A stretch of DNA of 64,000 nt from Solirubrobacter deserti. GTDB taxonomy: Bacteria; Actinomycetota; Thermoleophilia; Solirubrobacterales; Solirubrobacteraceae. The stretch lies in contig NZ_QPKJ02000002.1 in NCBI RefSeq assembly GCF_003344625.1, positions 372,001-436,000 on the forward strand, given 5' to 3'. The notes under the pieces are model-generated. The model made no database searches and was not told the DNA's origin. It was given only the letters and a program-made list of their open reading frames with translations. Positions 1 through 64,000 of this stretch are shown here, piece after piece; the first letter of the stretch is position 1; each line of letters opens with the position of its first letter. The position numbers were made by a program, and so were the translations under genes.

Positions 1-184
1 CGGCATCGCCGCCGGGCGCAGCAACGCCGACATCGCCGCCCACCTGCACCTGGAGGAGAGCACCGTCAAGAGCCACGTGGGGCGCATGCTCGCCAAGCTC
101 GAGCTCACCAGCCGCGTCCAGGCGGTGATCTTCGCCTACGAGACCGGCCTGGTCGCACCGGGCACCGCGCGCGAGTTGCCCTAG
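1..184 (+). CDS. LuxR-family regulator, C-terminal HTH (5' truncated by window edge)
   Basis: Only the last 60 codons are inside the window; the reading frame is open from base 2 and ends at TAG 182-184. The translation contains a GerE/LuxR helix-turn-helix: an [20 protein letters not shown] stretch followed by [11 protein letters not shown], typical of the recognition helix that binds DNA in NarL/FixJ-type regulators. Since the N-terminal part is missing, it cannot be said whether this was a phosphorylated response regulator or another LuxR type. The next gene starts about 10 bases downstream, so the two may be co-transcribed. Confidence 0.85.
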
Positions 185-194
185 GGTGGGTGCC

Positions 195-1193
195 ATGGAG
201 GGTTCACAGCGGTTCGGCGTGCGCGGCGACTCACCCGGCCATGCCGGGATCGGCGGGACGTTCGCCGGCCGCCGGCTGGTGCTCGATGCCGAAGGGCTCG
301 AGGGGGTCGACGTGGCGGTCGTCGGCGCGCCGTTCGACGACGGCACGTCCAACCGGCCGGGCGCGCGGTTCGGCCCGCGCGCGATTCGCGCCGCCGACGA
401 CGGCGGGCACGCCGGGCGCCCGCACCTCGGCACCGGGCTGGACCCGTTCGCCGTGTTCGAGGTGATCGACCACGGCGACTGCACCGTCGCCCCCGCCGAT
501 CTGGAGCGCTCGCACGAGCACCTCGCGGACGTCCTGCGCAGCGTCCTCGCGGCCGGCGCCGTGCCGCTCGTGCTCGGCGGTGACCACTCGCTGTCGTTGC
601 CGACCCTGCGCGTGCTCTCAGAACGGTATGGCCGCGACGGGTACGCCGTCGTGCACTTCGACACCCACGCCGACACCGCCGCCGAGCTCTACGGCGTGCG
701 GATCTCCCACGGCACGCCGTTCCGCGTCGCGGTCGAGGAGGGCTACCTGGACGGCCGTCGCGCGGTCCAGATCGGCCTGCGCGGCACGTGGCCGGGCCCG
801 GACGACTTCACCTGGATGCGCGAAGCCGGCTTCCGCTGGCACACGATGGACGAGATCGAGGAGCGCGGCCTGCACCGCGTCCTCGACGACGCGATCGCGC
901 ACGTGGCCGGCGCGGCGCCGCGCGTCTACCTCACCGTCGACGTCGACGTCCTCGATCCGGCCTTCGCGCCCGGCACCGGCACACCCGAGCCGGGCGGGCT
1001 CTCCACCCGCGAGCTGCGCGGGGCGTTGCGCCGGGTGGCCTCCGAGCTGGAGATCTGCGCCGCCGACGTCGTCGAGGTGTGCCCGCCGTTCGACGTGGCC
1101 GGAATCACCGCGCTGGCCGCCGAGCGGATCGCGCTCGACATCCTCACCGGTATGGCGTCCAGGCGGGCGTCATCTTCGGCTGGGCGACGGTGA
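195..1193 (+). CDS. Ureohydrolase (agmatinase/arginase family)
   Basis: A 332-residue protein of the binuclear manganese ureohydrolase family, which removes urea (or a related group) from agmatine, arginine or guanidino acids. The three metal motifs are all present: GGDHS near residue 130, DTHAD near 157 and DVDVLDP near 250, followed by the usual GTGTPEPGG turn. This resembles SpeB-type agmatinases more than arginases, but substrate cannot be fixed from sequence; guanidinobutyrase or guanidinopropionase are alternatives. ATG 195 is preferred because a purine-rich AGGGTGGG lies just upstream; an in-frame GTG at 186 would add three residues. No polyamine genes are beside it. Confidence 0.88.
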   Translation: MEGSQRFGVRGDSPGHAGIGGTFAGRRLVLDAEGLEGVDVAVVGAPFDDGTSNRPGARFGPRAIRAADDGGHAGRPHLGTGLDPFAVFEVIDHGDCTVAPADLERSHEHLADVLRSVLAAGAVPLVLGGDHSLSLPTLRVLSERYGRDGYAVVHFDTHADTAAELYGVRISHGTPFRVAVEEGYLDGRRAVQIGLRGTWPGPDDFTWMREAGFRWHTMDEIEERGLHRVLDDAIAHVAGAAPRVYLTVDVDVLDPAFAPGTGTPEPGGLSTRELRGALRRVASELEICAADVVEVCPPFDVAGITALAAERIALDILTGMASRRASSSAGRR

Positions 1194-1556
1194 CCGGTCG
1201 GACGGTGGACACTGCGCTCGTGCCCATCGACGAGTAGGCCCTCGTGACGGCAGGAGTGGACACGGCCGTCAAGACGGGTGCCGGTCCGGTCGAAGTTGCG
1301 GGAGGGGGACTCGATGCCGGCGCATATCCAAGTTCGCGCGGAGGCGTGAGTTGTACGAGAGCCGGGATCGGTACGGACCGGGCTGTGGCTCCGCCGAGCT
1401 GCGTTCGTCCTGACCGCTCCCGCGGGCTCCCACTCGAGCTCTTCGAACTTCCTCGAACTGTTTGGAACCAACGGCGCTCATCGCGATTCTCTCGTTCCGC
1501 AGTCGTCGGCTCGCGAGCCGACGACAGACCGAGATCAACGGAACGGGAGACCGATC
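1194..1556. other. Intergenic leader region
   Basis: A 363-base stretch between the ureohydrolase and a secreted protein. No convincing gene was seen in it. It carries the direct repeat TCGAACT (twice, about 1443-1460) and the nested inverted repeats described separately at 1493-1545, so its right half probably holds the promoter and leader of the downstream secreted protein. Confidence 0.5.
1493..1545 (+). promoter_or_regulatory. Nested inverted repeats in leader of secreted protein
   Basis: A perfect 24-base palindrome lies at 1502-1525 (left arm GTCGTCGGCTCG, right arm its exact complement). It is enclosed by a second inverted repeat, CGTTCCG at 1493-1499 and CGGAACG at 1539-1545. The structure ends 11 bases before the ATG at 1557, so it could be an operator for a dimeric repressor or an mRNA hairpin close to the ribosome binding site. 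What binds it is unknown. Confidence 0.5.
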
Positions 1557-1928
1557 ATGAACTTGACACGGAAGGCTTTGGTCGCCGCAGTCACCGTTGC
1601 AGCGACCGCCGTCCCGGTGGCCGGCCACACTGCCGCGGCCGCCCAGGCCCCCGCCCTAAGCACGGCCCCGCCCGCGACGATCACCTCGTTCGCTGCCGGC
1701 CCGGCCGCTTCCACGAGCACGCGCGTCCCCGCCGCGCGGCGCGCATGCGGCTTCGTCGGCGGCGAAACGTACCGCCATTGCGCAACGCGGGGGCGCGTCC
1801 TCATCGACGCCGAGAACATCTGGGGGACGACCTACAGGAACATCTGCGTCAAGCCCGGGGACACGCACCTCGGATACCTGTCGTACTGGGTGATCGCCTA
1901 CGCGTGGTACATCGGCAGGACCTGCTGA
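1557..1928 (+). CDS. Small secreted Cys-containing protein (possibly DUF6355-like)
   Basis: A 123-residue protein with a clear signal peptide (MNLTRKALVAAVTVAATAVP then an Ala-rich cleavage zone near residues 28-31), hence exported. The mature part has four cysteines (RRACGF, YRHCAT, NICVKPGD, GRTC) that could form two disulfides. The arrangement CGF...HC...CVKPGDT.LG...YIGRTC recalls the short secreted DUF6355 proteins of actinobacteria, but this match is from memory and tentative. GGGAGA precedes ATG 1557 by about 7 bases. The upstream palindrome suggests specific regulation. No enzymatic motif is visible. Confidence 0.72.
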   Translation: MNLTRKALVAAVTVAATAVPVAGHTAAAAQAPALSTAPPATITSFAAGPAASTSTRVPAARRACGFVGGETYRHCATRGRVLIDAENIWGTTYRNICVKPGDTHLGYLSYWVIAYAWYIGRTC

Positions 1929-2200
1929 CGACACGGATCAGCCTCTAGTGCTCGAGTAATCCGAGGAGCGCCTTGCCGCGCGACGAGCCCTGCAACTTCC
2001 AAAGCGTCGAGGTGGGAGGTCGCGGGAGCTCGGACCCGCGTCGAGCGCCCGCGCCTTCCCGAGCGGGACCGTCGGGAGCGGGTAGGGCGTGCGACGCGAG
2101 CCTCACCCGCGACCGAATGATCAACGACGCAGCGCGCAAACACAACGGGCTCGGGTAGGACGCAGATGCGACGTCGCACCGCCAAACGTAGGAGGCTCAC

Positions 2201-2332
2201 ATGCAGACCGTCTCAGTGCCCGTCCCCGATCCGGCTCCGCCGCAGCCGTACCCGGGAGAGCCCGTTCCTGACCCGACGCCGCCGAACCCCGGGCCGCCCA
2301 CGCCCCCTGGCCCAGACCCGGTACCCGGCTGA
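2201..2332 (+). CDS. 43-residue proline-rich micro-protein
   Basis: This short frame begins at ATG 2201, five bases after a perfect GGAGG Shine-Dalgarno at 2191-2195, and stops at TGA 2330-2332. The product is nearly half proline and has imperfect repeats of the type PVPDP/PPNPGPP (MQTVSVPVPDPAPPQPYPGE at the start, GPDPVPG at the end). It has no signal peptide, cysteine or membrane segment. The strong ribosome site argues for real translation. A function is not recognised; it may be a flexible polyproline peptide or ligand for a partner protein. It lies convergent to the Rieske gene. Confidence 0.5.
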   Translation: MQTVSVPVPDPAPPQPYPGEPVPDPTPPNPGPPTPPGPDPVPG

Positions 2333-2378
2333 GGTCGCGCTGGCGAGCTGGCCTCGTCGTGGCGCTCGGTGACGCTGC

Positions 2379-2828
2379 TCACCGGAGCCAGATCGCGCCC
2401 TCCCGGACCGTGACCGGGTACGTCTTGAGCCGCGCCATCTCGCCGAACCCTCGTACCGCGGCGGAGTAGGGCTTGAAGCCGAACACGCGTCCCTTCGGCC
2501 CCGACGTCATCGAACCGCTGTGGACATTGAAGCGAGCGCGGTGCCACGGGCACTCGAGGCAGCCGTCCTCGGTCACCTGGCCGCGGCCCAGCTTGGCGAA
2601 CTGGTGCCGGCAGACGTTGGAGACCGCGAACGGCTCGCCGCCGGCCATGCCCACCGCCAGCACGCCGTGCTCAGCGGTCCGCACCTCGACGACGCCCCGG
2701 TCGCCGAGCGCGTCGATGTCCACGAGGCGGTCCCCGGCGGCCACTCGCAGCTCACCGTGCGTGACGGGCGGCAGCGCGCCCGCGGTCGGCACGGCGCGTC
2801 CTTCGGGTTCGTTGCGCAGAAGTCCCAT
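2379..2828 (-). CDS. Rieske [2Fe-2S] domain protein
   Basis: A 149-residue protein with a complete Rieske cluster site: CRH at residues 73-75 and CPWH at 93-96, the C-x-H...C-x2-H pattern that binds a [2Fe-2S] cluster through two Cys and two His. The size and lack of membrane segment suggest a soluble ferredoxin-like Rieske protein that passes electrons to an oxygenase or acts as a small redox protein, rather than a bc1 subunit. The N-terminal 25 residues are outside the domain. No oxygenase partner is adjacent, so its electron acceptor is unknown. The 240 bases to its right hold nothing recognised. Confidence 0.88.
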   Translation of the reverse strand: MGLLRNEPEGRAVPTAGALPPVTHGELRVAAGDRLVDIDALGDRGVVEVRTAEHGVLAVGMAGGEPFAVSNVCRHQFAKLGRGQVTEDGCLECPWHRARFNVHSGSMTSGPKGRVFGFKPYSAAVRGFGEMARLKTYPVTVREGAIWLR

Positions 2829-3068
2829 GCCCGACGTACGCGCGCGAGGCGATCGTATCGCCGACGCCTGTCTTAGATGCGACGGCGGCCCAGCGTGGGC
2901 CGTGGGTCACCGTGACGACCAGCATCAACGTGTCCGAGCCATAGCCCAGTTGATCTGGGGTGCATACCTCGCGTTCGCGAGCTCGATCGTGCTCGCTGTC
3001 GCCGCAGGTCCGGCCTCGAGGAGCAGCCGCGAGGTGCTCGCGTAGTCCCTGCGTGGGCTGTTCCCGGC

Positions 3069-3602
3069 CTAGAGCGGCTCCGGCTGGGGGAGGCGTAGCT
3101 CCATGAACCGCGCGATGCCGTCGACCGCAGCGATGCCGTCGAACTCGCGGCCGGCGTAGGGATCGTGGTCGACAAAGCCGGCGCTCGCATAGAGTCCGTG
3201 CGCCTCAGCCATCCAGGGTGCCGTCTCGAGACGCAATCGCGTCAAACCCGCTCGCTGGGCGTCGCCGATGAGCGCGCTGAGCACAGCGCGCCCGATCCCC
3301 CGCCGGCGCGCCGCCGGCTCGACGTACATGCGCTTGATCTCGCCCACCCCGTCGCCGAGGTGCCGGAGAGCTCCGGTCGCGCTCGCCTGTCCGTCAACCT
3401 CCGCCACGTAGAGCACGTTCGGCGCGTCCAGAAGCGGCTCGATCTCGGTCAGCAGGTCCGCGCCCGGCGCGAGCTCGGCCAGGACGAGGCCATACTCGCG
3501 CTGCGCCCGTTCGGCCACGGCGGCTCCGTAGGCCGCGAGCAGCGCCTCGACGGCGCTCAAGTCGTCGCGCCGCGTGAGCCTGCGCAAGTCGACGACGGTC
3601 AC
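3069..3602 (-). CDS. GNAT family N-acetyltransferase
   Basis: A 177-residue protein with a GNAT fold. The acetyl-CoA binding motif A is visible as IKRMYVEPAARRRGIGRAVL, followed by RLETAPW and a LYASAGFVDHDPY segment that is typical of the C-terminal half of small-molecule acetyltransferases. The substrate is unknown. GTG 3602 is chosen because it overlaps the TGA of the upstream cupin gene (GTGA), indicating translational coupling; a much longer open frame continues upstream but is an antisense shadow. Co-transcription with the cupin gene is likely. Confidence 0.85.
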   Translation of the reverse strand: MTVVDLRRLTRRDDLSAVEALLAAYGAAVAERAQREYGLVLAELAPGADLLTEIEPLLDAPNVLYVAEVDGQASATGALRHLGDGVGEIKRMYVEPAARRRGIGRAVLSALIGDAQRAGLTRLRLETAPWMAEAHGLYASAGFVDHDPYAGREFDGIAAVDGIARFMELRLPQPEPL

Positions 3603-3991
3603 GGCTGGGACCCGGAGATCGGGGCGATCATCTCGACGCCGCGGCGCGCGACGAGCTCGAGCGCATCGCGCATCGTCGACTCGGTCAGGGCCCCGGCCGG
3701 AGCGACGCGCTCGAACGGCTCGCCCGGCGTGTGCACGACGAGGGCCGGGGCCGCGGCGCTCGACGCGCGGATCGTGCGTGACTGGCCGGCCGGGATGGGC
3801 GCGACCGCTCGGGCCGCGCCGGTGCTGTGTTGCACGGTCCCGCCTTCGTCGGCGCTGTAGAACGCGACTTCTCCGTCGAGTGCGCCGTGGCGCTCGTTGG
3901 CAGCGTGGCGCTGCATGAGCGGTGGGCCACTGTCGACCTCGGTGGCGAACAGCGCGCCGGTGCGAGCGCGCGCGATGCTGAGCGTGTCCAT
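3599..3991 (-). CDS. Cupin-domain protein with eroded metal site
   Basis: A 130-residue single-domain protein. The segment SGPPLMQRH...LDGEVAFY...VAPIPAGQSRTIR...ALVVHTPGEPFERV follows the two cupin motifs, and the helical end LELVARRGVEMIAPI matches the tail of many actinobacterial small cupins. The usual HxH metal ligands of motif 1 appear reduced (MQRH), so metal binding and catalysis are doubtful; it may be a binding protein. ATG 3991 starts the recognisable domain, without a strong Shine-Dalgarno. It overlaps the downstream GNAT gene by four bases. Confidence 0.6.
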   Translation of the reverse strand: MDTLSIARARTGALFATEVDSGPPLMQRHAANERHGALDGEVAFYSADEGGTVQHSTGAARAVAPIPAGQSRTIRASSAAAPALVVHTPGEPFERVAPAGALTESTMRDALELVARRGVEMIAPISGSQP

Positions 3992-4299
3992 ACGCCGCCT
4001 GACGCCGGGACCCCGCCCGGTATGCCCGGACTTCCGCCCGGTTGCTGGCCCTGCGCCTCGTGAAAGGTGCGGCACCGCCCCGATAACGAGGTGTAGTCGC
4101 CCGGGACGTCCAGCGGCCCGACGCGGACGTGCACATTCTGCTGTACAGTAGTGCCCAACGTAATGGCCACCACCTCTCCGTTTTCTGCCGTGCGCCGCGC
4201 CCGCGCCGGTGAAGGGCCCGCGCTCGCCGCATGCCGGCGTCAACGATCTCCTGCCGCGCGTCCCGGCCTGGAGATGAGCTCGGAGCGGGGACCGGTTCG
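3992..4299. other. Divergent intergenic region
   Basis: About 308 bases between the leftward cupin-GNAT pair and the rightward regulator pair. Open frames here lack start signals and similarity. A small dyad centred on CTGTACAG lies near 4138-4145 and could be an operator in this divergent promoter region. Nothing else is recognised. Confidence 0.4.
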
Positions 4300-4881
4300 G
4301 TGACACAGCCCAGCGTGCTCGTCGCCGATCACACCGGCACGCTCGCGACCATGGTGGAGCCCGGGGCCGTCCTCGCGGCCGATGCCGACGCCGCGGTCGA
4401 GACCGCGCGCGCCCGGCGAGCGAACGTTGCGGTGGTGCACGCCGACCTGCCGCCGGAGGGTGGCGTGGCCGCCGTTTCCCGCCTCTCGAAGCTCAAGGTC
4501 GCGGTCGTGCTCGTCGGGGCGGGCCCGGGCGGGCCGGCCGCCGCGCTGCGCGCCGGAGCGCGGGCCGTGATCGACACAGCGGACAGCGGGCTGCTCGAGC
4601 TTGCCCTCGCCGCGGCGCGTGCGGGAGAGCTGTTCGTTGCTCCGGCGCCTGACTTGCAGGCGCTGCTGTCGCCCGGCAACGACCCGTTCCCGGGACTGAC
4701 ACCGCGCGAGCGCGACGTGCTCGCGCAGCTCGCGGCGGGTGCCGATCCGCCGCGGGTGGCGACGCGGCTCGGGCTTGCCCCCAAGACAGCCCGCCGGCAC
4801 GTGCGCGCGGTCCTGGAAAAGGTCGGCGCGCCCGATGTCGCGACCGCCGCGCGGCTGGCGCGCGGTGCCGGGCTCGGGTGA
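4300..4881 (+). CDS. LuxR-type response-regulator-like protein 1
   Basis: A 193-residue protein with a short receiver-like N-terminal half (SVLVADHTGTLATMVEPGAV then NVAVVHADLPPEGG) and a C-terminal LuxR HTH (LTPRERDVLAQLAAG, then PKTARRHVRAVLEKVG). An aspartate sits roughly where the phosphoacceptor should be (HADLP), but the receiver is compact and Ala/Gly-rich. GTG 4300 is used; GGGGA lies 9 bases upstream. Its TGA overlaps the GTG of the next, paralogous gene, so the pair is co-translated. No sensor kinase is adjacent. It likely binds DNA in response to a signal that cannot be named. Confidence 0.8.
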   Translation: MTQPSVLVADHTGTLATMVEPGAVLAADADAAVETARARRANVAVVHADLPPEGGVAAVSRLSKLKVAVVLVGAGPGGPAAALRAGARAVIDTADSGLLELALAAARAGELFVAPAPDLQALLSPGNDPFPGLTPRERDVLAQLAAGADPPRVATRLGLAPKTARRHVRAVLEKVGAPDVATAARLARGAGLG

Positions 4882-5468
4882 GGTCGGCCGTGCACTCGGT
4901 GCTGGTCGTCGACCCCTACCCGCTCTTTCGGCGCGGTCTGGAGCAGCTCGTCCACGAACATCCCGCACTCGTCCTGGCGGCAGCCGGGCCGGCCGTCGAC
5001 CCGAGCGTGGACGCGGACATCGCGGTGCTCGGTCTGGGCGACGGCCTGGCCAAGGTGGCCGCGCGGCTGCCCGTGCTCGTGTTGCTCGACGATCCCGCGC
5101 CGGGTGCCGCGGTCCGGATGCTGCGCACGGGAGCGTCGGGCGTCCTGCACCGCGGCGCCGAGCCGGCGGCGGTCGCCCGAGCGCTGGTCGCGGTTGCGCG
5201 GGGCGCGGCCGTCGCCGGGCCGCGCGTGGCGGAGCACCTGGCCCGCCCGCGCGACCGTGCCGACGCGGCGTTTCCGACGCTCACGCCGCGCGAGCGCGAC
5301 GTGCTCGAACAGCTCGCGCTCGGTTCCACCAATGGCCACATCGCACGTTCGCTCGGGCTCTCGGCGAAGACCGTGCGCAACCACATGTCAAGCATCTGCA
5401 GCAAGCTGCGTGTGCTGGATCGCGCCCAGGCGGCGCTTGCGGCACGCGACGCCGGCCTGGGCGCCTGA
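4878..5468 (+). CDS. LuxR-type response-regulator-like protein 2
   Basis: A 196-residue paralogue of the preceding gene. The N-terminus SVLVVDPYPLFRRGLEQLVH is typical of NarL/FixJ receivers, but where the phosphoacceptor aspartate is expected the sequence reads IAVLGLGDG, so normal phosphorylation is doubtful. The C-terminal HTH is intact (TPRERDVLEQLALGSTNGHI, then SAKTVRNHMSSICSKL). Start GTG 4878 overlaps the previous stop (GTGA). The pair may act as a heterodimer or as phosphorylation-independent regulators. Confidence 0.8.
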   Translation: MRSAVHSVLVVDPYPLFRRGLEQLVHEHPALVLAAAGPAVDPSVDADIAVLGLGDGLAKVAARLPVLVLLDDPAPGAAVRMLRTGASGVLHRGAEPAAVARALVAVARGAAVAGPRVAEHLARPRDRADAAFPTLTPRERDVLEQLALGSTNGHIARSLGLSAKTVRNHMSSICSKLRVLDRAQAALAARDAGLGA

Positions 5469-5822
5469 GCGCTCACGCCGACGGCCAACAGGCGGCTCGT
5501 GCTGCCGTAGGCGAAGCTCTCGGCCGGTGAGGCGTCGACCCGGGCGCGCCGGCTCGGCGCGGCGGTGGCGCACGTCCGTGCTCGGCCGCAGTCACGCGCT
5601 GAGCGCGACCGCCGGGCTTCAGCGCCAGGACGAACCGGCCGACGCAGCGTCCACAGCGACGCTCGCGACCACCGCCCGCAAGCGGCCTGATCGCGGTCCG
5701 GCGTCGTCGTGCGGCGCCGGACCAAGCCATGGACGGCCCGCACATCTCGCGCTGGCTCGCCGCCCTTAGGCGCGGCGGCTCGACCACGTCATGCCCGCAC
5801 GAACGTGTGCGACGCTTGACAC
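5469..5822. other. Intergenic stretch, nothing recognised
   Basis: About 354 bases between the second LuxR-like gene and the broken phosphotransferase gene. No frame has a plausible start and coding pattern, and no RNA structure was recognised. Confidence 0.4.
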
Positions 5823-6820
5823 GTGGGCAGTCAATCGACTCCGTCCGTCGGCGAGCCGGCTACCGATCCCACCCTGCTGAGGACGCTGGCGGCCGCCGGT
5901 CTGCCGGCAACCGGACGCTTTCTTCGAAAGGCCGGGTGGGTTAGTCGAGTGTGGGTCGGCGACGAGTACGTCGTACGACTGAGCAACGGACAGTTCCGAG
6001 ACGCGTATCGCCACGAGGCTACGGTCGTCAACCTGCTCGCCGGCAGCGAGGTCCCACACGCCCGGCAGCTCGCCCACGGCGACGGCCCGGATGGGTCGTG
6101 GTCTGTCACTGAACGCCTGCCGGGCCGAACCTTGTACGAGGCAGGCCGGCGGCGGACTCGCACACGCGTCAAGCCATCATCGAGAGCCTCGGCGCTGCGT
6201 TGCGCGTCCTACACCGCGTCCCTGTCCCGGCCGACCTGCTGCCGCCCTGGCTGGCCGACGCGCTCGCCGGCGAGCCGTGGCCGGCGTTCCACCCACCGGT
6301 AGTGAGCGCGGCGCTCCAGCAGGTCGAGGCTGCCCGGCGACTGCCCGATCACGACTCCCGCCTGCTCGCCGACGTCACCGATTGGCTCCAGGAGCGGCTG
6401 ACGTTGTTCGCCGACGACGACCTCGCGCTCGTCCATGGTGATCTACACGGCTCAAACGTGATCGTCCACCAAGGACGCGTCACCGGTCTCATCGACTTCG
6501 CGGAGGCGTTGGCTCAGCCAGCCGACGTCGAGCTCGACACGATCCTGCGCTGGTGCGCGAGGGCGCGAGAGTACCCACCCACACCCGACGAACAAGGGCT
6601 CGACGAGACCACACTCACGGAGGTCCCCAGATGGTTGCACGGCGCGTATCCGGAGCTGTTCGAGCGCGGCCATCTGCGCGAGCGGTTGAACTTCTATGAC
6701 ATGTACGGGGAACTCGCACTGCACGCGCATCACGCTCAACCTCCCGTCCGTGCAGCGGCGCAAGACCGAATCGCTCGCCTGCTTTCCGGCCATAACCACC
6801 TAGATGGACTCGTCTGGTAG
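5823..6820 (+). pseudogene. Aminoglycoside phosphotransferase-family gene, frameshifted
   Basis: Two consecutive frames together make one APH-fold kinase of about 330 residues. The first frame (from GTG 5823) encodes the ATP-binding lobe, ending in SVTERLPGRTLYEAG; the second, one reading frame away, resumes with DSHTRQAIIESLGAALRVLH and carries the catalytic loop HGDLHGSNVI and the metal motif GLIDFAEA. The switch lies near 6145-6160 in the GC-rich run GGCCGGCGGCGG, consistent with a one-base loss. It is therefore a recent pseudogene or a sequencing error; all active-site motifs are otherwise preserved. Relatives phosphorylate small alcohols, sugars or antibiotics; the substrate is unknown. 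Confidence 0.8.
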
Positions 6821-7133
6821 GTCGTCGTCTTCGCGCCTGGGCACAGACCACCGATGGTCGTAGTCGCCGCGGCAGTGTCCTTGCGATCGGCCTCGTGTGA
6901 CGAGCGCATCCCGGCGCACGGTTGACCTGGGCGCAATGGCGTGACGCCGATCCTTTAGGCGGAACGTGGGCACCGGCTGTGGGCGCTGGCACGTGGGTGG
7001 CGATCTTGATCGCCTTGATCGGCTTCGGGGTCCCGTCTTGGATACGGGCCAGCCTATTGGCGCTCATCGCCGGCTACTGCCATGCGCAGCGGATCATTGA
7101 ACGAGCCGCGGTACGAGCTCGCCGCCCAATGGC
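6821..7133. other. Intergenic stretch with possible gene remnant
   Basis: About 313 bases. One frame from 6922 encodes a hydrophobic stretch (TWVAILIALIGFGVPSWIRA) but then runs into the antisense of the S4 gene. It has no clear ribosome site and is treated as non-coding or as a decayed membrane-protein remnant. Confidence 0.35.
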
Positions 7134-7340
7134 TCAGGTGACCCGCACGGACTCGCCGCGCAGCGTCACCACGTCGCCGGCCCGCAACTGCCGCCCGCGC
7201 CGTGTCTCCACCTCACCGTTGACGGACACGACGCCCTCAGCCAGCACGGCCTTCGCGTCGCCGCCCGACTCGACCAGCCCGGCCGCTTTGAGCAGCTGCC
7301 CGAGCCGGATCATCCCGTCCTTCACCTGAAACTCGTCCAC
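7134..7340 (-). CDS. S4-domain RNA-binding protein (YbcJ/RlbA-like)
   Basis: A 68-residue protein that is essentially a single S4 domain: IRLGQLLKAAGLVESGGDAK followed by VSVNGEVETRRGRQLRAGD. The Gly-Gly and the RRGRKL-like motif match the small YbcJ/RlbA family, which binds structured RNA and is linked to ribosome assembly. It is divergent from the LysR gene; the two start codons are only 22 bases apart, so their promoters must overlap. Confidence 0.88.
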   Translation of the reverse strand: MDEFQVKDGMIRLGQLLKAAGLVESGGDAKAVLAEGVVSVNGEVETRRGRQLRAGDVVTLRGESVRVT

Positions 7341-7362
7341 GACCCACCATCATGAACGACCC

Positions 7363-8283
7363 ATGGAGCTGCGCCACCTGCGGTATTTCGTCGTCGTCGC
7401 CGAGGAGCTGCACTTCCGCCGCGCGGCGGAGCGGCTGCACATGTCGCAGCCGCCGTTGAGCCAGCAGATCCGGGCGCTCGAGGAGGAGGTGGGGGCGACG
7501 CTGCTCCTGCGCAACCAACGCCGGGTCGAGCTGACCGCCGCCGGGGTCGTGTTCCTCGAACGCGCGCGCGAGATCCTGGCCGCCGTCGAGGACGCCTCAC
7601 GGCAAGCCAGGCGAGTCCAAAGAGGCGAGGTCGGACGGCTCGCCGTCGGCTTCGTCGGCTCCGCGATGTACTCGTTCGTCCCCGAACTGCTCCGCCGCTT
7701 CAGCGAGCACTCGCCGGACGTGTCCCTGCGCCTGCACGAGATGGGCACGACCGAGCAGCTGCGCCAGCTCGAGGACGGCCGGCTCGACGTCGGCTTCCTC
7801 AGGGCAGCCCGGTCGCGCCCCGAGCTGAAGATCGAGAACGTCGCCGAGGAGCCCGTGATCGCGGCCCTGCCCGACCTGCACCCGCTCGCCGCCAAGCAGC
7901 ACCTGACGCTCCAGGACCTCGAGAACCAGCCGCTGATCCTGCTCACGAGCAACGTGGCGCCCGGCCTGAGATCCGCCCTGCAACCCGCGATCGACCGCCT
8001 CGGCGGCGACGACACGATCGTGCAGGAGGTGCAGGAGATGCAGACCGTGATCGGGCTCGTGGCTGCGGGCGTGGGCATCTCGCTCGTGGCGGAGTCGGTG
8101 AGCGAGCTGGTCCGCGTCGGCGTGACCTACCGGCCGCTGAGCGGGTGGGCGCCGAACCTGCGGCTGGACATGGCGTGGAGGGCGGCGGACGAATCGCCGC
8201 TGGTCGCCACGTTCATCACGATGGCGCGCGCGGTGGCCCCCGCCGAAGGAGAGAGAGGTCGGCGGGGGCCAGCGCTACGTTGA
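7363..8283 (+). CDS. LysR-family transcriptional regulator
   Basis: A 306-residue LysR protein. The N-terminal winged HTH is textbook (MELRHLRYFVVVAEELHFRR, then SQPPLSQQIRALEEEVGATL), and residues 90-300 form the periplasmic-binding-protein-like effector domain (GRLAVGFVGSA, then VAAGVGISLVAESV). LysR regulators usually control a divergent or nearby operon on binding a small co-inducer. Candidate targets are the divergent S4 gene or the downstream MetE-core operon beginning at 8445, about 160 bases on. The subgroup resembles the BenM/CatM/CbnR class in its HTH wording, which would fit aromatic metabolism, but this is inference. Confidence 0.93.
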   Translation: MELRHLRYFVVVAEELHFRRAAERLHMSQPPLSQQIRALEEEVGATLLLRNQRRVELTAAGVVFLERAREILAAVEDASRQARRVQRGEVGRLAVGFVGSAMYSFVPELLRRFSEHSPDVSLRLHEMGTTEQLRQLEDGRLDVGFLRAARSRPELKIENVAEEPVIAALPDLHPLAAKQHLTLQDLENQPLILLTSNVAPGLRSALQPAIDRLGGDDTIVQEVQEMQTVIGLVAAGVGISLVAESVSELVRVGVTYRPLSGWAPNLRLDMAWRAADESPLVATFITMARAVAPAEGERGRRGPALR

Positions 8284-8444
8284 CGTCGCTCCACCGGCGG
8301 GGAGGAGAGATATGTATCCGCCGACAGTGCGAGGTGGGGAGCCACCAAGTCGTCGAGAAGGAATGTACGAGCTTCGGACTGAGAGGTCCAATATCGAATT
8401 CCGGGCCGATTGATACGTTGAACCTCTCGGCTAGATTTCCCCGA

Positions 8445-9446
8445 ATGGAAACGAGCCTGGTGGGGTCGTACCCCCAACCTGAGTGGTTGGTCGATCGCGA
8501 GAAGCTGCGGACCCGGCTTCCCCCGCGTGTGCGGGCGAGCGACATCTGGAAGATCGACCCCGCGCAGCTGCGGGAAGCCCAGGACGCGGCGACGCTGGCG
8601 GCGATCCGCGACCAGGAGCTCGCCGGGCTCGACATCGTCACCGACGGTGAGATCCGCCGCGAGAGCTACTCGAACTACTTCGTGCTCGCGCTGGACGGGA
8701 TCGACGTCGACAACCCGGGCGAGGCGCTCGACCGCAACGGCAACCCGATGCCGGTTCCGCGCGTGAGCGGCCCGATCAGCCGCCGCGAGAACATCCTGCG
8801 CCGCGACGCCGTCTTCCTGCGCAGCGCCACCGACCGCAAGATCAAGGTCACGGTCCCCGGCCCGTTCACGATGGCCCAGCAGGCGCAGAACGACCACTAT
8901 GCGACCGAGGAGGAGGTCGCGTTCGCGTTCGCGGACGTCGTCCGCCAGGAAGTGATCGAGCTCTTCGAGGCCGGCGTGGACATCGTCCAGCTGGACGAGC
9001 CGTGGATGGAGTCCCGCTCCGAGCAGGCGCGCGCGTACGGGATCGAGACGCTCCGCCGCGCGCTCGACGGCGTGGACGGCACCACGGTCCTGCACATCTG
9101 CTTCGGCTATCCGCTGTTCGTCCCCGGCCACAAGCGCACCTACCGCTTCCTGCCCGAGCTGGCCGAGGCGCCCGTGGACCAGATCTCGATCGAGACCGCG
9201 CAGGCCGAGCTCGACCTCGAGGTCCTCGAGCAGCTCGCCGACAAGACGATCGTGCTTGGCGTGATCGCGCTCGACTCCGACGAGGTCGAGAGCCAGGAGA
9301 CCGTCGCCGCCCGGATCGAGCGCGCGCTGCCGTACACGCGCAACCTCGTCGCCGCGCCCGACTGCGGCATGAAGTACCTCACGCACGACGGCGCGTTCGG
9401 CAAGCTGCAGGCGCTCGTCGGTGGCGCGAAGCTGGTCCAGGCGTGA
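8445..9446 (+). CDS. MetE catalytic-domain protein (cobalamin-independent methionine synthase-like)
   Basis: A 333-residue protein equal to the C-terminal catalytic barrel of MetE, without the N-terminal barrel. The zinc ligands align: His217 and Cys219 (VLHICFGY), Glu240 (SIETAQAE) and Cys307 (APDCGMKY). Such core proteins transfer methyl or alkyl groups to thiols; some make methionine from alternative methyl donors, others (epoxyalkane:coenzyme M transferases) act on xenobiotics. ATG 8445 starts directly at the conserved SLVGSYPQP motif. Its stop overlaps the GTG of the M43 protease gene, so the two are translationally coupled. Confidence 0.85.
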   Translation: METSLVGSYPQPEWLVDREKLRTRLPPRVRASDIWKIDPAQLREAQDAATLAAIRDQELAGLDIVTDGEIRRESYSNYFVLALDGIDVDNPGEALDRNGNPMPVPRVSGPISRRENILRRDAVFLRSATDRKIKVTVPGPFTMAQQAQNDHYATEEEVAFAFADVVRQEVIELFEAGVDIVQLDEPWMESRSEQARAYGIETLRRALDGVDGTTVLHICFGYPLFVPGHKRTYRFLPELAEAPVDQISIETAQAELDLEVLEQLADKTIVLGVIALDSDEVESQETVAARIERALPYTRNLVAAPDCGMKYLTHDGAFGKLQALVGGAKLVQA

Positions 9447-10270
9447 GCCGCACCTGCGCCACGATGGTCGTGCACGAGCTGCTCGCGGAGACCGTCCCGG
9501 GCTATCGCGAGGCGCGTCTGGAGGCCGAGGCCACGACCCGCCGCGCGGTCGCCGAGGCGATCCCGCGCACGACCCCGATCACGCTGCAGACCGTCGTCCA
9601 CGTCGTCTACAACCGCGACGAGGAGAACATCTCCGACGCGCAGATCGAGTCCCAGCTCGCGGTCCTGAACCGAGACTTCCGCGCCCGCAATGAGGACAGG
9701 ACCCAGGTCCCGGACGTCTGGACCTCGCTCGTCGCCGACCCCCTGATCGAGTTCGAGCTGATCGAGACGACCCGCACCCACACCGACGAGCGCTCGTTCG
9801 GCGCCGACGACAGCGTCAAGCGCGTCGTCAAGCCCCACCCCGGCCGCCTCAACGTCTGGGTCTGCACGCTCGCCGGCGGGCTGCTCGGCTACGCGCAGTT
9901 CCCGGGCGGCCCGGCCAAGACCGACGGCGTCGTCGTCCTCAACCGCGCGTTCGGCACCACCGGCACCGCCGCGGCCCCGTTCGACGGCGGCCGCACCACG
10001 GTCCACGAGGTCGGCCACTGGCTCGGCCTGCGTCACATCTGGGGGGACCGCAACGACTGCACGGGCGACGACTTCGTGGCCGACACGCCGCGCGCCCAGC
10101 AGGCCAACACCGGCAGGCCCACGTTCCCGCACATCACGTGCGACAACGGCCCGCACGGCGACATGTTCATGAACTACATGGACTACGTCGACGACGCCGC
10201 GATGTTCATGTTCACCGCCGGCCAGGTCGCCCGCATGAACGCGACGCTGGAAGGGCCGAGGAAGCCATGA
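9443..10270 (+). CDS. M43-family zinc metalloprotease (pappalysin/ulilysin-like)
   Basis: A 275-residue metzincin. The zinc site HEVGHWLGLRHIWGD carries the HExxHxxGxxH pattern, and the Met-turn reads FMNYMDY about 50 residues later; conserved cysteines flank the site (NDCTGDD, ITCDNG). The N-terminus (SRTCATMVVHELLAETVPGY) is like that of other actinobacterial M43 enzymes but is not a signal peptide, so export by the standard route is not evident. GTG 9443 overlaps the stop of the MetE-core gene; an ATG at 9464 is an alternative. It is followed by a small gene with ATGA overlap. Confidence 0.88.
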   Translation: MSRTCATMVVHELLAETVPGYREARLEAEATTRRAVAEAIPRTTPITLQTVVHVVYNRDEENISDAQIESQLAVLNRDFRARNEDRTQVPDVWTSLVADPLIEFELIETTRTHTDERSFGADDSVKRVVKPHPGRLNVWVCTLAGGLLGYAQFPGGPAKTDGVVVLNRAFGTTGTAAAPFDGGRTTVHEVGHWLGLRHIWGDRNDCTGDDFVADTPRAQQANTGRPTFPHITCDNGPHGDMFMNYMDYVDDAAMFMFTAGQVARMNATLEGPRKP

Positions 10271-10506
10271 GCCGCTGGTGGCTGGAGGACGCGCGCGAGG
10301 ACGAGCTGCGCTTCCGCCCCGAATCGCTGCCCGCACCGCCGGCGCGCGGGCGCCGCACGCTCGAGCTGCACGAGGACGGCTCGTTCACCGCGCTCGCACC
10401 CGGTCCCGACGACCGGCCCAAGCAGACCGACGAGCTCGACGAGTTCTACGTCGCCGAGCTCGCCGACGACCAGCTCACCTTGAAGCGAGGTCCGCGCCTT
10501 CCCTGA
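10267..10506 (+). CDS. Small hypothetical protein (lipocalin-like strand pattern)
   Basis: A 79-residue acidic protein beginning MSRWWLEDAREDELRFRPES. The segment RGRRTLELHEDGSFTALAPG followed by DDRP resembles one part of small lipocalin-like/stress proteins that start with a two-strand hairpin of the type G-R-R-x-hydrophobic-DGxF, but the fold is not established. ATG 10267 overlaps the TGA of the protease gene, so the product is made together with it and could be a partner or inhibitor; this is conjecture. Its last 32 bases overlap the convergent MetE-core gene. Confidence 0.6.
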   Translation: MSRWWLEDAREDELRFRPESLPAPPARGRRTLELHEDGSFTALAPGPDDRPKQTDELDEFYVAELADDQLTLKRGPRLP

Positions 10507-11590
10507 GGGCGCGCAGCTTGGCCCACACGACGTCGGGATCGACGGCCGCCTGGCCGACCCAGGTGCCGTAGCCGCAGTCGCTCCCGGCCATCACGTTCTC
10601 GTCGCCCACCAGGTCGGCGTAGCGGCGGATGCGCTGGGCGATCAGCTCGGGGTGCTCGATGAAGTTCGCCTTGGACTCGAGTACGCCGGGGATCAGCACC
10701 TTGCCTTCGGGCAGCTTGACGTCCTCGAAGATCGCCCACTCGTGCGCGTGTCGCGGGTTCGCGGCCTCGAACTGGATCGCGTGCGGGCGCGCCTCGAACA
10801 CCAGGTCGACGATGTCGCGGAACGGCACGTCGCAGTGGTGCGGGCCCTCGTAGTTGCCCCAGCACACGTGCAGGCGCATCATCGCCGGGTCAATGTTCCG
10901 CGTCGCGTGGTTGAGCGCCTCGATGTTCAGCCGCGCCTCGGCCCGGAACTCCTCCAGCGAGCGGTCCGCGAACTGGATATGACGCCCCATGGCGAGGTCC
11001 GGCGCGTCGATCTGCACCTGCAGGCCGGCGCTGGTGATCGCCTCGTACTCGACGCGCATCGCGTCGGCGATCGCGTACACGTACTCCTCGCGCGTGGCGT
11101 AGTGGTCGTTGCGGAAGAACAGCGCGATGACGCCCGGCGAGGCCGCGTTCATGAACCCGCGGTGCCCGTCCGGCAGCGCCGCCTTCATGTGGTCGATGTC
11201 GGCCTGCGCCGCCTCGGGATCACGGACCGTGATCGGCGCGTCGCACGCGGGCGTCCGTCGCCGCGAGCGCCCTGGATCGCCGAAGACCTTGCGCTGCAGG
11301 TTCGGGAAGTCGACGAGGTCGGCGTACGTGAGCGGCTGCGAGGTGCCGCCGAACCCGTCGAGCCGGTCGGCGATGTAGGTGACGTAGCTCGGCTTGCCCA
11401 TCTCGCCGTCGGAGACGACGTCGACGCCGCACTCGATCTGCTTGGCGACGACCTCCGCGACCGCCTCCCGCGTGCGCTGCTCGAGCGCGACCGGGTCGAC
11501 CGGCACGCCCTCTTGCTTGGCGAACATGGTGCGGATCAGGTCTTCCGGGCGGGGAAGGCTGCCGACATGGGTGGTGAGGATCTGGCTCAT
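10475..11590 (-). CDS. MetE-core / epoxyalkane:CoM transferase-like zinc enzyme
   Basis: A 371-residue single-barrel member of the MetE-C superfamily. Zinc ligands appear as His241 and Cys243 (RLHVCWGNYEGPHHCD), Glu275 (FEAANPRH) and Cys339 (GSDCGYGTW). The start LTTHVGSLPRP and the length match the cobalamin-independent methionine synthase II/EaCoMT-like group, which activates thiols for alkyl transfer. ATG 11590 overlaps the stop of the FadR-type regulator gene (ATGA), forming a two-gene operon opposite a ring-cleaving dioxygenase. The context argues for degradation of a xenobiotic or methylated aromatic rather than methionine synthesis. Confidence 0.83.
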   Translation of the reverse strand: MSQILTTHVGSLPRPEDLIRTMFAKQEGVPVDPVALEQRTREAVAEVVAKQIECGVDVVSDGEMGKPSYVTYIADRLDGFGGTSQPLTYADLVDFPNLQRKVFGDPGRSRRRTPACDAPITVRDPEAAQADIDHMKAALPDGHRGFMNAASPGVIALFFRNDHYATREEYVYAIADAMRVEYEAITSAGLQVQIDAPDLAMGRHIQFADRSLEEFRAEARLNIEALNHATRNIDPAMMRLHVCWGNYEGPHHCDVPFRDIVDLVFEARPHAIQFEAANPRHAHEWAIFEDVKLPEGKVLIPGVLESKANFIEHPELIAQRIRRYADLVGDENVMAGSDCGYGTWVGQAAVDPDVVWAKLRALREGADLASR

Positions 11591-12225
11591 AGGCGTGCGG
11601 CGACGTGCTCCACGGTGTTCTCGAGGTGGACGCGGGTGGCGTGCGCGGCCCGTTCGGGATCGCGCTCGATGCAGGCGGTGAGGATCGCCCGGTGTTCGAG
11701 GTCCAGCCGCGCCGCCGGGAAGTCGTCCTGCGCGCGGTAGATGTGCAGGTAGGCGCTGGACGCGTCGCGCAGCGCGGCGATCATCTCCACCAGCTGCGGG
11801 CGGCCGGAGCGCTCGTAGAGCTGCGTGTGGAAGCGCTGGTTGAGCTCGATGTAGCGCGGCGCCGGCGGGCCCTCCCACATCTCCTCGATCAGCGCCTGCA
11901 GCGGCGCGGCCCAGTCCGGCTCGAAGCACTCGGCCGCCTTGGCCGCCGCGAGCGACTCGAGCGCCGCGCGGATCTCGTAGTGCTCGCGCAGGTCGTCGAC
12001 GCTCGGCAGGAACACGACCGCGCCACGTTGCGGGTGCAGGCGGACGAGCCCTTCGCGCTGCAGCGCCGCCAGCGCCTCCCGCACGGGCGTGGTGGAGACG
12101 CCCAGCGCACGGGCGATCTCGACCTGGCGTAGCTTGTCCCCAGGGGCTCGCCGTCCGGCGAGGATCTCGCCCTTGAGGAACTCGGCCACCTGGCCGGCGA
12201 CGGTGCGCGGTGCGGTCAGCGCCAT
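11587..12225 (-). CDS. GntR/FadR-type transcriptional regulator (FCD domain)
   Basis: A 212-residue regulator with an N-terminal winged HTH (APGDKLRQVEIARALGVSTT, then PVREALAALQREGLV) and a C-terminal all-helical FCD effector domain with candidate metal/ligand histidines (NQRFHTQLYERS; LEHRAILTACIERD). FCD proteins sense organic acids. ATG 12225 is chosen because the domain begins there; an upstream in-frame ATG at 12300 would overlap the divergent gene. It likely controls its own operon (with the MetE-core enzyme) and the divergent dioxygenase gene from the 50-base space between them. Confidence 0.9.
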   Translation of the reverse strand: MALTAPRTVAGQVAEFLKGEILAGRRAPGDKLRQVEIARALGVSTTPVREALAALQREGLVRLHPQRGAVVFLPSVDDLREHYEIRAALESLAAAKAAECFEPDWAAPLQALIEEMWEGPPAPRYIELNQRFHTQLYERSGRPQLVEMIAALRDASSAYLHIYRAQDDFPAARLDLEHRAILTACIERDPERAAHATRVHLENTVEHVAARL

Positions 12226-12275
12226 CGAGCGGTAACTTATCGATTGTGCAAATTCTCGGCTGAGGAGATCGAGGG
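12226..12275. promoter_or_regulatory. Divergent promoter/operator of GntR-dioxygenase divergon
   Basis: Only 50 bases separate the divergent start codons. This AT-richer patch contains TAACTTAT and ATTGTGCAAAT (12243-12253), the latter a TTG-N2-CAA dyad of the size bound by FadR-type dimers. It is the obvious place for an autoregulatory operator; the exact site is a guess. Confidence 0.4.
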
Positions 12276-13295
12276 ATGAAGCAGCCACTGAAAGGGCCAC
12301 ATCACTTCACCGGCATCACGCGCGACGTCACGACGAACGTCGACTTCTGGTGCCGGGTCATGGGCTTGCGGTTCGTCAAGAACACGCTGAACTTCGAGAC
12401 GACGTTCCGCTACCACACCTACTTCGGCGACGAGGAGGGCAACCCCGGCTCGGTGGTGACGTTCCTCGAGTTCAAGGAGGCGCCGGTCGGCGTCCCGGGC
12501 GACGGGGACATCCAGCGGCTGATCCTGCGCGTGGGCTCCTACGACTCGCTCGAGTACTGGATGGACCGCCTGATCGCCAACCAGCACCACAGCGAGATGC
12601 TGCGGCTGGACCCGACGCAGCCCCAGTCGCTCGTGTTCTGGGACCCGGAGGGCCACGAGGTCGAGCTGATGGTCTCCGACTCGACCGACACGCCGCTGGT
12701 CGCCGAAGCCGACGACATCCCGGCCGAGCACCGCATCCTCGGCATCGAGGGCGCGCGCTCGTTCACCACCAAGGAGGAGCAGCTGCCGTTCGCGCAGCAC
12801 CTCGGCTTCCGCGACGACGGCTACCGGCTGGTGCTCGACGCCGAGCGCTCCGGCCGCTGGTACTTCTCGCCGCCGCCCGGCCGCCCGTCCGGTGACGGCC
12901 GCGTCGGCGTCTGGCACCACGTCGCCTACGACGCCGGCGACGGCGCCGAGACGCAGGCCGCCCGCGACGAGGCCAACGAGGGCGTGCGCCCGTGGACGAA
13001 GATCTTCGACCACTACTTCTTCGACAGCTGCTACTCGATGTCTCCCGGAGGGCGGATGGAGATCTGCACCACGGGGCCTGGATTTCAACTCGACGAGAAG
13101 CTCGAGGACCTCGGCGACCGACTCTGTCTCTCGCCTCGAGTGGAGCCGCTTCGCGCCAAGCTCGAATCCGAGCTGACGCTGATCGTCAATCCGCGCCCGC
13201 GCAACAAGGGCAAGGGCACGTCCACGGCGCCGCCCGCGGCGGTCGACTCGTCGCCCAACGGCGCGCCCGCCACTGAGCCGTCATCCGTCGGCTGA
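12276..13295 (+). CDS. Ring-cleaving dioxygenase (VOC superfamily, two modules)
   Basis: A 339-residue vicinal-oxygen-chelate protein. It has two betaalphabetabetabeta modules: residues 8-135 (GPHHFTGITRDV) and about 150-270 (VWHHVAYDAG, FDHYFFDSCYSMSPGGRMEI). Candidate iron ligands are a His in the first pair of His (9-10), a His at 214-215 and Glu262. This layout matches LinE/MhqO-like proteins that cleave hydroquinones or related rings. A 40-residue polar tail after residue 300 (NKGKGTSTAPP...) is unusual. GAGGAG precedes ATG 12276. The divergent FadR-type regulator probably controls it. Confidence 0.85.
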   Translation: MKQPLKGPHHFTGITRDVTTNVDFWCRVMGLRFVKNTLNFETTFRYHTYFGDEEGNPGSVVTFLEFKEAPVGVPGDGDIQRLILRVGSYDSLEYWMDRLIANQHHSEMLRLDPTQPQSLVFWDPEGHEVELMVSDSTDTPLVAEADDIPAEHRILGIEGARSFTTKEEQLPFAQHLGFRDDGYRLVLDAERSGRWYFSPPPGRPSGDGRVGVWHHVAYDAGDGAETQAARDEANEGVRPWTKIFDHYFFDSCYSMSPGGRMEICTTGPGFQLDEKLEDLGDRLCLSPRVEPLRAKLESELTLIVNPRPRNKGKGTSTAPPAAVDSSPNGAPATEPSSVG

Positions 13296-13897
13296 CGCTG
13301 AGCTTCGACAACGGCCCGGACCCGGCGGCCACGCCCCGGGTCCTGGACGTGCTGGCCGCGCGCGGACTGCGGGCGAGCTTCTTCGTGGTCGGTGAGGCGC
13401 TGCGCGAGCACCGTGCGCTGGCCGAGCGCGCGCACGCCGAGGGCCATTGGATCGGCAACCACACGCTCACCCACCCGCGCCCGCTCGGGGAGAGCGGGGT
13501 GGAGGTGCGCGAGATCGAGGCGGCACAGGCCGAGCTGCGCGAGCTCGCCCACCCCGACCGCCTGTTCCGGCCGTCCGGCGCAGGCGGGGACCTGGCCCCG
13601 GGCCTGCTCTCCTCCGCCGCCGTCGAGTCGCTCACCGCCGGCCGCTTCACGTGCGTGCTGTGGAACGCCGTCCCGGGCGACTGGACCGACGCCGGCTGGG
13701 TGGAGACGGCCCTGGACCAGATCGCGGCGCAGGAGTGGACGCTGCTCGTGCTGCACGACGTGGACGGCGCGTGCGCGGACCGCCTCGACGAGTTCCTCGC
13801 GCGCGTGGACGCGGAGATCGTCCAGGACTTCCCGCCCGACTGCGTCCCCATCGCACGCGGCGCGGTCACGCGTCCACTGGATCCGTACCTGCGCTGA
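13292..13897 (+). CDS. NodB-type polysaccharide deacetylase with non-canonical start
   Basis: About 200 residues of NodB homology: LTLSFDNGPDPAATPRVLDV at the start (TFDDGP motif with Asn in place of the second Asp), then SFFVVGEALREH, the zinc motif NHTLTHP and a C-terminal LLVLHDVDG. The family removes N-acetyl groups from cell-wall or capsule sugars. The first in-frame GTG (13349) would remove the catalytic motif, while the frame is closed by TGA 13274-13276; between them no ATG, GTG or TTG exists. CTG 13292, overlapping the dioxygenase stop as CTGA, or ATC 13283, must serve as start. No signal peptide is present. Confidence 0.78.
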   Translation: MTLSFDNGPDPAATPRVLDVLAARGLRASFFVVGEALREHRALAERAHAEGHWIGNHTLTHPRPLGESGVEVREIEAAQAELRELAHPDRLFRPSGAGGDLAPGLLSSAAVESLTAGRFTCVLWNAVPGDWTDAGWVETALDQIAAQEWTLLVLHDVDGACADRLDEFLARVDAEIVQDFPPDCVPIARGAVTRPLDPYLR

Positions 13898-13914
13898 CGC
13901 TCGTCAACCGCGCG

Positions 13915-13954
13915 TGACCACCCTGCCGGTTGGCCACCGGTGTTGGTGTGGTCA
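13915..13954. terminator. Hairpin after deacetylase gene
   Basis: TGACCAC at 13915-13921 pairs with GTGGTCA at 13948-13954, with a smaller CCGG/CCGG dyad inside the loop. It lies 17 bases after the deacetylase stop and before the TTG start of the next gene, so it is probably a transcription terminator, although no T-run follows. Confidence 0.45.
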
Positions 13955-14023
13955 ACCGTAGCTCCTACACGGCGTAGCTGCCGGATACTCGCCCGGCTCA
14001 CCTTCCTCCCCAAGGAGCTCCAT

Positions 14024-16930
14024 TTGAACGTCCCCCTCGGCGGTCGCCTGCGGCCGCTCGTCGCCGCCTGCGCGGCGGCGCTCTTCGCCGTGCTCGCACT
14101 CGCCTCGACCGCGCACGCGTTCAAGCCGTACACGCACGTCCAGACCGGTCTGCGCGCCTACGAGGACGTGATGGACGACGGCAAGGTCACGATCGAGGGC
14201 CGCGAGTACGCGGTCAAGCCGGAGGTCGTGGAGGCCCTCGAGGGCAACGCGGCCTACTTCAACGCCGGTGTCGTCGGCCCCGACGGCTTCCCGGACCTGG
14301 TCATGGGCCAGTCCGTGATCCACCCCGAGCAGACCGGCAAGTGGCTCGCGCACATCCTCAAGGAGGCCTACGAGGCGCAGAGCGATCCGGCCTACAGCGG
14401 CGCCGAGCGCAAGCAGATCCTCGCTTTCGCCTACGGCTACCTGACGCACGCGGCCGGTGACATGTGGGCCCACACGCTCGTCAACGACGTCGCGGGCGGC
14501 GTGTTCCCGTCGGTCGGCGAGCTGGCCGACATCGACGAGGCCGAGATCGCCATCCGCCACATCATCGTCGAGGGCTACATCGGCGACGCGACCGAGGGCT
14601 ACGACGGCAACAAGGCCCGCGGCCCGGTCCAGAACGAGGTCAACGAGGACGGCAACCCGCAGGTGTCCGACGACGCCACGCCGCACATCCCGTTCGCCGC
14701 GCCCAAGCGCTTCATCTACGAGACCTTCATCAACCCGGCCAATCCGCTCCCCGAGGGCGAGAGCCGCGGCCGGCTGATCGACTTCTTCCTGGACATGCAG
14801 GCCGAGCTCCAGGTCGCCGAGGCGCGCTTTGCCTGGGACTCCGAGTACGAGGACTGCCTGATCGCCGACTGGGACTGCTACGAGCGCACCAAGACGCTGA
14901 CGGTGCAGACCGTGCGCGGCCCGAGGACGACGGAGATCTCCTACAACCGCTGCGAGGCGGAGTACTTCTGCGCGCTCGATCCGGGTGACCTCGCCGCCGA
15001 CCTCACGATCGACAACCTCGTCGAGACCTACCTCGAGCACTGGATCGAGGACATCGAGGACGGCTTGAAGAACTGGAGCGACCTGGGCCTGGCGACGACC
15101 AAGGCGCTGTTCGACCCGCGCAGCCACCGCGCCGCGCAGGACCACATCTGCCGCAACGAGCCCGACGACGAGTACTCGCTGCTGCGCGCGAACTGCGAGG
15201 ACGGCGTCGGCCCGCTCGACGTCATCGGCTACGAGGCCGAGGACTACATCAACCACCACCTGATCTCGATGCTCGGCGCGCCAGACATCGTGGGTGACCT
15301 CAACGAGCTGTTCGGCGTCGTGTCCGACACGATCTCAGACGTCCTCGGCCCGGCGCTGAACCCGCTGCAGGCGCCGATCGCCGAGCTCAAGGAGTTCGCC
15401 AAGGGCAAGATCCAGGAGGCGATCGAGGAGGAGCTGCGGATCGACATCGACCAGCTCAAGTCGTTCGTCACCTCGCCCACGCACTGGATCGGCATCCAGT
15501 CCGTCGGGCTGGACCTGCCGATCGTCGGCCCGCAGCAGGTGGACCTGTTCCAGCCCGGCACGCACGAGAAGCTCGACGCGCTCATGCACCTGCCGGCCGA
15601 CCACCACGAGGACCAGGAAGTGGACCTCCCGGGCGTCGGCACCGTCCCGAGCACCGGCCTCAAGGACAGCGCGGTCTTCGACGCCGGACAGTTCGCGGCC
15701 TACCGCAACGCCGTGCAGACGGCCAAGCTGCTGCTGCTCGACGGCAACGGCCTCAACGCCGCGCTCGGCGACATCCTCAAGGCCCGCGGTGACATCAAGG
15801 GCGGCGTCGCGACCTACCCGGCGAACGGCAACCTGATGACCACGCAGCTCTCGGGGCCGTTGCCGTGGCTGCGCTCGATCGACTCCGACCACTCGTGGCG
15901 CCACGACGGCCGTCCGCGCTACTGCGAGGCCGGCGCGACCGGCTGCCCGAGCGACGGCGCCCAGCCGCGCCCGGCCGAGCACGACGCCGGCAACGACACG
16001 TTCCCCGTGTGGGAGTCCTGCCTGCTGCGACCGACGTTCGCGACGCTCTACCGCGACTGGGAGAACGGCACCGCCCAGTTCCCGGCCCTCGGCGACGCGC
16101 CCAGCGCCGACCCGAGCGACACGGACGCGCCCGCCGGCACCCTGGCGCTGGCCGGCACGACCTACACGGCCGGCGGCACGACCTACGTGGGCGGCAACCA
16201 CACGTTCACGGCCAAGGCCACCGACGCGGTCTTCACCGACAGCCGCATCGGCGTCCAGTACCGCTACTACAAGGCCGGGAGCATCCCGGGGGCGTGGAAG
16301 GGCATCGCCGCCAATGGGACGTTCGTCATCCCGGCGGGCGCCGGCGACGGCACCTACCACGTGCAGCTGCGCACCGCGGACCCGTGCCACACGTTCGACC
16401 CGTCGGACGAGCTGGAGGCGGGCGCCCCGGTGACGCGCACGGTCGTGCTCGACACCACCGCGCCGCAGATCACGATCACCAAGCCGTCGCCGGAGGGCGT
16501 GACGTTCGACTCCGACGACTTCAGCGCGATCGAGTACACGGCCACCGACGCCGCCTCCGGCGTGGACGCCGCCACGGTGAAGGCGACGTTCGACGGCGCG
16601 CCCGCCACGCACGGTCAGGTGCTGGACATGTTCCTGCTCGCGCCGGGCGCCCACAGCGTGAAGGTCGCCGCCGCCGACAACCTCGGCAATGCGACCGACA
16701 GCACGCGCACGTTCGAGCTGCACGCGACGATCGAGAGCCTGCTCAACAACATCGCGCGCTCGTGCGACGAGGGCCTGATCGGCAAGCAGGGCACGTGCAA
16801 GTCGCTCTCGAACCAGCTGTCGCACGCGCCGCTGGGCGCGTTCGTCAACCACGTGCAGGCGCAGCGCGGCAAGTCGATCGACGTCGCCACCGCGAACCGC
16901 CTGATCGCGTTCGCGCAGGACCTGCTCTAG
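14024..16930 (+). CDS. Secreted zinc-dependent phospholipase C-like protein with Ig-like C-terminus
   Basis: A 968-residue exported protein. TTG 14024 is the likely start: AAGGAG lies 7 bases upstream and a signal peptide follows at once (RPLVAACAAALFAVLALAST, cleavage near AHA/FKPYTH). Residues 33-300 look like the zinc-dependent phospholipase C/S1-P1 nuclease fold: YTHVQTG near the mature N-terminus and AFAYGYLTHAAGDMWAHT around residue 137-154 supply zinc-ligand histidines and aspartate. Residues about 700-900 form beta-rich Ig-like modules (GTYHVQLRTADPC; AAADNLGNATDSTRTFEL). The family hydrolyses phospholipids, but the substrate here is unknown. The stop is shared as CTAG with the convergent gene. 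Confidence 0.78.
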   Translation: MNVPLGGRLRPLVAACAAALFAVLALASTAHAFKPYTHVQTGLRAYEDVMDDGKVTIEGREYAVKPEVVEALEGNAAYFNAGVVGPDGFPDLVMGQSVIHPEQTGKWLAHILKEAYEAQSDPAYSGAERKQILAFAYGYLTHAAGDMWAHTLVNDVAGGVFPSVGELADIDEAEIAIRHIIVEGYIGDATEGYDGNKARGPVQNEVNEDGNPQVSDDATPHIPFAAPKRFIYETFINPANPLPEGESRGRLIDFFLDMQAELQVAEARFAWDSEYEDCLIADWDCYERTKTLTVQTVRGPRTTEISYNRCEAEYFCALDPGDLAADLTIDNLVETYLEHWIEDIEDGLKNWSDLGLATTKALFDPRSHRAAQDHICRNEPDDEYSLLRANCEDGVGPLDVIGYEAEDYINHHLISMLGAPDIVGDLNELFGVVSDTISDVLGPALNPLQAPIAELKEFAKGKIQEAIEEELRIDIDQLKSFVTSPTHWIGIQSVGLDLPIVGPQQVDLFQPGTHEKLDALMHLPADHHEDQEVDLPGVGTVPSTGLKDSAVFDAGQFAAYRNAVQTAKLLLLDGNGLNAALGDILKARGDIKGGVATYPANGNLMTTQLSGPLPWLRSIDSDHSWRHDGRPRYCEAGATGCPSDGAQPRPAEHDAGNDTFPVWESCLLRPTFATLYRDWENGTAQFPALGDAPSADPSDTDAPAGTLALAGTTYTAGGTTYVGGNHTFTAKATDAVFTDSRIGVQYRYYKAGSIPGAWKGIAANGTFVIPAGAGDGTYHVQLRTADPCHTFDPSDELEAGAPVTRTVVLDTTAPQITITKPSPEGVTFDSDDFSAIEYTATDAASGVDAATVKATFDGAPATHGQVLDMFLLAPGAHSVKVAAADNLGNATDSTRTFELHATIESLLNNIARSCDEGLIGKQGTCKSLSNQLSHAPLGAFVNHVQAQRGKSIDVATANRLIAFAQDLL

Positions 16931-17118
16931 TCCTTCGGGACCACCGGAGCAGCCGCTTCGTCGCCCGCCTCGACCTGCTCGAGGCGGGCGCGCAGCCGGT
17001 CCCGCAGCTCCTCGGGCGTGTAGTCGGACTGGGGACGGCGGTTGCGCGACCACACCGCGCCGGTGGCCGCGACCCCCGCCGCGCCCGCGAGCCCGAGCCA
17101 CTTCCAGCGCGCCTTCAT
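16927..17118 (-). CDS. Small single-pass membrane protein
   Basis: A 63-residue protein with one N-terminal hydrophobic helix (WLGLAGAAGVAATGAVW) followed by a basic, then charged cytoplasmic-type tail (TPEELRDRLRARLEQVEAGD) that may form a short coiled coil. The family is not recognised. Its stop codon and that of the convergent phospholipase-like gene use the same four bases CTAG (16927-16930). It is divergent from the papain-like gene with only 26 bases between the starts. Confidence 0.6.
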   Translation of the reverse strand: MKARWKWLGLAGAAGVAATGAVWSRNRRPQSDYTPEELRDRLRARLEQVEAGDEAAAPVVPKD

Positions 17119-17144
17119 GCGCGGAAACCCTACTCTCTTGCTCC

Positions 17145-17759
17145 TTGGCGGAGCTGAGTTTCCAAGAAGCGGTCGACACCAGCCGGACGGGCGACATCTG
17201 GCTCTTCCGTGGGCGCTCGGTCGCGGACCGCGCGATCCAGACGCTCACCAACGCCCCGGTCAACCACGTCGGGATGGCGGTCGCGCTCGACGACATGCCG
17301 CCGCTGCTGTGGCACGCCGAGCTTGGCCGCTCGCTGCCGGACGCGTGGACGGGCGAGCGCCACCGCGGCGTCCAGCTCCACAAGCTCGCCGACGCCGTGC
17401 GGACGTGGGACGCCAAGTACGGCCAGCGCGCGTGGGTGCGGAGGCTGGAAGGCGGTGAGCTCACGCGCGCGCACGAGGGCCGGCTGCTGGAGATGATCGA
17501 CAAGTACGACGGCCGGCCGTTTCCGACGACGCCCGGCCTGATGCGCTCGTGGGCGACCGGGCGGGTGCGCCGGCGCGAGGCCTCCCGCGAGACGATCTAC
17601 TGCGCCGAGCTCGTCGCGACCACCCTGCAGCACATGGGGCTGCTCGGCGACAAGCGCCCGATGAGCTGGTACGACCCGGGCAAGTTCTGGAGCGGGGACG
17701 AGATCGAGCTGGCCGCGCCCTACCGGCTGAGCGAGGAGATCGCGGTCCGGCCCGAGTAG
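17145..17759 (+). CDS. Permuted papain-fold hydrolase (YiiX/NlpC-P60-like)
   Basis: A 204-residue protein that fits the circularly permuted papain-like amidase group. It begins with TSRTGDIWLFRG, has the catalytic-His type segment NHVGMAVAL at about residues 40-48 and a later YCAELVATTLQ segment whose Cys would be the nucleophile. Relatives act on lipids or cell-wall peptides. TTG 17145 is the first usable start and has no visible Shine-Dalgarno, so the message may be leaderless. No signal peptide is seen. Confidence 0.75.
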   Translation: MAELSFQEAVDTSRTGDIWLFRGRSVADRAIQTLTNAPVNHVGMAVALDDMPPLLWHAELGRSLPDAWTGERHRGVQLHKLADAVRTWDAKYGQRAWVRRLEGGELTRAHEGRLLEMIDKYDGRPFPTTPGLMRSWATGRVRRREASRETIYCAELVATTLQHMGLLGDKRPMSWYDPGKFWSGDEIELAAPYRLSEEIAVRPE

Positions 17760-17772
17760 CCGCCGGTCCACC

Positions 17773-17830
17773 ACGGGCTCGTCGAGCCCGTAGGTCAAAT
17801 CTCCTTTTCCGGTCTGTTCGTTCACAGACC
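17773..17830 (+). terminator. Two hairpins ending the papain-like transcript
   Basis: ACGGGCTC (17773-17780) pairs with GAGCCCGT (17784-17791) around a three-base loop, and GGTCTGT (17811-17817) pairs with ACAGACC (17824-17830). Between them lies CTCCTTTTCC. The first hairpin is 14 bases after the papain-like stop and likely terminates that transcript; the second could work for leftward transcription as well. Confidence 0.5.
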
Positions 17831-17873
17831 TAAAGCGTTGTAGCGAGCTGCCGAAACTAAAACTCAGGTCGCC

Positions 17874-17970
17874 TCCCACGACAAAGGCACACCCGCTGCG
17901 AAGCGGCGTCGCAAAGACACGGAGCTCCTGCCTCCACAGGAGCTAGCCGGTCTGCCGAACGGGTCACGGG
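17874..17970 (+). promoter_or_regulatory. Cyclic di-GMP-I (GEMM) riboswitch
   Basis: The leader of the CAP-protein gene carries the main GEMM elements in order: AAAGGCACACC (P1 5' strand, GGCA 17886-17889), a hairpin CGCT-GCGA-AGCG with GNRA tetraloop (17894-17905), the conserved CGCAAAG (17910-17916), a perfect 8-bp stem AGCTCCTG/CAGGAGCT (17923-17944), then AGCCGG and the closing TGCC (17953-17956). GEMM RNAs bind cyclic di-GMP and switch expression of the downstream gene. The expression platform before ATG 18009 is not resolved; GC-rich complementarity around the GGAGG site suggests translational or termination control. Confidence 0.78.
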
Positions 17971-18008
17971 AGCGCGTTGTTTCCCGGAATCCGTCCCGGA
18001 GGGGTCCC

Positions 18009-18533
18009 ATGCGTCGTTTTCGTCAGGTCGTCGTGTCGTCTGCTGTTGCCGTTTTCGCGTTCGCCGCCGCTCCCGCGGCCTCGAACGCCGCCACGTGCTC
18101 GGGCGCTGACTCCACCGCCACCAAGCCGGCCGTCCGCGCGACGCTGTGCCTGCTCAATGCCGAGCGCCGCGCCGCCGGCCTGCGTCCGCTGCGCCTGGAC
18201 GGCAAGCTCAACCGCGCCGCCCGCGGCCACTCCCGCGACATGGTCGCCCAGCGCTACTTCGCCCACGAGTCCCGCAACGGCGCCGGCTTCGACGACCGCA
18301 TCAAGCGCACGGGCTGGACCAAGTCCCGCCGCTCGTACACGATGGGCGAGAACATCGCCTGGGGCGGCGGCCACCTCGCCACGCCGCGCTCGATCGTCCG
18401 CAGCTGGATGAACTCCGCCGGCCACAAGGCCAACATCCTCGCCCGCGACTTCCGCTTCATCGGCATCGGCGTCGCCAATGGCGCCCCGACCGGCGGCTCC
18501 GGCGCGACCTACACCACCACGTTCGGCGGCTGA
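18009..18533 (+). CDS. Secreted CAP-domain (SCP/PR1-like) protein
   Basis: A 174-residue exported protein: signal peptide RRFRQVVVSSAVAVFAFAAA with cleavage near SNA/ATC, then a CAP domain. Diagnostic pieces are LLNAERRAAGLRPL, the HSRDMVAQRYFAHES segment, GENIAWGGG and SWMNSAGHKANIL with a C-terminal IGIGVANG. Bacterial CAP proteins are extracellular and of mostly unknown function. GGAGG precedes ATG 18009. The upstream GEMM riboswitch places it under cyclic di-GMP control, which would tie it to surface attachment or lifestyle switching. Confidence 0.93.
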   Translation: MRRFRQVVVSSAVAVFAFAAAPAASNAATCSGADSTATKPAVRATLCLLNAERRAAGLRPLRLDGKLNRAARGHSRDMVAQRYFAHESRNGAGFDDRIKRTGWTKSRRSYTMGENIAWGGGHLATPRSIVRSWMNSAGHKANILARDFRFIGIGVANGAPTGGSGATYTTTFGG

Positions 18534-18537
18534 CCCG

Positions 18538-18576
18538 AACCTAAAGCAACATTAACGGGTCTGACCCCTTTAGGTT
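18538..18576. repeat. Palindromic element, copy 1 (GGGTCTGACCCCTTTA type)
   Basis: AACCTAAAG (18538-18546) is complementary to CTTTAGGTT (18568-18576), and the space between holds GGGTCTGACCC. The inner sequence is shared with copy 2 at 18629-18649. It begins just after the CAP stop codon, so it can fold in the 3' end of that mRNA. Confidence 0.6.
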
Positions 18577-18580
18577 CGCG

Positions 18581-18603
18581 CGGCGCCCGCAAGGGCGCCG
18601 TTT
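18581..18603 (+). terminator. Rho-independent-type terminator of CAP gene
   Basis: CGGCGCCC-GCAA-GGGCGCCG (18581-18600) is a perfect 8-bp GC stem with a GCAA loop followed by TTT. It sits 48 bases after the CAP stop codon and before the histidine kinase gene. Confidence 0.75.
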
Positions 18604-18628
18604 CGGCGTTCAACGGCGATTTCGTTCC

Positions 18629-18649
18629 TAAAGGGGTCTGACCCCTTTA
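18629..18649. repeat. Palindromic element, copy 2
   Basis: TAAAGGGGTC and its exact complement GACCCCTTTA surround a single central base, a 21-base near-perfect palindrome. It ends 11 bases before the GTG start of the sensor kinase, over the expected ribosome-binding area, so it could be a mobile-type repeat, an operator or a translation-blocking hairpin. Confidence 0.65.
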
Positions 18650-18660
18650 AGATCGGGTCC

Positions 18661-20112
18661 GTGGCGCGTGGTGAAGCTGTCCGTCGGCGCCAGGCCGGGG
18701 TGCTCGTGGTCGGTGCGGCCGAGCCCGAGATCCAGTCCTGGTTACGGGCCGCGGGGCATCTCCCGCGGGCGGTTCGGCGCGTCTCGGCGGCCGGGGCGGC
18801 GCTGGAGGCCGAGCCGGTCGACCTGGTGATCGTCGACCGCGACTCGTCCGGCAAGGACGCGCCCGAGGTGTGCCGCGTGCTGCGCGACGACCCGCGGCTC
18901 GGGGACGCGTGGATGCTCGCGATCACGGTCGCGGCCAAGGGGCGGATGGCCGACAGCGTGCTCAACGCGGGCGCGGACGACTACCTGCACCGCCCGTTCA
19001 CGCGCGCGGAGCTGATCGCGCGCACCCGGGCCGGGCTGCGCGCGGCGCAGGAGCGCGCCAACGACCGCCTGCTGCGCACCCTGATGGAGAACGTCCCGGG
19101 CGCGATCTACCGCAGCGCCTGGCACGCGGACCACCAGCTGGAGATGATCACCGACGAGATCGAGCGCATCTCCGGCTACCCGCCGCACAACTTCCTGTCC
19201 TCGACGAAGCGCACGATCATGACGCTCGTCCACCCCGACGACCGTGCCATGGTCGCCGAAGCGGTCGCGCGCTCGAGCGCCCACAGCGAGGAGCCGTTCG
19301 AGCTCGAGTACCGCATCGTCCGCGCTGACGGTGAGGTGCGCTGGGTGCTCGACCGCGGCCAGGTCGTCAGCGGCCCGGGCAACCGGCTGTGGCTCGACGG
19401 GGCGATGTTCGACATCACCGAGCGCAAGAGCGCCGAGGAGGCCGCGCTGCGCCACCAGGTCGAGGCCGCCCGCACCGCCGAGCTACGCGCGTCGCGCTCG
19501 CGCATCATCGAGGCCGCCGACAAGGCCCGGCGCAAGATCGAGCGCGACCTGCACGACGGCGCGCAGCAGCGGATGGTCGCGCTCGTGCTCGACGTCCAGG
19601 TCGCCAAGCGCCGCTTCGCCAAGGACCCCACGGACATCGCGCCGTTCCTGGAGAAGCTCGGCAAGGACCTGCAGGACGCTTCCGCCGAGCTGCGCGAGCT
19701 CGCGCGCGGCATCCACCCGGCGGTCCTGACCGAGCGCGGGTTGACCGCGGCCGTCGGCGCCGTCGCCGCGCGCTGCGTCGTGCCGGTCGAGGTCGTCCAC
19801 GAGCTCGAGGAGCGCCTGCCGCCCGCGGTCGAGGCCACCGCCTACTTCACCGTCGCCGAAGCGCTGACCAACGTCGCCAAGTACGCGGAGGCCACGCACG
19901 CCAGCGTCCGGCTCGACCGCTCCGACGAGGGCCTGGTCGTCGAGGTGCGCGACGACGGCATCGGCGGCGCGTCGGCCGACGGCGGCTCCGGCCTGTCCGG
20001 GCTGGCCGACCGCGTCGGCGCGCTGGACGGGACCCTGACCGTGGAATCGCCCCAGGGAGAAGGCACCCTGGTGCGAGCGGTGTTGCCGTTGAATGGAGCA
20101 AGTGGTGGGTGA
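18661..20112 (+). CDS. REC-PAS hybrid sensor histidine kinase (NarL-type, HisKA_3)
   Basis: A 483-residue soluble kinase. Residues 12-128 are a receiver domain with Asp59 as phosphoacceptor candidate (DLVIVDRD) and the K-switch region replaced by LHRPFTRAEL. Residues 137-255 are a PAS fold ending in WLDGAMFDITERKSAEE. Residues 285-350 carry the HisKA_3 dimerisation helix with His298 (RKIERDLHDGAQQR), and 390-478 the ATPase (ALTNVAKYAEATHAS; DDGIGG; GSGLSGLADRV). No membrane segment is present, so it senses a cytoplasmic signal or is fed by another kinase. No cognate LuxR partner is adjacent. Confidence 0.92.
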   Translation: MARGEAVRRRQAGVLVVGAAEPEIQSWLRAAGHLPRAVRRVSAAGAALEAEPVDLVIVDRDSSGKDAPEVCRVLRDDPRLGDAWMLAITVAAKGRMADSVLNAGADDYLHRPFTRAELIARTRAGLRAAQERANDRLLRTLMENVPGAIYRSAWHADHQLEMITDEIERISGYPPHNFLSSTKRTIMTLVHPDDRAMVAEAVARSSAHSEEPFELEYRIVRADGEVRWVLDRGQVVSGPGNRLWLDGAMFDITERKSAEEAALRHQVEAARTAELRASRSRIIEAADKARRKIERDLHDGAQQRMVALVLDVQVAKRRFAKDPTDIAPFLEKLGKDLQDASAELRELARGIHPAVLTERGLTAAVGAVAARCVVPVEVVHELEERLPPAVEATAYFTVAEALTNVAKYAEATHASVRLDRSDEGLVVEVRDDGIGGASADGGSGLSGLADRVGALDGTLTVESPQGEGTLVRAVLPLNGASGG

Positions 20113-20434
20113 TCGACGCGTGGTGTATTCGAGCTCGGACGGTGACCTGCGCAAGGCGCCGCCGGCTGACGCGATGCGGGCGCGCAACAACGCCGGCGGG
20201 CGCGTGAAGGTCAAGCGGGAGGTGGCCGGCCGGCGCGGCAAGGGCGTGACCACCGTCTACGACCTGCCGTTGCGCGACCCCGAGCTCAAGGCGCTCGCGG
20301 GCAAGCTCAAGAAGCGCTGCGGCGTCGGCGGCTCGGTCAAGGACGGCGTCATCGAGCTGCAGGGCGACCACCGCGACGTGGTGATGGAGGTCCTGCGCGC
20401 CGAGGGCTACGACGTGGTCGCCGCGGGCGGCTGA
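20093..20434 (+). CDS. SUI1/YciH-type translation factor
   Basis: A 113-residue protein with the SUI1 fold: GRVKVKREVAGRRGKGVTTV followed by CGVGGSVKDGVIELQGDHRD, the conserved core of eIF1/YciH. In bacteria YciH may tune start-codon selection. ATG 20093 lies inside the end of the kinase gene (20-base overlap), suggesting coupling. The 3' end overlaps the convergent endonuclease-like gene by 28 bases. Confidence 0.9.
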   Translation: MEQVVGDRRVVYSSSDGDLRKAPPADAMRARNNAGGRVKVKREVAGRRGKGVTTVYDLPLRDPELKALAGKLKKRCGVGGSVKDGVIELQGDHRDVVMEVLRAEGYDVVAAGG

Positions 20435-21189
20435 ACGTCGACGAGCAGCGCCGAGTGGTCGCTGAGCCCGGCGCGCCGCCACTCGTGGCAGTACACCGAC
20501 GCGACGGGCTCGAGCCCGTCCAGCAGCACATGGTCGAGCCGCCAGCCGCCGCGGTCGTCCTTGAAGGTCCAGCTCGCGTCGCGCGTGCCGTAGCCGTGCA
20601 GCGCGCGCCACGCGTCCGTCCAGCCGAGGTCACGCACCAGCGCGCGCTCGGCGAGGTCCCACCGCTCGCCGCGCTCCGGTCGCAGGCGGCCGTGGGTGTC
20701 GTGGGCGAAGGTGAGCAGCGTGCCGTCCTCGAGCTCCCGCCGCGGCGTGTTGAGGTCGCCGCACAGCACGCGCGGGCGCGCTGACGGCTCGCGCAGGTGA
20801 GCCGCGACCGCTTCGTGCGTGCGAATCTTGGCCAGCTCGGGCGACGGCGCGATGGGGGAGTGGACGTTGACGATCTCGACCCCTTCGACCTCGCAGCACA
20901 GCACGCGCTCCGGCCACGGCAGGTCGTCGGGCGCGGGCAGACGCGTGACCGCCGCGCGGGCCGCGGTCAGCACCGCCAGCCGGCGCTTGGTCGGCTTCGG
21001 CGGCAGCCCGTCGAGCGCGGTCTCGACCGCCGCGAACCCCGCCGCCGCGAGGGCCTCCCGCCACAGCGGCGCCGTACGCAGCGTCACCTCCTGCAGGCAC
21101 ACGACGTCAGCGTTCACACCCGCGATCGCGGCGGCCTGGTCCGATTGCTTGCCCACCCGACCCGCCACGTTCCAGGTGATCAGTCGCAT
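20407..21189 (-). CDS. Endonuclease/exonuclease/phosphatase family protein
   Basis: A 260-residue protein of the DNase I/ExoIII-like fold. Motifs are MRLITWNVAGR at the N-terminus, DVVCLQEV with the metal-binding Glu, NVHSP, the CGDLNTPR motif near residue 154 and SDHSALLVD at the C-terminus, giving a complete metal-dependent phosphoesterase active site. It is closest in style to ExoIII-like nucleases, but lipid or nucleotide phosphatases share the fold. ATG 21189 is chosen at the start of the conserved strand. It is convergent with and overlaps YciH. Confidence 0.85.
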   Translation of the reverse strand: MRLITWNVAGRVGKQSDQAAAIAGVNADVVCLQEVTLRTAPLWREALAAAGFAAVETALDGLPPKPTKRRLAVLTAARAAVTRLPAPDDLPWPERVLCCEVEGVEIVNVHSPIAPSPELAKIRTHEAVAAHLREPSARPRVLCGDLNTPRRELEDGTLLTFAHDTHGRLRPERGERWDLAERALVRDLGWTDAWRALHGYGTRDASWTFKDDRGGWRLDHVLLDGLEPVASVYCHEWRRAGLSDHSALLVDVQPPAATTS

Positions 21190-21298
21190 CTCGCCTCTGC
21201 TGTTGACATGATGAACACAGCGCACGCTGACCACGTGCGCCTTCCGTCGGTCCGGCGGCGCGTGAAACCTGGGATGGATCGCGCCGCCGGCCGCGTCG

Positions 21299-22267
21299 TC
21301 AACGCGTGAGGACCAGCTTGCCGAAGACGTCGCCGGCGGCCAGCGTGGCGAACGCCTCGCGCGCGTCCGCCAGCGGCACCTCGGACTCGATCACCGGGCG
21401 CACGTCCCGCTCGACGCACAGCCGCACGAGCCGGTCGAGCTCCTCGCGCGTGCCCATCGTGGAGCCGATCACGGACAGCTGCAGGAAGAAGATCCGGGTC
21501 AGGCTCGCGGGCGGGGCGTCGCCGCTCGTCGCGCCCGAGATCACGAGCGTCCCGCCCGGCTTGAGGGCCTTCAGGGAGTGCTCCCAGGTCGCGGCGCCGA
21601 CCGTCTCGGCCACCACGTCCACGCGCTCCGGGAGCCGTGCCCCCGGCTCGAACACCGCGTCGGCGCCCAGCCCGAGCGCCCGCTCGCGCTTGTCCTCGGA
21701 CCGCGAGGTCGCCCACACGCGCGCACCGGCGGCGCGCGCGAGCACGATCAGCGCGGTCGCCACGCCGCCGCCCGCGCCCTGCACCAGCACCGTCGCGCCG
21801 GGCTGCAGGCACGCCCGCGTGAACAGCATCCGGTACGCGGTCAACCACGCCGTCGGCAGGCACGCCGCCTCCGCGAAGCTCAGCTCGCGCGGCTTGGGGA
21901 CGAGGTTGCGCCGCGGCACGGTCACCCGCTCGGCGAACGTGCCCATGTGGCGCTCGGACAGGATCGAACGCTTCGGGTCGAGCGTCTCGTCGCCGCGCCA
22001 GTCCTCCGAGGGAACCACCGAGTGCACGACCACCTCGTTGCCCTTCTCGTCGACGCCGGCGGCGTCGCAGCCGAGGATCATCGGCAGCGCGTCCTCGCGC
22101 AAGCCGACGCCGCGCAGTGACCACAGGTCGTGGTGGTTGAGCGACGCGGCGCGCACCTCGATGGTCGTCCAGCCGTCCGTGACCGACGGCTCCGGCCGCT
22201 CCCCGACCTCCAGCCCGGAGAGCGGATCGTGGCTGGATAAAGACTTCGCGAAGACGGCCAGCACCAC
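21299..22267 (-). CDS. Zinc-binding dehydrogenase / quinone oxidoreductase-like (MDR)
   Basis: A medium-chain dehydrogenase of about 322 residues. The N-terminal GroES-like part has SLNHHDLWSLRGVG and ILGCDAAGV; the Rossmann part has VLVQGAGGGVATALIVLARA, a glycine-rich NAD(P) motif, and TLVISGATSGDAP. The four structural-zinc cysteines of classical alcohol dehydrogenases are absent, which fits the YhdH/YhfP/quinone reductase subgroup. Start is GTG 22267 or the adjacent GTG 22264. It is divergent from a secreted hydrolase with only 37 bases between. Confidence 0.85.
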   Translation of the reverse strand: MVLAVFAKSLSSHDPLSGLEVGERPEPSVTDGWTTIEVRAASLNHHDLWSLRGVGLREDALPMILGCDAAGVDEKGNEVVVHSVVPSEDWRGDETLDPKRSILSERHMGTFAERVTVPRRNLVPKPRELSFAEAACLPTAWLTAYRMLFTRACLQPGATVLVQGAGGGVATALIVLARAAGARVWATSRSEDKRERALGLGADAVFEPGARLPERVDVVAETVGAATWEHSLKALKPGGTLVISGATSGDAPPASLTRIFFLQLSVIGSTMGTREELDRLVRLCVERDVRPVIESEVPLADAREAFATLAAGDVFGKLVLTR

Positions 22268-22304
22268 TTGAGCGTACGGGGCCGGATGCCGACATACGTC
22301 GTAG

Positions 22305-23390
22305 ATGATCCGGAAGTTCGCTCTCCCCACCGTCCTGCTCGCCACCGCCGTCCTGCCGGCCACCGCGAGCGCCGCGCCGCGCATGGAATTCGCCATCCAG
22401 GACGACGCGGTCTTCGTCGACCAGCGCTGGATGGCGCGCGACCGGGCGCTCGAGCACGCTCGCGCCCTCGGCACCAAGCGCATCCGGGTCAACATCCTGT
22501 GGGCGCGCACGCTCGTGAGCGGCGCCGAGCAGCGGACTCCGCCGGCCGAAGGCGCGCAGTACGACTTCTCGAAGGTCGACGCGCTGCAGGCCGCTGCCGC
22601 GGCCCACGGCATCAAGCTCCAGTTGACGGTTACAGGTCCGGCGCCGGCGTGGGCGACCAAGGACGGCAAGGTCGGCGCCAACCAGCCCGACCCGGTCAAG
22701 TTCGCCGCCTTCGTGCGCACCGTCGCCGCCCACTTCAAGGGCCGCGTCGACCGCTACTCCGTCTGGAACGAGCCGAACCTGAGCGCCTGGCTGGCGCCGT
22801 CGAGGACCGCGCCGCAGCAGTACCGCGCGCTCTACAAGGCCGCCTACACCGCGATCAAGACCGTCGACCCGAGATCGAAGGTGTTGTTCGGCGAGCTCGC
22901 CCCGAACCGCGATGGCCGCACGATCGCGCCGCTGAAGTTCATCCGCGCCGCCGCGCCGCGGAACGCCCGCCTGAAGGCCGACGGCCTGGCCCACCATCCG
23001 TATCAGTTCACGGTCGCGCCGACCAGGAAGACCGGCGGCCCCGAGGACGCGCCGATCAGCCAGCTCCCGCGCCTGATCAGGACGCTCGACCAGCTCGCGA
23101 AGATCAAGGGTCTGAGCACGCCCAAGGGCAAGGGCCTGGATCTCTACTTGACCGAGTTCGGCTACCTCAGCGCCGGCAACCGCGCGATCTCGCAGAGCGC
23201 GCGCGCCACCTGGCTGCGCTCGGCCTACACCGTCGTGCGCTCCAACCGGCGCGTCAAGCAGATGCTCCAGTACCAGCTCGTCGACGGCACGCCCGACCAG
23301 CTCTGGCACACGGCCATCATCGACAATCACGGCCGCCCGATGGGCGCCTACGCCGGCCTCGCCAAGGCCGCCGCTTCGCTCGTGCATTGA
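22305..23390 (+). CDS. Secreted glycoside hydrolase, clan GH-A type
   Basis: A 361-residue exported protein: signal peptide MIRKFALPTVLLATAVLPAT with cleavage near SAA/PRM, then a TIM-barrel glycosidase pattern. The acid/base glutamate sits in SVWNEPNLSAW (Glu156) and the nucleophile candidate in YLTEFGYLSA (Glu284), the spacing expected for GH-A families such as GH5, GH39 or GH51-like enzymes. Family and substrate are not certain; similar proteins in soil actinobacteria are often annotated as cellulase-like. GATG starts at 22305 without a strong ribosome site. Confidence 0.8.
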   Translation: MIRKFALPTVLLATAVLPATASAAPRMEFAIQDDAVFVDQRWMARDRALEHARALGTKRIRVNILWARTLVSGAEQRTPPAEGAQYDFSKVDALQAAAAAHGIKLQLTVTGPAPAWATKDGKVGANQPDPVKFAAFVRTVAAHFKGRVDRYSVWNEPNLSAWLAPSRTAPQQYRALYKAAYTAIKTVDPRSKVLFGELAPNRDGRTIAPLKFIRAAAPRNARLKADGLAHHPYQFTVAPTRKTGGPEDAPISQLPRLIRTLDQLAKIKGLSTPKGKGLDLYLTEFGYLSAGNRAISQSARATWLRSAYTVVRSNRRVKQMLQYQLVDGTPDQLWHTAIIDNHGRPMGAYAGLAKAAASLVH

Positions 23391-23471
23391 GGACCGGTGC
23401 GCGCGTAGGCGCGGGTGCGGGTCAAGGAGTAGCATCGCGCGCCCAACGCGTCTACGGGGGAGGAGAGCCTC

Positions 23472-24584
23472 GTGAAGACCAAGGCAGCGATGTTGCGCGG
23501 ACCCGGCTCGGACTGGGAGATCGCCGAGCTCGAGCTCGACGAGCCCAAGGCCAACGAGGTGCTGATCCGGTGGGTCGCCGCGGGTCTATGCCACTCGGAC
23601 GAGCACCTGCGCCACGGTGACATCGTCCCGCGCTTCCCGATCGTCGGCGGCCACGAGGGCGCCGGCATCATCGAGAAGTGCGGGCCCGGCGTGAGCCGCG
23701 TCAAAGAGGGCGACCACGTCGTCACCTCGTTTCTGCCGGTGTGCGGCCACTGCCGGTTCTGCGCCACCGGGCACTCGAACATCTGCGACTACGGCGCGAC
23801 GATCCTCGACGGCTGCCTGCCCGACGGCACGTTCCGCTTCCACGACAACGGCTCCGACATCGGCGCCATGTGCATGCTCGGCTCCTTCAGCCAGTACTCG
23901 GTGATCTCCGAGACGAGCTGCGTCGCGGTCGACGAGGACATCCCGCTCGAGACCGCCGTGCTCGTGGGCTGCGGCGTCCCGACGGGCTGGTGCAGCGCCG
24001 TCTACGCGGCCGACGTCGTACCGGGGGAGACCGTCGTCATCTACGGCATCGGCGGCATCGGCGCCAACGCGGTGCAGGGCGCGGCGCACGCCGGCGCGGC
24101 GAACATCATCGCCGTCGACCCGCTCGCCAACAAGCGTGAGGCGGCCCAGGACCTCGGCGCGACGCATAGCGTGGCGAGCGCCGAGGAGGCCCATGAGCTC
24201 GCGCAGGAGCTCACGCGCGGCGTGGGCGCCGACAAGGCGATCATCACCGTCGACATCGTCAACGAGGAGGTCGTCGGCAACGCCGTCAACGCGATCCGCA
24301 AGGGCGGGACGGCCGTGATCACCGGGCTCGCGGACCCGAACAAGCTCACGGTCCAGCTGTCGGGCGCGGTGCTCACGCTCTACGAGAAGACGGTCAAGGG
24401 GACGCTGTTCGGATCGGGCAACCCGATGCACGACATCCGCAACCTGATCGGCCTCTACCAGGCGGGCAAGCTCAAGCTCGACGAGCTGATCACCAACCGC
24501 TACCAGCTCGACGACATCGGCCAGGGCTTCCAGGACATGCTCGACGGCAAGAACATCCGGGGCGTTGTCATTCACGAGCACTAG
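23472..24584 (+). CDS. NDMA-dependent (nicotinoprotein) alcohol dehydrogenase, Rxyl_3153-like
   Basis: A 370-residue zinc alcohol dehydrogenase. Catalytic zinc ligands are Cys and His in AGLCHSDEH and GGHEGAG plus a later Cys in LVGCGVPTGW; structural-zinc cysteines are CGHCRFCATGHSNIC. The Rossmann motif is YGIGGIGANAVQG. Overall wording matches the NDMA-dependent family (TIGR03989, Rxyl_3153 type), whose tightly bound NAD is recycled by an external acceptor and which co-occurs with mycofactocin. No mycofactocin genes are in the window. GGGGAGGAG precedes GTG 23472. It overlaps the next gene by 20 bases. Confidence 0.88.
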   Translation: MKTKAAMLRGPGSDWEIAELELDEPKANEVLIRWVAAGLCHSDEHLRHGDIVPRFPIVGGHEGAGIIEKCGPGVSRVKEGDHVVTSFLPVCGHCRFCATGHSNICDYGATILDGCLPDGTFRFHDNGSDIGAMCMLGSFSQYSVISETSCVAVDEDIPLETAVLVGCGVPTGWCSAVYAADVVPGETVVIYGIGGIGANAVQGAAHAGAANIIAVDPLANKREAAQDLGATHSVASAEEAHELAQELTRGVGADKAIITVDIVNEEVVGNAVNAIRKGGTAVITGLADPNKLTVQLSGAVLTLYEKTVKGTLFGSGNPMHDIRNLIGLYQAGKLKLDELITNRYQLDDIGQGFQDMLDGKNIRGVVIHEH

Positions 24585-25479
24585 GGACCTGCTGGCGCGG
24601 GTCGACGAACGCATCGTCGGCCTGCGCCGCGAGGCCGAGGTCCTGACGGCGTCGCTGGCCGCGGGGCTGCACGTGGTGCTGGAGGGACCGCCGGGGACGG
24701 GCAAGTCGACGCTGCTGCGCGCGGTCGCGGACGCCGCCGGCTTCGGCGTCGAGCTCGTGGAGGGCAACGCGGAGCTGACGCCCGCCCGGCTCGTCGGCCA
24801 CTACGACCCCGCGCTGGTGCTCGAGACGGGCTACACGCCGGAGATCTTCGTCGACGGCCCGCTCGCGACCGCTCTGCGCGAGGGTCGGCTGCTCTACATC
24901 GAGGAGCTCAACCGCGTCCCGGAGGAGACGCTGAACGTGCTCGTCGGCGCGCTGGCCGAGGGTGAGATCCACGTCCCGCGGCTGGGGCGCATCCCCGCCG
25001 CTTCGGGCTTCCGGCTGATCGCGGCGATGAACCCGTTCGACGCGGTCGGCACCGCGCGCGTCTCCCAGGCGATCGCCGACCGCATGTGCCGGATCGCCAT
25101 CGGCTACCAGGACGCCGCGGGGGAGCGCCGGATCGTGCACGCCGTCACCGGCGCCGACGGCGCCCTGCCCGCCGCCGCCGTCGAGCTCACCCGGCTGACC
25201 CGCGGGCACGCCCAGGTGCGGATGGGCTCGTCCGTGCGCGGCGCGATCGACCTCGTGCGGCTGGCGCTGCGCCTCGCGGAGCTGCGCGGCGAGCCGGTCC
25301 CGGCGCCGGGCGACGCCACGTTCGAGGACGCCGCCGTCGCCGCGCTGTCCGGCCGCCTGCGCGTGGAGGAGGGCTGCGAGCGCACGCCGGAGGAGATCGT
25401 GCTCGAGCTGATCGACCGCCTCGAGCCGCCGCCCGAGGGGGACGAGCCGGGAAAAGCGCCGGCGCCGTCGAGGCGCTGA
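24565..25479 (+). CDS. MoxR-type AAA+ ATPase
   Basis: A 304-residue AAA+ protein: Walker A EGPPGTGKSTLL near residue 40, Walker B LLYIEELNRVP near 113, and the sensor segment RLIAAMNPFDAVGTARVSQA. MoxR ATPases act as chaperones that insert cofactors or remodel a partner with a VWA domain, here the next gene. TTG 24565 lies within the end of the alcohol dehydrogenase gene, suggesting an operon and perhaps a role in maturing that enzyme; the last idea is speculative. Confidence 0.9.
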   Translation: MSFTSTRDLLARVDERIVGLRREAEVLTASLAAGLHVVLEGPPGTGKSTLLRAVADAAGFGVELVEGNAELTPARLVGHYDPALVLETGYTPEIFVDGPLATALREGRLLYIEELNRVPEETLNVLVGALAEGEIHVPRLGRIPAASGFRLIAAMNPFDAVGTARVSQAIADRMCRIAIGYQDAAGERRIVHAVTGADGALPAAAVELTRLTRGHAQVRMGSSVRGAIDLVRLALRLAELRGEPVPAPGDATFEDAAVAALSGRLRVEEGCERTPEEIVLELIDRLEPPPEGDEPGKAPAPSRR

Positions 25480-26591
25480 GCGACCCGGGCCCGGCGGGCC
25501 GCGGCGACGAGGACGCGGGGCGGGACGACGAGGGCGCGGGGCGCGGCGACGGGGACGCGGGGCGCGGTCACGAGGCGGTGGAGCGCGGCGACGAGGCGGC
25601 GCGGCACGCCGATCGGCGGCAGCCGGCGGCGCCCGCCGGCGCGGGGCCGCCGCCTGGCGCGGCCGGCCGGACGCTGCGGGGCGCGGAGGCGCGCGCCGTC
25701 GTGCGCGAGCGCGGACGGCGCACGCTCGCGCGCCGCCAGCTCGCGCACCGGCACGCGCAGCTGGAGCGGGTCTCGCCCGAGGTCGGCCGGCTCGACGAGG
25801 CCGCGCTGCACGAGCTGCTGGGCACGGACCCCGATGCGGCCGTCGCGCTGCTCGCCGACCTCGCGGCCGCCACCGACCCGCGACTGCGCGCGCACGCCCG
25901 GCGGCTCGCGGCGCGGTTGTTCGTACGCGCCGGTCGCCTCGGCCGGGAGACGACGAGCGGCTACCGGCGGCTCGCGCCGGGGCGGGCCGGGCAGGACGGA
26001 GACCTCGACCTCGACCTGACCTTCGAGGTGGCGGGAGGCCGGCCGCGGCACGCCGACGAGCTCGTCGCGCGGCGATGGGTGGCGCCGCAGCGGGCACTGT
26101 GCCTGCTCGTCGACCACAGCGGCTCGATGCACGGCCACGCGGTCGGCCTGGCGGCGATGGCGAGCGCCGCCGTCGTGCTCACGCACACCGAGCGCGCGAC
26201 GACGAGCGTGATCGCGTTCGCCAAGGACGCGCTCGTGCTGCAGGCGCAGGACGAGCCGCGACCTCCGGCGGCGCTGGTCGACGATCTGCTGTCGCTGCGC
26301 GGACAGGGCCGCACGGACCTGGCGCTCGCGCTGCGGACGGCGGCGGCGCAGCTCGCAAGCCGGCCCGCGGCCGACCGCCACGTGATCCTGCTCTCGGACT
26401 GCCGCCGCACCGCCGGCGGCGACCCGCACGGCGCCCTCGCCGGGCTCGACCGCGTCGATGTGCTCGGCACGAGTGCGGACCCGGAGGCCGTCGCGGCGGG
26501 CCGTGCGCTGGCCGCGCGCGCGAGGGGTTGTTACCGGCTTTCGACGAATTACGTCACGTTGCGAGCCGGACTGCTTACGCTGCTCTCCTAG
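25476..26591 (+). CDS. VWA-domain protein, MoxR partner (BchD/CoxE-like)
   Basis: A protein of about 371 residues. Its C-terminal third is a von Willebrand A domain with MIDAS motif LLVDHSGSMHGHAV and the later LSLRGQGRTDLALAL threonine/aspartate loop; the middle is Arg/Ala-rich helical. The N-terminal 45 residues are an acidic tandem repeat of GRGD/E type. The start is uncertain: CTG 25476 overlaps the MoxR stop as CTGA, whereas the first standard start is GTG 25578, inside the repeat. Metal-binding VWA proteins of this kind pair with MoxR ATPases, as magnesium chelatase D does with I. Confidence 0.8.
   Translation: MSDPGPAGRGDEDAGRDDEGAGRGDGDAGRGHEAVERGDEAARHADRRQPAAPAGAGPPPGAAGRTLRGAEARAVVRERGRRTLARRQLAHRHAQLERVSPEVGRLDEAALHELLGTDPDAAVALLADLAAATDPRLRAHARRLAARLFVRAGRLGRETTSGYRRLAPGRAGQDGDLDLDLTFEVAGGRPRHADELVARRWVAPQRALCLLVDHSGSMHGHAVGLAAMASAAVVLTHTERATTSVIAFAKDALVLQAQDEPRPPAALVDDLLSLRGQGRTDLALALRTAAAQLASRPAADRHVILLSDCRRTAGGDPHGALAGLDRVDVLGTSADPEAVAAGRALAARARGCYRLSTNYVTLRAGLLTLLS
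25496..25612 (+). repeat. GC-rich minisatellite encoding GRGDxDAG repeats
   Basis: About 115 bases of imperfect tandem repeat with units built from GGCGACGAGGACGCGGGGC-like sequence, read in the VWA frame as GRGDEDAGRDDEGAGRGDGD and further variants. Slippage in such DNA makes repeat number likely to vary between strains. Confidence 0.6.
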
Positions 26592-26624
26592 AGAAAGCGT
26601 GTAGGCATCTGGACGAATGGTGGC

Positions 26625-26653
26625 TTGACCCCCTGCACAGCGCGGGATACGGT
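26625..26653 (+). promoter_or_regulatory. Candidate sigma-70-type promoter of surface-protein cluster
   Basis: TTGACC (26625-26630), a 17-base spacer and TACGGT (26648-26653, TANNNT type) form a good match to a housekeeping actinobacterial promoter. It is 34 bases after the VWA stop and about 100 bases before the start of the first secreted protein, implying a leader of roughly 90 nucleotides. Confidence 0.55.
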
Positions 26654-26752
26654 CGCTCCCACTCGGGGTGTATCGCGCCTCACCGGGGAGAGGTGCGTCC
26701 TACGATGCTCCGCTCGGTCAACTACGGGTCCATGCAGTTTGCAGGAGGGAGA

Positions 26753-28162
26753 GTGGCAGAGATGCCCTCAGCAGGTCGGATATTGCGGATGTCGATAGCG
26801 GGAGTCATCGCCGCCGCGATCCTGGGTGTGTCCGCCGCCAGTGCGTCCGCCGCCCCAGTGTGGCTCTGGGCCTGCCACGGCCCCGCCGGCGAGGCCATCC
26901 CGGCGTCCCCGGCCTCCGACAAGGTCGAGACCCTCACTGCCGGCAACACGGCCGACGGAAGCAAGCCGAGCCTCGACGGCTGCGGCACGCCCGGCTCGGC
27001 CGGCGTCACCCTCTCGGTCCCGGCCGACACGCCGGCCGCGGGCAGCACCTCGACCCTCACGGTCACGCTGCCGGCCGGCCTGAGCGCGACCGCGGCCAAG
27101 GTCAACGGCGCGGTCCGCGGCGGCGGCACGTTCCGCGTGATCCCGGAGGGCCCGGCGGTCACCAACCCGGCCATGGGCTCGGTCATCGAGAACCTGCCGC
27201 CCTCCAACGCCGTGACCCTCGAGCTGAGCTGCACGTCGAGCTGCGCGACCGCGGCGGTCGACGTCACGAGCGTGGTGCTCCGCGTCGACGACTCGGTGGG
27301 CCCCGAAGGCGCCGTGAGCTGGAACACCCCGGTCGACAAGGTCATGAAGCTCACGCCGGCCGCGACCGACCAGGGCGTCGGCCTCGAGCGCGTCGAGGTC
27401 ACCGTCGGCAACCGCACGGAGACCGCCTGGTTCGGCAACTGCCGCGACCTCACGGCCGATCCCGCCACCAACGACCGCCGGCTGGACACCACCGCGTGCC
27501 TGCGTGGCCGCAGCGACGGCATCAACAAGCCGCTGCGGCTCCTCGAGGCGCCGATCACCGTGTGGGAGACCGCGGACGGCGCCACGGAGCCGGACCCGCG
27601 GACGCTGCCGGAGGGCATGTACACCCGCACCGTCACGGTCTACGACGCCGCCGGCAACAGCGACGTGATCAGCGGTCAGGTCGAGGTCTGGCACCCGCCG
27701 GCGCCGATCTCCATCCGCACCCTGAACATCTCGACGGCGTCCGTCTTCGAGCAGCCCGGCAACAACAACCCGAACACCCCGCCCGGTGGCGGCGTTCAGG
27801 GCGACCAGGCCACGCAGTGCCGCACGCCGCGCCTGTCGGTGATGCTCGACTCCAAGCCGGTCCGGGTCTCCAAGGGCACCCCGGTCCTGCTGTACAAGAA
27901 GGCGTACCGCTTCACGGGCCGCCTCACGTGCGTGATCAATGGCAAGCGCCGTTCGGCGCCCAAGCGCACCAAGCTTTCCGTGCTCAACAAGGTCGGCCGC
28001 AAGACGGTCCGCAAGCCCAACACGACCATCCGTGACAAGGGCCGGGTCAACGTCAAGCTGGCCTTCGTGAGCTCCCGGACGGTGATCTTCCGCTACACCA
28101 ATGCGGCGGGTCAGAAGTCCGAGGTCAAGATCAAGGTCCGCGTCACCAAGAAGAAGAAGTAA
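26753..28162 (+). CDS. Secreted multi-domain beta-rich surface protein (cluster gene A)
   Basis: A 469-residue protein with a signal peptide (MSIAGVIAAAILGVSAASAS, cleavage near SAA/PVW). The mature start APVWLWACHGPAGEAIP is a motif I associate with secreted proteins of Solirubrobacterales. Several beta-sandwich stretches follow (TSTLTVTLPAGLSATAAKVN; TVTVYDAAGNSDVISGQVEV), with paired cysteines (CTSSC; NCRD; CLRG). The C-terminal 100 residues are very basic and end KVRVTKKKK, which could bind acidic wall polymers. AGGAGG is 4 bases before GTG 26753; ATG 26762 is an alternative. No enzyme motif is present. First gene of a four-gene secreted cluster. Confidence 0.7.
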   Translation: MAEMPSAGRILRMSIAGVIAAAILGVSAASASAAPVWLWACHGPAGEAIPASPASDKVETLTAGNTADGSKPSLDGCGTPGSAGVTLSVPADTPAAGSTSTLTVTLPAGLSATAAKVNGAVRGGGTFRVIPEGPAVTNPAMGSVIENLPPSNAVTLELSCTSSCATAAVDVTSVVLRVDDSVGPEGAVSWNTPVDKVMKLTPAATDQGVGLERVEVTVGNRTETAWFGNCRDLTADPATNDRRLDTTACLRGRSDGINKPLRLLEAPITVWETADGATEPDPRTLPEGMYTRTVTVYDAAGNSDVISGQVEVWHPPAPISIRTLNISTASVFEQPGNNNPNTPPGGGVQGDQATQCRTPRLSVMLDSKPVRVSKGTPVLLYKKAYRFTGRLTCVINGKRRSAPKRTKLSVLNKVGRKTVRKPNTTIRDKGRVNVKLAFVSSRTVIFRYTNAAGQKSEVKIKVRVTKKKK

Positions 28163-28204
28163 AGGCGCTCTGAGCTGAGCATCAGAGTGCGGGAGGAAGA
28201 GGGA

Positions 28205-28975
28205 ATGAAGCGAGTCATGGCGCTGGGCGCCGCAGCACTGGCGGTGGGCGCCGGCGCCGCGGCGTACGCCCACAAGGCGACGGCCGGTGGGGCGGCCGCC
28301 GCACAGGCGGACGGAGGCCTCGCGGTCTCGTCCGGCACGATCGACGCGCCGGCAAAGGCCGGCGCGTACGGCCCGATCAAGGTCTCCAACCGGTCCGCGT
28401 CTGCGCTGACGGTCACCGTCGCGCCGCGCCAGTGGACCCAGGCCGCCGACGGCAAGGTGTCCCCGAACCGGCGCGGCGGCCTCGCCGGCGTCAGCGTGAG
28501 CGCTCCGAGCTTCACGCTCCAGCCGGGCGAGGAGCGCGAGCTCACGGTCAGCGTGGCCTCGCTCCCGGCCGCGGGCTCGCTGTTCGGCGCGCTCGAGGTC
28601 GTCGGCCTGCCGGCCGACGTCGCCACCCGCAAGGGCGTCGTCCTCGGCTACCGCGTCGTGAGCGCGATCCGCCTCAAGCCGGCCGCGCCGAAGCTCGGCG
28701 TCACGGCGGGCACGATCAAGGCCAGCAAGGGCACGGCCGTGCTGCCGATCAAGAGCACGGGCAACACGCTGGACCCGGTCAGCGGCACGATCGCCGTCAA
28801 GGACTCGCGCGGCACGCGCAACCTGAGCGTCCCGGCGACGAAGATCCTGCCGGGCAAGACCATCAACGTCCCGCTCGGCACCAAGCTCCAGAAGGGCAGC
28901 GCGACCGCCAAGATCACGCTGCGTCAGAAGGGCAAGGTCGCGCTCTCCCTGACCAAGAAGTTCACGGTCAAGTGA
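28205..28975 (+). CDS. Secreted WxL-interacting/chaperone-like protein (cluster gene B)
   Basis: A 256-residue exported protein with a signal peptide (MKRVMALGAAALAVGAGAAA). Two beta-sandwich halves are suggested: GTIDAPAKAGAYGPIKVSNR and VTVAPRQWTQ with FTLQPGEERELTVSV in the first, STGNTLDPVSGTIAVKD in the second. This order resembles DUF916 (WxL-interacting) proteins and, more distantly, pilus chaperones. Gene D is a paralogue sharing the same landmarks. The resemblance is from pattern recognition only. A GGAGGA ribosome site precedes ATG 28205, 42 bases after gene A. Confidence 0.62.
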   Translation: MKRVMALGAAALAVGAGAAAYAHKATAGGAAAAQADGGLAVSSGTIDAPAKAGAYGPIKVSNRSASALTVTVAPRQWTQAADGKVSPNRRGGLAGVSVSAPSFTLQPGEERELTVSVASLPAAGSLFGALEVVGLPADVATRKGVVLGYRVVSAIRLKPAAPKLGVTAGTIKASKGTAVLPIKSTGNTLDPVSGTIAVKDSRGTRNLSVPATKILPGKTINVPLGTKLQKGSATAKITLRQKGKVALSLTKKFTVK

Positions 28976-29045
28976 TGCGCTCCGAATCGCCCCTCCGCGT
29001 GTTGATTGAACCGATGGTCACGAAGCGAGCTGTGGAAGGCACGAA

Positions 29046-29552
29046 ATGAAGCTGCGTACGTTCATCGCCGTGTCGGCGGTCGGGGCTGTGGCGGTCGCCG
29101 CACCGCTGGCCTCCGCGCAGACCCCGCCGGTCTCCGGCGGCACCACGATCGGCGCGACCGTGCCGAGCATGCTCGAGCTGATCATCACGCAGCCGAAGGC
29201 GACGCTCGCCGCGTTCCCGAAGGCCAAGACCTACTCGACGTCGTTCGACGTCGCCGTCACCACCACCGACAATGCGGCGCAGCTGTCGCTCACGGACGGT
29301 GAGGTCAACAGGGGCTCGAAGATGGGGCGCCTGGCGAGCGGCAAGAAGCTGCTGCCGCTGCCGCTGGAGGCCCGCGTGGGCAAGTCGGCGTTCGCCGCGC
29401 TCAACACGCCGGTCGAGTCCCAGCTGACCAAGTGGAACCAGGCCGTGGCGCGCTCGAAGGCGACGGTGAACCTGCGCCAGAAGGTCAAGGCCAAGGCGTC
29501 CGGCAACTACCGCAAGGTGCTGCTCGTCACGCTCTCGACGGACACCCCGTAG
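29046..29552 (+). CDS. Secreted WxL-like beta protein (cluster gene C)
   Basis: A 168-residue exported protein: signal peptide MKLRTFIAVSAVGAVAVAAP, cleavage near SAQ/TPP. The mature part begins GGTTIGATVPSMLELII, continues FDVAVTTTDNAAQLSLTDGE and ends in SGNYRKVLLVTLSTDTP, the kind of all-beta layout with a terminal strand seen in WxL-type surface proteins, although the W-x-L signature itself is absent. It is flanked by the paralogous genes B and D, so it may be the client they bind. GGAAGG precedes ATG 29046. Confidence 0.6.
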   Translation: MKLRTFIAVSAVGAVAVAAPLASAQTPPVSGGTTIGATVPSMLELIITQPKATLAAFPKAKTYSTSFDVAVTTTDNAAQLSLTDGEVNRGSKMGRLASGKKLLPLPLEARVGKSAFAALNTPVESQLTKWNQAVARSKATVNLRQKVKAKASGNYRKVLLVTLSTDTP

Positions 29553-29603
29553 GCGCACTGCGCCCCGATTCACAAGCAGAAGAAACGCAAGGAGATACCC
29601 GAA

Positions 29604-30401
29604 GTGAAGCTCGTTAGGAGTCGGCTGGTAGCCGGCGCCCTCGGCCTGGCCGTCGCGGGTGCCGCGACCGGCAGCGTCATCGCCCGCGCGGACGAGTCCG
29701 CGCCGGTGGCGCAGGCCGCGCAGCAGGGCGGCGTGTCCATCACGCCAGCTACCGTCGAGCGCACGGCCAAGCGTGGCGCCGTCGGCACGATCACGATCAA
29801 GAACACGACGAAGGACACCATGCGGGTCACGGTCAACGTGCGCCCGTGGATCCAGAACCGCAACACCGGGGCGGTCGCCCTGAACACGCGGGCGAGCCTG
29901 TCGCCGTACGTGCGGGCTTCGCCGCAGACGTTCAATCTGCGGCCCGGTGAGCGCCGCGTCACGTTCAACATGCGCCGCATGACGGCTTCGGGTTCGCTCT
30001 ACGCCGGCTTCCAGGTGTTCGCGAAGCAGACCAAGGCCAAGGCCCGCAACGGGATCATTCCCCAGTGGGATCTGCGCGGGAAGATGCGTCTGAACCCGAC
30101 GCGCAAGAACCCGAACCTGCGCATCGGCGCGGCCGACGTCGTCGGCCGCGGCAACAACCGCTCGTTGATTCTCGCCGTCCGCAACACCGGCAACACGCTG
30201 GACCCGGTCGGCGGCACCGTGTCGATCACGGGCCCGACGTCGCGCAACGCCACGATCCCGCAGGTCGGCGTCGTGCCGGGGCAGGTCGTCTACCTCAAGG
30301 GCGGCGCGCTGCGCGGCATGCGTGCCGGCAACTACACCGCCACGTGGAACGTCACCATCGGCGGCAAGCGCTTCACCCAGAAGCGCACCTTCAGGCTGTA
30401 G
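29604..30401 (+). CDS. Secreted WxL-interacting/chaperone-like protein (cluster gene D)
   Basis: A 265-residue paralogue of gene B. Shared landmarks are ITIKNTTKDTMRVTVNVRPW, FNLRPGERRVTF, SGSLYAGFQVF and NTGNTLDPVGGTVSITGP, in the same order and spacing. A signal peptide (LVAGALGLAVAGAATGSV) precedes. The protein is strongly basic (many Arg). AAGGAG lies 8 bases before GTG 29604. The stop is only two bases before the ATG of the BlaI-type gene, so the surface cluster and its presumed regulator are one transcription unit. Confidence 0.65.
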   Translation: MKLVRSRLVAGALGLAVAGAATGSVIARADESAPVAQAAQQGGVSITPATVERTAKRGAVGTITIKNTTKDTMRVTVNVRPWIQNRNTGAVALNTRASLSPYVRASPQTFNLRPGERRVTFNMRRMTASGSLYAGFQVFAKQTKAKARNGIIPQWDLRGKMRLNPTRKNPNLRIGAADVVGRGNNRSLILAVRNTGNTLDPVGGTVSITGPTSRNATIPQVGVVPGQVVYLKGGALRGMRAGNYTATWNVTIGGKRFTQKRTFRL

Positions 30402-30403
30402 CC

Positions 30404-30784
30404 ATGTCCGCGCCCCCGCCTCCGCTTCACGAGCTCGAATCCGAGATCATGGAGGAGATGTGGGGGCGCGATGAGGCCACTGTGCGTGACGTGCAGATGG
30501 CGCTCAACGCGCGCGGCGAGAAGACTCGCGCGTACACGACGCTGCTGACGGTCATGACGCGGCTCGACAACAAAGGCCTGCTGGTCCGGCGCCGGGCCGG
30601 CCGTCACGACGTCTACGCCCCCGCCCTGTCGCGCGAGGCGTACCTCGCAGCGCGCGCGGAAGCGTCCGTCGAGGCGCTGGTGGAGGACTTCGGCGACCTC
30701 GCGCTCGCCCACTTCGCCCGCCACATCGAGGATCTGGACTCCGAACGCCTCGAGACGCTGCGCCGACTGGCACGCGGTGAGTGA
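30404..30784 (+). CDS. BlaI/MecI-family transcriptional repressor
   Basis: A 126-residue winged-helix repressor: LHELESEIMEEMWGRDEATV, then YTTLLTVMTRLDNKGLLVRR form the DNA-binding head, and the C-terminal helices (EALVEDFGDLALAHFARHIE) the dimerisation arm. In the classic system the repressor is cut when a membrane BlaR1 protease senses beta-lactam; here the next gene is a BlaR1-like protease lacking a penicillin-binding domain. It overlaps that gene by eight bases and follows gene D by two. The likely targets are its own operon or another cell-wall gene set. Confidence 0.9.
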   Translation: MSAPPPPLHELESEIMEEMWGRDEATVRDVQMALNARGEKTRAYTTLLTVMTRLDNKGLLVRRRAGRHDVYAPALSREAYLAARAEASVEALVEDFGDLALAHFARHIEDLDSERLETLRRLARGE

Positions 30785-31676
30785 CAGCCGCGGACTCCGC
30801 CGGGCGGAGTTCGCGGTTGCGGCCTTTGGGCTCACAGCGTTCCTGCTCGCGCTGCTGTTCGTGATCGACGGCGTGCGCTTCCACAGCGACCTGCTGCTGC
30901 ACGCGCTGTCGGACATCCCGCGCGGGCAGTTCCACCACGGGCACGAACTGCTGCTGATGGCGCTGGTCCTGTTCGACGTGGTCGCGCTGGCTCGTAGCGG
31001 GCGCTCGCTGTGGCGCGGGGCGAGCGCGCACCGGCGGCTCGCGGCGGCCCTGCCGGTGAGCGAGGAGCGTGCGGTCGGCGGCCGCACCGTGCTGGTCGTG
31101 CCCGGCGCCGCGCCGCGCGCGTTCTGCGCTGGGCTCGCGCGGCCGCGTGTGTACGTCTCCGAAGGTGCGATCGGGCGCCTGAATGCGGCGGAGCTGGCCG
31201 CCGTCGTCGCGCACGAGGGCCATCATGCCGATCGCCGTGACCCGCTCCGGATCTTGGTCGCCCGCGCGATCGGCGACGCCTACTCGCTACCGGCGCTGCC
31301 GCGGCGCGAGCAGGCGCTGTCGGAGCTCGCCGCCGACGCCGCCGCGGTCCGGCGCGGCGGCACCGCGCCGCTGGCGTCCGCGCTGCTGGCGTTTCCCGGC
31401 GGGATCGCCCCCGAGCGCGTCGACCGGCTCGCCGGCGCGCGCCCTGTGGGCCAGGTGCCGACCGCGATGGTCGTCTGCGCCGCGCTCGTGATCGCCGCGC
31501 TGTCGCTGGGCATCGCCGCGCAGCTGCTGGTGTCCGGCCACCCGCCGTTCTGCGTGCCGCTGGCCGCTCCCGGCTGGATCCTCGTCGCGGTGATCGCGCG
31601 CTTCGTCGCGCTCGGTCCCGCGTGGCTGGGGTGGCGCCGGGCGGAGCGCTTCCTGCGCCCGGCGCCCTCCACCTAG
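30777..31676 (+). CDS. M56 (BlaR1-like) membrane metalloprotease
   Basis: A 299-residue integral membrane protease. Hydrophobic segments lie near residues 14-31, 56-72, 230-252 and 262-285. The zinc site VVAHEGHHADRRDPL has HExxH at 146-150, and ELAADAAAV (Glu183) supplies the third ligand. No extracellular beta-lactam sensor domain is present, so the stimulus is not a BlaR1-type penicillin sensor; it may respond to membrane or wall state and cleave the adjacent BlaI-type repressor. GTG 30777 overlaps the repressor stop. Confidence 0.88.
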   Translation: MSDSRGLRRAEFAVAAFGLTAFLLALLFVIDGVRFHSDLLLHALSDIPRGQFHHGHELLLMALVLFDVVALARSGRSLWRGASAHRRLAAALPVSEERAVGGRTVLVVPGAAPRAFCAGLARPRVYVSEGAIGRLNAAELAAVVAHEGHHADRRDPLRILVARAIGDAYSLPALPRREQALSELAADAAAVRRGGTAPLASALLAFPGGIAPERVDRLAGARPVGQVPTAMVVCAALVIAALSLGIAAQLLVSGHPPFCVPLAAPGWILVAVIARFVALGPAWLGWRRAERFLRPAPST

Positions 31677-31737
31677 GAGATCCGCGAAGCGATCTCCGAG
31701 CGGAGGTGAGCGCGCGCCGGCGAAGCCGGCCGCGCGC
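31676..31737. terminator. Double hairpin between convergent genes
   Basis: GGAGATC (31676-31682) pairs with GATCTCC (31691-31697), and a 12-bp GC stem with one bulge forms between 31710-31721 and 31725-31737 around a GAA loop. They fill the space between the convergent M56 and RTX-like genes and probably terminate both transcripts. Confidence 0.6.
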
Positions 31738-31747
31738 ACGAACCGCC

Positions 31748-32923
31748 CTAGCCGCGCTTCTTCTTCTCGCAGTCCCCGCTGACCTGCACACGGGCGCGAT
31801 TGCCCTTGAACTTCGAGACGATCACGGTGTCGTCGCCCGGGCCGCAGCTCACGCGCGCGCGGCCGCTGGCGGTGATCGCGGTCACCGTGTCATCACCCGG
31901 GCCGGCGTTCACGGTGGTGCTGCGGCCGGAGATCCGGATGTTGTCGGCGCCGTTGCCGCCGTGGATCGTCGTGGAGAGCCCGTTGCCCTGCAGGTAGTCG
32001 TTGCCGTCGCCGCCGAGCACGCGCGTCTTGCCGCGGCCGGCGTAGATGGTGTCGTCGCCCGCGCCGCCGTCGGCGAGGTCGTTCTGGCCGCCCGCGCCAC
32101 CCTTGTGGCGGGCGTCCGCCCACAAGATGTCGTTGCCGCCGTGGCCGTAGAGCTTGTTGGACCCGCCCTGGCCGTTGAGCCGGTCGTTGCGGTCGGTGCC
32201 GTTCTTGGTGCCGTTGCCCGACCAGGTGATGCCGCGGGTGGGGTCACGCTCGGCGGCCAGGTCGATCACGTTCTCGCAGTCGGGCTGCGCCGCGAGCAGC
32301 TTGCGGTTCGTGCGGCCCATCGGGGCCGGCGAGTTGTAGACGGTGTCGTTGCCCTCGCCGCAGGTGATGCTGCGGATCGCGCTCGGCGGGTCGGAGTTCA
32401 GGTGGACGGTGTCGTCGCCGGGGCCGGCGTCGATGCGGTCAGGACCCGTGTCCGAGTGGATCGTGTCGTTGCCGTTGCCGCCGTTGAGGTCGTCGCCGCC
32501 GGAGCCGCCGTCGACGACGTCGTTGCCGTCGCCGCCGTTGACGATGTCCGGCGCCTCGTCGCCCTGCAGGCTGTCGTCGCCGGGACCGCCGAGCAGGGTG
32601 TCGTGGCCGAACCCGCCGAGGCCCTGGTCGTTGCCGTCCTCGCCGATCAGGCGGTCGTCGCCCGAGCCGCCGTTCATGTTGTCGTTGCCGGCGCCGCCGT
32701 AGGTCTCGTCCGGGCCGGTGTCGCCGGTCAGGATGTCGTCGCCGCCGAGGCCGCGGATCGCGTCGCGCCCGCCGAGGCCGTTGATCACGTCGGGGCCCTC
32801 AGTGCCGCTGAGCCGTTCCGCAGCGTTGGAACCGACGATGTTCTTTGCGAACGCCGTCGCCGCGAAGACGAGCGCTCCAGCGATGGTCAGGGCTAGCAAG
32901 GTACGGATTTTGGACACATGCAT
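31748..32923 (-). CDS. Secreted RTX/hemolysin-type calcium-binding repeat protein
   Basis: A 391-residue exported protein with signal peptide (RTLLALTIAGALVFAATAFA). Almost the whole mature chain consists of nonapeptide-type repeats (GGDGNDVVDGGSGGDDLNGG and variants such as GPGDDTV), which form a calcium-binding parallel beta-roll. Two cysteine-containing insertions (SITCGEGND; QPDCENV) interrupt them and the end is basic (CEKKKRG). There is no protease, lipase or toxin domain, so it is probably a structural or adhesive surface protein. AAAGGA precedes ATG 32923. It is convergent with the M56 gene of the surface cluster. Confidence 0.88.
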   Translation of the reverse strand: MHVSKIRTLLALTIAGALVFAATAFAKNIVGSNAAERLSGTEGPDVINGLGGRDAIRGLGGDDILTGDTGPDETYGGAGNDNMNGGSGDDRLIGEDGNDQGLGGFGHDTLLGGPGDDSLQGDEAPDIVNGGDGNDVVDGGSGGDDLNGGNGNDTIHSDTGPDRIDAGPGDDTVHLNSDPPSAIRSITCGEGNDTVYNSPAPMGRTNRKLLAAQPDCENVIDLAAERDPTRGITWSGNGTKNGTDRNDRLNGQGGSNKLYGHGGNDILWADARHKGGAGGQNDLADGGAGDDTIYAGRGKTRVLGGDGNDYLQGNGLSTTIHGGNGADNIRISGRSTTVNAGPGDDTVTAITASGRARVSCGPGDDTVIVSKFKGNRARVQVSGDCEKKKRG

Positions 32924-32988
32924 TCCTTTGCCCGGAGCGTCCAGGCGGATAACGGGTGAAAGGCGCCAACAGTGGCATCCTTGCCCTC

Positions 32989-33528
32989 ATGAGCGAGGCT
33001 TCTGTCGAGCCGATCGTCCGCGCGGAGCGCCCGCTCCCGCCCGGCACACGCATCGGCCATGTGCATCTTCGCACCGCGAACATCGACCGCGTCCGCGACT
33101 TCTACGTCGGCGTGCTCGGGTTCGACGTCATCGCCGAGCTGCGTGACCTCCCGGGCTGGGGCACGACGGGGGACGCGCTGTTCTTGAGCGCCGACGGCTA
33201 TCACCACCATCTCGGCTTCAACACCTGGAAGTCGGCGGATGGACCGCCGCAACCCGACGGCGTCTGCGGCCTGCACCACGTCGCGATCCTGTTCCCGACG
33301 CGCGCCGGGCTCGCCGAGGTGGTGCGGCGGCTGCTCGAGGCGCAGTGGCCGCTGCGGCAGACGATCGACCACGGCACGCACGAGGCGGTCTACGTCACCG
33401 ACCCCGACGGCAACGACCTCGAGCTCTACTGGGACCGCCCGTTCTCGCAGTGGCCGGTCGACGAGGCGGGCCACGTGCGCTTCGTCGGCGGCGAGCTCGA
33501 CCTCCAGGGTCTCTTGGCTACGCGGTGA
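32989..33528 (+). CDS. VOC-family extradiol dioxygenase-like protein
   Basis: A 179-residue vicinal-oxygen-chelate protein of catechol-2,3-dioxygenase style. GHVHLRTANIDRVRDFYVGV gives the first metal His, LHHVAILFPTRAGLAEVV the second His, and GNDLELYWDRP the Glu; the LSADGYHHHLGFNTW segment is also typical. Such proteins cleave aromatic rings or act on thiol adducts; activity is not proven by sequence. ATG 32989 is preferred over an upstream GTG at 32956. It overlaps the convergent asparaginase gene by 11 bases. Confidence 0.85.
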   Translation: MSEASVEPIVRAERPLPPGTRIGHVHLRTANIDRVRDFYVGVLGFDVIAELRDLPGWGTTGDALFLSADGYHHHLGFNTWKSADGPPQPDGVCGLHHVAILFPTRAGLAEVVRRLLEAQWPLRQTIDHGTHEAVYVTDPDGNDLELYWDRPFSQWPVDEAGHVRFVGGELDLQGLLATR

Positions 33529-34534
33529 GCTCGCCCGCCAGGTCCTGCGCGAACAGCGCGCGCACCTCGTCGGGCGCGCGGCCCTCGCTGAGCAGCACGA
33601 CCAGCTTCGCGTAGGCGGCCTCGGTGGTCATGTCGAGCCCGCCGACCGCACCGGCCTCGATCAGCGGCGCGCTCGTCGCGTACGCGTTGAGGTCGACGCG
33701 GCCGTCGACGCACTGGGACACGACGCCGACGACCACGCCGCGCGCCGCGCCCTCCGCGAGCACCTGCAGCAGCTCGTCGTCGGCGCTCGGCACGGTGCCG
33801 GCGCCGTAGGCCTCCAGGATCACGCCGCGGGCGGGCGGCGCGAGCGCCGCGCGGAGCAGAGCCGCCGGCATGCCCGGGTACAGACGCAGCAGGTTCACCG
33901 GCGCGTCGAGCGTGATCGGCAGCCCGACCGCGCCGGGCTCCTGGTCGCGCAGGCGCGCGACGTCGACCTCGATCTGCACGCCGGCCATGCCCAGCGGCGG
34001 GAGGTTGGGGGACGAGAAGGCTTCGAAGCCCGACGCGCTCGCCTTCACCGCGCGGCATCCGCGCAGGATGTGCGAGCCGAACACCAGGCACACCTCGCGC
34101 ACGTCGTCGCGCGCGGCCACCAGCACGGCCGTCAGGAGGTTCTGGCGGCCATCGCTGCGCAGGACGCCGAGCGGGATCTGGCTGCCGGTGATGACCACGG
34201 GCTTGCCGAGACCTCGCAGCAGGAAGGCGAGCGCCGAAGCGGTGTAGGCCATCGTGTCCGTCCCGTGCAGCACGACGAAGCCGTCGTAGTGGTGGCGGTG
34301 CTGCGCGAGGTCGCGCGCGATCCGCAGCCAGTCCGACGGGCGCGCGTTCGCGGAGTCCAGCAACGGCTCGTACTCGCAGATCGAGAGCTCGGGCACCTCC
34401 GCGGTGTGCAGCTGCGGCTGGTCGCGGATCTGCTCGGTCAGGTGCCCGGGCACGGGCGCGTAGCCCGTCTCGGTGGCCTTCATGCCGATCGTCCCGCCGG
34501 CGTAGGCGACATAGATGCGCTTGCGTTCGGTCAC
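33518..34534 (-). CDS. Type I L-asparaginase
   Basis: A 338-residue cytoplasmic-type asparaginase. Both catalytic threonines are in place: YAGGTIGM (Thr15) and LHGTDTMAYTAS (Thr92, with Asp93). It hydrolyses asparagine to aspartate and ammonia. The lack of a signal peptide and the length agree with AnsA. GTG 34534 overlaps the TGA of the PaaX-type regulator gene (GTGA), so the enzyme is translated with the regulator. An asparaginase next to a PaaX regulator and an aromatic-acid operon is unexpected; a related amide substrate is possible. Confidence 0.88.
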   Translation of the reverse strand: MTERKRIYVAYAGGTIGMKATETGYAPVPGHLTEQIRDQPQLHTAEVPELSICEYEPLLDSANARPSDWLRIARDLAQHRHHYDGFVVLHGTDTMAYTASALAFLLRGLGKPVVITGSQIPLGVLRSDGRQNLLTAVLVAARDDVREVCLVFGSHILRGCRAVKASASGFEAFSSPNLPPLGMAGVQIEVDVARLRDQEPGAVGLPITLDAPVNLLRLYPGMPAALLRAALAPPARGVILEAYGAGTVPSADDELLQVLAEGAARGVVVGVVSQCVDGRVDLNAYATSAPLIEAGAVGGLDMTTEAAYAKLVVLLSEGRAPDEVRALFAQDLAGELTA

Positions 34535-35334
34535 GTGAGCGCGTCGAAGTGTCGCTGGGCGGCGGGCGCCCACGCTTCGTGGCGGGCGGTGAACAGCGCG
34601 TGCGCCCGGCGGCGCGGCCAGTCGGGCGGGAGCAGGTCGTCCGGCAGGTCCGGGTCGATGAACGGGAAGCGGCGCCACGCGTGCACGAGCGCCGTCTGGG
34701 CGGCGAACGCCGCGGCGTCGTCCTCGGGCTCGAGCTCGTCGAAGTCGGCGACGAACTGGTCGTAGTGCGCGCGCAGGTTCGCGAGGTCCCAGGCTTCGTC
34801 GATCACCCGTTGCGTGCCGCCGAGCGCGCCCAGCTCCGCGCGGAACGTGAGCAGCTGCGCGGGTTCGGTCGCCTGCACCATCGTCTCCCGGTCTACGTGC
34901 GGCGTGATCCAGAGGCCGCCGCCGAGGGAGCCGAAGCCGGCCCACGCGAGCTGGGTGGTGAGCCGGTGGCGCAGCTCGCGCCGCTGCTCGGGCACGCGCA
35001 GGACGAGCAGCAGCCAGCGCCCGTCCCAGCTCACGGGCCCGCCGAAGCCGTAGATCCGGCGCGCGCCCACGCGCAGCAGCTCCGCCGACTTCGGCGTGAG
35101 CCGCATGCGCGAGCGCCGGCCCACGCGCTCGCTGGCGATCAGGTCCTCACGCGCCGAGCGCACGACGGCCTGCCGAGCGGCGCTCGGGGTGAAGCCGAGC
35201 AGTTGCAGCCCGGCGATCAACGCCTCCTGCCAGGCGCCGTCCGGGCGCGGCAGCAGGAACTCGCCGAGCACGGTGAGCAGGGTCGAGCGGGCGGCGGGGG
35301 CGCCGACGGAGGCGCGGCGGAGAACGTCGTCCAA
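34531..35334 (-). CDS. PaaX-family transcriptional regulator
   Basis: A 267-residue regulator of the PaaX family. The N-terminal winged helix reads LLTVLGEFLLPRPDGAWQEA and FTPSAARQAVVRSAREDLIA; the central PaaX domain has WDGRWLLLVLRVPEQRR and FGSLGGGLWITPHVDRE, and the C-terminal domain ends with HAWRRFPFIDPDLP. In known systems PaaX represses phenylacetate genes and is released by the CoA ester. The start is probably TTG 35334, 24 bases from the divergent operon's ATG. Its likely target is the operon beginning at 35359, which includes an aryl-CoA ligase that could make the inducer. Confidence 0.86.
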   Translation of the reverse strand: MDDVLRRASVGAPAARSTLLTVLGEFLLPRPDGAWQEALIAGLQLLGFTPSAARQAVVRSAREDLIASERVGRRSRMRLTPKSAELLRVGARRIYGFGGPVSWDGRWLLLVLRVPEQRRELRHRLTTQLAWAGFGSLGGGLWITPHVDRETMVQATEPAQLLTFRAELGALGGTQRVIDEAWDLANLRAHYDQFVADFDELEPEDDAAAFAAQTALVHAWRRFPFIDPDLPDDLLPPDWPRRRAHALFTARHEAWAPAAQRHFDALT

Positions 35335-35358
35335 GGCCGTGGAACATATCCTCCGGGG

Positions 35359-36960
35359 ATGCAGGCTCTCGTCGGCGCGACCATCGCGGACGTCTATACC
35401 GGGACGTGGATACGCGCGAACGTGGAGTTCGACGACGGCGTGATCACCTACGTCGGCCCGCGCGCGCCCGCGTGTGAGGCGACCGACATCACCGGGAAGC
35501 TCCTGGTGCCGGGCTACATCGAGCCGCACACGCACCCGTGGTGCCTGTACTCGCCCGCGTCGTTGCTCGAGGTGGCGGTGCCCGACGGCACGACGACGCT
35601 CGTCTACGACAACCTGTTCTTCTTTTTGTCGCACGGGGTGGACGGGCTGCGGCGGATCGTCGAGCAGATGCGCGCCGCGCCGGCGCACATTCGCTGGGTC
35701 GCGCGAATCTCGCCGCAGTCGGCGTATCCCGACGAGGCCGAGCGGTTCGCGATCGACGTCATCGAGCCGATGCTGTCGTGGCCGGAGGTCGTGGCCTCGG
35801 GCGAGATCACGAACTGGATGTCGGTCGCGCGCGGCGAGCCGCGGGTGGCGGCCGGGATCGCGGCGGCCAGAGCGGCGCGGCGGCGCGTCGAAGGCCACAA
35901 CGCGGGCGCGTCCTACGACCGGCTCAACGAGCTGTCGCTGGCCGGCATCTCCGCCGATCACGAGGCCATCACGGCGGAGGAGGCGCTGAGCCGGCTGCGG
36001 CTGGGGATGTGGACGATGCTGCGCCAATCGTCGCTGCGGCCGGACCTCCCGGCCTTGTTGGACGGCCTGCGCGACGTGCGTGGAGGCGCGCGCCGGCTGA
36101 TGCTCACCACCGACGGCGCCACGCCGTCGTTCTACGAGGAGCACGGCGTGATCGGCGGAGCGCTGCGGATCGCGTCCGAGCGCGGCGTGGAGCCGATGCG
36201 CGCGCTGCAGATGGCGACGATCGACCCCGCCACGTTCCTCGGCCTCGACGAGCGGCTCGGCGGGATCGCGCCGGGGCGCGCCGCGACGTTCAACGTGCTG
36301 CCGGAGGTCGGGGAGTGGCGGCCCGAGACCGTGTACGTGCGCGGCGAGGTGGTCGCGCGGGAAGGGCGCCTGTGCGGGCCGCCGCCCCGGATCGACTGGC
36401 CGGCCGGCCCGGGGCTCGTCGCGCCCGACGCAAGCCTGTTCGCGCCGTTGACCGGCGTGCAGCCGGTTGCGCGCTATGAGTCGGCCGTGATCAACCGGCG
36501 CGTGGACCGCGCGGTGGAGCCGGATGACGTCCACGCCGTGCTCGTCGGCCGCGACGGCGCGTGGGCGGCGAAGGGCGTCGTGGAGAACTTCCTGGACGTC
36601 GACGGCTTCGCCACGACCGCGACGACCTCGCTCGAGCTGCTCGTGGTGGGGCGTGATCCGGCGGCGATGGCCCGTGCAGCCGCGCGCGTGGCCGAGCTCG
36701 GCGGCGGCTTCGCGTTCGACGGCGGCTGGTCGGCCCCGCTGGAGGTCGACGGGCTCATCTCCGCCGGAACGTTCGACACAACAGTTGCGATCGATAGTAG
36801 GCTGTCTGACGAGATGAGGAGAGCCGGGTACCCGTTCCACGATCCCCTCTACAGCCTGCTGTTCGCGTCGGGCGACTTCCTGCCGGAGCTGCGCGTGACG
36901 CCGAGCGGTCTGCTGGAGGTGAAATCGCGGACGGTGCTCGCTGGTACGGTGCGGCCGTGA
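35359..36960 (+). CDS. Adenine deaminase-family amidohydrolase
   Basis: A 533-residue amidohydrolase. The metal motif PGYIEPHTHPW carries His57 and His59; later VEGHNAGASYDRLNELSLAG, SADHEAITAEEAL, LMLTTDGATPSFY and PGRAATFNVL follow the adenine deaminase order, and residues 380-525 form the C-terminal adenine deaminase domain. Canonical enzymes read D-x-H-x-H-I-E-S; here it is EPHTHPWCLYSP, so the substrate may not be adenine. It could open a cyclic amide or imide ring. It is the first gene of a seven-gene operon and overlaps the ligase gene by four bases (GTGA). Confidence 0.83.
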   Translation: MQALVGATIADVYTGTWIRANVEFDDGVITYVGPRAPACEATDITGKLLVPGYIEPHTHPWCLYSPASLLEVAVPDGTTTLVYDNLFFFLSHGVDGLRRIVEQMRAAPAHIRWVARISPQSAYPDEAERFAIDVIEPMLSWPEVVASGEITNWMSVARGEPRVAAGIAAARAARRRVEGHNAGASYDRLNELSLAGISADHEAITAEEALSRLRLGMWTMLRQSSLRPDLPALLDGLRDVRGGARRLMLTTDGATPSFYEEHGVIGGALRIASERGVEPMRALQMATIDPATFLGLDERLGGIAPGRAATFNVLPEVGEWRPETVYVRGEVVAREGRLCGPPPRIDWPAGPGLVAPDASLFAPLTGVQPVARYESAVINRRVDRAVEPDDVHAVLVGRDGAWAAKGVVENFLDVDGFATTATTSLELLVVGRDPAAMARAAARVAELGGGFAFDGGWSAPLEVDGLISAGTFDTTVAIDSRLSDEMRRAGYPFHDPLYSLLFASGDFLPELRVTPSGLLEVKSRTVLAGTVRP

Positions 36961-38420
36961 ACAACTCCGGGACGCTGGTCGACCGGCGGTTGGAGGCCGG
37001 TCACTCAGACAAGGTGGCAATCCGCTGCGCCGGCGAGTCGATCACCTACGCGCAGTTGCACGCTCGCATCTGCGCGGTGGGCAACGTGCTGGAGGAACTC
37101 GGCGTCGGGCGTGAGGATCGCGTGCTCATGGTTCTCGACGACTCACCCACCTTTCCGGCGCTCTTCCTCGGTGCGATGCGTGCCGGTGCGGTACCGGCGC
37201 CGGTGTCATTTCTCGACAGCACCGAGAACTTCGCCCACTACGCACGTGACTCCTACGCGAAGTTGATCGTCGCCGAGGACGGTCTGCTGGAGCGACTGCC
37301 CGCGGGGGCGATGGGACGCTCACAGTTCGAGTCGTTGCTGGCGGACGCTCCGGCTGAGAGGGCGCCCGCCGACACGCACCGTGACGACATGGCGTTCTGG
37401 CTCTTCAGTGGCGGCTCGACCGGGTTTCCCAAGGGTGTGGTGCATCTGCACCACGACATCGAGTACACATGCGAGACCTATGCCAAGGAGATCCTTGGCA
37501 TACAGGCTGACGACGTCACCTTCTCCTCGACGAAGCTCTACCACGCGTACGGTCTCGGCAACAACCTGACGTTCCCGTACTGGGTGGGCGCCACGACCGT
37601 GCTCCGCCCGGGCCGTCCGGAGCCTCGCGGCCTGCTCGAGACCGCCGCCGCACAGCGTCCGACCCTGTTCTTCAGCGTGCCGACGCTGTACGGCGCGATG
37701 GTGAACCTGGACGACGCGTTCTCCTTCGACCTGAGCTCAGTGCGCATGTGTGTGTCGGCCGCCGAGCCGCTGGCGCCCGAGGTGTTGCGGCGCTGGCAGA
37801 ACTGCTTCGGCCTGGACATCGTGGACGGCATCGGCTCCACCGAGATGTTGCACATCTACTGCTCCAACCGCCTGGGTGAAGTGCGTCCCGGGACCAGTGG
37901 TAAGCCGGTGCCCGGCTACGAACTGGTGTTGCTCGACGAGTCCCGCGCTCCGGTGTCCGATGGGGAGGTGGGCAACCTGTGGGTGCGTGGGGATTCCGCG
38001 CTCGCGTATTACTGGCACCAGCACGAGAAGACCAAGGCCGCGATCCACGGCGACCTCTTCTTCACCGGCGACCGCTACCGGGTCGACGAGGACGGTGACT
38101 ATGTGTACGAGGGCCGGGCCGACGACATGATCAAGATCGGCGGGCTGTGGGCTTCGCCGATCGAGATCGAGAACGTGCTCGTCGAGCACCCGCGCGTGCA
38201 GGAGGCCGCCGCGGTGGGGGTGGACGCCGACTACACGACCCGCGTGAAGGCGTTCGTGGTCGTCCGCGCCGAGCCGGGCGACCACGAGCTGGTCGCCGAG
38301 CTGCAGGAGTGGTGCAAGACGCGCCTGCGCCGCTACGAGTACCCGCACTTCATCGAGTTCGTCGACGATCTCCCCAAGACCCCGACCGGCAAGATCCAGC
38401 GCTACAAGCTCCGAGCATGA
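36957..38420 (+). CDS. Benzoate-CoA ligase-family acyl-CoA synthetase
   Basis: A 487-residue adenylate-forming enzyme. The phosphate loop reads WLFSGGSTGFPKGVVHLHHD, with STKLYHAYGLGNNLTFPYWV, the GIGSTEMLHIY motif, FFTGDRY and the C-terminal lysine in PKTPTGKIQRYKLRA. Wording matches the benzoate-CoA ligase family (PaaK-like relatives are more distant). It activates an aryl or similar carboxylic acid with ATP and CoA, the entry step of the pathway. GTG 36957 overlaps the amidohydrolase stop. Codon use in this gene looks a little less GC-extreme than its neighbours. Confidence 0.9.
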   Translation: MNNSGTLVDRRLEAGHSDKVAIRCAGESITYAQLHARICAVGNVLEELGVGREDRVLMVLDDSPTFPALFLGAMRAGAVPAPVSFLDSTENFAHYARDSYAKLIVAEDGLLERLPAGAMGRSQFESLLADAPAERAPADTHRDDMAFWLFSGGSTGFPKGVVHLHHDIEYTCETYAKEILGIQADDVTFSSTKLYHAYGLGNNLTFPYWVGATTVLRPGRPEPRGLLETAAAQRPTLFFSVPTLYGAMVNLDDAFSFDLSSVRMCVSAAEPLAPEVLRRWQNCFGLDIVDGIGSTEMLHIYCSNRLGEVRPGTSGKPVPGYELVLLDESRAPVSDGEVGNLWVRGDSALAYYWHQHEKTKAAIHGDLFFTGDRYRVDEDGDYVYEGRADDMIKIGGLWASPIEIENVLVEHPRVQEAAAVGVDADYTTRVKAFVVVRAEPGDHELVAELQEWCKTRLRRYEYPHFIEFVDDLPKTPTGKIQRYKLRA

Positions 38421-38770
38421 TCTTCACGGCCCCCGAAGTGCAGGACTTCGCCGGCGTCGAGACGGCGCTCACCGACGCGTTCCGGCGCTCGCAGGCAGCC
38501 GCGCAGGCCCAGGAGCCGATGGTGTTCGTGCTGCGCAACGAGCACCTGCTGGGCCAGGACGGCGCGCCGGGCGCGATGCTGGCCAACGCGCTGCTCTCCG
38601 GGATGCGCACGCTGGCCGCGGAGGGGCACGCGGCGAATGCGGTCGCCGTGGGGGACGAGCACTCCCCCGAGGACCTGCAGCACTGGATCGAGGTGCTTTC
38701 TCAGGGCCGCGGCGTGATGGGTGAGCTCGTCCACGTGGGCGCCAAGCACGTGGGGAAGATCCAGGCATGA
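38417..38770 (+). CDS. Small SDR-like accessory protein (degenerate)
   Basis: A 117-residue protein not assigned to a family with confidence. The segment GAMLANALLSGMRTLAAEGH followed by NAVAVGDEHSPEDLQHWIEV resembles the second half of a short-chain dehydrogenase, without nucleotide-binding or catalytic residues, like the degenerate N-terminal domain of high-molecular-weight FabG proteins. ATG 38417 overlaps the ligase stop (ATGA) and its own stop overlaps the SDR start (ATGA), so it may be a subunit or stabiliser of that SDR. Confidence 0.6.
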   Translation: MIFTAPEVQDFAGVETALTDAFRRSQAAAQAQEPMVFVLRNEHLLGQDGAPGAMLANALLSGMRTLAAEGHAANAVAVGDEHSPEDLQHWIEVLSQGRGVMGELVHVGAKHVGKIQA

Positions 38771-39417
38771 GCCGGGCGGTCGTGACCGGCGCGGCGCGCG
38801 GAATCGGGGCGGCGGTCGCCGATCGCCTGGAGCGCGACGGGTTCGACGTCCTGCGCGTCGATCTGGCTGGCGGGTTCATCGCTGACGTGACGAACGCCGA
38901 GGACCGGGCCCGGATCGTCGCCGAGGCCGGCACGGTGGACGTGCTGGTCAACAACGCCGGGATCACGCGGGACGCGCGGATCGTCAAGATGACCGAGGAG
39001 CAGTTCCTGGCCGTCATCCGCGTCAATCTCGGAGCCGCCTATGAGCTTTCGCGCGCGTGTAACTATGGCGACGGCGCCTCGATCGTCTCGCTCGCCTCGC
39101 GCGCGTACCTGGGCAACTTCGGCCAGTTCAACTACAGCGCCTCCAAGGGCGGCCTCGTGGGCATGACGCGCGCGCTGGCGCTCGAGCTCGCCCCGCGCGT
39201 GCGCGTGAACGCCATCGCGCCGAGCCTCACGGCTTCCGAGATGACGCGCGCGATGCCGGAGAAGGTGCTGGAGAAGATGATCGCGAGCATCCCGCTCGGC
39301 CGCCAGGCCGAACCCGAGGAGATCGCCGAGACGATCGCCGCGCTGGCGTCACCGGCCGCGGCGTATGTGACGGGCCAGGTCCTGGTCGCCTGTGGCGGCC
39401 GCAGCCTGGCTCCTTGA
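38767..39417 (+). CDS. Short-chain dehydrogenase/reductase (FabG-like)
   Basis: A 216-residue SDR with all classical motifs: TGAARGIGAAVADRL for cofactor binding, LVNNAGITRD, a serine before the YSASKGG active-site motif, and PSLTASEMTRAMPEK. It reduces a 3-oxoacyl-CoA or oxidises a hydroxyacyl-CoA. In this operon it probably supplies the hydroxyacyl-CoA dehydrogenase step after the enoyl-CoA hydratase. It is slightly shorter than usual at the N-terminal third. Confidence 0.92.
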   Translation: MSRAVVTGAARGIGAAVADRLERDGFDVLRVDLAGGFIADVTNAEDRARIVAEAGTVDVLVNNAGITRDARIVKMTEEQFLAVIRVNLGAAYELSRACNYGDGASIVSLASRAYLGNFGQFNYSASKGGLVGMTRALALELAPRVRVNAIAPSLTASEMTRAMPEKVLEKMIASIPLGRQAEPEEIAETIAALASPAAAYVTGQVLVACGGRSLAP

Positions 39418-39436
39418 CCCCAGGGAGGAACGCAAC

Positions 39437-40882
39437 GTGACCGGAATGCTCATCGCCGGCGAGCGCACCGAAGGTGCGGCGGGCGAAGGGATCGACGTGG
39501 TCGATCCCGCCACCGAACAGACGCTCGAGAGCGTGCCGCGCGGGACCGCGGCGGACGTGGACGCGGCCGTCCAGGCGGCGGACAAGGCCTTCGCCGAGTG
39601 GCAGAAGACGGACGCCGAGGAGCGCGCGACGCTGTTGCGCAGGGCGATCGCGCTGATCGAGCGCGACCGCAAGGACCTCACAATGTCGCTCGTGCACGAG
39701 CAGGGCAAGCCCGTGACCGAGGCCGGCGGGGAGATCCACCACCTCATCCACGGCCTCAACTACTACGCCGACCTCGCGACGAAGGTGCGCGGCTCCTACC
39801 AGCCGCTCCCGAGCGCGCTGAGCAAGGCCTACGGCATGGTGATCCGGCGCCCGATGGGCGTCGTGGCGGCGATCGTGCCCAACAACTTCCCGTTGACCCT
39901 GCTGGGCACCAAGCTCGCGCCCGCGCTGATGGCGGGCAACACGGTCGTGGTCAAGCCGGCCGCGACCACGCCGCTCACGACGCTGAAGATCGCCGATCTG
40001 CTGCTGGAGGCCGAGTTCCCGCCCGGCGTCGTGAACGTGATCACGGGCAAGGGCTCGGAGGTCGGCGACGCGCTCGTCACGCACGACAAGGTGCGGCGCG
40101 TCGCGTTCACGGGCTCGACCGCGGTCGGGCGCCACATCATGGGACTGGCGGCGCCCAAGCTCAAGCGGATGACGATGGAGCTGGGCGGCTCGGACCCGGT
40201 GATCGTCGCGCCGGACGCCAACATCAAGGCCGCCGCGCGCGGGATCGCGATCGGCCGCTTCTGGAACTGCGGCCAGATGTGCCTCGGCGGCAAGCGCATC
40301 TACGTCTTCGACGAGGTCTACGACGAGCTGCTCGAGCAGCTCACCCGCACTGTCGGTAAGTACGAGCCCGGCCTCGGGTGGGAGAAGGCCGAAAAGCCGG
40401 CGATCCGCGTCGGCCCGCTGCACACCTCCGACGGGCGCGACGAGATCATGGAGCAGCTGCAGGACGCGCTGGACACCGGTGGCGAGCTCGTGCTCGGCGG
40501 TGACAAGCCTGAGGGCTCCGGCTACTTCATCAACCCGACCATCGTCACCAACCCCGCGCTCGACTCCCGTGTGGCGAAGGAGGAGACGTTCGGTCCGCTG
40601 CTGCCGATCTGGCGGGTGAGTGACCTCGATCAGGCGATCTCGCTCGCCAACGACAGTGAGTACGGTCTCGGGGCGTCCGTGTGGACCAACGACGTGCGGA
40701 TCATCCACCGCGTGGCGAACGAGGTGGAAGCCGGCATGAAGTGGGTGAACCAGTTCCACTACGGCTATGACGAGTTGCCGTTCGGCGGTGTCAAACAGTC
40801 GGGGTACGGCAAGGAGCACGGCGTCGAGGGGTTGGACTATTACCTCGAGGACATCTCGGTTGTGGTGGGAGGGCTCGAATAG
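39437..40882 (+). CDS. Aldehyde dehydrogenase
   Basis: A 481-residue NAD(P)-dependent aldehyde dehydrogenase. The catalytic Cys282 lies in FWNCGQMCLGGKR, the general base Glu248 in MTMELGGSDP, and the cofactor segment FTGSTAVGRHIM and VPNNFPLTLLGTKLAPALMA are standard. The GQxCxxxxR version is typical of vanillin/succinate semialdehyde-type enzymes. GGGAGG lies ahead of GTG 39437. It is 19 bases after the SDR gene; the enoyl-CoA hydratase starts directly after its stop. Confidence 0.93.
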   Translation: MTGMLIAGERTEGAAGEGIDVVDPATEQTLESVPRGTAADVDAAVQAADKAFAEWQKTDAEERATLLRRAIALIERDRKDLTMSLVHEQGKPVTEAGGEIHHLIHGLNYYADLATKVRGSYQPLPSALSKAYGMVIRRPMGVVAAIVPNNFPLTLLGTKLAPALMAGNTVVVKPAATTPLTTLKIADLLLEAEFPPGVVNVITGKGSEVGDALVTHDKVRRVAFTGSTAVGRHIMGLAAPKLKRMTMELGGSDPVIVAPDANIKAAARGIAIGRFWNCGQMCLGGKRIYVFDEVYDELLEQLTRTVGKYEPGLGWEKAEKPAIRVGPLHTSDGRDEIMEQLQDALDTGGELVLGGDKPEGSGYFINPTIVTNPALDSRVAKEETFGPLLPIWRVSDLDQAISLANDSEYGLGASVWTNDVRIIHRVANEVEAGMKWVNQFHYGYDELPFGGVKQSGYGKEHGVEGLDYYLEDISVVVGGLE

Positions 40883-41653
40883 ATGGCCGTGTCATTCGAG
40901 GCCGACGGCGCGGTCGGTTACATCACGCTGGACAAGCCGCCCGCGAACTCCTACGACAAGGCGTACATGGAGGAGTTCCAAGGTGCGGTGCAGTCGGCGG
41001 CGGACGACTCCGCCAAGGTGATCATCGTTCGGAGCGCGTCCAAGAAGTTCTTCTCCGCCGGTGCGGACATCAAGGCGTTCGCGGCCAACAGCACCGACGA
41101 CAACATGGCGATGATCGAGCGCGGCCACGAGGTGCTCGCTTCGATCGCGCGGATCCCCAAGGTGTTCATCGCCCAGGTGGAAGGGCACGCACTCGGGGGC
41201 GGGCTGGAGATCGCGCTCGCGTGCGATCTGCGGTTCGGCGCGCGCGGCACGTACAAATTGGGCTTGCCGGAGGTCACGCTCGGCTTGCTGCCGGGCAACG
41301 GCGGCACGCAGCGGCTGCCGCGGATCATCGGCGTGCCCAAGGCGCTGGACCTGATGGTCACCGGGCGGCCGATCTCTCCGGGCGAGGCGCACGGCCTCGG
41401 CATCCTCAACCGGCTGTTCGCGGCCGAGGAGACCGCGGAGCAGACGCGCGCGTACGCAGAAGCGCTGGCCGGCGGCGCCACGGCCGCGATCGGGGAGATC
41501 AAGCTCACCACCTACGCGGGGGTGGAGAAGCCGATCGCGGATGCCCTGGCGCGTGAGCGTGACGGCATCCGGCGGCTGTTCGACACGGCCGACTCGGCCG
41601 AGGGGTTCGCAGCCTTCGCCGAGAAGCGCAAGCCGGAGTTCACTGGTGGCTGA
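40883..41653 (+). CDS. Enoyl-CoA hydratase/isomerase
   Basis: A 256-residue crotonase-fold protein. Oxyanion-hole segments are KKFFSAGADIKAFA and EGHALGGGLEIALACDLR, and both hydratase-type acidic residues are present (GLEIALA and LPEVTLGLLPGNGG). It likely hydrates an enoyl-CoA made from the ligase product. The start ATG directly follows the aldehyde dehydrogenase stop; its own 3' end overlaps the reductase gene by eight bases. Confidence 0.92.
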   Translation: MAVSFEADGAVGYITLDKPPANSYDKAYMEEFQGAVQSAADDSAKVIIVRSASKKFFSAGADIKAFAANSTDDNMAMIERGHEVLASIARIPKVFIAQVEGHALGGGLEIALACDLRFGARGTYKLGLPEVTLGLLPGNGGTQRLPRIIGVPKALDLMVTGRPISPGEAHGLGILNRLFAAEETAEQTRAYAEALAGGATAAIGEIKLTTYAGVEKPIADALARERDGIRRLFDTADSAEGFAAFAEKRKPEFTGG

Positions 41654-42848
41654 GCGCGAGATCGAGTTCCTGATCGTGGGCGGCGGCGACGCTGGGTTCT
41701 CGGCCGCGCGCACGCTCCGCGAGGAGGGGGCGGACGGCTCGGTGCTGGTGGTGTCGCGCGACCCTGACCCGCCGTACGACCGCACGGCGGTGTCAAAGGG
41801 ATATCTGGGCGGTGAGAAGCCGCGCTCCGAGGTGCTGCTCGGTGGTGAGAACTGGTTCACCGAGAACAACGTCGAGCTGCTCACCCGAACCAGCGCGATG
41901 AAGCTTGACACCGAAGCTCACAGTGTGACGCTGTCCAACAAGGACGTCATCCGCTACGGCAAGCTCCTGCTCGCCACCGGCGCGAACGTTCGCCGTCTGC
42001 GGATCGAGGGCGCTGACCTCAACGGTATCCACTACCTGCGCGCGCTCGGCAACGCCGATGCCATCCGTGACGATGCCAAGGGCGAAGTCGTGCTGGTGGG
42101 CGGCTCCTACATCGCCACCGAGGTGGCGGCCACACTGACCTCGATGGGCCGCAAGTGCTCGCTCGTCATGCTCGAGAACGTGACGCTGGAGCGCACCTTC
42201 GGCAAGACCGCCGGCGCGTTCTTCCAGAAGGCCCTCACCGAGCACGGCGTTGATGTGTACCCCGGCGAGGAGGTGGAGCGCTTCGAAGGTCAAGGGCGAG
42301 TCTCCGCGGTCGTCACCAGGTCCGGCAAGCGCATCTCCGCCGACGCGGTGATCGTCGGCGTCGGTGTCACACCAGACGTGTCACTGGCCAAGAAGGCCGG
42401 GCTCGAGCTCGGCGAGGCCGGCGGCGTGTTGACCGACGCGAAGCTGGCCACCAGCGCGGTGGACGTGTTCGCCGCCGGTGACATCGCCGAGTACGACTCC
42501 GTCGTGCACGGGCGGCGGGTGCGAATCGAGCACTGGGACGTGGCGGAGAACCAGGGCAAGACCGCCGCGCGCTCGATGCTCGGTCACACCGACCCGCACG
42601 ACGTCGTCCCGTACTTCTTCTCCGACCTCAGCGACTGGACATGGTTCGAGTACGTCGGGCCGGCCTACACCTGGACCGAGGAAGTCGTGCGCGGGTCGGT
42701 CGACGAGGGCCAGTTCACCGTCTGGTACCTGGACGGCGACCGGCTCGCGGGCGCGCTCAGTGTCGATCGCAGCGACGACCTGGACCGCGCGCGGGAGCTG
42801 ATCAAGTCCCGCGAGCCCGTCGATCGTGAGGAACTCGGTCAGACATAA
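41646..42848 (+). CDS. FAD-dependent ferredoxin reductase-like protein
   Basis: A 400-residue pyridine-nucleotide disulfide-type oxidoreductase of the ferredoxin-NAD reductase/AIF group. FAD motif FLIVGGGDAGFSAARTL, NAD motif VVLVGGSYIATEVAATL and the second FAD motif VFAAGDIAEYDS are all present, followed by a C-terminal reductase domain (residues 315-400). Such enzymes feed electrons to oxygenases or P450s through a ferredoxin, but neither is encoded in this operon; the Rieske gene at 2379 or the diiron protein at 45151 are possible partners. GTG 41646 is used. Confidence 0.88.
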   Translation: MAEREIEFLIVGGGDAGFSAARTLREEGADGSVLVVSRDPDPPYDRTAVSKGYLGGEKPRSEVLLGGENWFTENNVELLTRTSAMKLDTEAHSVTLSNKDVIRYGKLLLATGANVRRLRIEGADLNGIHYLRALGNADAIRDDAKGEVVLVGGSYIATEVAATLTSMGRKCSLVMLENVTLERTFGKTAGAFFQKALTEHGVDVYPGEEVERFEGQGRVSAVVTRSGKRISADAVIVGVGVTPDVSLAKKAGLELGEAGGVLTDAKLATSAVDVFAAGDIAEYDSVVHGRRVRIEHWDVAENQGKTAARSMLGHTDPHDVVPYFFSDLSDWTWFEYVGPAYTWTEEVVRGSVDEGQFTVWYLDGDRLAGALSVDRSDDLDRARELIKSREPVDREELGQT

Positions 42849-42890
42849 GTCGCAGTTGTACCGGACGCCGCGCGGGTAGAGGCTCGCCCA

Positions 42891-43313
42891 GTGGAGGACT
42901 TCGTCGTAGACATCACGCGCGGCAACCCCAGCTCGGTGAAGACGATCTTGGCGTCGGTCGTGCTGGCCCTTGCCGTGTACCAGTTGCTGCTGGCCGCCAT
43001 CGGCTATCGCAAGCTCCCGGTAGGCAAGCCCGAGCCCGCCTTCTTCACCCATCGGGCATCGGGTGACATGCTCGCCGTGCTGATCGTCGTCGTCGCCCTC
43101 ATGTGCCTGTCGGTGTTCGGCTTCGACGGTGACTACATGCTGCACATGGTGGCCGCGATCGGCGCGCTCCTGGTGCTCGCGGTGAAAATCGCGGTCGTCC
43201 GCTCCGGCAGGGGCGGACGGTTCCTGCCCTACCTCGGCACCCTGCTGTTCCTGCTGCTCGCGATCACCTGGTTCACCGTCGCGCCGGAGTTCCTGGCGGG
43301 AGAGGACGACTGA
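42891..43313 (+). CDS. Four-helix membrane protein (DUF6529-like)
   Basis: A 140-residue integral membrane protein with four hydrophobic segments near residues 19-38, 60-80, 83-102 and 112-132. The beginning RGNPSSVKTILASVVLALAV and the HRASGDMLAVLIVVVALMC segment with paired conserved His/Asp resemble the DUF6529 family, which may bind heme like other four-helix cytochrome-type proteins; this is tentative. GTG 42891 follows a 42-base gap after the reductase gene. It is followed by another membrane-anchored protein after two bases. Confidence 0.65.
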   Translation: MEDFVVDITRGNPSSVKTILASVVLALAVYQLLLAAIGYRKLPVGKPEPAFFTHRASGDMLAVLIVVVALMCLSVFGFDGDYMLHMVAAIGALLVLAVKIAVVRSGRGGRFLPYLGTLLFLLLAITWFTVAPEFLAGEDD

Positions 43314-43315
43314 TC

Positions 43316-43504
43316 ATGCAACTCATCGGCTCGCTCGTCGCCGCCCTCGCGATCATCGCGGTCACCATCGCGGTGGTCACCTCACAACTCGGCCCGTACA
43401 AGGAGGACACCGAAGCGCGCGAGCAGCGACAGGAGCAACAGGAGGAACGCCTGGAGCAGCAGGAGGAACAGCGCGAAGAGGCCGAGGACGGGCGCGAGGA
43501 CTAG
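43316..43504 (+). CDS. Membrane-anchored Glu/Gln-rich coiled-coil peptide
   Basis: A 62-residue protein: one N-terminal transmembrane helix (LIGSLVAALAIIAVTIAVVT) and then about 35 residues of Glu, Gln and Arg (REQRQEQQEERLEQQEEQRE) predicted to be a charged coiled coil. It is probably co-transcribed with, and may be a partner of, the four-helix membrane protein. The function is unknown. Confidence 0.65.
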   Translation: MQLIGSLVAALAIIAVTIAVVTSQLGPYKEDTEAREQRQEQQEERLEQQEEQREEAEDGRED

Positions 43505-43532
43505 CGAACGGCGGCGGTTCTCGACGAACTGG

Positions 43533-43829
43533 CTACGCCACGCGCGGCTTGCCCGCTCGAGCGATCACGGCGGCGATGACAAGGCACATCACATTGGCGG
43601 CAAGGCCGTAGTGACCGAGCACGGCGATGGCAGCGAGCAGCTCGTCTGAGCGAACAACGAGAAGCGGGACGAACAGCGCCAGCGTGAGGAGCGCGATGCC
43701 CAGACCCGCGAACCCTCCCGCCGCGAGCTGCGCGCCACGGCGAGCATCATGGATTCGACCGATGATCGGGAGCACGCACGTAGCGCCGAGCGCGAGCATG
43801 ACGACTGCGAGCACCAGACCGGCGGTCAT
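43533..43829 (-). CDS. Small three-helix membrane protein
   Basis: A 98-residue protein with three hydrophobic helices: residues 4-23 (GLVLAVVMLALGATCVLPII), 38-60 and 66-90. Nothing in it identifies a family. It is encoded convergently with the preceding pair and 28 bases from them. Confidence 0.6.
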   Translation of the reverse strand: MTAGLVLAVVMLALGATCVLPIIGRIHDARRGAQLAAGGFAGLGIALLTLALFVPLLVVRSDELLAAIAVLGHYGLAANVMCLVIAAVIARAGKPRVA

Positions 43830-43889
43830 GGACCGAAGATCGCGCCGATCGACGGTTCCGATGGCGCGAATCGACCTGGTGCGACCGAT

Positions 43890-44414
43890 TCAGGCAGAGG
43901 ACGCGCCGGCCAGGTAGCGCAGGCGCTTGGACTGGTACTCACGCGCGGCGGTCTCGACCCAGCGCTGCGACTCGCCCGCGATCTCCTTCTTCACGCGCGC
44001 GGGGATGCCCGCGGCCAGGACGCCCGGCGGGATCTCGACGCCCTCGCCGACCACCGCGCCCGCGGCGACGAGCGACCCCGAGCCGACCCGGGCGCGCTGC
44101 AGGACGATCGCGCCCATCCCGATCAGGCACCCATCCGCGATCTGGCAGCCCTCGAGCATCGCCATGTGGCCGACGGTCACGTTCGCACCGACGACCGTGG
44201 GGAGGTCCGCCGCGCAATGGATGACGCAGTTGTCCTGGACGTTGGAGCCCTCGCCGATGACGATCGCGCTGTTGTCGCCGCGCAGGACGGCGCCGAACCA
44301 GATCGACGCGCCCGCGGCCACCGTGACGTCGCCGATCAGCACCGCGGTAGGGGCGATGTACGCGTCGTCCGCGATCTGCGGGGCCTTGCCGTCTAGCTCG
44401 ATGATCGTCGCCAT
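43890..44414 (-). CDS. Gamma-carbonic anhydrase/PaaY-like hexapeptide protein
   Basis: A 174-residue left-handed beta-helix protein built of hexapeptide repeats (AIVIGEGSNVQDNCVIHC; VVGANVTVGHMAMLEG). Zinc His candidates are in VIHCAAD and VGHMAM, but the third His of the usual HGC triad is Glu (LEGC). The same family includes PaaY, a thioesterase-like helper of phenylacetate breakdown. ATG 44414 lies inside the end of the enoyl-CoA hydratase gene, so the two form an operon, and the context favours a CoA-linked role over CO2 hydration. Confidence 0.83.
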   Translation of the reverse strand: MATIIELDGKAPQIADDAYIAPTAVLIGDVTVAAGASIWFGAVLRGDNSAIVIGEGSNVQDNCVIHCAADLPTVVGANVTVGHMAMLEGCQIADGCLIGMGAIVLQRARVGSGSLVAAGAVVGEGVEIPPGVLAAGIPARVKKEIAGESQRWVETAAREYQSKRLRYLAGASSA

Positions 44415-45142
44415 ACCGCCTCCTTGTGCTCCGGCGTGCCGATGAGCGCGCTCTGGGCGAGCCCTTCGGCGGCCATTCCGCTCTCCAAGTCCACACTGGC
44501 GGCCAGCCACAGCAGCCGCTTCGCCGCCGCGTAGGCCTGCGGCGAGCGCTCCAGCATCCCCTCGAGGCGCGAACGCGCCGCGGCCACCACGTCGTCCTCC
44601 ACCGCGGTGACCATCCCCAGCCGCAGCGCCTCGGTCGCCCTCACCTCCTCGCCGCCGAGGATCACGTCCTTCGCGCGCGCCAGCCCGATCAGCTTCACCA
44701 GCCGCGTGATGCCACCGTGCGACGGGATGATCCCGAGGCGACCCTCGCGATAGACGAAGCGCGCGTCCGGCGCCATCAGCCGCACGTCGCACACGAGAGC
44801 GAGTTGCGTGCCGGCGCCGGTCGCGACGCCGTTGATCGCCGCTACCGTCGGCTTCTCGAGCCGCTCGACCGAAGTGATCAGCTGCGTGAGCCGGTGGGAG
44901 TCGTGGCGGAACTCGCGCGGGTCCCAGTCGCGCTCGAAGCGGCTCAGGTCCCCGCCGGCGCTGAAGGCCTTGCCCTCGCCGGTCAGGATCACGGCCCGCA
45001 CGGCGCCGTCCGTGGCGGCACGCTCGAACGCGTCCCGCAGCGCGCCGGCCATCGCGTCGTCGATGGCGTTGCGCCGGTCCGGCCGGTTGAGGGCGACCAG
45101 CAGCACGCCGTCGTCGCCGAGCGTCGTCGTCACGAGGTCCAC
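44393..45142 (-). CDS. Enoyl-CoA hydratase/isomerase (second copy)
   Basis: A 249-residue crotonase-fold protein. Oxyanion-hole segments are GKAFSAGGDLSRFE and INGVATGAGTQLALVCDVRL; the later REGRLGIIPSHGGITRLV has Glu at one acidic position but Gly at the other, so isomerase or another crotonase chemistry is possible. It is the first gene of a leftward pair with the hexapeptide protein and is divergent from the diiron protein gene, with eight bases between start codons. Confidence 0.88.
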   Translation of the reverse strand: MDLVTTTLGDDGVLLVALNRPDRRNAIDDAMAGALRDAFERAATDGAVRAVILTGEGKAFSAGGDLSRFERDWDPREFRHDSHRLTQLITSVERLEKPTVAAINGVATGAGTQLALVCDVRLMAPDARFVYREGRLGIIPSHGGITRLVKLIGLARAKDVILGGEEVRATEALRLGMVTAVEDDVVAAARSRLEGMLERSPQAYAAAKRLLWLAASVDLESGMAAEGLAQSALIGTPEHKEAVWRRSSS

Positions 45143-45150
45143 AGAGCCCG

Positions 45151-45828
45151 ATGGTACGGTCAGACGCCGTGATCGCGGGGTACCAGCACTTCCTGCGCCT
45201 CGCGGACCGCATCCAGTGGGACGACGAGGCCATCGACCTGACCACGGACGCGCGCAACTGGCCGTCGGTTGCCGACGCGCGGATCAAGGAGCTCGTCGCG
45301 GGCTTCATCGTGGGCGAGGCGGGCGTGGCCGAGCACCTGCACGCGTTCTTCGACGGCGACGCAGCCGCGACGTTCGAGGCCCAGCGCCGCGACGAGGAGC
45401 GCCACGCGCGCTTCTTCGCCCGCTACGCGCGTGCCGTCGGGCTCGACGACCCGCGCGCGCACGTGTCCGCTGAGTTCATCGACATCTTCGAGCGGCGGCT
45501 GCCCGAGGCGGCCGCGGAAGCGGGTGTCGAGGCGGTCGGGCTCTACCACATGGTTCTCGAGGGGGTCGTGTTCACCGCCGGCCAGTACGCGCTGCTGGAG
45601 CTGGTCGACGACCGTCTTCCCGGCCTCAAGACCGGGATGGAGCTCGTCCTGCGCGACGAGAAGTGGCACATCGGCTTCGGCACGCGCTGCCTCAACGACG
45701 CACGGCTGACCGAAGCCGAGATCGACGCGATCCTCGATGAGGGCGAACGCGCCGCCGCCCTGTGGGCGCCCGAGCAGGCGGAGCGGGTCCTGCGCACACT
45801 GCGCCGGCGGATGGCCGCGGTCCGGTGA
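45151..45828 (+). CDS. Ferritin-like diiron protein (ribonucleotide reductase small subunit-like)
   Basis: A 225-residue helical protein with a diiron pattern: Glu in GEAGVAEHLHAFF, EERHARFFARYA (E-x-x-H), a Glu in VLEGVVFTAGQYA and RDEKWHIGFGTR (E-x-x-H). That is the ligand set of the R2/ferritin superfamily. It is shorter than true ribonucleotide reductase R2 and lacks a partner R1 gene, so an oxidase or hydroxylase role is likelier. ATG 45151 or GTG 45169 could start it. Its stop overlaps the hydrolase start (GTGA). Confidence 0.8.
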   Translation: MVRSDAVIAGYQHFLRLADRIQWDDEAIDLTTDARNWPSVADARIKELVAGFIVGEAGVAEHLHAFFDGDAAATFEAQRRDEERHARFFARYARAVGLDDPRAHVSAEFIDIFERRLPEAAAEAGVEAVGLYHMVLEGVVFTAGQYALLELVDDRLPGLKTGMELVLRDEKWHIGFGTRCLNDARLTEAEIDAILDEGERAAALWAPEQAERVLRTLRRRMAAVR

Positions 45829-46529
45829 AGCTGGAGACGAAGGAGCTCGCCGGCACGGAGCCGGCGCTCGTCTTCCTGCACGAGGGCCTCGGCTCGGTCG
45901 AGCTGTGGCGGGACTTCCCCGACCGGGTGCACGCCGCGACCGGCCGGCGGGTGTTCCTGTACTCGCGCGCGGGCCACGGCTGGTCGGACGTCCCGGACGC
46001 GCCCCGCACGCCGCGGTTCATGCACGAGGAGGCGCTCGACGTCCTCCCGGCGCTGCTGCGCGAGCACGGCATCGAGCGTCCGGTCCTGATCGGGCACAGC
46101 GACGGTGGATCGATCGCGCTCATCCACGCGTCCGAGCACCCGGCGGCCAAGCTCGTCCTGCTCGCGCCGCACGTCTTCGTCGAGGACGTGTCGGTCGCCG
46201 CGATCGCCGAAGCGCGCGGTGCCTTCCCGGCGCTCCGGGAGCGGATGGACCGCTATCACCGGGACGCCGAGCGCACGTTCCGGCTGTGGAACGACATCTG
46301 GCTCGCGCCGGAGTTCCGGGACTGGAACATCGAGGACGTGCTGCCCGCGATCAGCGCGCCGACGCTCCTGATCCAGGGCCAGCGCGACCAGTACGGCACG
46401 CTCGCGCAGCTCGACGCCATCGAGGCCGGGTTGGGCGGCGCGACGACGCGGTGGGTGCTCGACTGCCGCCACGCGCCGCATCTCGAAGCGCCCGAGCCGA
46501 CCCTCCACGCCATCACGGAGTTCCTGTGA
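45825..46529 (+). CDS. Alpha/beta-hydrolase
   Basis: A 234-residue alpha/beta-hydrolase. The nucleophile elbow GHSDGGSIAL places Ser92; the oxyanion region is LVFLHEGLGSVELW, an Asp follows the QGQRDQYGT strand and His is in DCRHAPHLEAP. It resembles esterases or C-C bond hydrolases acting on ring-cleavage products. It is coupled to the diiron protein upstream and to the hotdog protein downstream by GTGA overlaps, so all three likely serve one pathway. Confidence 0.9.
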   Translation: MKLETKELAGTEPALVFLHEGLGSVELWRDFPDRVHAATGRRVFLYSRAGHGWSDVPDAPRTPRFMHEEALDVLPALLREHGIERPVLIGHSDGGSIALIHASEHPAAKLVLLAPHVFVEDVSVAAIAEARGAFPALRERMDRYHRDAERTFRLWNDIWLAPEFRDWNIEDVLPAISAPTLLIQGQRDQYGTLAQLDAIEAGLGGATTRWVLDCRHAPHLEAPEPTLHAITEFL

Positions 46530-46924
46530 GCCTCGAAGAGCACTTCGTCGTCCCGTTCGAACGCAGCTTCGACGCGCACTACGGCCTCGAGTACCTCGAA
46601 CCCGCCCGCGGGCGGATCGAGGTCACGCCGAAGCTGCTGGGGGCCGACGGCACCGTCTCCAGCGGCGTCTACGCGTCCATCGCGGAGTCGCTGGCGTCGA
46701 CCGGGACGGCGGTCGAGGTGGTCCCGCAGGGCCTCGTTCCGTTCGGCCTGAACAATTCGACCCAGGTCGTGGGGCAGGTGCGTGACGGCACGCTCGAGGG
46801 CGTCGCCCGCTGTCGCGCGCGCGGCGAACGCGAGTGGCTGTGGGACGTCGAGATCGGACCGCCGGGCGGCGCGCCGAGTGCAATTGCGACCGTCTCGATC
46901 GCCGTGCGCCAACAACGGGTTTAG
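46526..46924 (+). CDS. Hotdog-fold thioesterase (PaaI-like)
   Basis: A 132-residue hotdog-fold protein. RIEVTPKLLGADGTVSSGVY followed by ASIAESLASTGTA corresponds to the central helix and its flanks in PaaI-type thioesterases, and FGLNNSTQVVGQVRDGTLEG to the following strands; the usual HGG before the helix is replaced by SSG, so catalytic details may differ. The role would be to hydrolyse a stalled acyl-CoA. GTG 46526 overlaps the hydrolase stop. Confidence 0.83.
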   Translation: MSLEEHFVVPFERSFDAHYGLEYLEPARGRIEVTPKLLGADGTVSSGVYASIAESLASTGTAVEVVPQGLVPFGLNNSTQVVGQVRDGTLEGVARCRARGEREWLWDVEIGPPGGAPSAIATVSIAVRQQRV

Positions 46925-46952
46925 TCACCTCTACAACGGGTAGCGGCGGCAC

Positions 46953-47348
46953 GTGCCCCATGCCGCGTGGTCCTTCGCTGCCGCGCGTGAAACTCCGATG
47001 CAGGCCCGGCGCACAGTCGTCGACTGGGCGCAGACGCACGTGGAGGATCGCGCGATCCTGAGCGATATCGCGTTGGCGATCACGGAGGCCGCGACGAACG
47101 CCGTCCTGCACGCCTACAACGACCACGGCGGGACCGGCACCGTGCGGGTTCAGGCCGAGCTCGGCGGCGACCACGTCTGCTTCACCGTCCGCGACGAGGG
47201 CAGCGGCCTGCGGCCGCGCGTGGACTCACCTGGCCTCGGGCTGGGGCTCAGCCTGATCGCCCAGGTCGCGGACTCGGCGGACATCCGCACGCCCGAGGAC
47301 GGCGGCACCGAGGTCGTCATGCGCTTCAACGTCTCGCGCGCCGCCTAA
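46953..47348 (+). CDS. RsbW-like ATP-binding (anti-sigma/GHKL) protein
   Basis: A 131-residue GHKL-type ATPase of the serine-kinase anti-sigma group. The N-box is ITEAATNAVLHAY, the G1 box VRDEGSGL and the G2 box SPGLGLGLSLIAQVAD, all intact. Such proteins phosphorylate an anti-sigma antagonist or bind a sigma factor. No partner gene is adjacent. GTG 46953 starts in front of a typical SFAAARETPMQARRTVVDWA beginning. The gene lies 28 bases after the thioesterase gene. Confidence 0.88.
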   Translation: MPHAAWSFAAARETPMQARRTVVDWAQTHVEDRAILSDIALAITEAATNAVLHAYNDHGGTGTVRVQAELGGDHVCFTVRDEGSGLRPRVDSPGLGLGLSLIAQVADSADIRTPEDGGTEVVMRFNVSRAA

Positions 47349-47358
47349 CCTCACACCG

Positions 47359-48087
47359 ATGAGATTGCTCCGCACCGGGGAGGCCGGCTCGGCCGCCCTC
47401 GAGCTGGCGATCTCTCACGCGCTGCTCACGCGCGTCTCCAAAGGGGAGTTGCCAAGCACGCTGCGCGTGTACCGGCCGCGCGCCGCCGTGGCCTTCGGCA
47501 AGCTCGACCGGCTGAGCCCGGGCTACGACGCAGCCGTACGCGCCGCACGCACCCACGGGTACGAGCCGGTGCTGCGGCTCCCGGGCGGACACGCGGCCGC
47601 CTACAACGCGCAGTCGATCGGCATCGACGTGGTGTGGGCGCTCGCCGACTCCGCCACCGGCACGCACGATCGCTTCGCGCGCGAGGGAGAGCGGCTGGCG
47701 GGCGCGCTGCGGACGCTGGGCGTCGACGCGCGGGTGGGGGAGGTGCCGCGCGAGTACTGCCCGGGCGACTACAGCGTCAACGCGCGGGGGCGGGTGAAGC
47801 TGATCGGCACCGCACAGCGGCTGGTGCGCGGTGCGGCGCTGCTCGGCGCCTCGGTCGTGGTCAGCGGCGGACCGGAGATCCGCGCGGTGCTGCGCGACGT
47901 GCTCGGGGCGCTCGCGTTCGAGTGGGACGAGGCCACGGCGGGCGCGCTCGACGAGGAGGTCCCGGATGTGACGCTCGACGCCGTCGAGGCCGCGATCATC
48001 GCCTCATACGGCGACCTCGAGCCGGCGGACCTGGACAGCGACACACTGACCCTGGCCCACCGACTCAAGCCGGAGCGCGAAATGTAA
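47359..48087 (+). CDS. Lipoate-protein ligase A-like protein
   Basis: A 242-residue protein of the biotin/lipoyl transferase fold. RLPGGHAAAYNAQSIGIDVV matches the RRxGGGxVxHD lipoate-binding loop in degraded form, and VKLIGTAQRLV carries the catalytic-type lysine (Lys147). It may attach lipoate or octanoate to carrier proteins, or be one of the variant family members with another acyl substrate. The 3' end meets a palindrome that spans both convergent stop codons. Confidence 0.83.
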   Translation: MRLLRTGEAGSAALELAISHALLTRVSKGELPSTLRVYRPRAAVAFGKLDRLSPGYDAAVRAARTHGYEPVLRLPGGHAAAYNAQSIGIDVVWALADSATGTHDRFAREGERLAGALRTLGVDARVGEVPREYCPGDYSVNARGRVKLIGTAQRLVRGAALLGASVVVSGGPEIRAVLRDVLGALAFEWDEATAGALDEEVPDVTLDAVEAAIIASYGDLEPADLDSDTLTLAHRLKPEREM

Positions 48088-48107
48088 AGGGGGACTGTCC
48101 CTCTTTA
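48085..48107. terminator. Palindrome spanning two convergent stop codons
   Basis: TAAAGGGGGAC and GTCCCTCTTTA form an 11-bp stem (one G-T pair) around a single T. The left arm contains the TAA of the lipoate ligase-like gene, the right arm the TAA of the convergent gene. It is related in style to the palindromes near 18.6 kb and would work as a bidirectional terminator. Confidence 0.6.
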
Positions 48108-48656
48108 GGAACGCGCGCTCGAGGCCGCTTCCTGCGCGTGATCCTGGGCGCTGCCCTTGAGCTCCTGCGCGTGCTGCTGCCCGCTGTCCTTCACGGTCTC
48201 CTGCGCGCTCTGGGCCGCTTCCTGCGCGACCTGCTTGCCGCGCTCGAGCGCCTCCTGGCCGGTCTCCTTGGCGCGATCGATCACGTCGTCGGAGATCTGT
48301 CCGAGCTTCTCGTCCTCGATGCGCGTGGCCGGGGCCAGCATGCCGGCGAGGAAGCCGACGGCGACGGCGCCGATGGCGAGTCCGAGCGGGTTCTGCTGCG
48401 CGACGCTCGCGGCGCGCTTGGCCTGGCCCTTGACCTGCTCGGTGTCCGGCGTCTTGTCGCCGACGGTCTGGCCGGCGCCGACGAGGCGCTCTTTGGCCGA
48501 TGAGGCGACGCCCATCACGCTCTCCTTCTTGTCCTGGATGGAATCCTTGGCTCGCGCCTTGACATCGGTCTTGTAGCCGAGCGCGTCGACGGTCTCGCCC
48601 ATCTCCGCGCGGGTCTGCTCTATCTCGCGGCGGATCCGGTCTGGGTCTTCGCCCAC
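48105..48656 (-). CDS. DUF3618-domain stress/envelope protein
   Basis: A 183-residue protein beginning with DPDRIRREIEQTRAEMGETV, the hallmark of DUF3618. A hydrophobic helix lies near residues 90-110 (LGLAIGAVAVGFLAGMLAP), and both sides are Ala/Gln/Glu/Lys-rich, likely coiled coil (QEAAQSAQETVKDSG). It is probably membrane attached. In actinobacteria it accompanies holin-like and similar genes, here the next two upstream, thought to help the envelope under stress. It overlaps the preceding gene by 37 bases. Confidence 0.85.
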   Translation of the reverse strand: MGEDPDRIRREIEQTRAEMGETVDALGYKTDVKARAKDSIQDKKESVMGVASSAKERLVGAGQTVGDKTPDTEQVKGQAKRAASVAQQNPLGLAIGAVAVGFLAGMLAPATRIEDEKLGQISDDVIDRAKETGQEALERGKQVAQEAAQSAQETVKDSGQQHAQELKGSAQDHAQEAASSARS

Positions 48657-49063
48657 TGGATGTCCTCCTTCACGGTCTCAACGGTTTGGGGTGCGGGCGG
48701 CGTGGCCTTCTGGATCGCGTTCTTGCCCGCGAGTCCAAGCACGGCGGCGATCGCCAGCCACAGCAATGTCACGATCAGCGCTGCCAGCCAGAGCGGCAGG
48801 AAGCTGTCGAGAACGATGATCAGGAACGCGGTCAGCGCGCCCAGGCCGAGCAGGGCCACGACGCCGGCGGCGGCCAGCATGCCGGCGCCCTTGCCTGCGA
48901 CCTTGCCCTTCTGCGTGACTTCGGCCTGCGCCAGCTTGATCTCCTGGCGGACGAGGGTCGAGGTCTGGCTCGCCAGATCCTTGACCAGCTCGCCGAGGCC
49001 CTTGTCCCGCGGGTCCGGCTCGACGGCGCGTGCGCCCCCGTTGGTGGGGTCGTGAGTCGCCAT
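48620..49063 (-). CDS. Phage-holin-type (Act holin superfamily III) membrane protein
   Basis: A 147-residue protein: an N-terminal amphipathic part (GELVKDLASQTSTLVRQEIK, then LAQAEVTQKGKVAGKGAGM) and two transmembrane helices near residues 64-86 and 90-112. That is the pattern of the actinobacterial phage-holin family (Phage_holin_3_6), chromosomal proteins of unknown role despite the name. It is the middle gene of a three-gene leftward operon with DUF3618 downstream. Confidence 0.83.
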   Translation of the reverse strand: MATHDPTNGGARAVEPDPRDKGLGELVKDLASQTSTLVRQEIKLAQAEVTQKGKVAGKGAGMLAAAGVVALLGLGALTAFLIIVLDSFLPLWLAALIVTLLWLAIAAVLGLAGKNAIQKATPPAPQTVETVKEDIQWAKTQTGSAAR

Positions 49064-49068
49064 AGGAC

Positions 49069-49719
49069 TCAGCGCGTGTAGTCCTCGCGGCGAATCGGGA
49101 TGTCCCCGCCCGCGGCGCTCGGATCGGTGACGACCGTGCCGGACGTCGGCGGATGGCCGGTGCCGGTCACGGGCGGCACGCTGGTGGCCGTGCCGGGCAC
49201 CGCGATGTCGTCGGCGGCCAGGCCCGTGCGGCTCGTCGGGGCGCCGGCGGTGAGGCCGGGGCTCGTCCGTGGCGCGCCGTTGGTCGTCCCGCGCGCCTCG
49301 TAGCGGCGCGATGACGACGCCTTCAGGAAGCGCGAAGCGGCGAAGCCGAGCGCGAGTCCGCCGGCGATGACGGCCCACGGCTGGCGGCGCCCGAAGTCCT
49401 CGAGGTCGCCGAGGATCGCGTCGCCGTCGGAGCGCTGCAGGTAGTCGCCGAGGGTCTCGGCGCGCTGAGCGGCCTGCTCGGCGAGCTTCGCCGGCTGGTC
49501 CTTGCCCTGCTCGCGCAGCTGGTCGGCGACGGAGCGGATGTCGGAAGCGGTCGAGCTGACCTGCTCGCCGGCCTGCGTCGAACGCTGGTCGACCTGGTCC
49601 TTGACCCGGCTCGCGGCCTGGCCCTTGGCCTGCTGCGCCTTCTCGGCGGCCTTCTCTTTGGCCTGCTCCGTGCTGGAGTTCGGCCCGTTCGCCGAGGTGG
49701 TTCCCCCAAGAGTGCTCAT
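49069..49719 (-). CDS. Ala/Gln-rich envelope protein with single membrane helix
   Basis: A 216-residue protein. Residues 18-95 are an Ala/Gln/Lys-rich helix-forming repeat region (KEKAAEKAQQAKGQAASRVK), followed by a hydrophobic helix (WAVIAGGLALGFAASRFL) and a Thr/Pro/Gly-rich tail ending in RREDYTR. It is the first gene of the leftward operon with the holin-like and DUF3618 proteins. ATG 49719 is chosen; the frame is open farther upstream but would cross into the divergent catalase gene. It probably interacts with the other two at the membrane. Confidence 0.75.
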   Translation of the reverse strand: MSTLGGTTSANGPNSSTEQAKEKAAEKAQQAKGQAASRVKDQVDQRSTQAGEQVSSTASDIRSVADQLREQGKDQPAKLAEQAAQRAETLGDYLQRSDGDAILGDLEDFGRRQPWAVIAGGLALGFAASRFLKASSSRRYEARGTTNGAPRTSPGLTAGAPTSRTGLAADDIAVPGTATSVPPVTGTGHPPTSGTVVTDPSAAGGDIPIRREDYTR

Positions 49720-49828
49720 GATCGTCAGGGCTTGCCCAGCGATTGGTGAGGCATTCGCGGGCTGCGTCCGCCCGTCACAGGCATGACCCCCACCGAACGC
49801 CGCGTTGACGAGTGGGTAGGGCGGAAGA

Positions 49829-50773
49829 ATGTTCCTTCGAATCGATCGTTGGCAGACGGAGCTTCCGCCTCCGTCGACGCCCGACCCCGCCGGCGCCGCG
49901 ACCGTCCAGGAGTTGATGGGCGGCAAGTTCGGCGAGATGTCGACGCTGATGAACTACACGTTCCAGTCGTTCAACTACCGCTTCCGCCAGGGCACGCGGC
50001 CGTTCTACGACCTGATCGCGAACATCGCCGCGGAGGAGTTCGGCCACATCGAGCTCGTCGCCGCGACGATCAACACGATGCTCACGGGCGTCGACATCCG
50101 CGACGTCGACAGCGAGGCCTACAAGCACCACTACAACTTCGGCGGCAAGGGCGCGCTGCCCGCCGACTCCCATGGTGCGCCGTGGAACGGCACGTACGTG
50201 CACTCCTCGGGCGATCTCGTCGAGGACCTCACGCACAACTACTTCCTGGAGACGGGTGCCCGCTCGGGCAAGCTGCGCGTCTATGAGATGTGCGACCACC
50301 CGGCCGCCCGTGCGCTGACCGGCTACCTGCTCGTCCGCGGCGGCGTCCACCAGGTCGCCTACGCGCGCGCGCTCGAGAAGCTGACCGGCGCGAACATGTC
50401 CAAGCTGTTCCCGACGCCGCGCATCGAGACGGCGAAGATCCCGGAGTGCGCTCCGCACCTCGAGGCCGGTGAACACCTCAAGCTGTACCGCTTCTCGCCC
50501 GAGGACTACCGCGAGATCGTGGCCGTGTTCAACGGCCCGCACCCGGAGACGGGCGAGGACCTGCAGGTCATCGACCACGCTCCGGAGGGCTTCCCGCCGC
50601 AGGATCTGCCGCCGGAGACCGACGTCTTCGCGCCGGACTACGCGCCGGAGGAGATCGCCGAGATCGCCCAGAAGCTGCGCAAGGCCGCCGGCCTGCCGGA
50701 CAAGGTCACCGGCGTCGTCGCCAACGACGGCAACGGGGGCGTAGTGTCCAAGGTCAAGGACGCACTGTCCTAA
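49829..50773 (+). CDS. Manganese catalase
   Basis: A 314-residue dimanganese catalase, which breaks hydrogen peroxide down without heme. Ligand residues appear in GGKFGEMSTLMNYTFQSFNY (Glu36), AAEEFGHIELV (Glu70, His73) and later LTHNYFLETGARSGKL and RGGVHQVAYARALE (His). The family's ferritin-like core is complete; the last 70 residues are a Pro/acidic tail. It is divergent from the envelope stress operon with 109 bases between, which suggests shared stress control. Confidence 0.93.
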   Translation: MFLRIDRWQTELPPPSTPDPAGAATVQELMGGKFGEMSTLMNYTFQSFNYRFRQGTRPFYDLIANIAAEEFGHIELVAATINTMLTGVDIRDVDSEAYKHHYNFGGKGALPADSHGAPWNGTYVHSSGDLVEDLTHNYFLETGARSGKLRVYEMCDHPAARALTGYLLVRGGVHQVAYARALEKLTGANMSKLFPTPRIETAKIPECAPHLEAGEHLKLYRFSPEDYREIVAVFNGPHPETGEDLQVIDHAPEGFPPQDLPPETDVFAPDYAPEEIAEIAQKLRKAAGLPDKVTGVVANDGNGGVVSKVKDALS

Positions 50774-52165
50774 TCAGGAGTCGAAGCCGAGCCCGAGGCG
50801 GTCGAGCGTTCGCAACCAGAGCCCCCTGCGGCCCTGGTTGCGGTCGGCCGCCGCGAGCCGGTTGCGCGTGAGCTGGACGACGGCGTAGCGCAGCGGCTCG
50901 GGCGGGAACGGCACCGGCTTGGTGCGGACGTAGCGCGTGCGCGTGGCGTCCGTGTCCCTGCCGTCGAGCAGGTCGACGGCGGTGCGCCCGCCGAAGCGCG
51001 TCGCCGCCACGCCCAGCCCCGTGTATCCGGTCGCGTAGGCGAGCCGGCCCCCGTGGCTGGTGCCGAAGAACACGCTGAAGCGGCTGCTCGTGTCGATCGC
51101 GCCGCCCCAGCGGTGGGTGAAGCGCGTGCCCTCGAGTTGCGGGAACGTGTGGAAGAAGTGCTGGGCGAGCTTGGCGAACGTCGCGTCGTGATCGTCGTAG
51201 CGCGCGCCGACGGGGCCCTTGTACCGGTAGACGGCGTCCCATCCGCCGTAGAGGATGCGGCCATCGGTGGTCGGACGGTAATAGTGGAACTGGTTGCCGC
51301 CGTCCCCGATGCCCTGCCGGTTCTGCCATCCGACCTTGTCCATGTCGATCGGCTCGGTCATGAGGGCGTAGTCGTACACCGGCACGACGTAGTGCTTGAT
51401 GGTGTTGATCAGCGGCGGATAGGCGCTCGTGGCGAGCAGGACCCGGTCGGCTCTGACGCGTCCCTGCGGCGTGATCACCGTCAGCTCGTCCGTCACATGC
51501 TCGACCGACGAATACTCGTATAGGCGCACGCCTTTACGTACGGCGACATCTTTCAAACCGTGGGCGAGCTTGCCGGGGTCGAGGATTCCGGCACCGGTGT
51601 GATCCCACACGCCGCCGAGATACGTGGGTGAATTCACCTGTCCGCACATGGCGGTCTGGTCGAGGAGGGTGACCTCGTGCCCGAAACGGGTGAGCTGCTC
51701 GGCTTCCTCTTGCAGCCACGGAAGTTGATGTTCGTCCGTGAGCGCCAGCAGCTCGCCGGTGAGCTGGAAGTCACAGTCGATTCCGTAGTGAGCGAGGTCG
51801 CGTTGGATGCCCTCGAAGTTCTCCAGCGCGAGCCGCTCGAGCGTCGGCATCTCGTCGGCGAACCGCGCGAGGCCGTTCTCGATGCCGTGGGTGAGCGAGG
51901 CGACCGCGAAGCCACCGTTGCGGCCGCTCGCGCCGAACCCGGCGGTCTCGGCCTCGAGGATCACCACGTCTTTGCCCTGCTCGGCGGCGTACAGCGCCGC
52001 CCACAGGCCGGTGAAACCGGCGCCGACGATGCACAGGTCGGCGGTGATGTCCTCGGTCAGCGCCGGCGAAGGGTCCTTCGGCTCGCGGAGCCAGAAGGGG
52101 CGCGGCTCGGCGTCGGCGTAGCTGGCGCGGTGCTCGCGCGTCGGTGGGGTGGTCGGCCACGGCAT
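50774..52165 (-). CDS. FAD-dependent oxidoreductase (DAO family)
   Basis: A 463-residue flavoprotein of the D-amino-acid/glycine oxidase family. The dinucleotide motif LCIVGAGFTGLWAALYAAEQ is at residues 44-63, with GFGASGRNGGF characteristic of the group, and the FAD-binding end HGGRLAYATGYTGLGVAATR. Members oxidise secondary or tertiary amines such as gamma-glutamylputrescine (PuuB-like). ATG 52165 is four bases after the amidase stop, so the two are one operon. The two activities could release and then oxidise an amine. The stop is directly next to that of manganese catalase, which would remove the peroxide formed. Confidence 0.9.
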   Translation of the reverse strand: MPWPTTPPTREHRASYADAEPRPFWLREPKDPSPALTEDITADLCIVGAGFTGLWAALYAAEQGKDVVILEAETAGFGASGRNGGFAVASLTHGIENGLARFADEMPTLERLALENFEGIQRDLAHYGIDCDFQLTGELLALTDEHQLPWLQEEAEQLTRFGHEVTLLDQTAMCGQVNSPTYLGGVWDHTGAGILDPGKLAHGLKDVAVRKGVRLYEYSSVEHVTDELTVITPQGRVRADRVLLATSAYPPLINTIKHYVVPVYDYALMTEPIDMDKVGWQNRQGIGDGGNQFHYYRPTTDGRILYGGWDAVYRYKGPVGARYDDHDATFAKLAQHFFHTFPQLEGTRFTHRWGGAIDTSSRFSVFFGTSHGGRLAYATGYTGLGVAATRFGGRTAVDLLDGRDTDATRTRYVRTKPVPFPPEPLRYAVVQLTRNRLAAADRNQGRRGLWLRTLDRLGLGFDS

Positions 52166-52169
52166 GGCT

Positions 52170-53495
52170 TCAGCGCAGGGCTTCCGCCAGCTGAAGCAGT
52201 TGCAGCTCGCCTCGGTGGCGACCGACGAGCTGCAGGCCGACCGGCAGGCCCGCGGCGGTGATGCCGGCGGGCACGGAGAGGGCCGGGTGGGCGGTGACCG
52301 TGATGCGGCTGCACGAGCGGAACCACTCGAGGTAGCTGCCGAGCTGGACGCCCGCGATCTCGGTCGGGTACTCGAGGTCGACGCTGAACGGTGGCAGCTG
52401 CGTCGTGGGCGCGGCGAGCACGTCGTAGCGGGTGAGGAACTCGCGCATGCGCGTGAACAGCTCGCCGCGGTGGGCGATCGCGTTGCCGATGCGGGTCGCG
52501 TCGAGCTGCTGGCCGAAGCGGATGTTCTCGCGCAGCGTGGGCTTGACGTCGTCGGCGATCGACGCGAACGCGGCGGCGAACTTGACGCCGCGCAGCACCT
52601 CGAAGCACTCGTCGGCGCCGGTGAAGTCCGGCTCGTCGTCGATGACGGTGCAGCCGAGAGCCTCAAGCGCCGCGCGGGCGTGCTCGAGCACGGCCGTGAC
52701 CTCGGCGTCGACGGGCAGGCCGCCGAGATCGCGGCTCCAGGCGATGCGGAGCGTGCTCGGGTCGGTACGCAGGTCGCCCGGGGTGGGCCACGGCTCCTGG
52801 ATGGAGAACGGATCGCGCGGGTCCGGGCCCGCGAGGGCGGAGAACAGGAGGGCGACGTCAGCGGGGGTGCGGGCGATCGTGCCGAGCACGGGGAGCGGGT
52901 CGAACGGGTCGCCCGGGCCGTGGTCCGGGATTCGGCCGGGCGTCGGGCGCAGGCCGTAGAGGCCGCAGAACGCCGCGGGGTTGCGGACGCTCGCGCCGAG
53001 GTCTGAGCCGTCGGCGAACGGGATCATGTTGGCCGCGACGGCCGCGGCCGCGCCGCCGCTGGAGCCGCCGGGCGTCTTGGTCAGGTCGTGCGGATTGCGC
53101 GTGGCGCCGAAGAGCGGGTTGAAGGTCTGGCTGCCCGCGCCGAACTCCGGCGTGTTCGTCTTGCCGACGATGATCGCCCCGGCCTGCTTGAGCCGTTCCA
53201 CCAGCAGGGAGTCGGTGGCCGGGACGTGGTCCTTGAACAGCGGCGACCCGTAGGTCGTTCGCAGGCCGGCGGTGTCCTCGAGGTCCTTGACCGCGATCGG
53301 CAGGCCCTGGAGCGGGCCGGGCGGCGCTTGATCGGCCGCGGCGAGCGCCCGTTCGGGGTCCTCGAGGGTGACGATCGCGTTGACCTGCGGGTTCATCTCC
53401 TCGATGCGCTCCAGGTGTGACGCGACCACCTCGCGCGGGGTCACTTCACGGGCGCGGATCGCGGCGGCGAGCTCCGTCGCGGTGCGGTGCCACAT
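52170..53495 (-). CDS. Amidase (amidase-signature family)
   Basis: A 441-residue amidase-signature enzyme. The catalytic triad can be placed: Lys70 in PIAVKDLEDT, Ser146 in TPGGSSGGAAAAV and nucleophile Ser169 in GSDLGASVRNPAAF. It hydrolyses carboxamides; the true substrate is not predictable. GSDxGGS is slightly altered to GSDLGAS. ATG 53495 is used at the start of the HRTATELAAAIRAREVTP region. It heads the operon with the FAD oxidoreductase. Confidence 0.92.
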   Translation of the reverse strand: MWHRTATELAAAIRAREVTPREVVASHLERIEEMNPQVNAIVTLEDPERALAAADQAPPGPLQGLPIAVKDLEDTAGLRTTYGSPLFKDHVPATDSLLVERLKQAGAIIVGKTNTPEFGAGSQTFNPLFGATRNPHDLTKTPGGSSGGAAAAVAANMIPFADGSDLGASVRNPAAFCGLYGLRPTPGRIPDHGPGDPFDPLPVLGTIARTPADVALLFSALAGPDPRDPFSIQEPWPTPGDLRTDPSTLRIAWSRDLGGLPVDAEVTAVLEHARAALEALGCTVIDDEPDFTGADECFEVLRGVKFAAAFASIADDVKPTLRENIRFGQQLDATRIGNAIAHRGELFTRMREFLTRYDVLAAPTTQLPPFSVDLEYPTEIAGVQLGSYLEWFRSCSRITVTAHPALSVPAGITAAGLPVGLQLVGRHRGELQLLQLAEALR

Positions 53496-53523
53496 CGCGC
53501 CGAGTCTATTAGCGTGCCGGGCG

Positions 53524-53946
53524 ATGCCCGCCTTCACCCACGAGCTGCGTGTCCGCTACGGCGAGTGCGATCCGCAGGGAATCGTCTTCAACGCGAACTA
53601 CCTGGCGTACTTCGACCACACGGTGTCGGAGTTGTGGCGGGAGACCATGGGGTCCTGGAACGAGATGGTCGCGAAGGGCGTCGAGGCGGTGGTGGGGGAG
53701 GCGAACGTGAAGTTCCGCGCTCCGGCGCGCTTCGAGGACGTCGTGGTGGTGAGCGCTTCAGTCGTGCACCTCGGCACGACGTCGATGAAGCTCGAGCTGC
53801 TCATCCACCGCGGCGAGGAGCTGCTGATCGAGGGCTGGCTGCGCCACGTGTTCGTCGACGCGAAGACGTGGGTGAAGACGCCGATCCCGGAGTGGGTCCG
53901 GGCGGCGCTGGCGCCCTACACCGCGATCGCCGACGCGGGCGCGTAG
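53524..53946 (+). CDS. Acyl-CoA thioesterase (4-hydroxybenzoyl-CoA thioesterase type)
   Basis: A 140-residue hotdog protein with the diagnostic RVRYGECDPQGIVFNANYLA start, in which Asp16 is the catalytic residue of 4HBT-type enzymes. It cleaves aromatic or fatty acyl-CoA. It is divergent from the amidase gene (28 bases between the starts) and its end overlaps the convergent small ATPase gene by 31 bases. Confidence 0.92.
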   Translation: MPAFTHELRVRYGECDPQGIVFNANYLAYFDHTVSELWRETMGSWNEMVAKGVEAVVGEANVKFRAPARFEDVVVVSASVVHLGTTSMKLELLIHRGEELLIEGWLRHVFVDAKTWVKTPIPEWVRAALAPYTAIADAGA

Positions 53947-54437
53947 ACGGGCGCGAACCGCAGCTGCGACACGTCCGCGGCCTGCTCGCGTGTGAGGAAC
54001 TCGACGGTCGCCCAGCCTTCTTCGTGCAGCCCGCCGTCGGCGAGCAGCTGCTGCCAGTCCGCCACCTGGCGGTCCATCTCGGCCTGCGAGACGGTCCGCC
54101 CGCGGGCGCGCTGACCCGCTTCGGCGGCCTCGCGGTCGGCGTGCATGAGGATGATGTGCGCCGGTCGGCCGCGGAGCTTGGCGAGCGCGAGGATCGTGCG
54201 GCGGGCGACGGTCTTCGTCCCGCGCGAGTGGATCACGGCGGGCTTGTTGAGCGCGATCGCCGCCGCGATCCGCGCGTAGTGGCCGAGATACAACAGCGGC
54301 CCGCGCCGCGTGCGGTCGTCGGTGTCGACGACCCTCGCCTGCTCACGGTCCACCGCGCGCCGCAGCAACGTCGTCTTCCCCGCCCCGGGAACGCCGGCCA
54401 CGACGATCACGGAATCTGCGGGGAAGGTGAGGTCCAT
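53916..54437 (-). CDS. Small P-loop ATPase/kinase
   Basis: A 173-residue P-loop protein: Walker A VVAGVPGAGKTTLLRR near residue 13, an acidic segment VVDTDDRTRRG and later HIILMHADREAAEAGQRARG like a lid region of small kinases or zeta-toxin-type enzymes. The substrate is unknown. Three in-frame ATGs (54458, 54446, 54437) lie inside a perfect hairpin; 54437 is chosen because MDLTFPADSVIVVAG begins the first strand. Confidence 0.75.
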   Translation of the reverse strand: MDLTFPADSVIVVAGVPGAGKTTLLRRAVDREQARVVDTDDRTRRGPLLYLGHYARIAAAIALNKPAVIHSRGTKTVARRTILALAKLRGRPAHIILMHADREAAEAGQRARGRTVSQAEMDRQVADWQQLLADGGLHEEGWATVEFLTREQAADVSQLRFAPVYAPASAIAV

Positions 54438-54459
54438 GGCCCCCATTGTGGGGGCCATG
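54435..54459 (-). promoter_or_regulatory. Hairpin covering the start codons of the P-loop gene
   Basis: CATGGCCCCCA and TGGGGGCCATG are exact complements separated by three bases. In the leftward mRNA this 11-bp GC stem contains all three candidate ATG codons of the ATPase gene, so translation could depend on its melting. Confidence 0.5.
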
Positions 54460-54473
54460 CATAACGGCCAGCT

Positions 54474-56369
54474 TTAGCGCAGGCGACGAACGATAAAGAA
54501 CAGCACCGCTGCGGCCGTCGCCGCGATCGCGATCTTCGCGGGCTGCCGCTTGACGCGCTCGAGCGCCCCCGACGGGCTGGATCCCGCTTCCCCGCCGAGC
54601 CCGGGCTTCGAGGACGGCCAGCCCGAATCGCTGCCGGGCGCGGAGCCGCCCGTGGTCGTGGCTCCGTGCGGCGACGCGCTCGGCCCATCGGGCAGCTCGT
54701 CCGGGGTCACCGCCGGCGCGGGCGGGTCGACCGTCCCGGCGTGGGGCGACAGCGCGGACGCCGAGCTCTCATCCTCACGCCCCGACGTGTCGTCGGCCTC
54801 GGGCGTGTCCGCGGTCACCGGCGGCGCCGGTACATCCGCGCCGATCGACGTGGCGGGCGGCGTCAGCGAGGATGGGCCGTCGGTGGGCGGCGCCAGTGCC
54901 GGCGGCTCCTCGGCGCGCTCGATCCGCGGGGTCTCCGCTTCGAACGTGCTCGTCGTCGGCGCCTCGAAGCGCTCGGTCGTGTCGTCGGTGAGGAACGCCG
55001 CGGCGGGATCTTCGTCGCGCGCCGGCGAGTCCGGCGTGTCGCTGGTGGGCGGCTCGGAGCGCTCGGTGGTGTCGTCGCTGAGGAACGCGGCGGCCGGATC
55101 GGACGCGACCTGCGAGGTCGGCGGCTCGTCGCTCTCGCCCGTGGTGGTCGGCGTGACGGCACCGAACGGCGCGGTCTCGTACTCGCCGGCGCGATCGGAC
55201 GCGGCCGGCGGCTCCGCCGGGATGTGCGCGGCCTCGAGCTCAGCGGGGGAAGGCGGCTCGGCGGGCGGCGGCGCGTCGATCGTCGGCTCCGGCGCGGGGC
55301 TCGCCGCGCTGGTGCCGGCGGCGTCTTCGGCGCCCCAGGCCGTCGGCGGGGCCGACTCGGCCGTCCCGCTCGGGGCGCGCTCGGGGTCCGCAGCGGGCGT
55401 CGCGTCCGCGCTCGGCCCGGCCTGGCCGGACGTGAACGGCGACTCGTCCGCTTCGCCCGAGTAGCTCGAGAAGGTCGCGTCGTCGCCGCGGCGCCACGGC
55501 GGCGTATTCGTGTCCGTGCCGCCGCTGGTCGGCGGCGGCGAGAAGACGGCGGGCCGGTCCGCGTCGGCGGCCGGCGAGGTGGTCTCGCTGTCGGTGTCGG
55601 CGGACAACGAGTACGCGGCAGGGCGATCGATGTCGGCAGCCGTGGTGGGGCGGTCCGTGTCGGTGGCCGGCGGGGTCGCGTCGCGGTCGTCGTCGGCCAA
55701 CGAGTACGCCGCGGACCGGTCCGTGTCTGCGCCCGTGGTGGGCGGGGGCGAGGACGTGGCGGCGCGATCCGGGTCGGCGCCCGTGGTGGGCGGCGAGGAC
55801 GTGGCCGCGCGATCCGTGTCGCTGCCGCCGGTCGTCGGCGGCGGCGAGAAGACGGCGGGTCGGTCGGCGTCCGCCGCCGGCACGGCGGGGCGGTCCGAAC
55901 TCGGTGGGGCGGGGTCGCTCGAGGTCGGGCTACCGCCGCGGGCCTGCCAGGACGGGCCGGGTTCGTCGGCGTCGCCGCCCCAGCCGGTCGGGGTGGGCGC
56001 GGACGCGTCCGGGTCCGGAAGGCCGCTGCCGGAGTCGTGCTCGGAGTAGCCGAGCCCGTAGTGCGCGTAGAGGCGGCGCTCCTCGGCCTGGTCGATCCGG
56101 GGTTCGGCGCCGATGCCGGGGGCGGCCTTGACCTTCTCGGCGGTGTGGGCGACGCGGATCGACGAGGACTCGACGTCCGCGTTCGCCAGCGGCACGAAGC
56201 GGGCTTCGGAGTCGTCGATGTCCACGAGCACCCACTCGGGGCGGCCGGTCTCGCGGTCGAGGTAGATCTCGCGAACACTGCCGAGCCGCTGCCCGCCCGA
56301 ATCAAGGACGTCGCGGCCAGGCCATTCGCTGTAATCGCCGAACTGGGACTGGGTGGGCAGCTGAGCCAT
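54474..56369 (-). CDS. Long tail-anchored PRC-barrel protein with Pro/Thr/Asp-rich repeats
   Basis: A 631-residue protein in three parts. Residues 10-80 are a PRC-barrel (YSEWPGRDVLDSGGQRLGSV, EWVLVDIDDSEARFVPL). Residues 120-600 are low-complexity and acidic with two sets of tandem repeats (DADRPAVFSPPPTTGG type at 159-286; SDPAAAFLSDDTTERSE type at 422-475). The end is a short basic stretch and a hydrophobic helix (IAIAATAAAVLFFIVRRLR) without following residues, so it is tail-anchored with the repeats in the cytoplasm. PRC-barrels bind protein partners or RNA. ATG 56369 is preferred over upstream GTG. The function is unknown. Confidence 0.78.
   Translation of the reverse strand: MAQLPTQSQFGDYSEWPGRDVLDSGGQRLGSVREIYLDRETGRPEWVLVDIDDSEARFVPLANADVESSSIRVAHTAEKVKAAPGIGAEPRIDQAEERRLYAHYGLGYSEHDSGSGLPDPDASAPTPTGWGGDADEPGPSWQARGGSPTSSDPAPPSSDRPAVPAADADRPAVFSPPPTTGGSDTDRAATSSPPTTGADPDRAATSSPPPTTGADTDRSAAYSLADDDRDATPPATDTDRPTTAADIDRPAAYSLSADTDSETTSPAADADRPAVFSPPPTSGGTDTNTPPWRRGDDATFSSYSGEADESPFTSGQAGPSADATPAADPERAPSGTAESAPPTAWGAEDAAGTSAASPAPEPTIDAPPPAEPPSPAELEAAHIPAEPPAASDRAGEYETAPFGAVTPTTTGESDEPPTSQVASDPAAAFLSDDTTERSEPPTSDTPDSPARDEDPAAAFLTDDTTERFEAPTTSTFEAETPRIERAEEPPALAPPTDGPSSLTPPATSIGADVPAPPVTADTPEADDTSGREDESSASALSPHAGTVDPPAPAVTPDELPDGPSASPHGATTTGGSAPGSDSGWPSSKPGLGGEAGSSPSGALERVKRQPAKIAIAATAAAVLFFIVRRLR
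55514..55895 (-). repeat. Tandem repeats inside the PRC-barrel gene
   Basis: About seven imperfect units of 14-18 codons with the core D-x-DR-x-A-x-x-S-P-P-P-T-T-G-G/A. A second, two-unit repeat of about 30 codons (DPAAAFLSDDTTERSEPPTS type) lies at about 54945-55104 in the same gene. Both are likely to vary in number by slippage. Confidence 0.7.
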
Positions 56370-56425
56370 AAAGAAGCTGTGCCCGTCAGAGGCTACGCCC
56401 ATTCCTCCGGTAGGGTCGCGCGGTC

Positions 56426-57478
56426 ATGACCGACCCCCGCACGCTGCTCGAGCGGCACCGGCCGCGTCTTGTCTATGACGCGCAGGAGGAGTACTTCGCG
56501 GACTCCGCGGCGATCTGGACGGACTCGCCGACCAACGTCCTGCGGCGCGCGGACGGGACGCCGATCGCCAAGCCGCCGACGCTCTCGCTCGACTACCTCG
56601 GCACCTACCAGGCTCAGCGCGGCGACGTCATCGGCGACACGAAGCGCGACTACGAGGAGACGGCGGCCAAGCTGCACGCGAACCCGCGCTACGCGAACCG
56701 CGTCTACGGCCACGCGCGGCGCGATCGCAACGGCAAGCTGTGGCTCCAGTACTGGCTCTTCTACTACTACAACCACTTCCGCATCCTCGGTTCCCTGGTC
56801 TCGGGCGGCAAGCACGAGGGCGACTGGGAACTGATCCAGATCGAGCTCGACGAAGACGAGCGCCCGCTGCGCGCCGTTCTCAGCCAGCACCGGGAGGCCG
56901 AGGTCCAGCCCTGGAGCGAGGTCCGCACGCACGGCCCGCGCCCGCTGATCTACATCGCCCGCGGCTCGCACGCGAACTACTTCGGCGCCGGGACGCACTG
57001 GACCGGCCACTGGGTCGACCGTGCCGACGGCAAGGGGCCGCGCATCGACCCGACGCTCGAGATCGTCGAGACCGACAAGCCGAAGTGGCTGCTCTGGCCC
57101 GGCCGCTGGGGTGACACCACCGCCGGCGGACCGGTCGACGCCAACAGCCCGACCAGCCCGGGCTCGCGCCGCCACTGGAAGGACCCGCTCGAGCTGATCG
57201 AACGCGCCACGCCGACCAAGAAGGCGCCGCAGACCCCGGCGCCGACCGCCAAGGTCACGCGCGCGGCCGACAAGCACGTGGTCCGCTTCGAGGCGCCGCC
57301 GGAAGCGACGGAGCTCGTCGTCGCCACGCGCCCTCGCGGCACCGGCGCACCCGCGCAGGTCAATACGTTCAAAATCGACCGTACAAACGGGCAGGTCGAG
57401 GTCCCCGCCCAGAGTGACGACGACGAGGTCTGGACCTCCGCCGTCGCGCCCGGGCAGGGAGCATCCGAGACCGTCTAG
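56426..57478 (+). CDS. Vps62/DUF946-like protein
   Basis: A 350-residue protein. The central part WLQYWLFYYYNHFRILG, GGKHEGDWELIQIEL and IYIARGSHANYFGAGTHWTG matches Vps62-related proteins, a beta-sandwich family of unknown biochemical role known from yeast sorting genes and bacterial genomes. The last 90 residues (TKKAPQTPAPTAKV onward) are an extra Ala/Pro-rich plus beta-type tail. No signal peptide is present. It is divergent from the PRC-barrel gene and its stop codon shares CTAG with that of ppc. Confidence 0.78.
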   Translation: MTDPRTLLERHRPRLVYDAQEEYFADSAAIWTDSPTNVLRRADGTPIAKPPTLSLDYLGTYQAQRGDVIGDTKRDYEETAAKLHANPRYANRVYGHARRDRNGKLWLQYWLFYYYNHFRILGSLVSGGKHEGDWELIQIELDEDERPLRAVLSQHREAEVQPWSEVRTHGPRPLIYIARGSHANYFGAGTHWTGHWVDRADGKGPRIDPTLEIVETDKPKWLLWPGRWGDTTAGGPVDANSPTSPGSRRHWKDPLELIERATPTKKAPQTPAPTAKVTRAADKHVVRFEAPPEATELVVATRPRGTGAPAQVNTFKIDRTNGQVEVPAQSDDDEVWTSAVAPGQGASETV

Positions 57479-60117
57479 CCCGTGTTCCGCATGCCGGCCG
57501 CGATACCCGTGATCGTGGCGAGCAGCGGCGGCCGGGCCTCGTCGCGCCCCGCCCGCAGGCGCCGCAGCAGCTCCACCTGCAGGTGCGAGAGCGGATCGAT
57601 CCACGGGTTGCGGTGTTCGAGCCGCGCCTGCAGCGCCGGCGTCTGCTCCAGCAGCCGCTCCTGCCCGGTGATCGCGAGCACGCGCTCGACGACGCTCTCG
57701 TGCTCGGCCTTCAGGTCGTCCCAGAAACGCTCGGCGATCTCATCGTCGACCAGCGACAGGTAGCGCTCGGCGACGCCCAGATCGGTCTTGAACAGCGCCA
57801 TCTCCAGGGTCCCGATCAGCCCCGTGAAGAACGGCCAGTCCCGCCACATCTCGCGCTGCATCTCCAACTCACCCGAGCTGAGCGACGTGCCCGCCCCGTA
57901 CCACGACGGCAGCAGCACGCGGTTCTGCATCCACGCGAACACCCACGGGATCGCCCGCAGCGACTCGACCGCGTTCGACTTCTTGCGCGACGGCGGCCGC
58001 GAGCCGATGTTCAGCTGCGAGAGCTCCGCGATCGGCGCGATCTGGTTGAAGAAGCGCAGGAACTCCGGGTCGTCGTAGACGAGCCCGCGGTAGCGCTCGC
58101 GCGAGACGAGGGACAGCCGCGCCATCTCCTCGCGCCATTCGGGCTTGATCGGCGGGTTCGGCAGGGCGCTCGCCAGCAGGACGGCCGACACCGTCTGCTC
58201 CAGGGACCGCTGCGCGAGCTCCTCGTCCGCGTAGCGCGCCGCGATCGTCTCGCCCTGCTCGGTGATGCGGATGCGCCCTTCGACCGTGCCCTCCGGCTGG
58301 GCCAGGATGGCGCGATAGGTGCGCCCGCCACCGCGCGACGGTGAGCCCCCGCGGCCGTGGAAGAGCTCCAGCTGCAGGTCGAGCTCCTTCGCCTGCGCCG
58401 CAAGCCGCTCCTGCGCCTCGTACAGCGCCCACGTGGACGCGACGTAGCCCGTGTCCTTGCCCGAGTCCGAGTAGCCGACCATGACCGTCTGGCGATTGGC
58501 CTGCGTGCGCAGGTGCGTCAGGTACGGCTCGATCGCGTACAGCGCGGCCATCGTCGCCGGCGCCTCCTCGAGCGCCTGGCGCGTCTCGAACAGCGGCACC
58601 ATCCGCAGCGAGGTCGCCCGCGCCCGCTGCGCCAGCCAGTGCGCGGCGAGCACATCGGACGGCCGCTCGGTCATCGAGATCACGAACGCCGGAACGGTCT
58701 GCGGCCCGTACGCCTCGGCGCTGAGTGCCACCGTGTCCAGCACCCGCAGCAGCTCGCCCGGCTCGCCGCCCGGATCGTGCGTGATCCCGCGCCGGCCCGA
58801 GACCAGCGCCTCGGTCAGCAGCGCCTGGCGACCGGCCTCGTCCGCGTCGGCGAAGCCGGGCAGCAGCGCGCCGGTCGCCTCGCGCACGACGTTCGCGCCC
58901 TGGCGGATGTCGATCCCGGCCAGGTGGAAGCCGAACACCTCGACCTGCCACAGCAGCCGCCGGATCGAGCCCGTCGCCACGTGGCGGGAGTTCACGTGCG
59001 CGAGCACGAGCCGCAGGTCGTTGGCGAGCGCCTGCGCGTCGGCGTAGCCGGGCTCACGCCCGCGCGGCGTCAGCGTGTTGCCGAGCCGGTGGTGCACGAA
59101 GCCGAGCTTGGTGCGCAGCGGCTCCCACTCGCGGTGCGGACGCTTGAGCACGGCCGCCGTCGGCAGCTCCTCGGCGTCCCGCGCCAGCGAGTCCTCGAGC
59201 TCCTGGGAGACCGGCACGCGCAGCGACGAGTGCGAGAACGTCTGCGCGAGCTTGTCCACCCGCGCCCGCAGCAGCCGCAGGGCCGTGGAGCGGTGCAGCG
59301 CGAGCGCGCTCGTGAGCGTGTCGGCGCCGACCTCCGGGTGGCCGTCCATGTCGCCGCCGGTCCAGGAGCCGTACGAGAGCACGGGCTGGACGAGCCGGAC
59401 GCCGAGCTCGTGCTCGATCTCGTCCAGCACGGCCGGGATGGCGTCGAACAGCACCGCCTCGAAGAAGAACAGGTTGCGCCGGACCTCGTCCTCGACCTTG
59501 GGCCGCACGCGCCGCAGCTCGTCGGTCTGCCACCAGATCGTGAGGTCCTCGCGCAGCTCGCTCAGCAGCTGGCGGCGGCGGCCGTGGCCGGTGCGCGGGT
59601 CGTCGAGCTTGTCCAGCAGCGCCGCGACGTCCCACTGGTGGTCGAGCACCGAGCGCCGCGTGGCCTCCGTCGGGTGCGCGGTGAGCACGTGCTCGATCTG
59701 CAGCTGGGCCATCAGCGGCCCGATGTCGATCTGGCGGTCGCGCAGGATCTGCGCCGTCTCGGCCAGCGACTCACGCTGGATCGCGCCCGTCTGGTCGTAC
59801 TGGCGCCGGCGCCGCGCGCGCTCGCGCTCCTCGGCGATGTTCGCGAGCTGGAGCTCGAGCGAGCACGCGCGGATGATCGGCTCCACGGACTCGTCCGGTA
59901 CGCCGCGCAGGTACGCCACCAGGCGCTCTGAAGCGCCCTCGTCACCCGCCCGCACGGCGGCGGCGGTCTTGAAGAGCCACTGCAGGCGGGACGCGAACAC
60001 GCGTCCGGCCTGCTCCTCGAGCACGCTTTTGAGGGCGTCCGAGAGGAGCGCCGTGTCCTGGGCAAGGCCATCCGTCGCCTGCGCGGGCGCAGGGCTGGGC
60101 ACATCGAGCCGCGTCAT
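57475..60117 (-). CDS. ppc: Phosphoenolpyruvate carboxylase
   Basis: An 880-residue enzyme that adds bicarbonate to phosphoenolpyruvate to make oxaloacetate, refilling the TCA cycle. Diagnostic motifs are LTAHPTEATRRSVLDH (active-site His148), VGYSDSGKDTGYVAS with the catalytic lysine, and GRGGSPSRGGGRTYRAILAQ; the C-terminus ends in GIAAGMRNTG, as in the family. The length is normal. It lies 12 bases downstream of cysN, in the same direction, so it may be read through from the sulfate operon. Confidence 0.97.
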   Translation of the reverse strand: MTRLDVPSPAPAQATDGLAQDTALLSDALKSVLEEQAGRVFASRLQWLFKTAAAVRAGDEGASERLVAYLRGVPDESVEPIIRACSLELQLANIAEERERARRRRQYDQTGAIQRESLAETAQILRDRQIDIGPLMAQLQIEHVLTAHPTEATRRSVLDHQWDVAALLDKLDDPRTGHGRRRQLLSELREDLTIWWQTDELRRVRPKVEDEVRRNLFFFEAVLFDAIPAVLDEIEHELGVRLVQPVLSYGSWTGGDMDGHPEVGADTLTSALALHRSTALRLLRARVDKLAQTFSHSSLRVPVSQELEDSLARDAEELPTAAVLKRPHREWEPLRTKLGFVHHRLGNTLTPRGREPGYADAQALANDLRLVLAHVNSRHVATGSIRRLLWQVEVFGFHLAGIDIRQGANVVREATGALLPGFADADEAGRQALLTEALVSGRRGITHDPGGEPGELLRVLDTVALSAEAYGPQTVPAFVISMTERPSDVLAAHWLAQRARATSLRMVPLFETRQALEEAPATMAALYAIEPYLTHLRTQANRQTVMVGYSDSGKDTGYVASTWALYEAQERLAAQAKELDLQLELFHGRGGSPSRGGGRTYRAILAQPEGTVEGRIRITEQGETIAARYADEELAQRSLEQTVSAVLLASALPNPPIKPEWREEMARLSLVSRERYRGLVYDDPEFLRFFNQIAPIAELSQLNIGSRPPSRKKSNAVESLRAIPWVFAWMQNRVLLPSWYGAGTSLSSGELEMQREMWRDWPFFTGLIGTLEMALFKTDLGVAERYLSLVDDEIAERFWDDLKAEHESVVERVLAITGQERLLEQTPALQARLEHRNPWIDPLSHLQVELLRRLRAGRDEARPPLLATITGIAAGMRNTG

Positions 60118-60129
60118 GTGTCCGAAAGG

Positions 60130-61341
60130 CTACGAGACCATGCCCGCGGCGACCGTGTCCAAGCTGGACTCGTCGACGAGGATGAACGCGCCGGTCGCGT
60201 GGCAGCGCGCGTAGGCATCCGCCGCGATCTCACCGCCAAGGCGAATCTTGACGTGAGCGATGTCGTTCAGCCGCAGTTCCTCGGCACCGGGCCACTCGAG
60301 CGACTCGAAGTCGATCCGGCCGTCGACACTGTCGAGCTTGGCCGGGACCGAGCGCGTCCCGTGCTTGAGCTGGAAGCGGTCGCCGGGCCGCGCCGGGCGG
60401 TCGCCGAGCCAGCAGACGGTCGCCGTGAGCTCGCGGGTGGGGGAGGGGGCGTCGTCCGCAGCGGCGATCAGCTCGCCGCGCGCGAGGTCGACCTCGTCCT
60501 CCAGCCGGACGGAGACGGAGAGCGGCGCGTCCACGACCTCGGCGAGCCCGTCGGCGTCGCGCACCTCGGCCACCCGCGTGCGCGTCCCGGACGGCAGCAC
60601 GACGACCTCGTCGCCGGCCTTCAGCGACCCCGCGGCGAGCCGGCCCGCGGCCCAGCGCGTGCCGCCTTCGCCGCGCAGCACCAGCTGCACCGGTAGCCGC
60701 GCGCCGTGCACGGCCGGCGGCTCGACCGGCACCGTCTCCAGCCGCTCGAGCAGCGGCGGCCCGTCGTACCAGGGCATCTGCGCGGAGCGCTCGACGACGT
60801 TGTCGCCCTTGAGGGCGCTGATCGGGATGAAATCCGTCTTGTGCAGGCCGATCGCGGCGCCGAGCTCGATCACGTCGCGCACGATGCCGTCAAAGACGTC
60901 CTCGGCGTAGCCGACGAGGTCCATCTTGTTGACGGCGACGATCACGTGCTCGACCTCGAGCAGCGCGGCGATCGCAGCGTGGCGGCGGCTCTGCTCGGTC
61001 AGGCCCTGGCGGGCGTCGACGAGGAGCAGCGCCAGATCGGCCGTGGACGCGCCCGTGACCATGTTGCGCGTGTACTGGGCGTGGCCGGGGCAGTCGGCGA
61101 GGATGAAGCGCCGGCGCGGTGTCGCGAACGAGCGGTAGGCGACGTCGATCGTGATGCCCTGCTCGCGCTCGGCCCGCAGGCCGTCGGTGAGCAGCGCCAG
61201 GTCCAGCCCGTCGACGGACCGCTCCTCGACATGGGCCAGCTGGTCGGCCAGGACCGCCTTGGAGTCGTACAGCAGCCGGCCGATCAGCGTCGATTTGCCG
61301 TCGTCGACCGAGCCCGCGGTCGCGAGTCGCAGGAGGTCCAT
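60130..61341 (-). CDS. cysN: Sulfate adenylyltransferase subunit 1 (GTPase)
   Basis: A 403-residue GTPase subunit of ATP sulfurylase. G-motifs are GSVDDGKSTLIGRLLYDS, DCPGHAQYTRNMVTGAS and NKMDLVGY; the C-terminal beta-barrel domains follow. GTP hydrolysis drives the synthesis of adenylyl sulfate with CysD. There is no fused APS kinase domain, which agrees with an APS reductase rather than a PAPS route. ATG 61341 is two bases after the CysD stop. Confidence 0.96.
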   Translation of the reverse strand: MDLLRLATAGSVDDGKSTLIGRLLYDSKAVLADQLAHVEERSVDGLDLALLTDGLRAEREQGITIDVAYRSFATPRRRFILADCPGHAQYTRNMVTGASTADLALLLVDARQGLTEQSRRHAAIAALLEVEHVIVAVNKMDLVGYAEDVFDGIVRDVIELGAAIGLHKTDFIPISALKGDNVVERSAQMPWYDGPPLLERLETVPVEPPAVHGARLPVQLVLRGEGGTRWAAGRLAAGSLKAGDEVVVLPSGTRTRVAEVRDADGLAEVVDAPLSVSVRLEDEVDLARGELIAAADDAPSPTRELTATVCWLGDRPARPGDRFQLKHGTRSVPAKLDSVDGRIDFESLEWPGAEELRLNDIAHVKIRLGGEIAADAYARCHATGAFILVDESSLDTVAAGMVS

Positions 61342-61343
61342 GG

Positions 61344-62261
61344 CTAGAAGTACCCCTCGCGCTTGCGGTCTTCCATGGCGGCCTCGGTGGCGCGATCGTC
61401 GGCGCGGGTCTCGCCGCGCTCGGTGATGTTGGTCGCCGCGATCTCGGCCACCACGTCGGGCAGCGTGCCCGCCGTGGACCGCACGGCGCCCGTGCAGCTC
61501 ATGTCGCCGACCGTGCGGTAGCGGACCGAGGCCGTGAACGGCTCCTCGCCGTCCATCAGCGTGATGAAGTCGCTCGTCGCGTACAGCATCCCGTCGCGCT
61601 CGAAGACCTCGCGCTCGTGCGCCATGTAGATCGACGGCAGCTCGAGCTCCTCCTGAGCGATGTACTGCCAGACGTCGAGCTCGGTCCAGTTGGAGATCGG
61701 GAACGCGCGCAGGTGCTCGCCGGGGCGGACGCGGGCGTTGTAGAGGTCCCACAGCTCCGGGCGCTGGCGGCGTGGGTCCCACTGGCCGAAGTCGTCGCGC
61801 AGTGACAGAACGCGCTCCTTCGCCCGCGAGCGCTCCTCGTCGCGGCGCGCGCCGCCGAAGCAGGCGTCCAGGCGGTGCTCGGCGATCGCGTCCAGCAGCG
61901 TGACCGTCTGCAGGCGGTTGCGTGAGGCCCTCGGGCCGGTCTCCTCGCGCACGCGCCCGTCGTCGATGGACTTCTGCACCGAGCCGACCAGCAATGTCAG
62001 GTCGCTCTCCTGCACGAGCTTGTCGCGGAAGGCGATGACCTCGGGAAAGTTGTGGCCCGTGTCGATGTGCAGCAGCGGGAACGGGACCTTGCCCGGCGCG
62101 AAGGCCTTCTGGGCGAGCCGGACGAGCACGATCGAGTCCTTGCCGCCGCTGAACAGCAGCGCGGGGCGCTCACGCTCGGCCGCGACCTCGCGGATGACGT
62201 GGATCGCTTCGGCCTCGAGCGCCCGCAGGTGCGAGAGCGCGGGAGTGGAGATGGCGGTCAT
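61344..62261 (-). CDS. cysD: Sulfate adenylyltransferase subunit 2
   Basis: A 305-residue PP-loop ATPase subunit. The loop is LLFSGGKDSIVLVRLA (Ser38-Ser43), followed by LHIDTGHNFPEVI and the conserved FGGARRDEERSRAKER. With CysN it forms APS from ATP and sulfate, the first step of assimilation. ATG 62261 overlaps the CysH stop as ATGA. The C-terminus ends KREGYF as in other CysD proteins. Confidence 0.97.
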   Translation of the reverse strand: MTAISTPALSHLRALEAEAIHVIREVAAERERPALLFSGGKDSIVLVRLAQKAFAPGKVPFPLLHIDTGHNFPEVIAFRDKLVQESDLTLLVGSVQKSIDDGRVREETGPRASRNRLQTVTLLDAIAEHRLDACFGGARRDEERSRAKERVLSLRDDFGQWDPRRQRPELWDLYNARVRPGEHLRAFPISNWTELDVWQYIAQEELELPSIYMAHEREVFERDGMLYATSDFITLMDGEEPFTASVRYRTVGDMSCTGAVRSTAGTLPDVVAEIAATNITERGETRADDRATEAAMEDRKREGYF

Positions 62262-62848
62262 ACGTGCAGCCCACATTCGGTCTTGGCGAGGCCGGCCCAC
62301 CGTCCCTCACGGCCGGAGCCGGGGTTGGTGCACGGCGCGCAGCCGATCGACGAGTACCCCTGATCGTGGAGCGGGTGGTACGGGAGATCGCGTTCGAAGA
62401 TCCGGTTCCAAAGATCCTTCTCGGTCCATTCGACCAGCGGGTTGTACTTCCAGAGTCCCCGTTTGTCGTCGAACTCGATCGTCTGCGCGTTCGCGCGTGT
62501 CGGCGACTGCTCGCGCCGGATGCCGGTGATCCAGGCGTCCGCGCCGTCCAGCGCGCGCTCGAGCGCCGCGACCTTGCGGTCGCCGCAGCACTGCTCGGGC
62601 CCGGTCCAGGCGCCGCGCGCCTCCTCGATCTGGACGTCGATGCCGTAGCGCTCCTCGAACGCCCGCCAGGTCGCCAGCGTCTCGGGGAACAGGACGCCGG
62701 TGTCGATCGTGACGATCCGCGCGTCCGGCTTGATGCGTACGAGCTCGTCGACCAGGATCGACTCCTCCTTCTGGAAGGAGCAGAGCAGCACGAGGCGGTC
62801 GCCGTGGCGCTCCACGGCTTCCGTCAGCACCTCGGCGATCGTGCTCAT
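62258..62848 (-). CDS. cysH: Adenylyl-sulfate (APS) reductase, [4Fe-4S] type
   Basis: A 196-residue thiol-dependent reductase that converts APS to sulfite. It has the [4Fe-4S] cysteine pairs CCG (Cys87-88) and CAPC (Cys170, Cys173) that separate APS reductases from PAPS reductases, and the catalytic ECGLH (Cys192) at the C-terminus. The PP-loop core is CSFQKEESILVDEL and IDTGVLFPET. Both ends overlap neighbours by four bases, so translation is coupled in the sulfate operon. Confidence 0.95.
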   Translation of the reverse strand: MSTIAEVLTEAVERHGDRLVLLCSFQKEESILVDELVRIKPDARIVTIDTGVLFPETLATWRAFEERYGIDVQIEEARGAWTGPEQCCGDRKVAALERALDGADAWITGIRREQSPTRANAQTIEFDDKRGLWKYNPLVEWTEKDLWNRIFERDLPYHPLHDQGYSSIGCAPCTNPGSGREGRWAGLAKTECGLHV

Positions 62849-64000
62849 GCGACCGGTTCTTCGACCGGGGTCAGCTCGTCCGTCCACCACTGCGGTTCGG
62901 TGCGCGCCGCGAAGTCGCGGAACGTCTCGCCTTCGGCGTGGTGGGTCTCGTAGAGGGTGAAGATCCGCAGCAGGGTGTCGTTGAGCTCCCAGTTCGGGAC
63001 CTTCTTGATCACGACGTCGCCGAACTTCGGGTTCTCGCCCAGGTGGCCGCCGATGCGGATGTCCATCGCCTCGACGAACTCGCCGTCGACCTTCTTGAGG
63101 ACGCCCTCGATCCCGACATCGGCGATCTGGTGCTGGGCGCAGCTGGACGAGCAGCCCGCGAAGTGCAGGCGGAAGTCCTCGCCGTGGCCGTTCGGGCGCA
63201 CGTGCTCGTCCAGGAACTTGGCGATCTCGACCGCTCGGCCCTTGGTGTGGACCTTGGCCAGGCCGCAGAACTCCTTGCCCGTGCACGTCTGCAGGCCGCG
63301 CTGGAACAGCGTCGGCGTGGGGGTGAGCTCCTGAACGAGCGGCTCGAGCAGCAGCGCGTCCACGTTCTCGGCCGGAATCCACGGCAGCAGGACGTTCTGC
63401 TGGTGGGTGAGGCGCAGCGCGTCGTCCTCGCGGGCGCCGTGCTTGCGGGCCAGGTCGCCGAGGCCCTGCAGCTGGCTGGCCTTCAGGCGGCCGACCGGGA
63501 CGACCATGCCGACCGTGCGGTAGGCGTCGTCGGCCTGGGGGAGGACGCCGATGTGGTCGTCGCCGTTGAGGCCCGGCGCCTTCTGGACGCCGGGGCGCAG
63601 CGGGCGGCCGACGCGGCGCTCGAGCTCCTCGCGCAGCGCCTCAGGGCCGACGCGGTCGACGAGGAACTTCAGGCGGGCCTTGCCGCGCGCCTTCCGGTTC
63701 TCCTCGGCGTCGCGGAAGATGCCGGTCATCGCCGCGATGACCTCGGGGCACTCCTCGGGGGTGAGGAAGACGTCCATCCAGCGGGCGAAGCGCGGCTGGG
63801 TGGAGAGGCCGCCGCCGACGCGCAGGTTGAAGCCGCGCGTGCCGTCCTCGGCGATCGCGCCCGACAGCGCGATGTCGTTGATCAGGCCGCGGGCGCAGTC
63901 CTCGGCGCAGCCGGTGACGCTGATCTTGTACTTGCGCGGCAGGTTCGAGTAGAGCTTGTTGTCGAGGAAGTACTCGTGGATGGCTTCCGACGTGGCGTAG
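62845..64000 (-). CDS. Ferredoxin-dependent sulfite/nitrite reductase (5' end beyond window)
   Basis: The frame is open from the stop at 62845 to the window edge, so at least 385 C-terminal residues are seen. The siroheme/[4Fe-4S] ligands are QTCTGKEFCGLA and FAGCSSSCAQH, and two ferredoxin-reductase-like halves are visible, including TGCAEDCARGLINDIALSG near the edge. The sulfate operon context marks it as the assimilatory sulfite reductase producing sulfide. It is the most upstream gene of the operon that is visible here and overlaps cysH (ATGA). Confidence 0.93.
   Translation of the reverse strand, partial: YATSEAIHEYFLDNKLYSNLPRKYKISVTGCAEDCARGLINDIALSGAIAEDGTRGFNLRVGGGLSTQPRFARWMDVFLTPEECPEVIAAMTGIFRDAEENRKARGKARLKFLVDRVGPEALREELERRVGRPLRPGVQKAPGLNGDDHIGVLPQADDAYRTVGMVVPVGRLKASQLQGLGDLARKHGAREDDALRLTHQQNVLLPWIPAENVDALLLEPLVQELTPTPTLFQRGLQTCTGKEFCGLAKVHTKGRAVEIAKFLDEHVRPNGHGEDFRLHFAGCSSSCAQHQIADVGIEGVLKKVDGEFVEAMDIRIGGHLGENPKFGDVVIKKVPNWELNDTLLRIFTLYETHHAEGETFRDFAARTEPQWWTDELTPVEEPVA

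What the first reader, a model, noticed from the sequence alone, without database searches (positions are those of the whole stretch)
26625..32923. Surface-protein cluster wired to a BlaI/M56 regulatory pair
Four consecutive secreted beta-rich proteins (A-D) run without a break into a BlaI-type repressor (2 bases after D) and an M56 protease that lacks a penicillin sensor, and an RTX-repeat protein faces them. BlaI/BlaR systems normally guard antibiotic resistance; here the linked genes look structural. It may be an undescribed, proteolysis-controlled cell-surface assembly system.
Basis: partly seen in the sequence, partly recalled or inferred. Interest (0 to 1): 0.75.

Follow-up and report, generated by a model that had tools for sequence, protein, structure and literature searches.

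The report
WxL-like surface-anchoring cluster in Solirubrobacter
A soil bacterium carries a gene set that looks like a docking station for surface proteins, and over a hundred of its proteins carry what looks like the matching C-terminal tag; the neighbouring antibiotic-type regulator pair was found next to it only in this genus.

The parts
26625..26653 (+). sigma-70-like promoter TTGACC-17-TACGGT upstream of A
   Evidence: TTGAC and TAC aligned in 6 of 6 Solirubrobacter genomes; found by eye, not by the consensus scan
26660..26752 (+). leader of A, 88-90% identical in 4 further Solirubrobacter genomes, no match in the sixth; no Rfam match over a gathering score
   Evidence: not more structured than shuffles in the window copy
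26753..28162 (+). A: exported protein with invariant W-x-C-H-G-P-x-G near the mature N-terminus, Ig-like middle, conserved C-terminal part
   Evidence: alignment A6 of 11 homologues; Big_13 below cut-off
28205..28975 (+). B: exported paralogue of D (WxLIP/PapD-like family)
29046..29552 (+). C: exported stand-alone copy of a C-terminal domain (WxL-like / fimbrial-subunit-like); at least 107 copies in the genome, C included
29604..30401 (+). D: exported two-domain protein with the fold of WxLIP and PapD-type chaperones
30404..30784 (+). BlaI/MecI-type repressor
   Evidence: Penicillinase_R 75 bits; aligned with 16 homologues; three such genes in this genome
30777..31676 (+). M56/M48-type membrane metalloprotease, HEGHH, four hydrophobic segments, no sensor domain
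31748..32923 (-). exported RTX nonapeptide-repeat protein; same place in 6 of 6 Solirubrobacter; link to the system unproven

Best explanation
A-D are the core of a surface-retention system that works like the WxL/WxLIP clusters of Bacillota. Exported two-Ig-domain proteins B and D (WxLIP/PapD-like) hold the C-type domain at the cell wall, most likely by strand insertion as proposed for WxLIP-WxL and as in fimbrial chaperones. C is the minimal wall unit. The same domain, at the extreme C-terminus of about a hundred further proteins, is the tag that lets them dock. A is an extra exported component, perhaps wall-binding or adhesive. BlaI and the M56-type protease are a widespread stand-alone regulatory pair that came to lie behind D in this genus; at most it tunes this operon there. 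Shown: genes, synteny, models and fold matches, copy number, strict C-terminal position, WxLIP-type genes next to C-type genes. Inferred: binding of C-type domains by B/D, wall retention, the role of A.
Confidence: 0.63

Rival explanations
1. One reading: BlaI represses the A-D operon from A's promoter and the M56-type protease, sensing an envelope signal, destroys BlaI and switches on the surface genes.
For: Two-base D-BlaI gap and same order in 6 of 6 Solirubrobacter; gaps of 2-15 bases in 4 of 6; BlaI DNA-reading helix well conserved; one promoter aligned upstream of A in 6 of 6; no strong hairpin after D in the four species with short gaps.
Against: 0 of 6 A-loci outside the genus have the pair; D and BlaI are apart, with strong hairpins, in 2 of 6; the TACTAC-N5-GTAGTA-like dyad seen upstream of 8 of 23 BlaI genes of relatives is absent at A and BlaI here; the genome is not enriched for the pattern, 694 places on either strand against 2767 for the reversed control.
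Confidence: 0.2
2. C-type domains polymerise into a fimbria-like fibre, with B and D as dedicated folding chaperones, rather than serving as a static wall anchor.
For: C model's best matches are pilus subunits that polymerise by donor-strand exchange, D's second-best are their chaperones.
Against: Nearly all copies end large open frames, mostly of 500-1900 codons, which cannot be stacked like pilins in an obvious way; no search for an usher was made and none is expected in a monoderm.
Confidence: 0.12
3. The C-type domain is only a common accessory Ig-like module of secreted proteins, and its presence next to B/D and A is unrelated to their export or retention.
For: Ig-like accessory domains are frequent on secreted hydrolases (recalled); fold evidence for C is modest.
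Against: 107 of 107 matches run to the last model position and 30 of 30 examined end exactly at the stop codon; co-occurrence with B/D in the class sample; WxLIP-type genes next to C-type genes.
Confidence: 0.13

Closest known systems
WxL clusters (Csc; small WxL, large WxL, WxLIP = DUF916+DUF3324) of Lactobacillales and Bacillales; PMC10599100 (abstract, first part of results and discussion read), PMC9772566 (passages), PMC5817068 (passages)
   Same: exported small protein made of one domain; large proteins with the same domain at the C-terminus; partner of two Ig-like domains with the WxLIP fold; genes clustered; similar C-terminal motif ending in P; a second kind of partner gene with membrane helix beside large C-type genes
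   Different: Actinomycetota; F, V or L in place of W; four residues instead of three before the final P; B and D lack the transmembrane helix; extra protein A; over 100 copies of the domain in one genome
Chaperone-usher fimbriae (FimC/PapD/CfaA/CsuC chaperones with CsuA-B/CfaB/FimG-type subunits)
   Different: monoderm host; domain sits at the end of large proteins; usher not searched for
BlaI/BlaR1 and MecI/MecR1 (and Rv1846c with Rv1845c of mycobacteria)
   Same: BlaI-family repressor followed by an overlapping HExxH membrane protease gene
   Different: no penicillin-binding sensor domain; M56 score below cut-off; no operator found here
C-terminal sorting domains (LPXTG, PEP-CTERM, T9SS CTD; named from memory)
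   Same: one C-terminal domain shared by many unrelated exported proteins of one genome
   Different: no hydrophobic C-terminal segment in C or in the five large C-type proteins; no processing enzyme looked for

Membership tests
WxL / WxLIP cluster | partner protein with tandem Ig-like PGBD-HBD fold | tested here: met
WxL / WxLIP cluster | B/D over the cut-off of Pfam WxLIP_PGBD (PF06030) or WxLIP_HBD (PF11797) | tested here: not met
   HBD touched by 4 of 21, PGBD by 1 of 21, best E 0.0021 and 0.013; D itself neither; PF06030 has no match in the own genome at E up to 10
WxL / WxLIP cluster | C-terminal transmembrane helix of B/D as in WxLIP | tested here: not met
   no hydrophobic segment in the last 40 residues of B or D
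WxL / WxLIP cluster | a WxLIP-type gene with membrane helix beside a C-type gene somewhere in the genus | tested here: met
   5 of 5 best PF06030 hits, one over cut-off, follow a large C-type gene and have a C-terminal hydrophobic helix; not found in the window's own genome
WxL / WxLIP cluster | WxL domain with two Trp-x-Leu motifs (Pfam WxL) | tested here: not met
   0 of 13 C members match WxL at E up to 10; F 27, V 2, L 1 of 30 at the position of W
WxL / WxLIP cluster | domain at the extreme C-terminus, ending in Pro | tested here: met
   30 of 30 best genome copies end at the stop codon with P; 13 of 13 rows of A2 end in P
WxL / WxLIP cluster | small and large domain proteins in one cluster with the partner | tested here: met
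   outside the genus, e.g. L045, L049, L051; in Solirubrobacter the large ones are scattered
Chaperone-usher fimbriae | PapD-type chaperone fold | tested here: met
Chaperone-usher fimbriae | outer-membrane usher | not tested
   no usher search was made
BlaI/MecI repressors | Penicillinase_R over cut-off | tested here: met
   75 bits against 22.6
BlaR1/MecR1 sensors | zinc protease motif HExxH in a membrane protein | tested here: met
   HEGHH 146, four hydrophobic segments; HEAHH or HEGHH in 5 of 5 orthologues
BlaR1/MecR1 sensors | penicillin-binding sensor domain; Pfam M56 over cut-off | tested here: not met
   no such domain matched; M56 20.1 bits against 31
BlaI-controlled operon | BlaI operator at the promoter | tested here: not met
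   best 6-8 of 12 positions upstream of A in six genomes, as in random windows; the operator model comes from relatives only

The most novel reading that the evidence does not exclude
Solirubrobacter uses an undescribed, genome-wide protein-display route: a ~145-residue C-terminal domain ending in P-COOH sends about a hundred exported enzymes and other proteins to the cell wall, where B/D (and WxLIP-type membrane partners) accept it by donor-strand insertion around the A-C core; in part of the genus its dosage is set by a BlaI/M56 proteolytic switch.
Probability: 0.3. Interest if true: 0.82.

Novelty: new variant of a known kind. Interest (0 to 1): 0.62.

Why it matters
If right, a desert-soil actinobacterial genus carries an anchoring system with about a hundred clients, built on a fold known from WxL proteins of Bacillota and from Gram-negative fimbriae. 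It would give a function to a domain that our Pfam and NCBIfam scans do not name, explain how these bacteria keep hydrolases at the surface, and offer a tag for surface display. It would also suggest that WxL/WxLIP and chaperone-subunit pairs share an older, wider strategy.

Tried and rejected
BlaI control of A: dyad count, matrix scan and whole-genome pattern search gave no support. The matrix was built from the same sites it then scores in relatives, so only the scans of the Solirubrobacter loci are informative.

Second BlaI/M56 pair of this genome (L059): a C-type gene starts about 1.5 kb behind it, which seemed to support wiring, but 0 of 5 other such loci in Solirubrobacter (L171-L175) have one in the 19 kb fetched, so chance is likely.

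Riboswitch in A's leader: no Rfam hit there at E up to 5, no excess folding in the window copy (z -0.13) or in two relatives (z -0.27, 1.53).

Profile searches against PDB sequences found nothing useful for B/D or C. The WxL chain of 9i25 is not among the rows shown for C; that is not evidence of absence. One B/D member has no match on plasmids. Of the ten PF06030 loci, L109-L113 lie next to a C-type domain and L117 near one, L114-L116 and L118 do not; that search also rings in 9 of 14 control genomes (over cut-off in 2), so hits below cut-off mean little alone.

Literature: the listings for WxL with DUF916, WxLIP, WxL with Actinobacteria, and Solirubrobacter with surface, C-terminal, secreted or sorting terms showed no title or abstract start that describes this system; most listed papers were not opened. 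PMC10722151 on Solirubrobacter genomes (passages only) does not hold 'C-terminal', 'anchor', 'peptidase', 'secret' or 'extracellular' in the main text held. Most subscription papers are not in the library.

Full report
Where it is. The window lies in a Solirubrobacter genome (7.55 Mb, 428 contigs, completeness 96.7, contamination 5.0). Window 25654-40398 is identical, without gaps, to the 14,745 bases held of contig NZ_JAPCID010000066.1 of Solirubrobacter deserti CPCC 204708. That strain comes from desert soil (PMC10722151, abstract start in a listing).

The observation. All genes are present as described (details in the observation check). B and D are paralogues. The genome has four members of this family: B, D, and one each on two other contigs. 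A has a homologue on another contig and a weak one on a third.

Neighbourhood inside the genus. By six-frame profile searches A, B, C, D, BlaI, the protease and the RTX protein occur in this order in 6 of 6 Solirubrobacter genomes (window, L034-L038). One species carries a second A-like piece. Upstream alcohol dehydrogenase, AAA ATPase and VWA genes are in all six and the glyoxalase gene in five, so order alone says little. The D-BlaI gap is 2, 15, 5 and 9 bases in four species. In the sixth species the gap is 59 bases. In these two, the 60 bases after D fold at -33.2 and -29.0 kcal/mol, z -3.1 and -3.4 against shuffles; in the other four they do not (-13.8 to -18.0, z -0.5 to 0.9). This looks like an end of transcription, although no T-run follows.

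Neighbourhood outside the genus. Among 101 genomes, D has matches in 14, A in 11 and the protease in 45 (each includes the 6 Solirubrobacter). All six A-containing loci outside the genus (L044, L045, L048, L049, L051, L053, from 5 genomes) contain C-type and B/D-type domains, and none contains BlaI or the protease within the 8.6-19 kb fetched. Conversely, none of the 20 stretches fetched around other protease homologues (L171-L190; a part of the places) contains A, B/D or C, while 19 of 20 contain a BlaI-type gene. So A-C-B/D is one module and BlaI-protease another.

BlaI operator. I took the upstream regions of the BlaI genes next to 24 protease homologues of other genera (23 with a recognisable BlaI) and several Solirubrobacter ones. 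An unbiased dyad count brought up CTAC...GTAG and TACTA-N7-TAGTA; eight of the 23 have a strong site. In the six Solirubrobacter clusters no such site lies upstream of A or BlaI, although the recognition helix is alike. Of the other pairs of the genus, L171 has a perfect GACTAC-N7-GTAGTC dyad and some others degenerate ones by eye. So the family does seem to use such sites, and their absence here argues against canonical BlaI control of A-D.

The tagged proteins. In the 30 best places with loci the domain ends at the last codon before the stop in 30 of 30, and 30 of 30 fit Y-x3-[LIVFP]-[TVL]-[FWVYL]-x-[LI]-x4-P-COOH, the classes having been chosen after seeing the sequences. The published distal WxL motif is YXXX(L/I/V)TWXLXXXP (PMC5817068, passage). 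Of 20 proteins scanned (C-terminal parts of up to about 660 aa), 17 match Pfam families: zinc carboxypeptidase M14 (6), M28, M6, metallophosphatase, ThuA, 3-keto-disaccharide hydrolase, CBM and PKD modules and others; no best stretch reaches the C-type domain. NCBIfam, with 8 proteins, shows no model there either. Of 20 genes fetched whole, 14 have a signal peptide by a crude rule, 4 more a hydrophobic leader without a basic residue at the called start, 2 none at the called start. In other genera the domain ends a protein with an HtaA domain (L051) or with Ig- and PapD-like domains (L049).

A second link to WxLIP. Each belongs to an exported protein of 275-334 aa with a strongly hydrophobic C-terminal segment, encoded 4 bases (four genomes) or 94 bases (one genome) behind a large C-type gene. 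One is over Pfam's cut-off (30.3 against 27.3 bits); the others are below it and match other Ig-like families similarly. In L045, outside the genus, a gene of this kind lies between a large C-type gene and A, followed by a small C and B/D, which is close to the textbook WxL cluster of large WxL, WxLIP and small WxL.

Mechanism. WxLIP is proposed to bind WxL by inserting a hairpin strand and to hold it at peptidoglycan (PMC10599100, abstract, first part of results, discussion). With D folding like WxLIP and C like open Ig subunits that end at their carboxylate, the simplest account is that B and D accept C-type domains at the wall and so retain the tagged proteins. C would be the core unit. A's role is the least clear. 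The step from fold to binding, and from binding to retention, is inference.

Verdict. It is filed as WxL-like, not as a WxL member, because the Trp motifs, the Pfam cut-offs for B, C and D and the helix of B and D were tested and not met.

Noticed in passing
L037 10375-12567 (S. soli): A 730-aa opposite-strand gene with a GGDEF motif (seen by eye) sits between D and BlaI.
   Followed up: partly
window 26660-26752: Leader of A is 88-90% conserved in four further Solirubrobacter genomes, with indels by eye that break a long reading frame, and has no Rfam match.
   Followed up: partly
L081, L082, L084, L085, L068, L067, L070, L078: BlaI genes next to protease homologues of relatives carry a dyad like TACTAC-N5-GTAGTA upstream, a likely BlaI operator in this order.
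   Followed up: partly
L169 6126-9048; L110, L111, L112, L113: Five Solirubrobacter genomes have a WxLIP-type gene with a C-terminal membrane helix directly behind a large C-type gene, away from the A-D cluster.
   Followed up: partly
L196 1501-2283 (-): A second short C-like open frame (261 codons) elsewhere in the genome; the nearest B/D match on that contig is over 400 kb away.
   Followed up: no
L040, L041, L042, L043: A further B/D paralogue lies about 2-5 kb from a large gene ending in the C-type domain in four of five Solirubrobacter loci (not in L039).
   Followed up: partly
L168 7478-8809 (-): An A homologue on another contig of the same genome, without B/D, C or BlaI within the 16 kb fetched.
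   Followed up: partly
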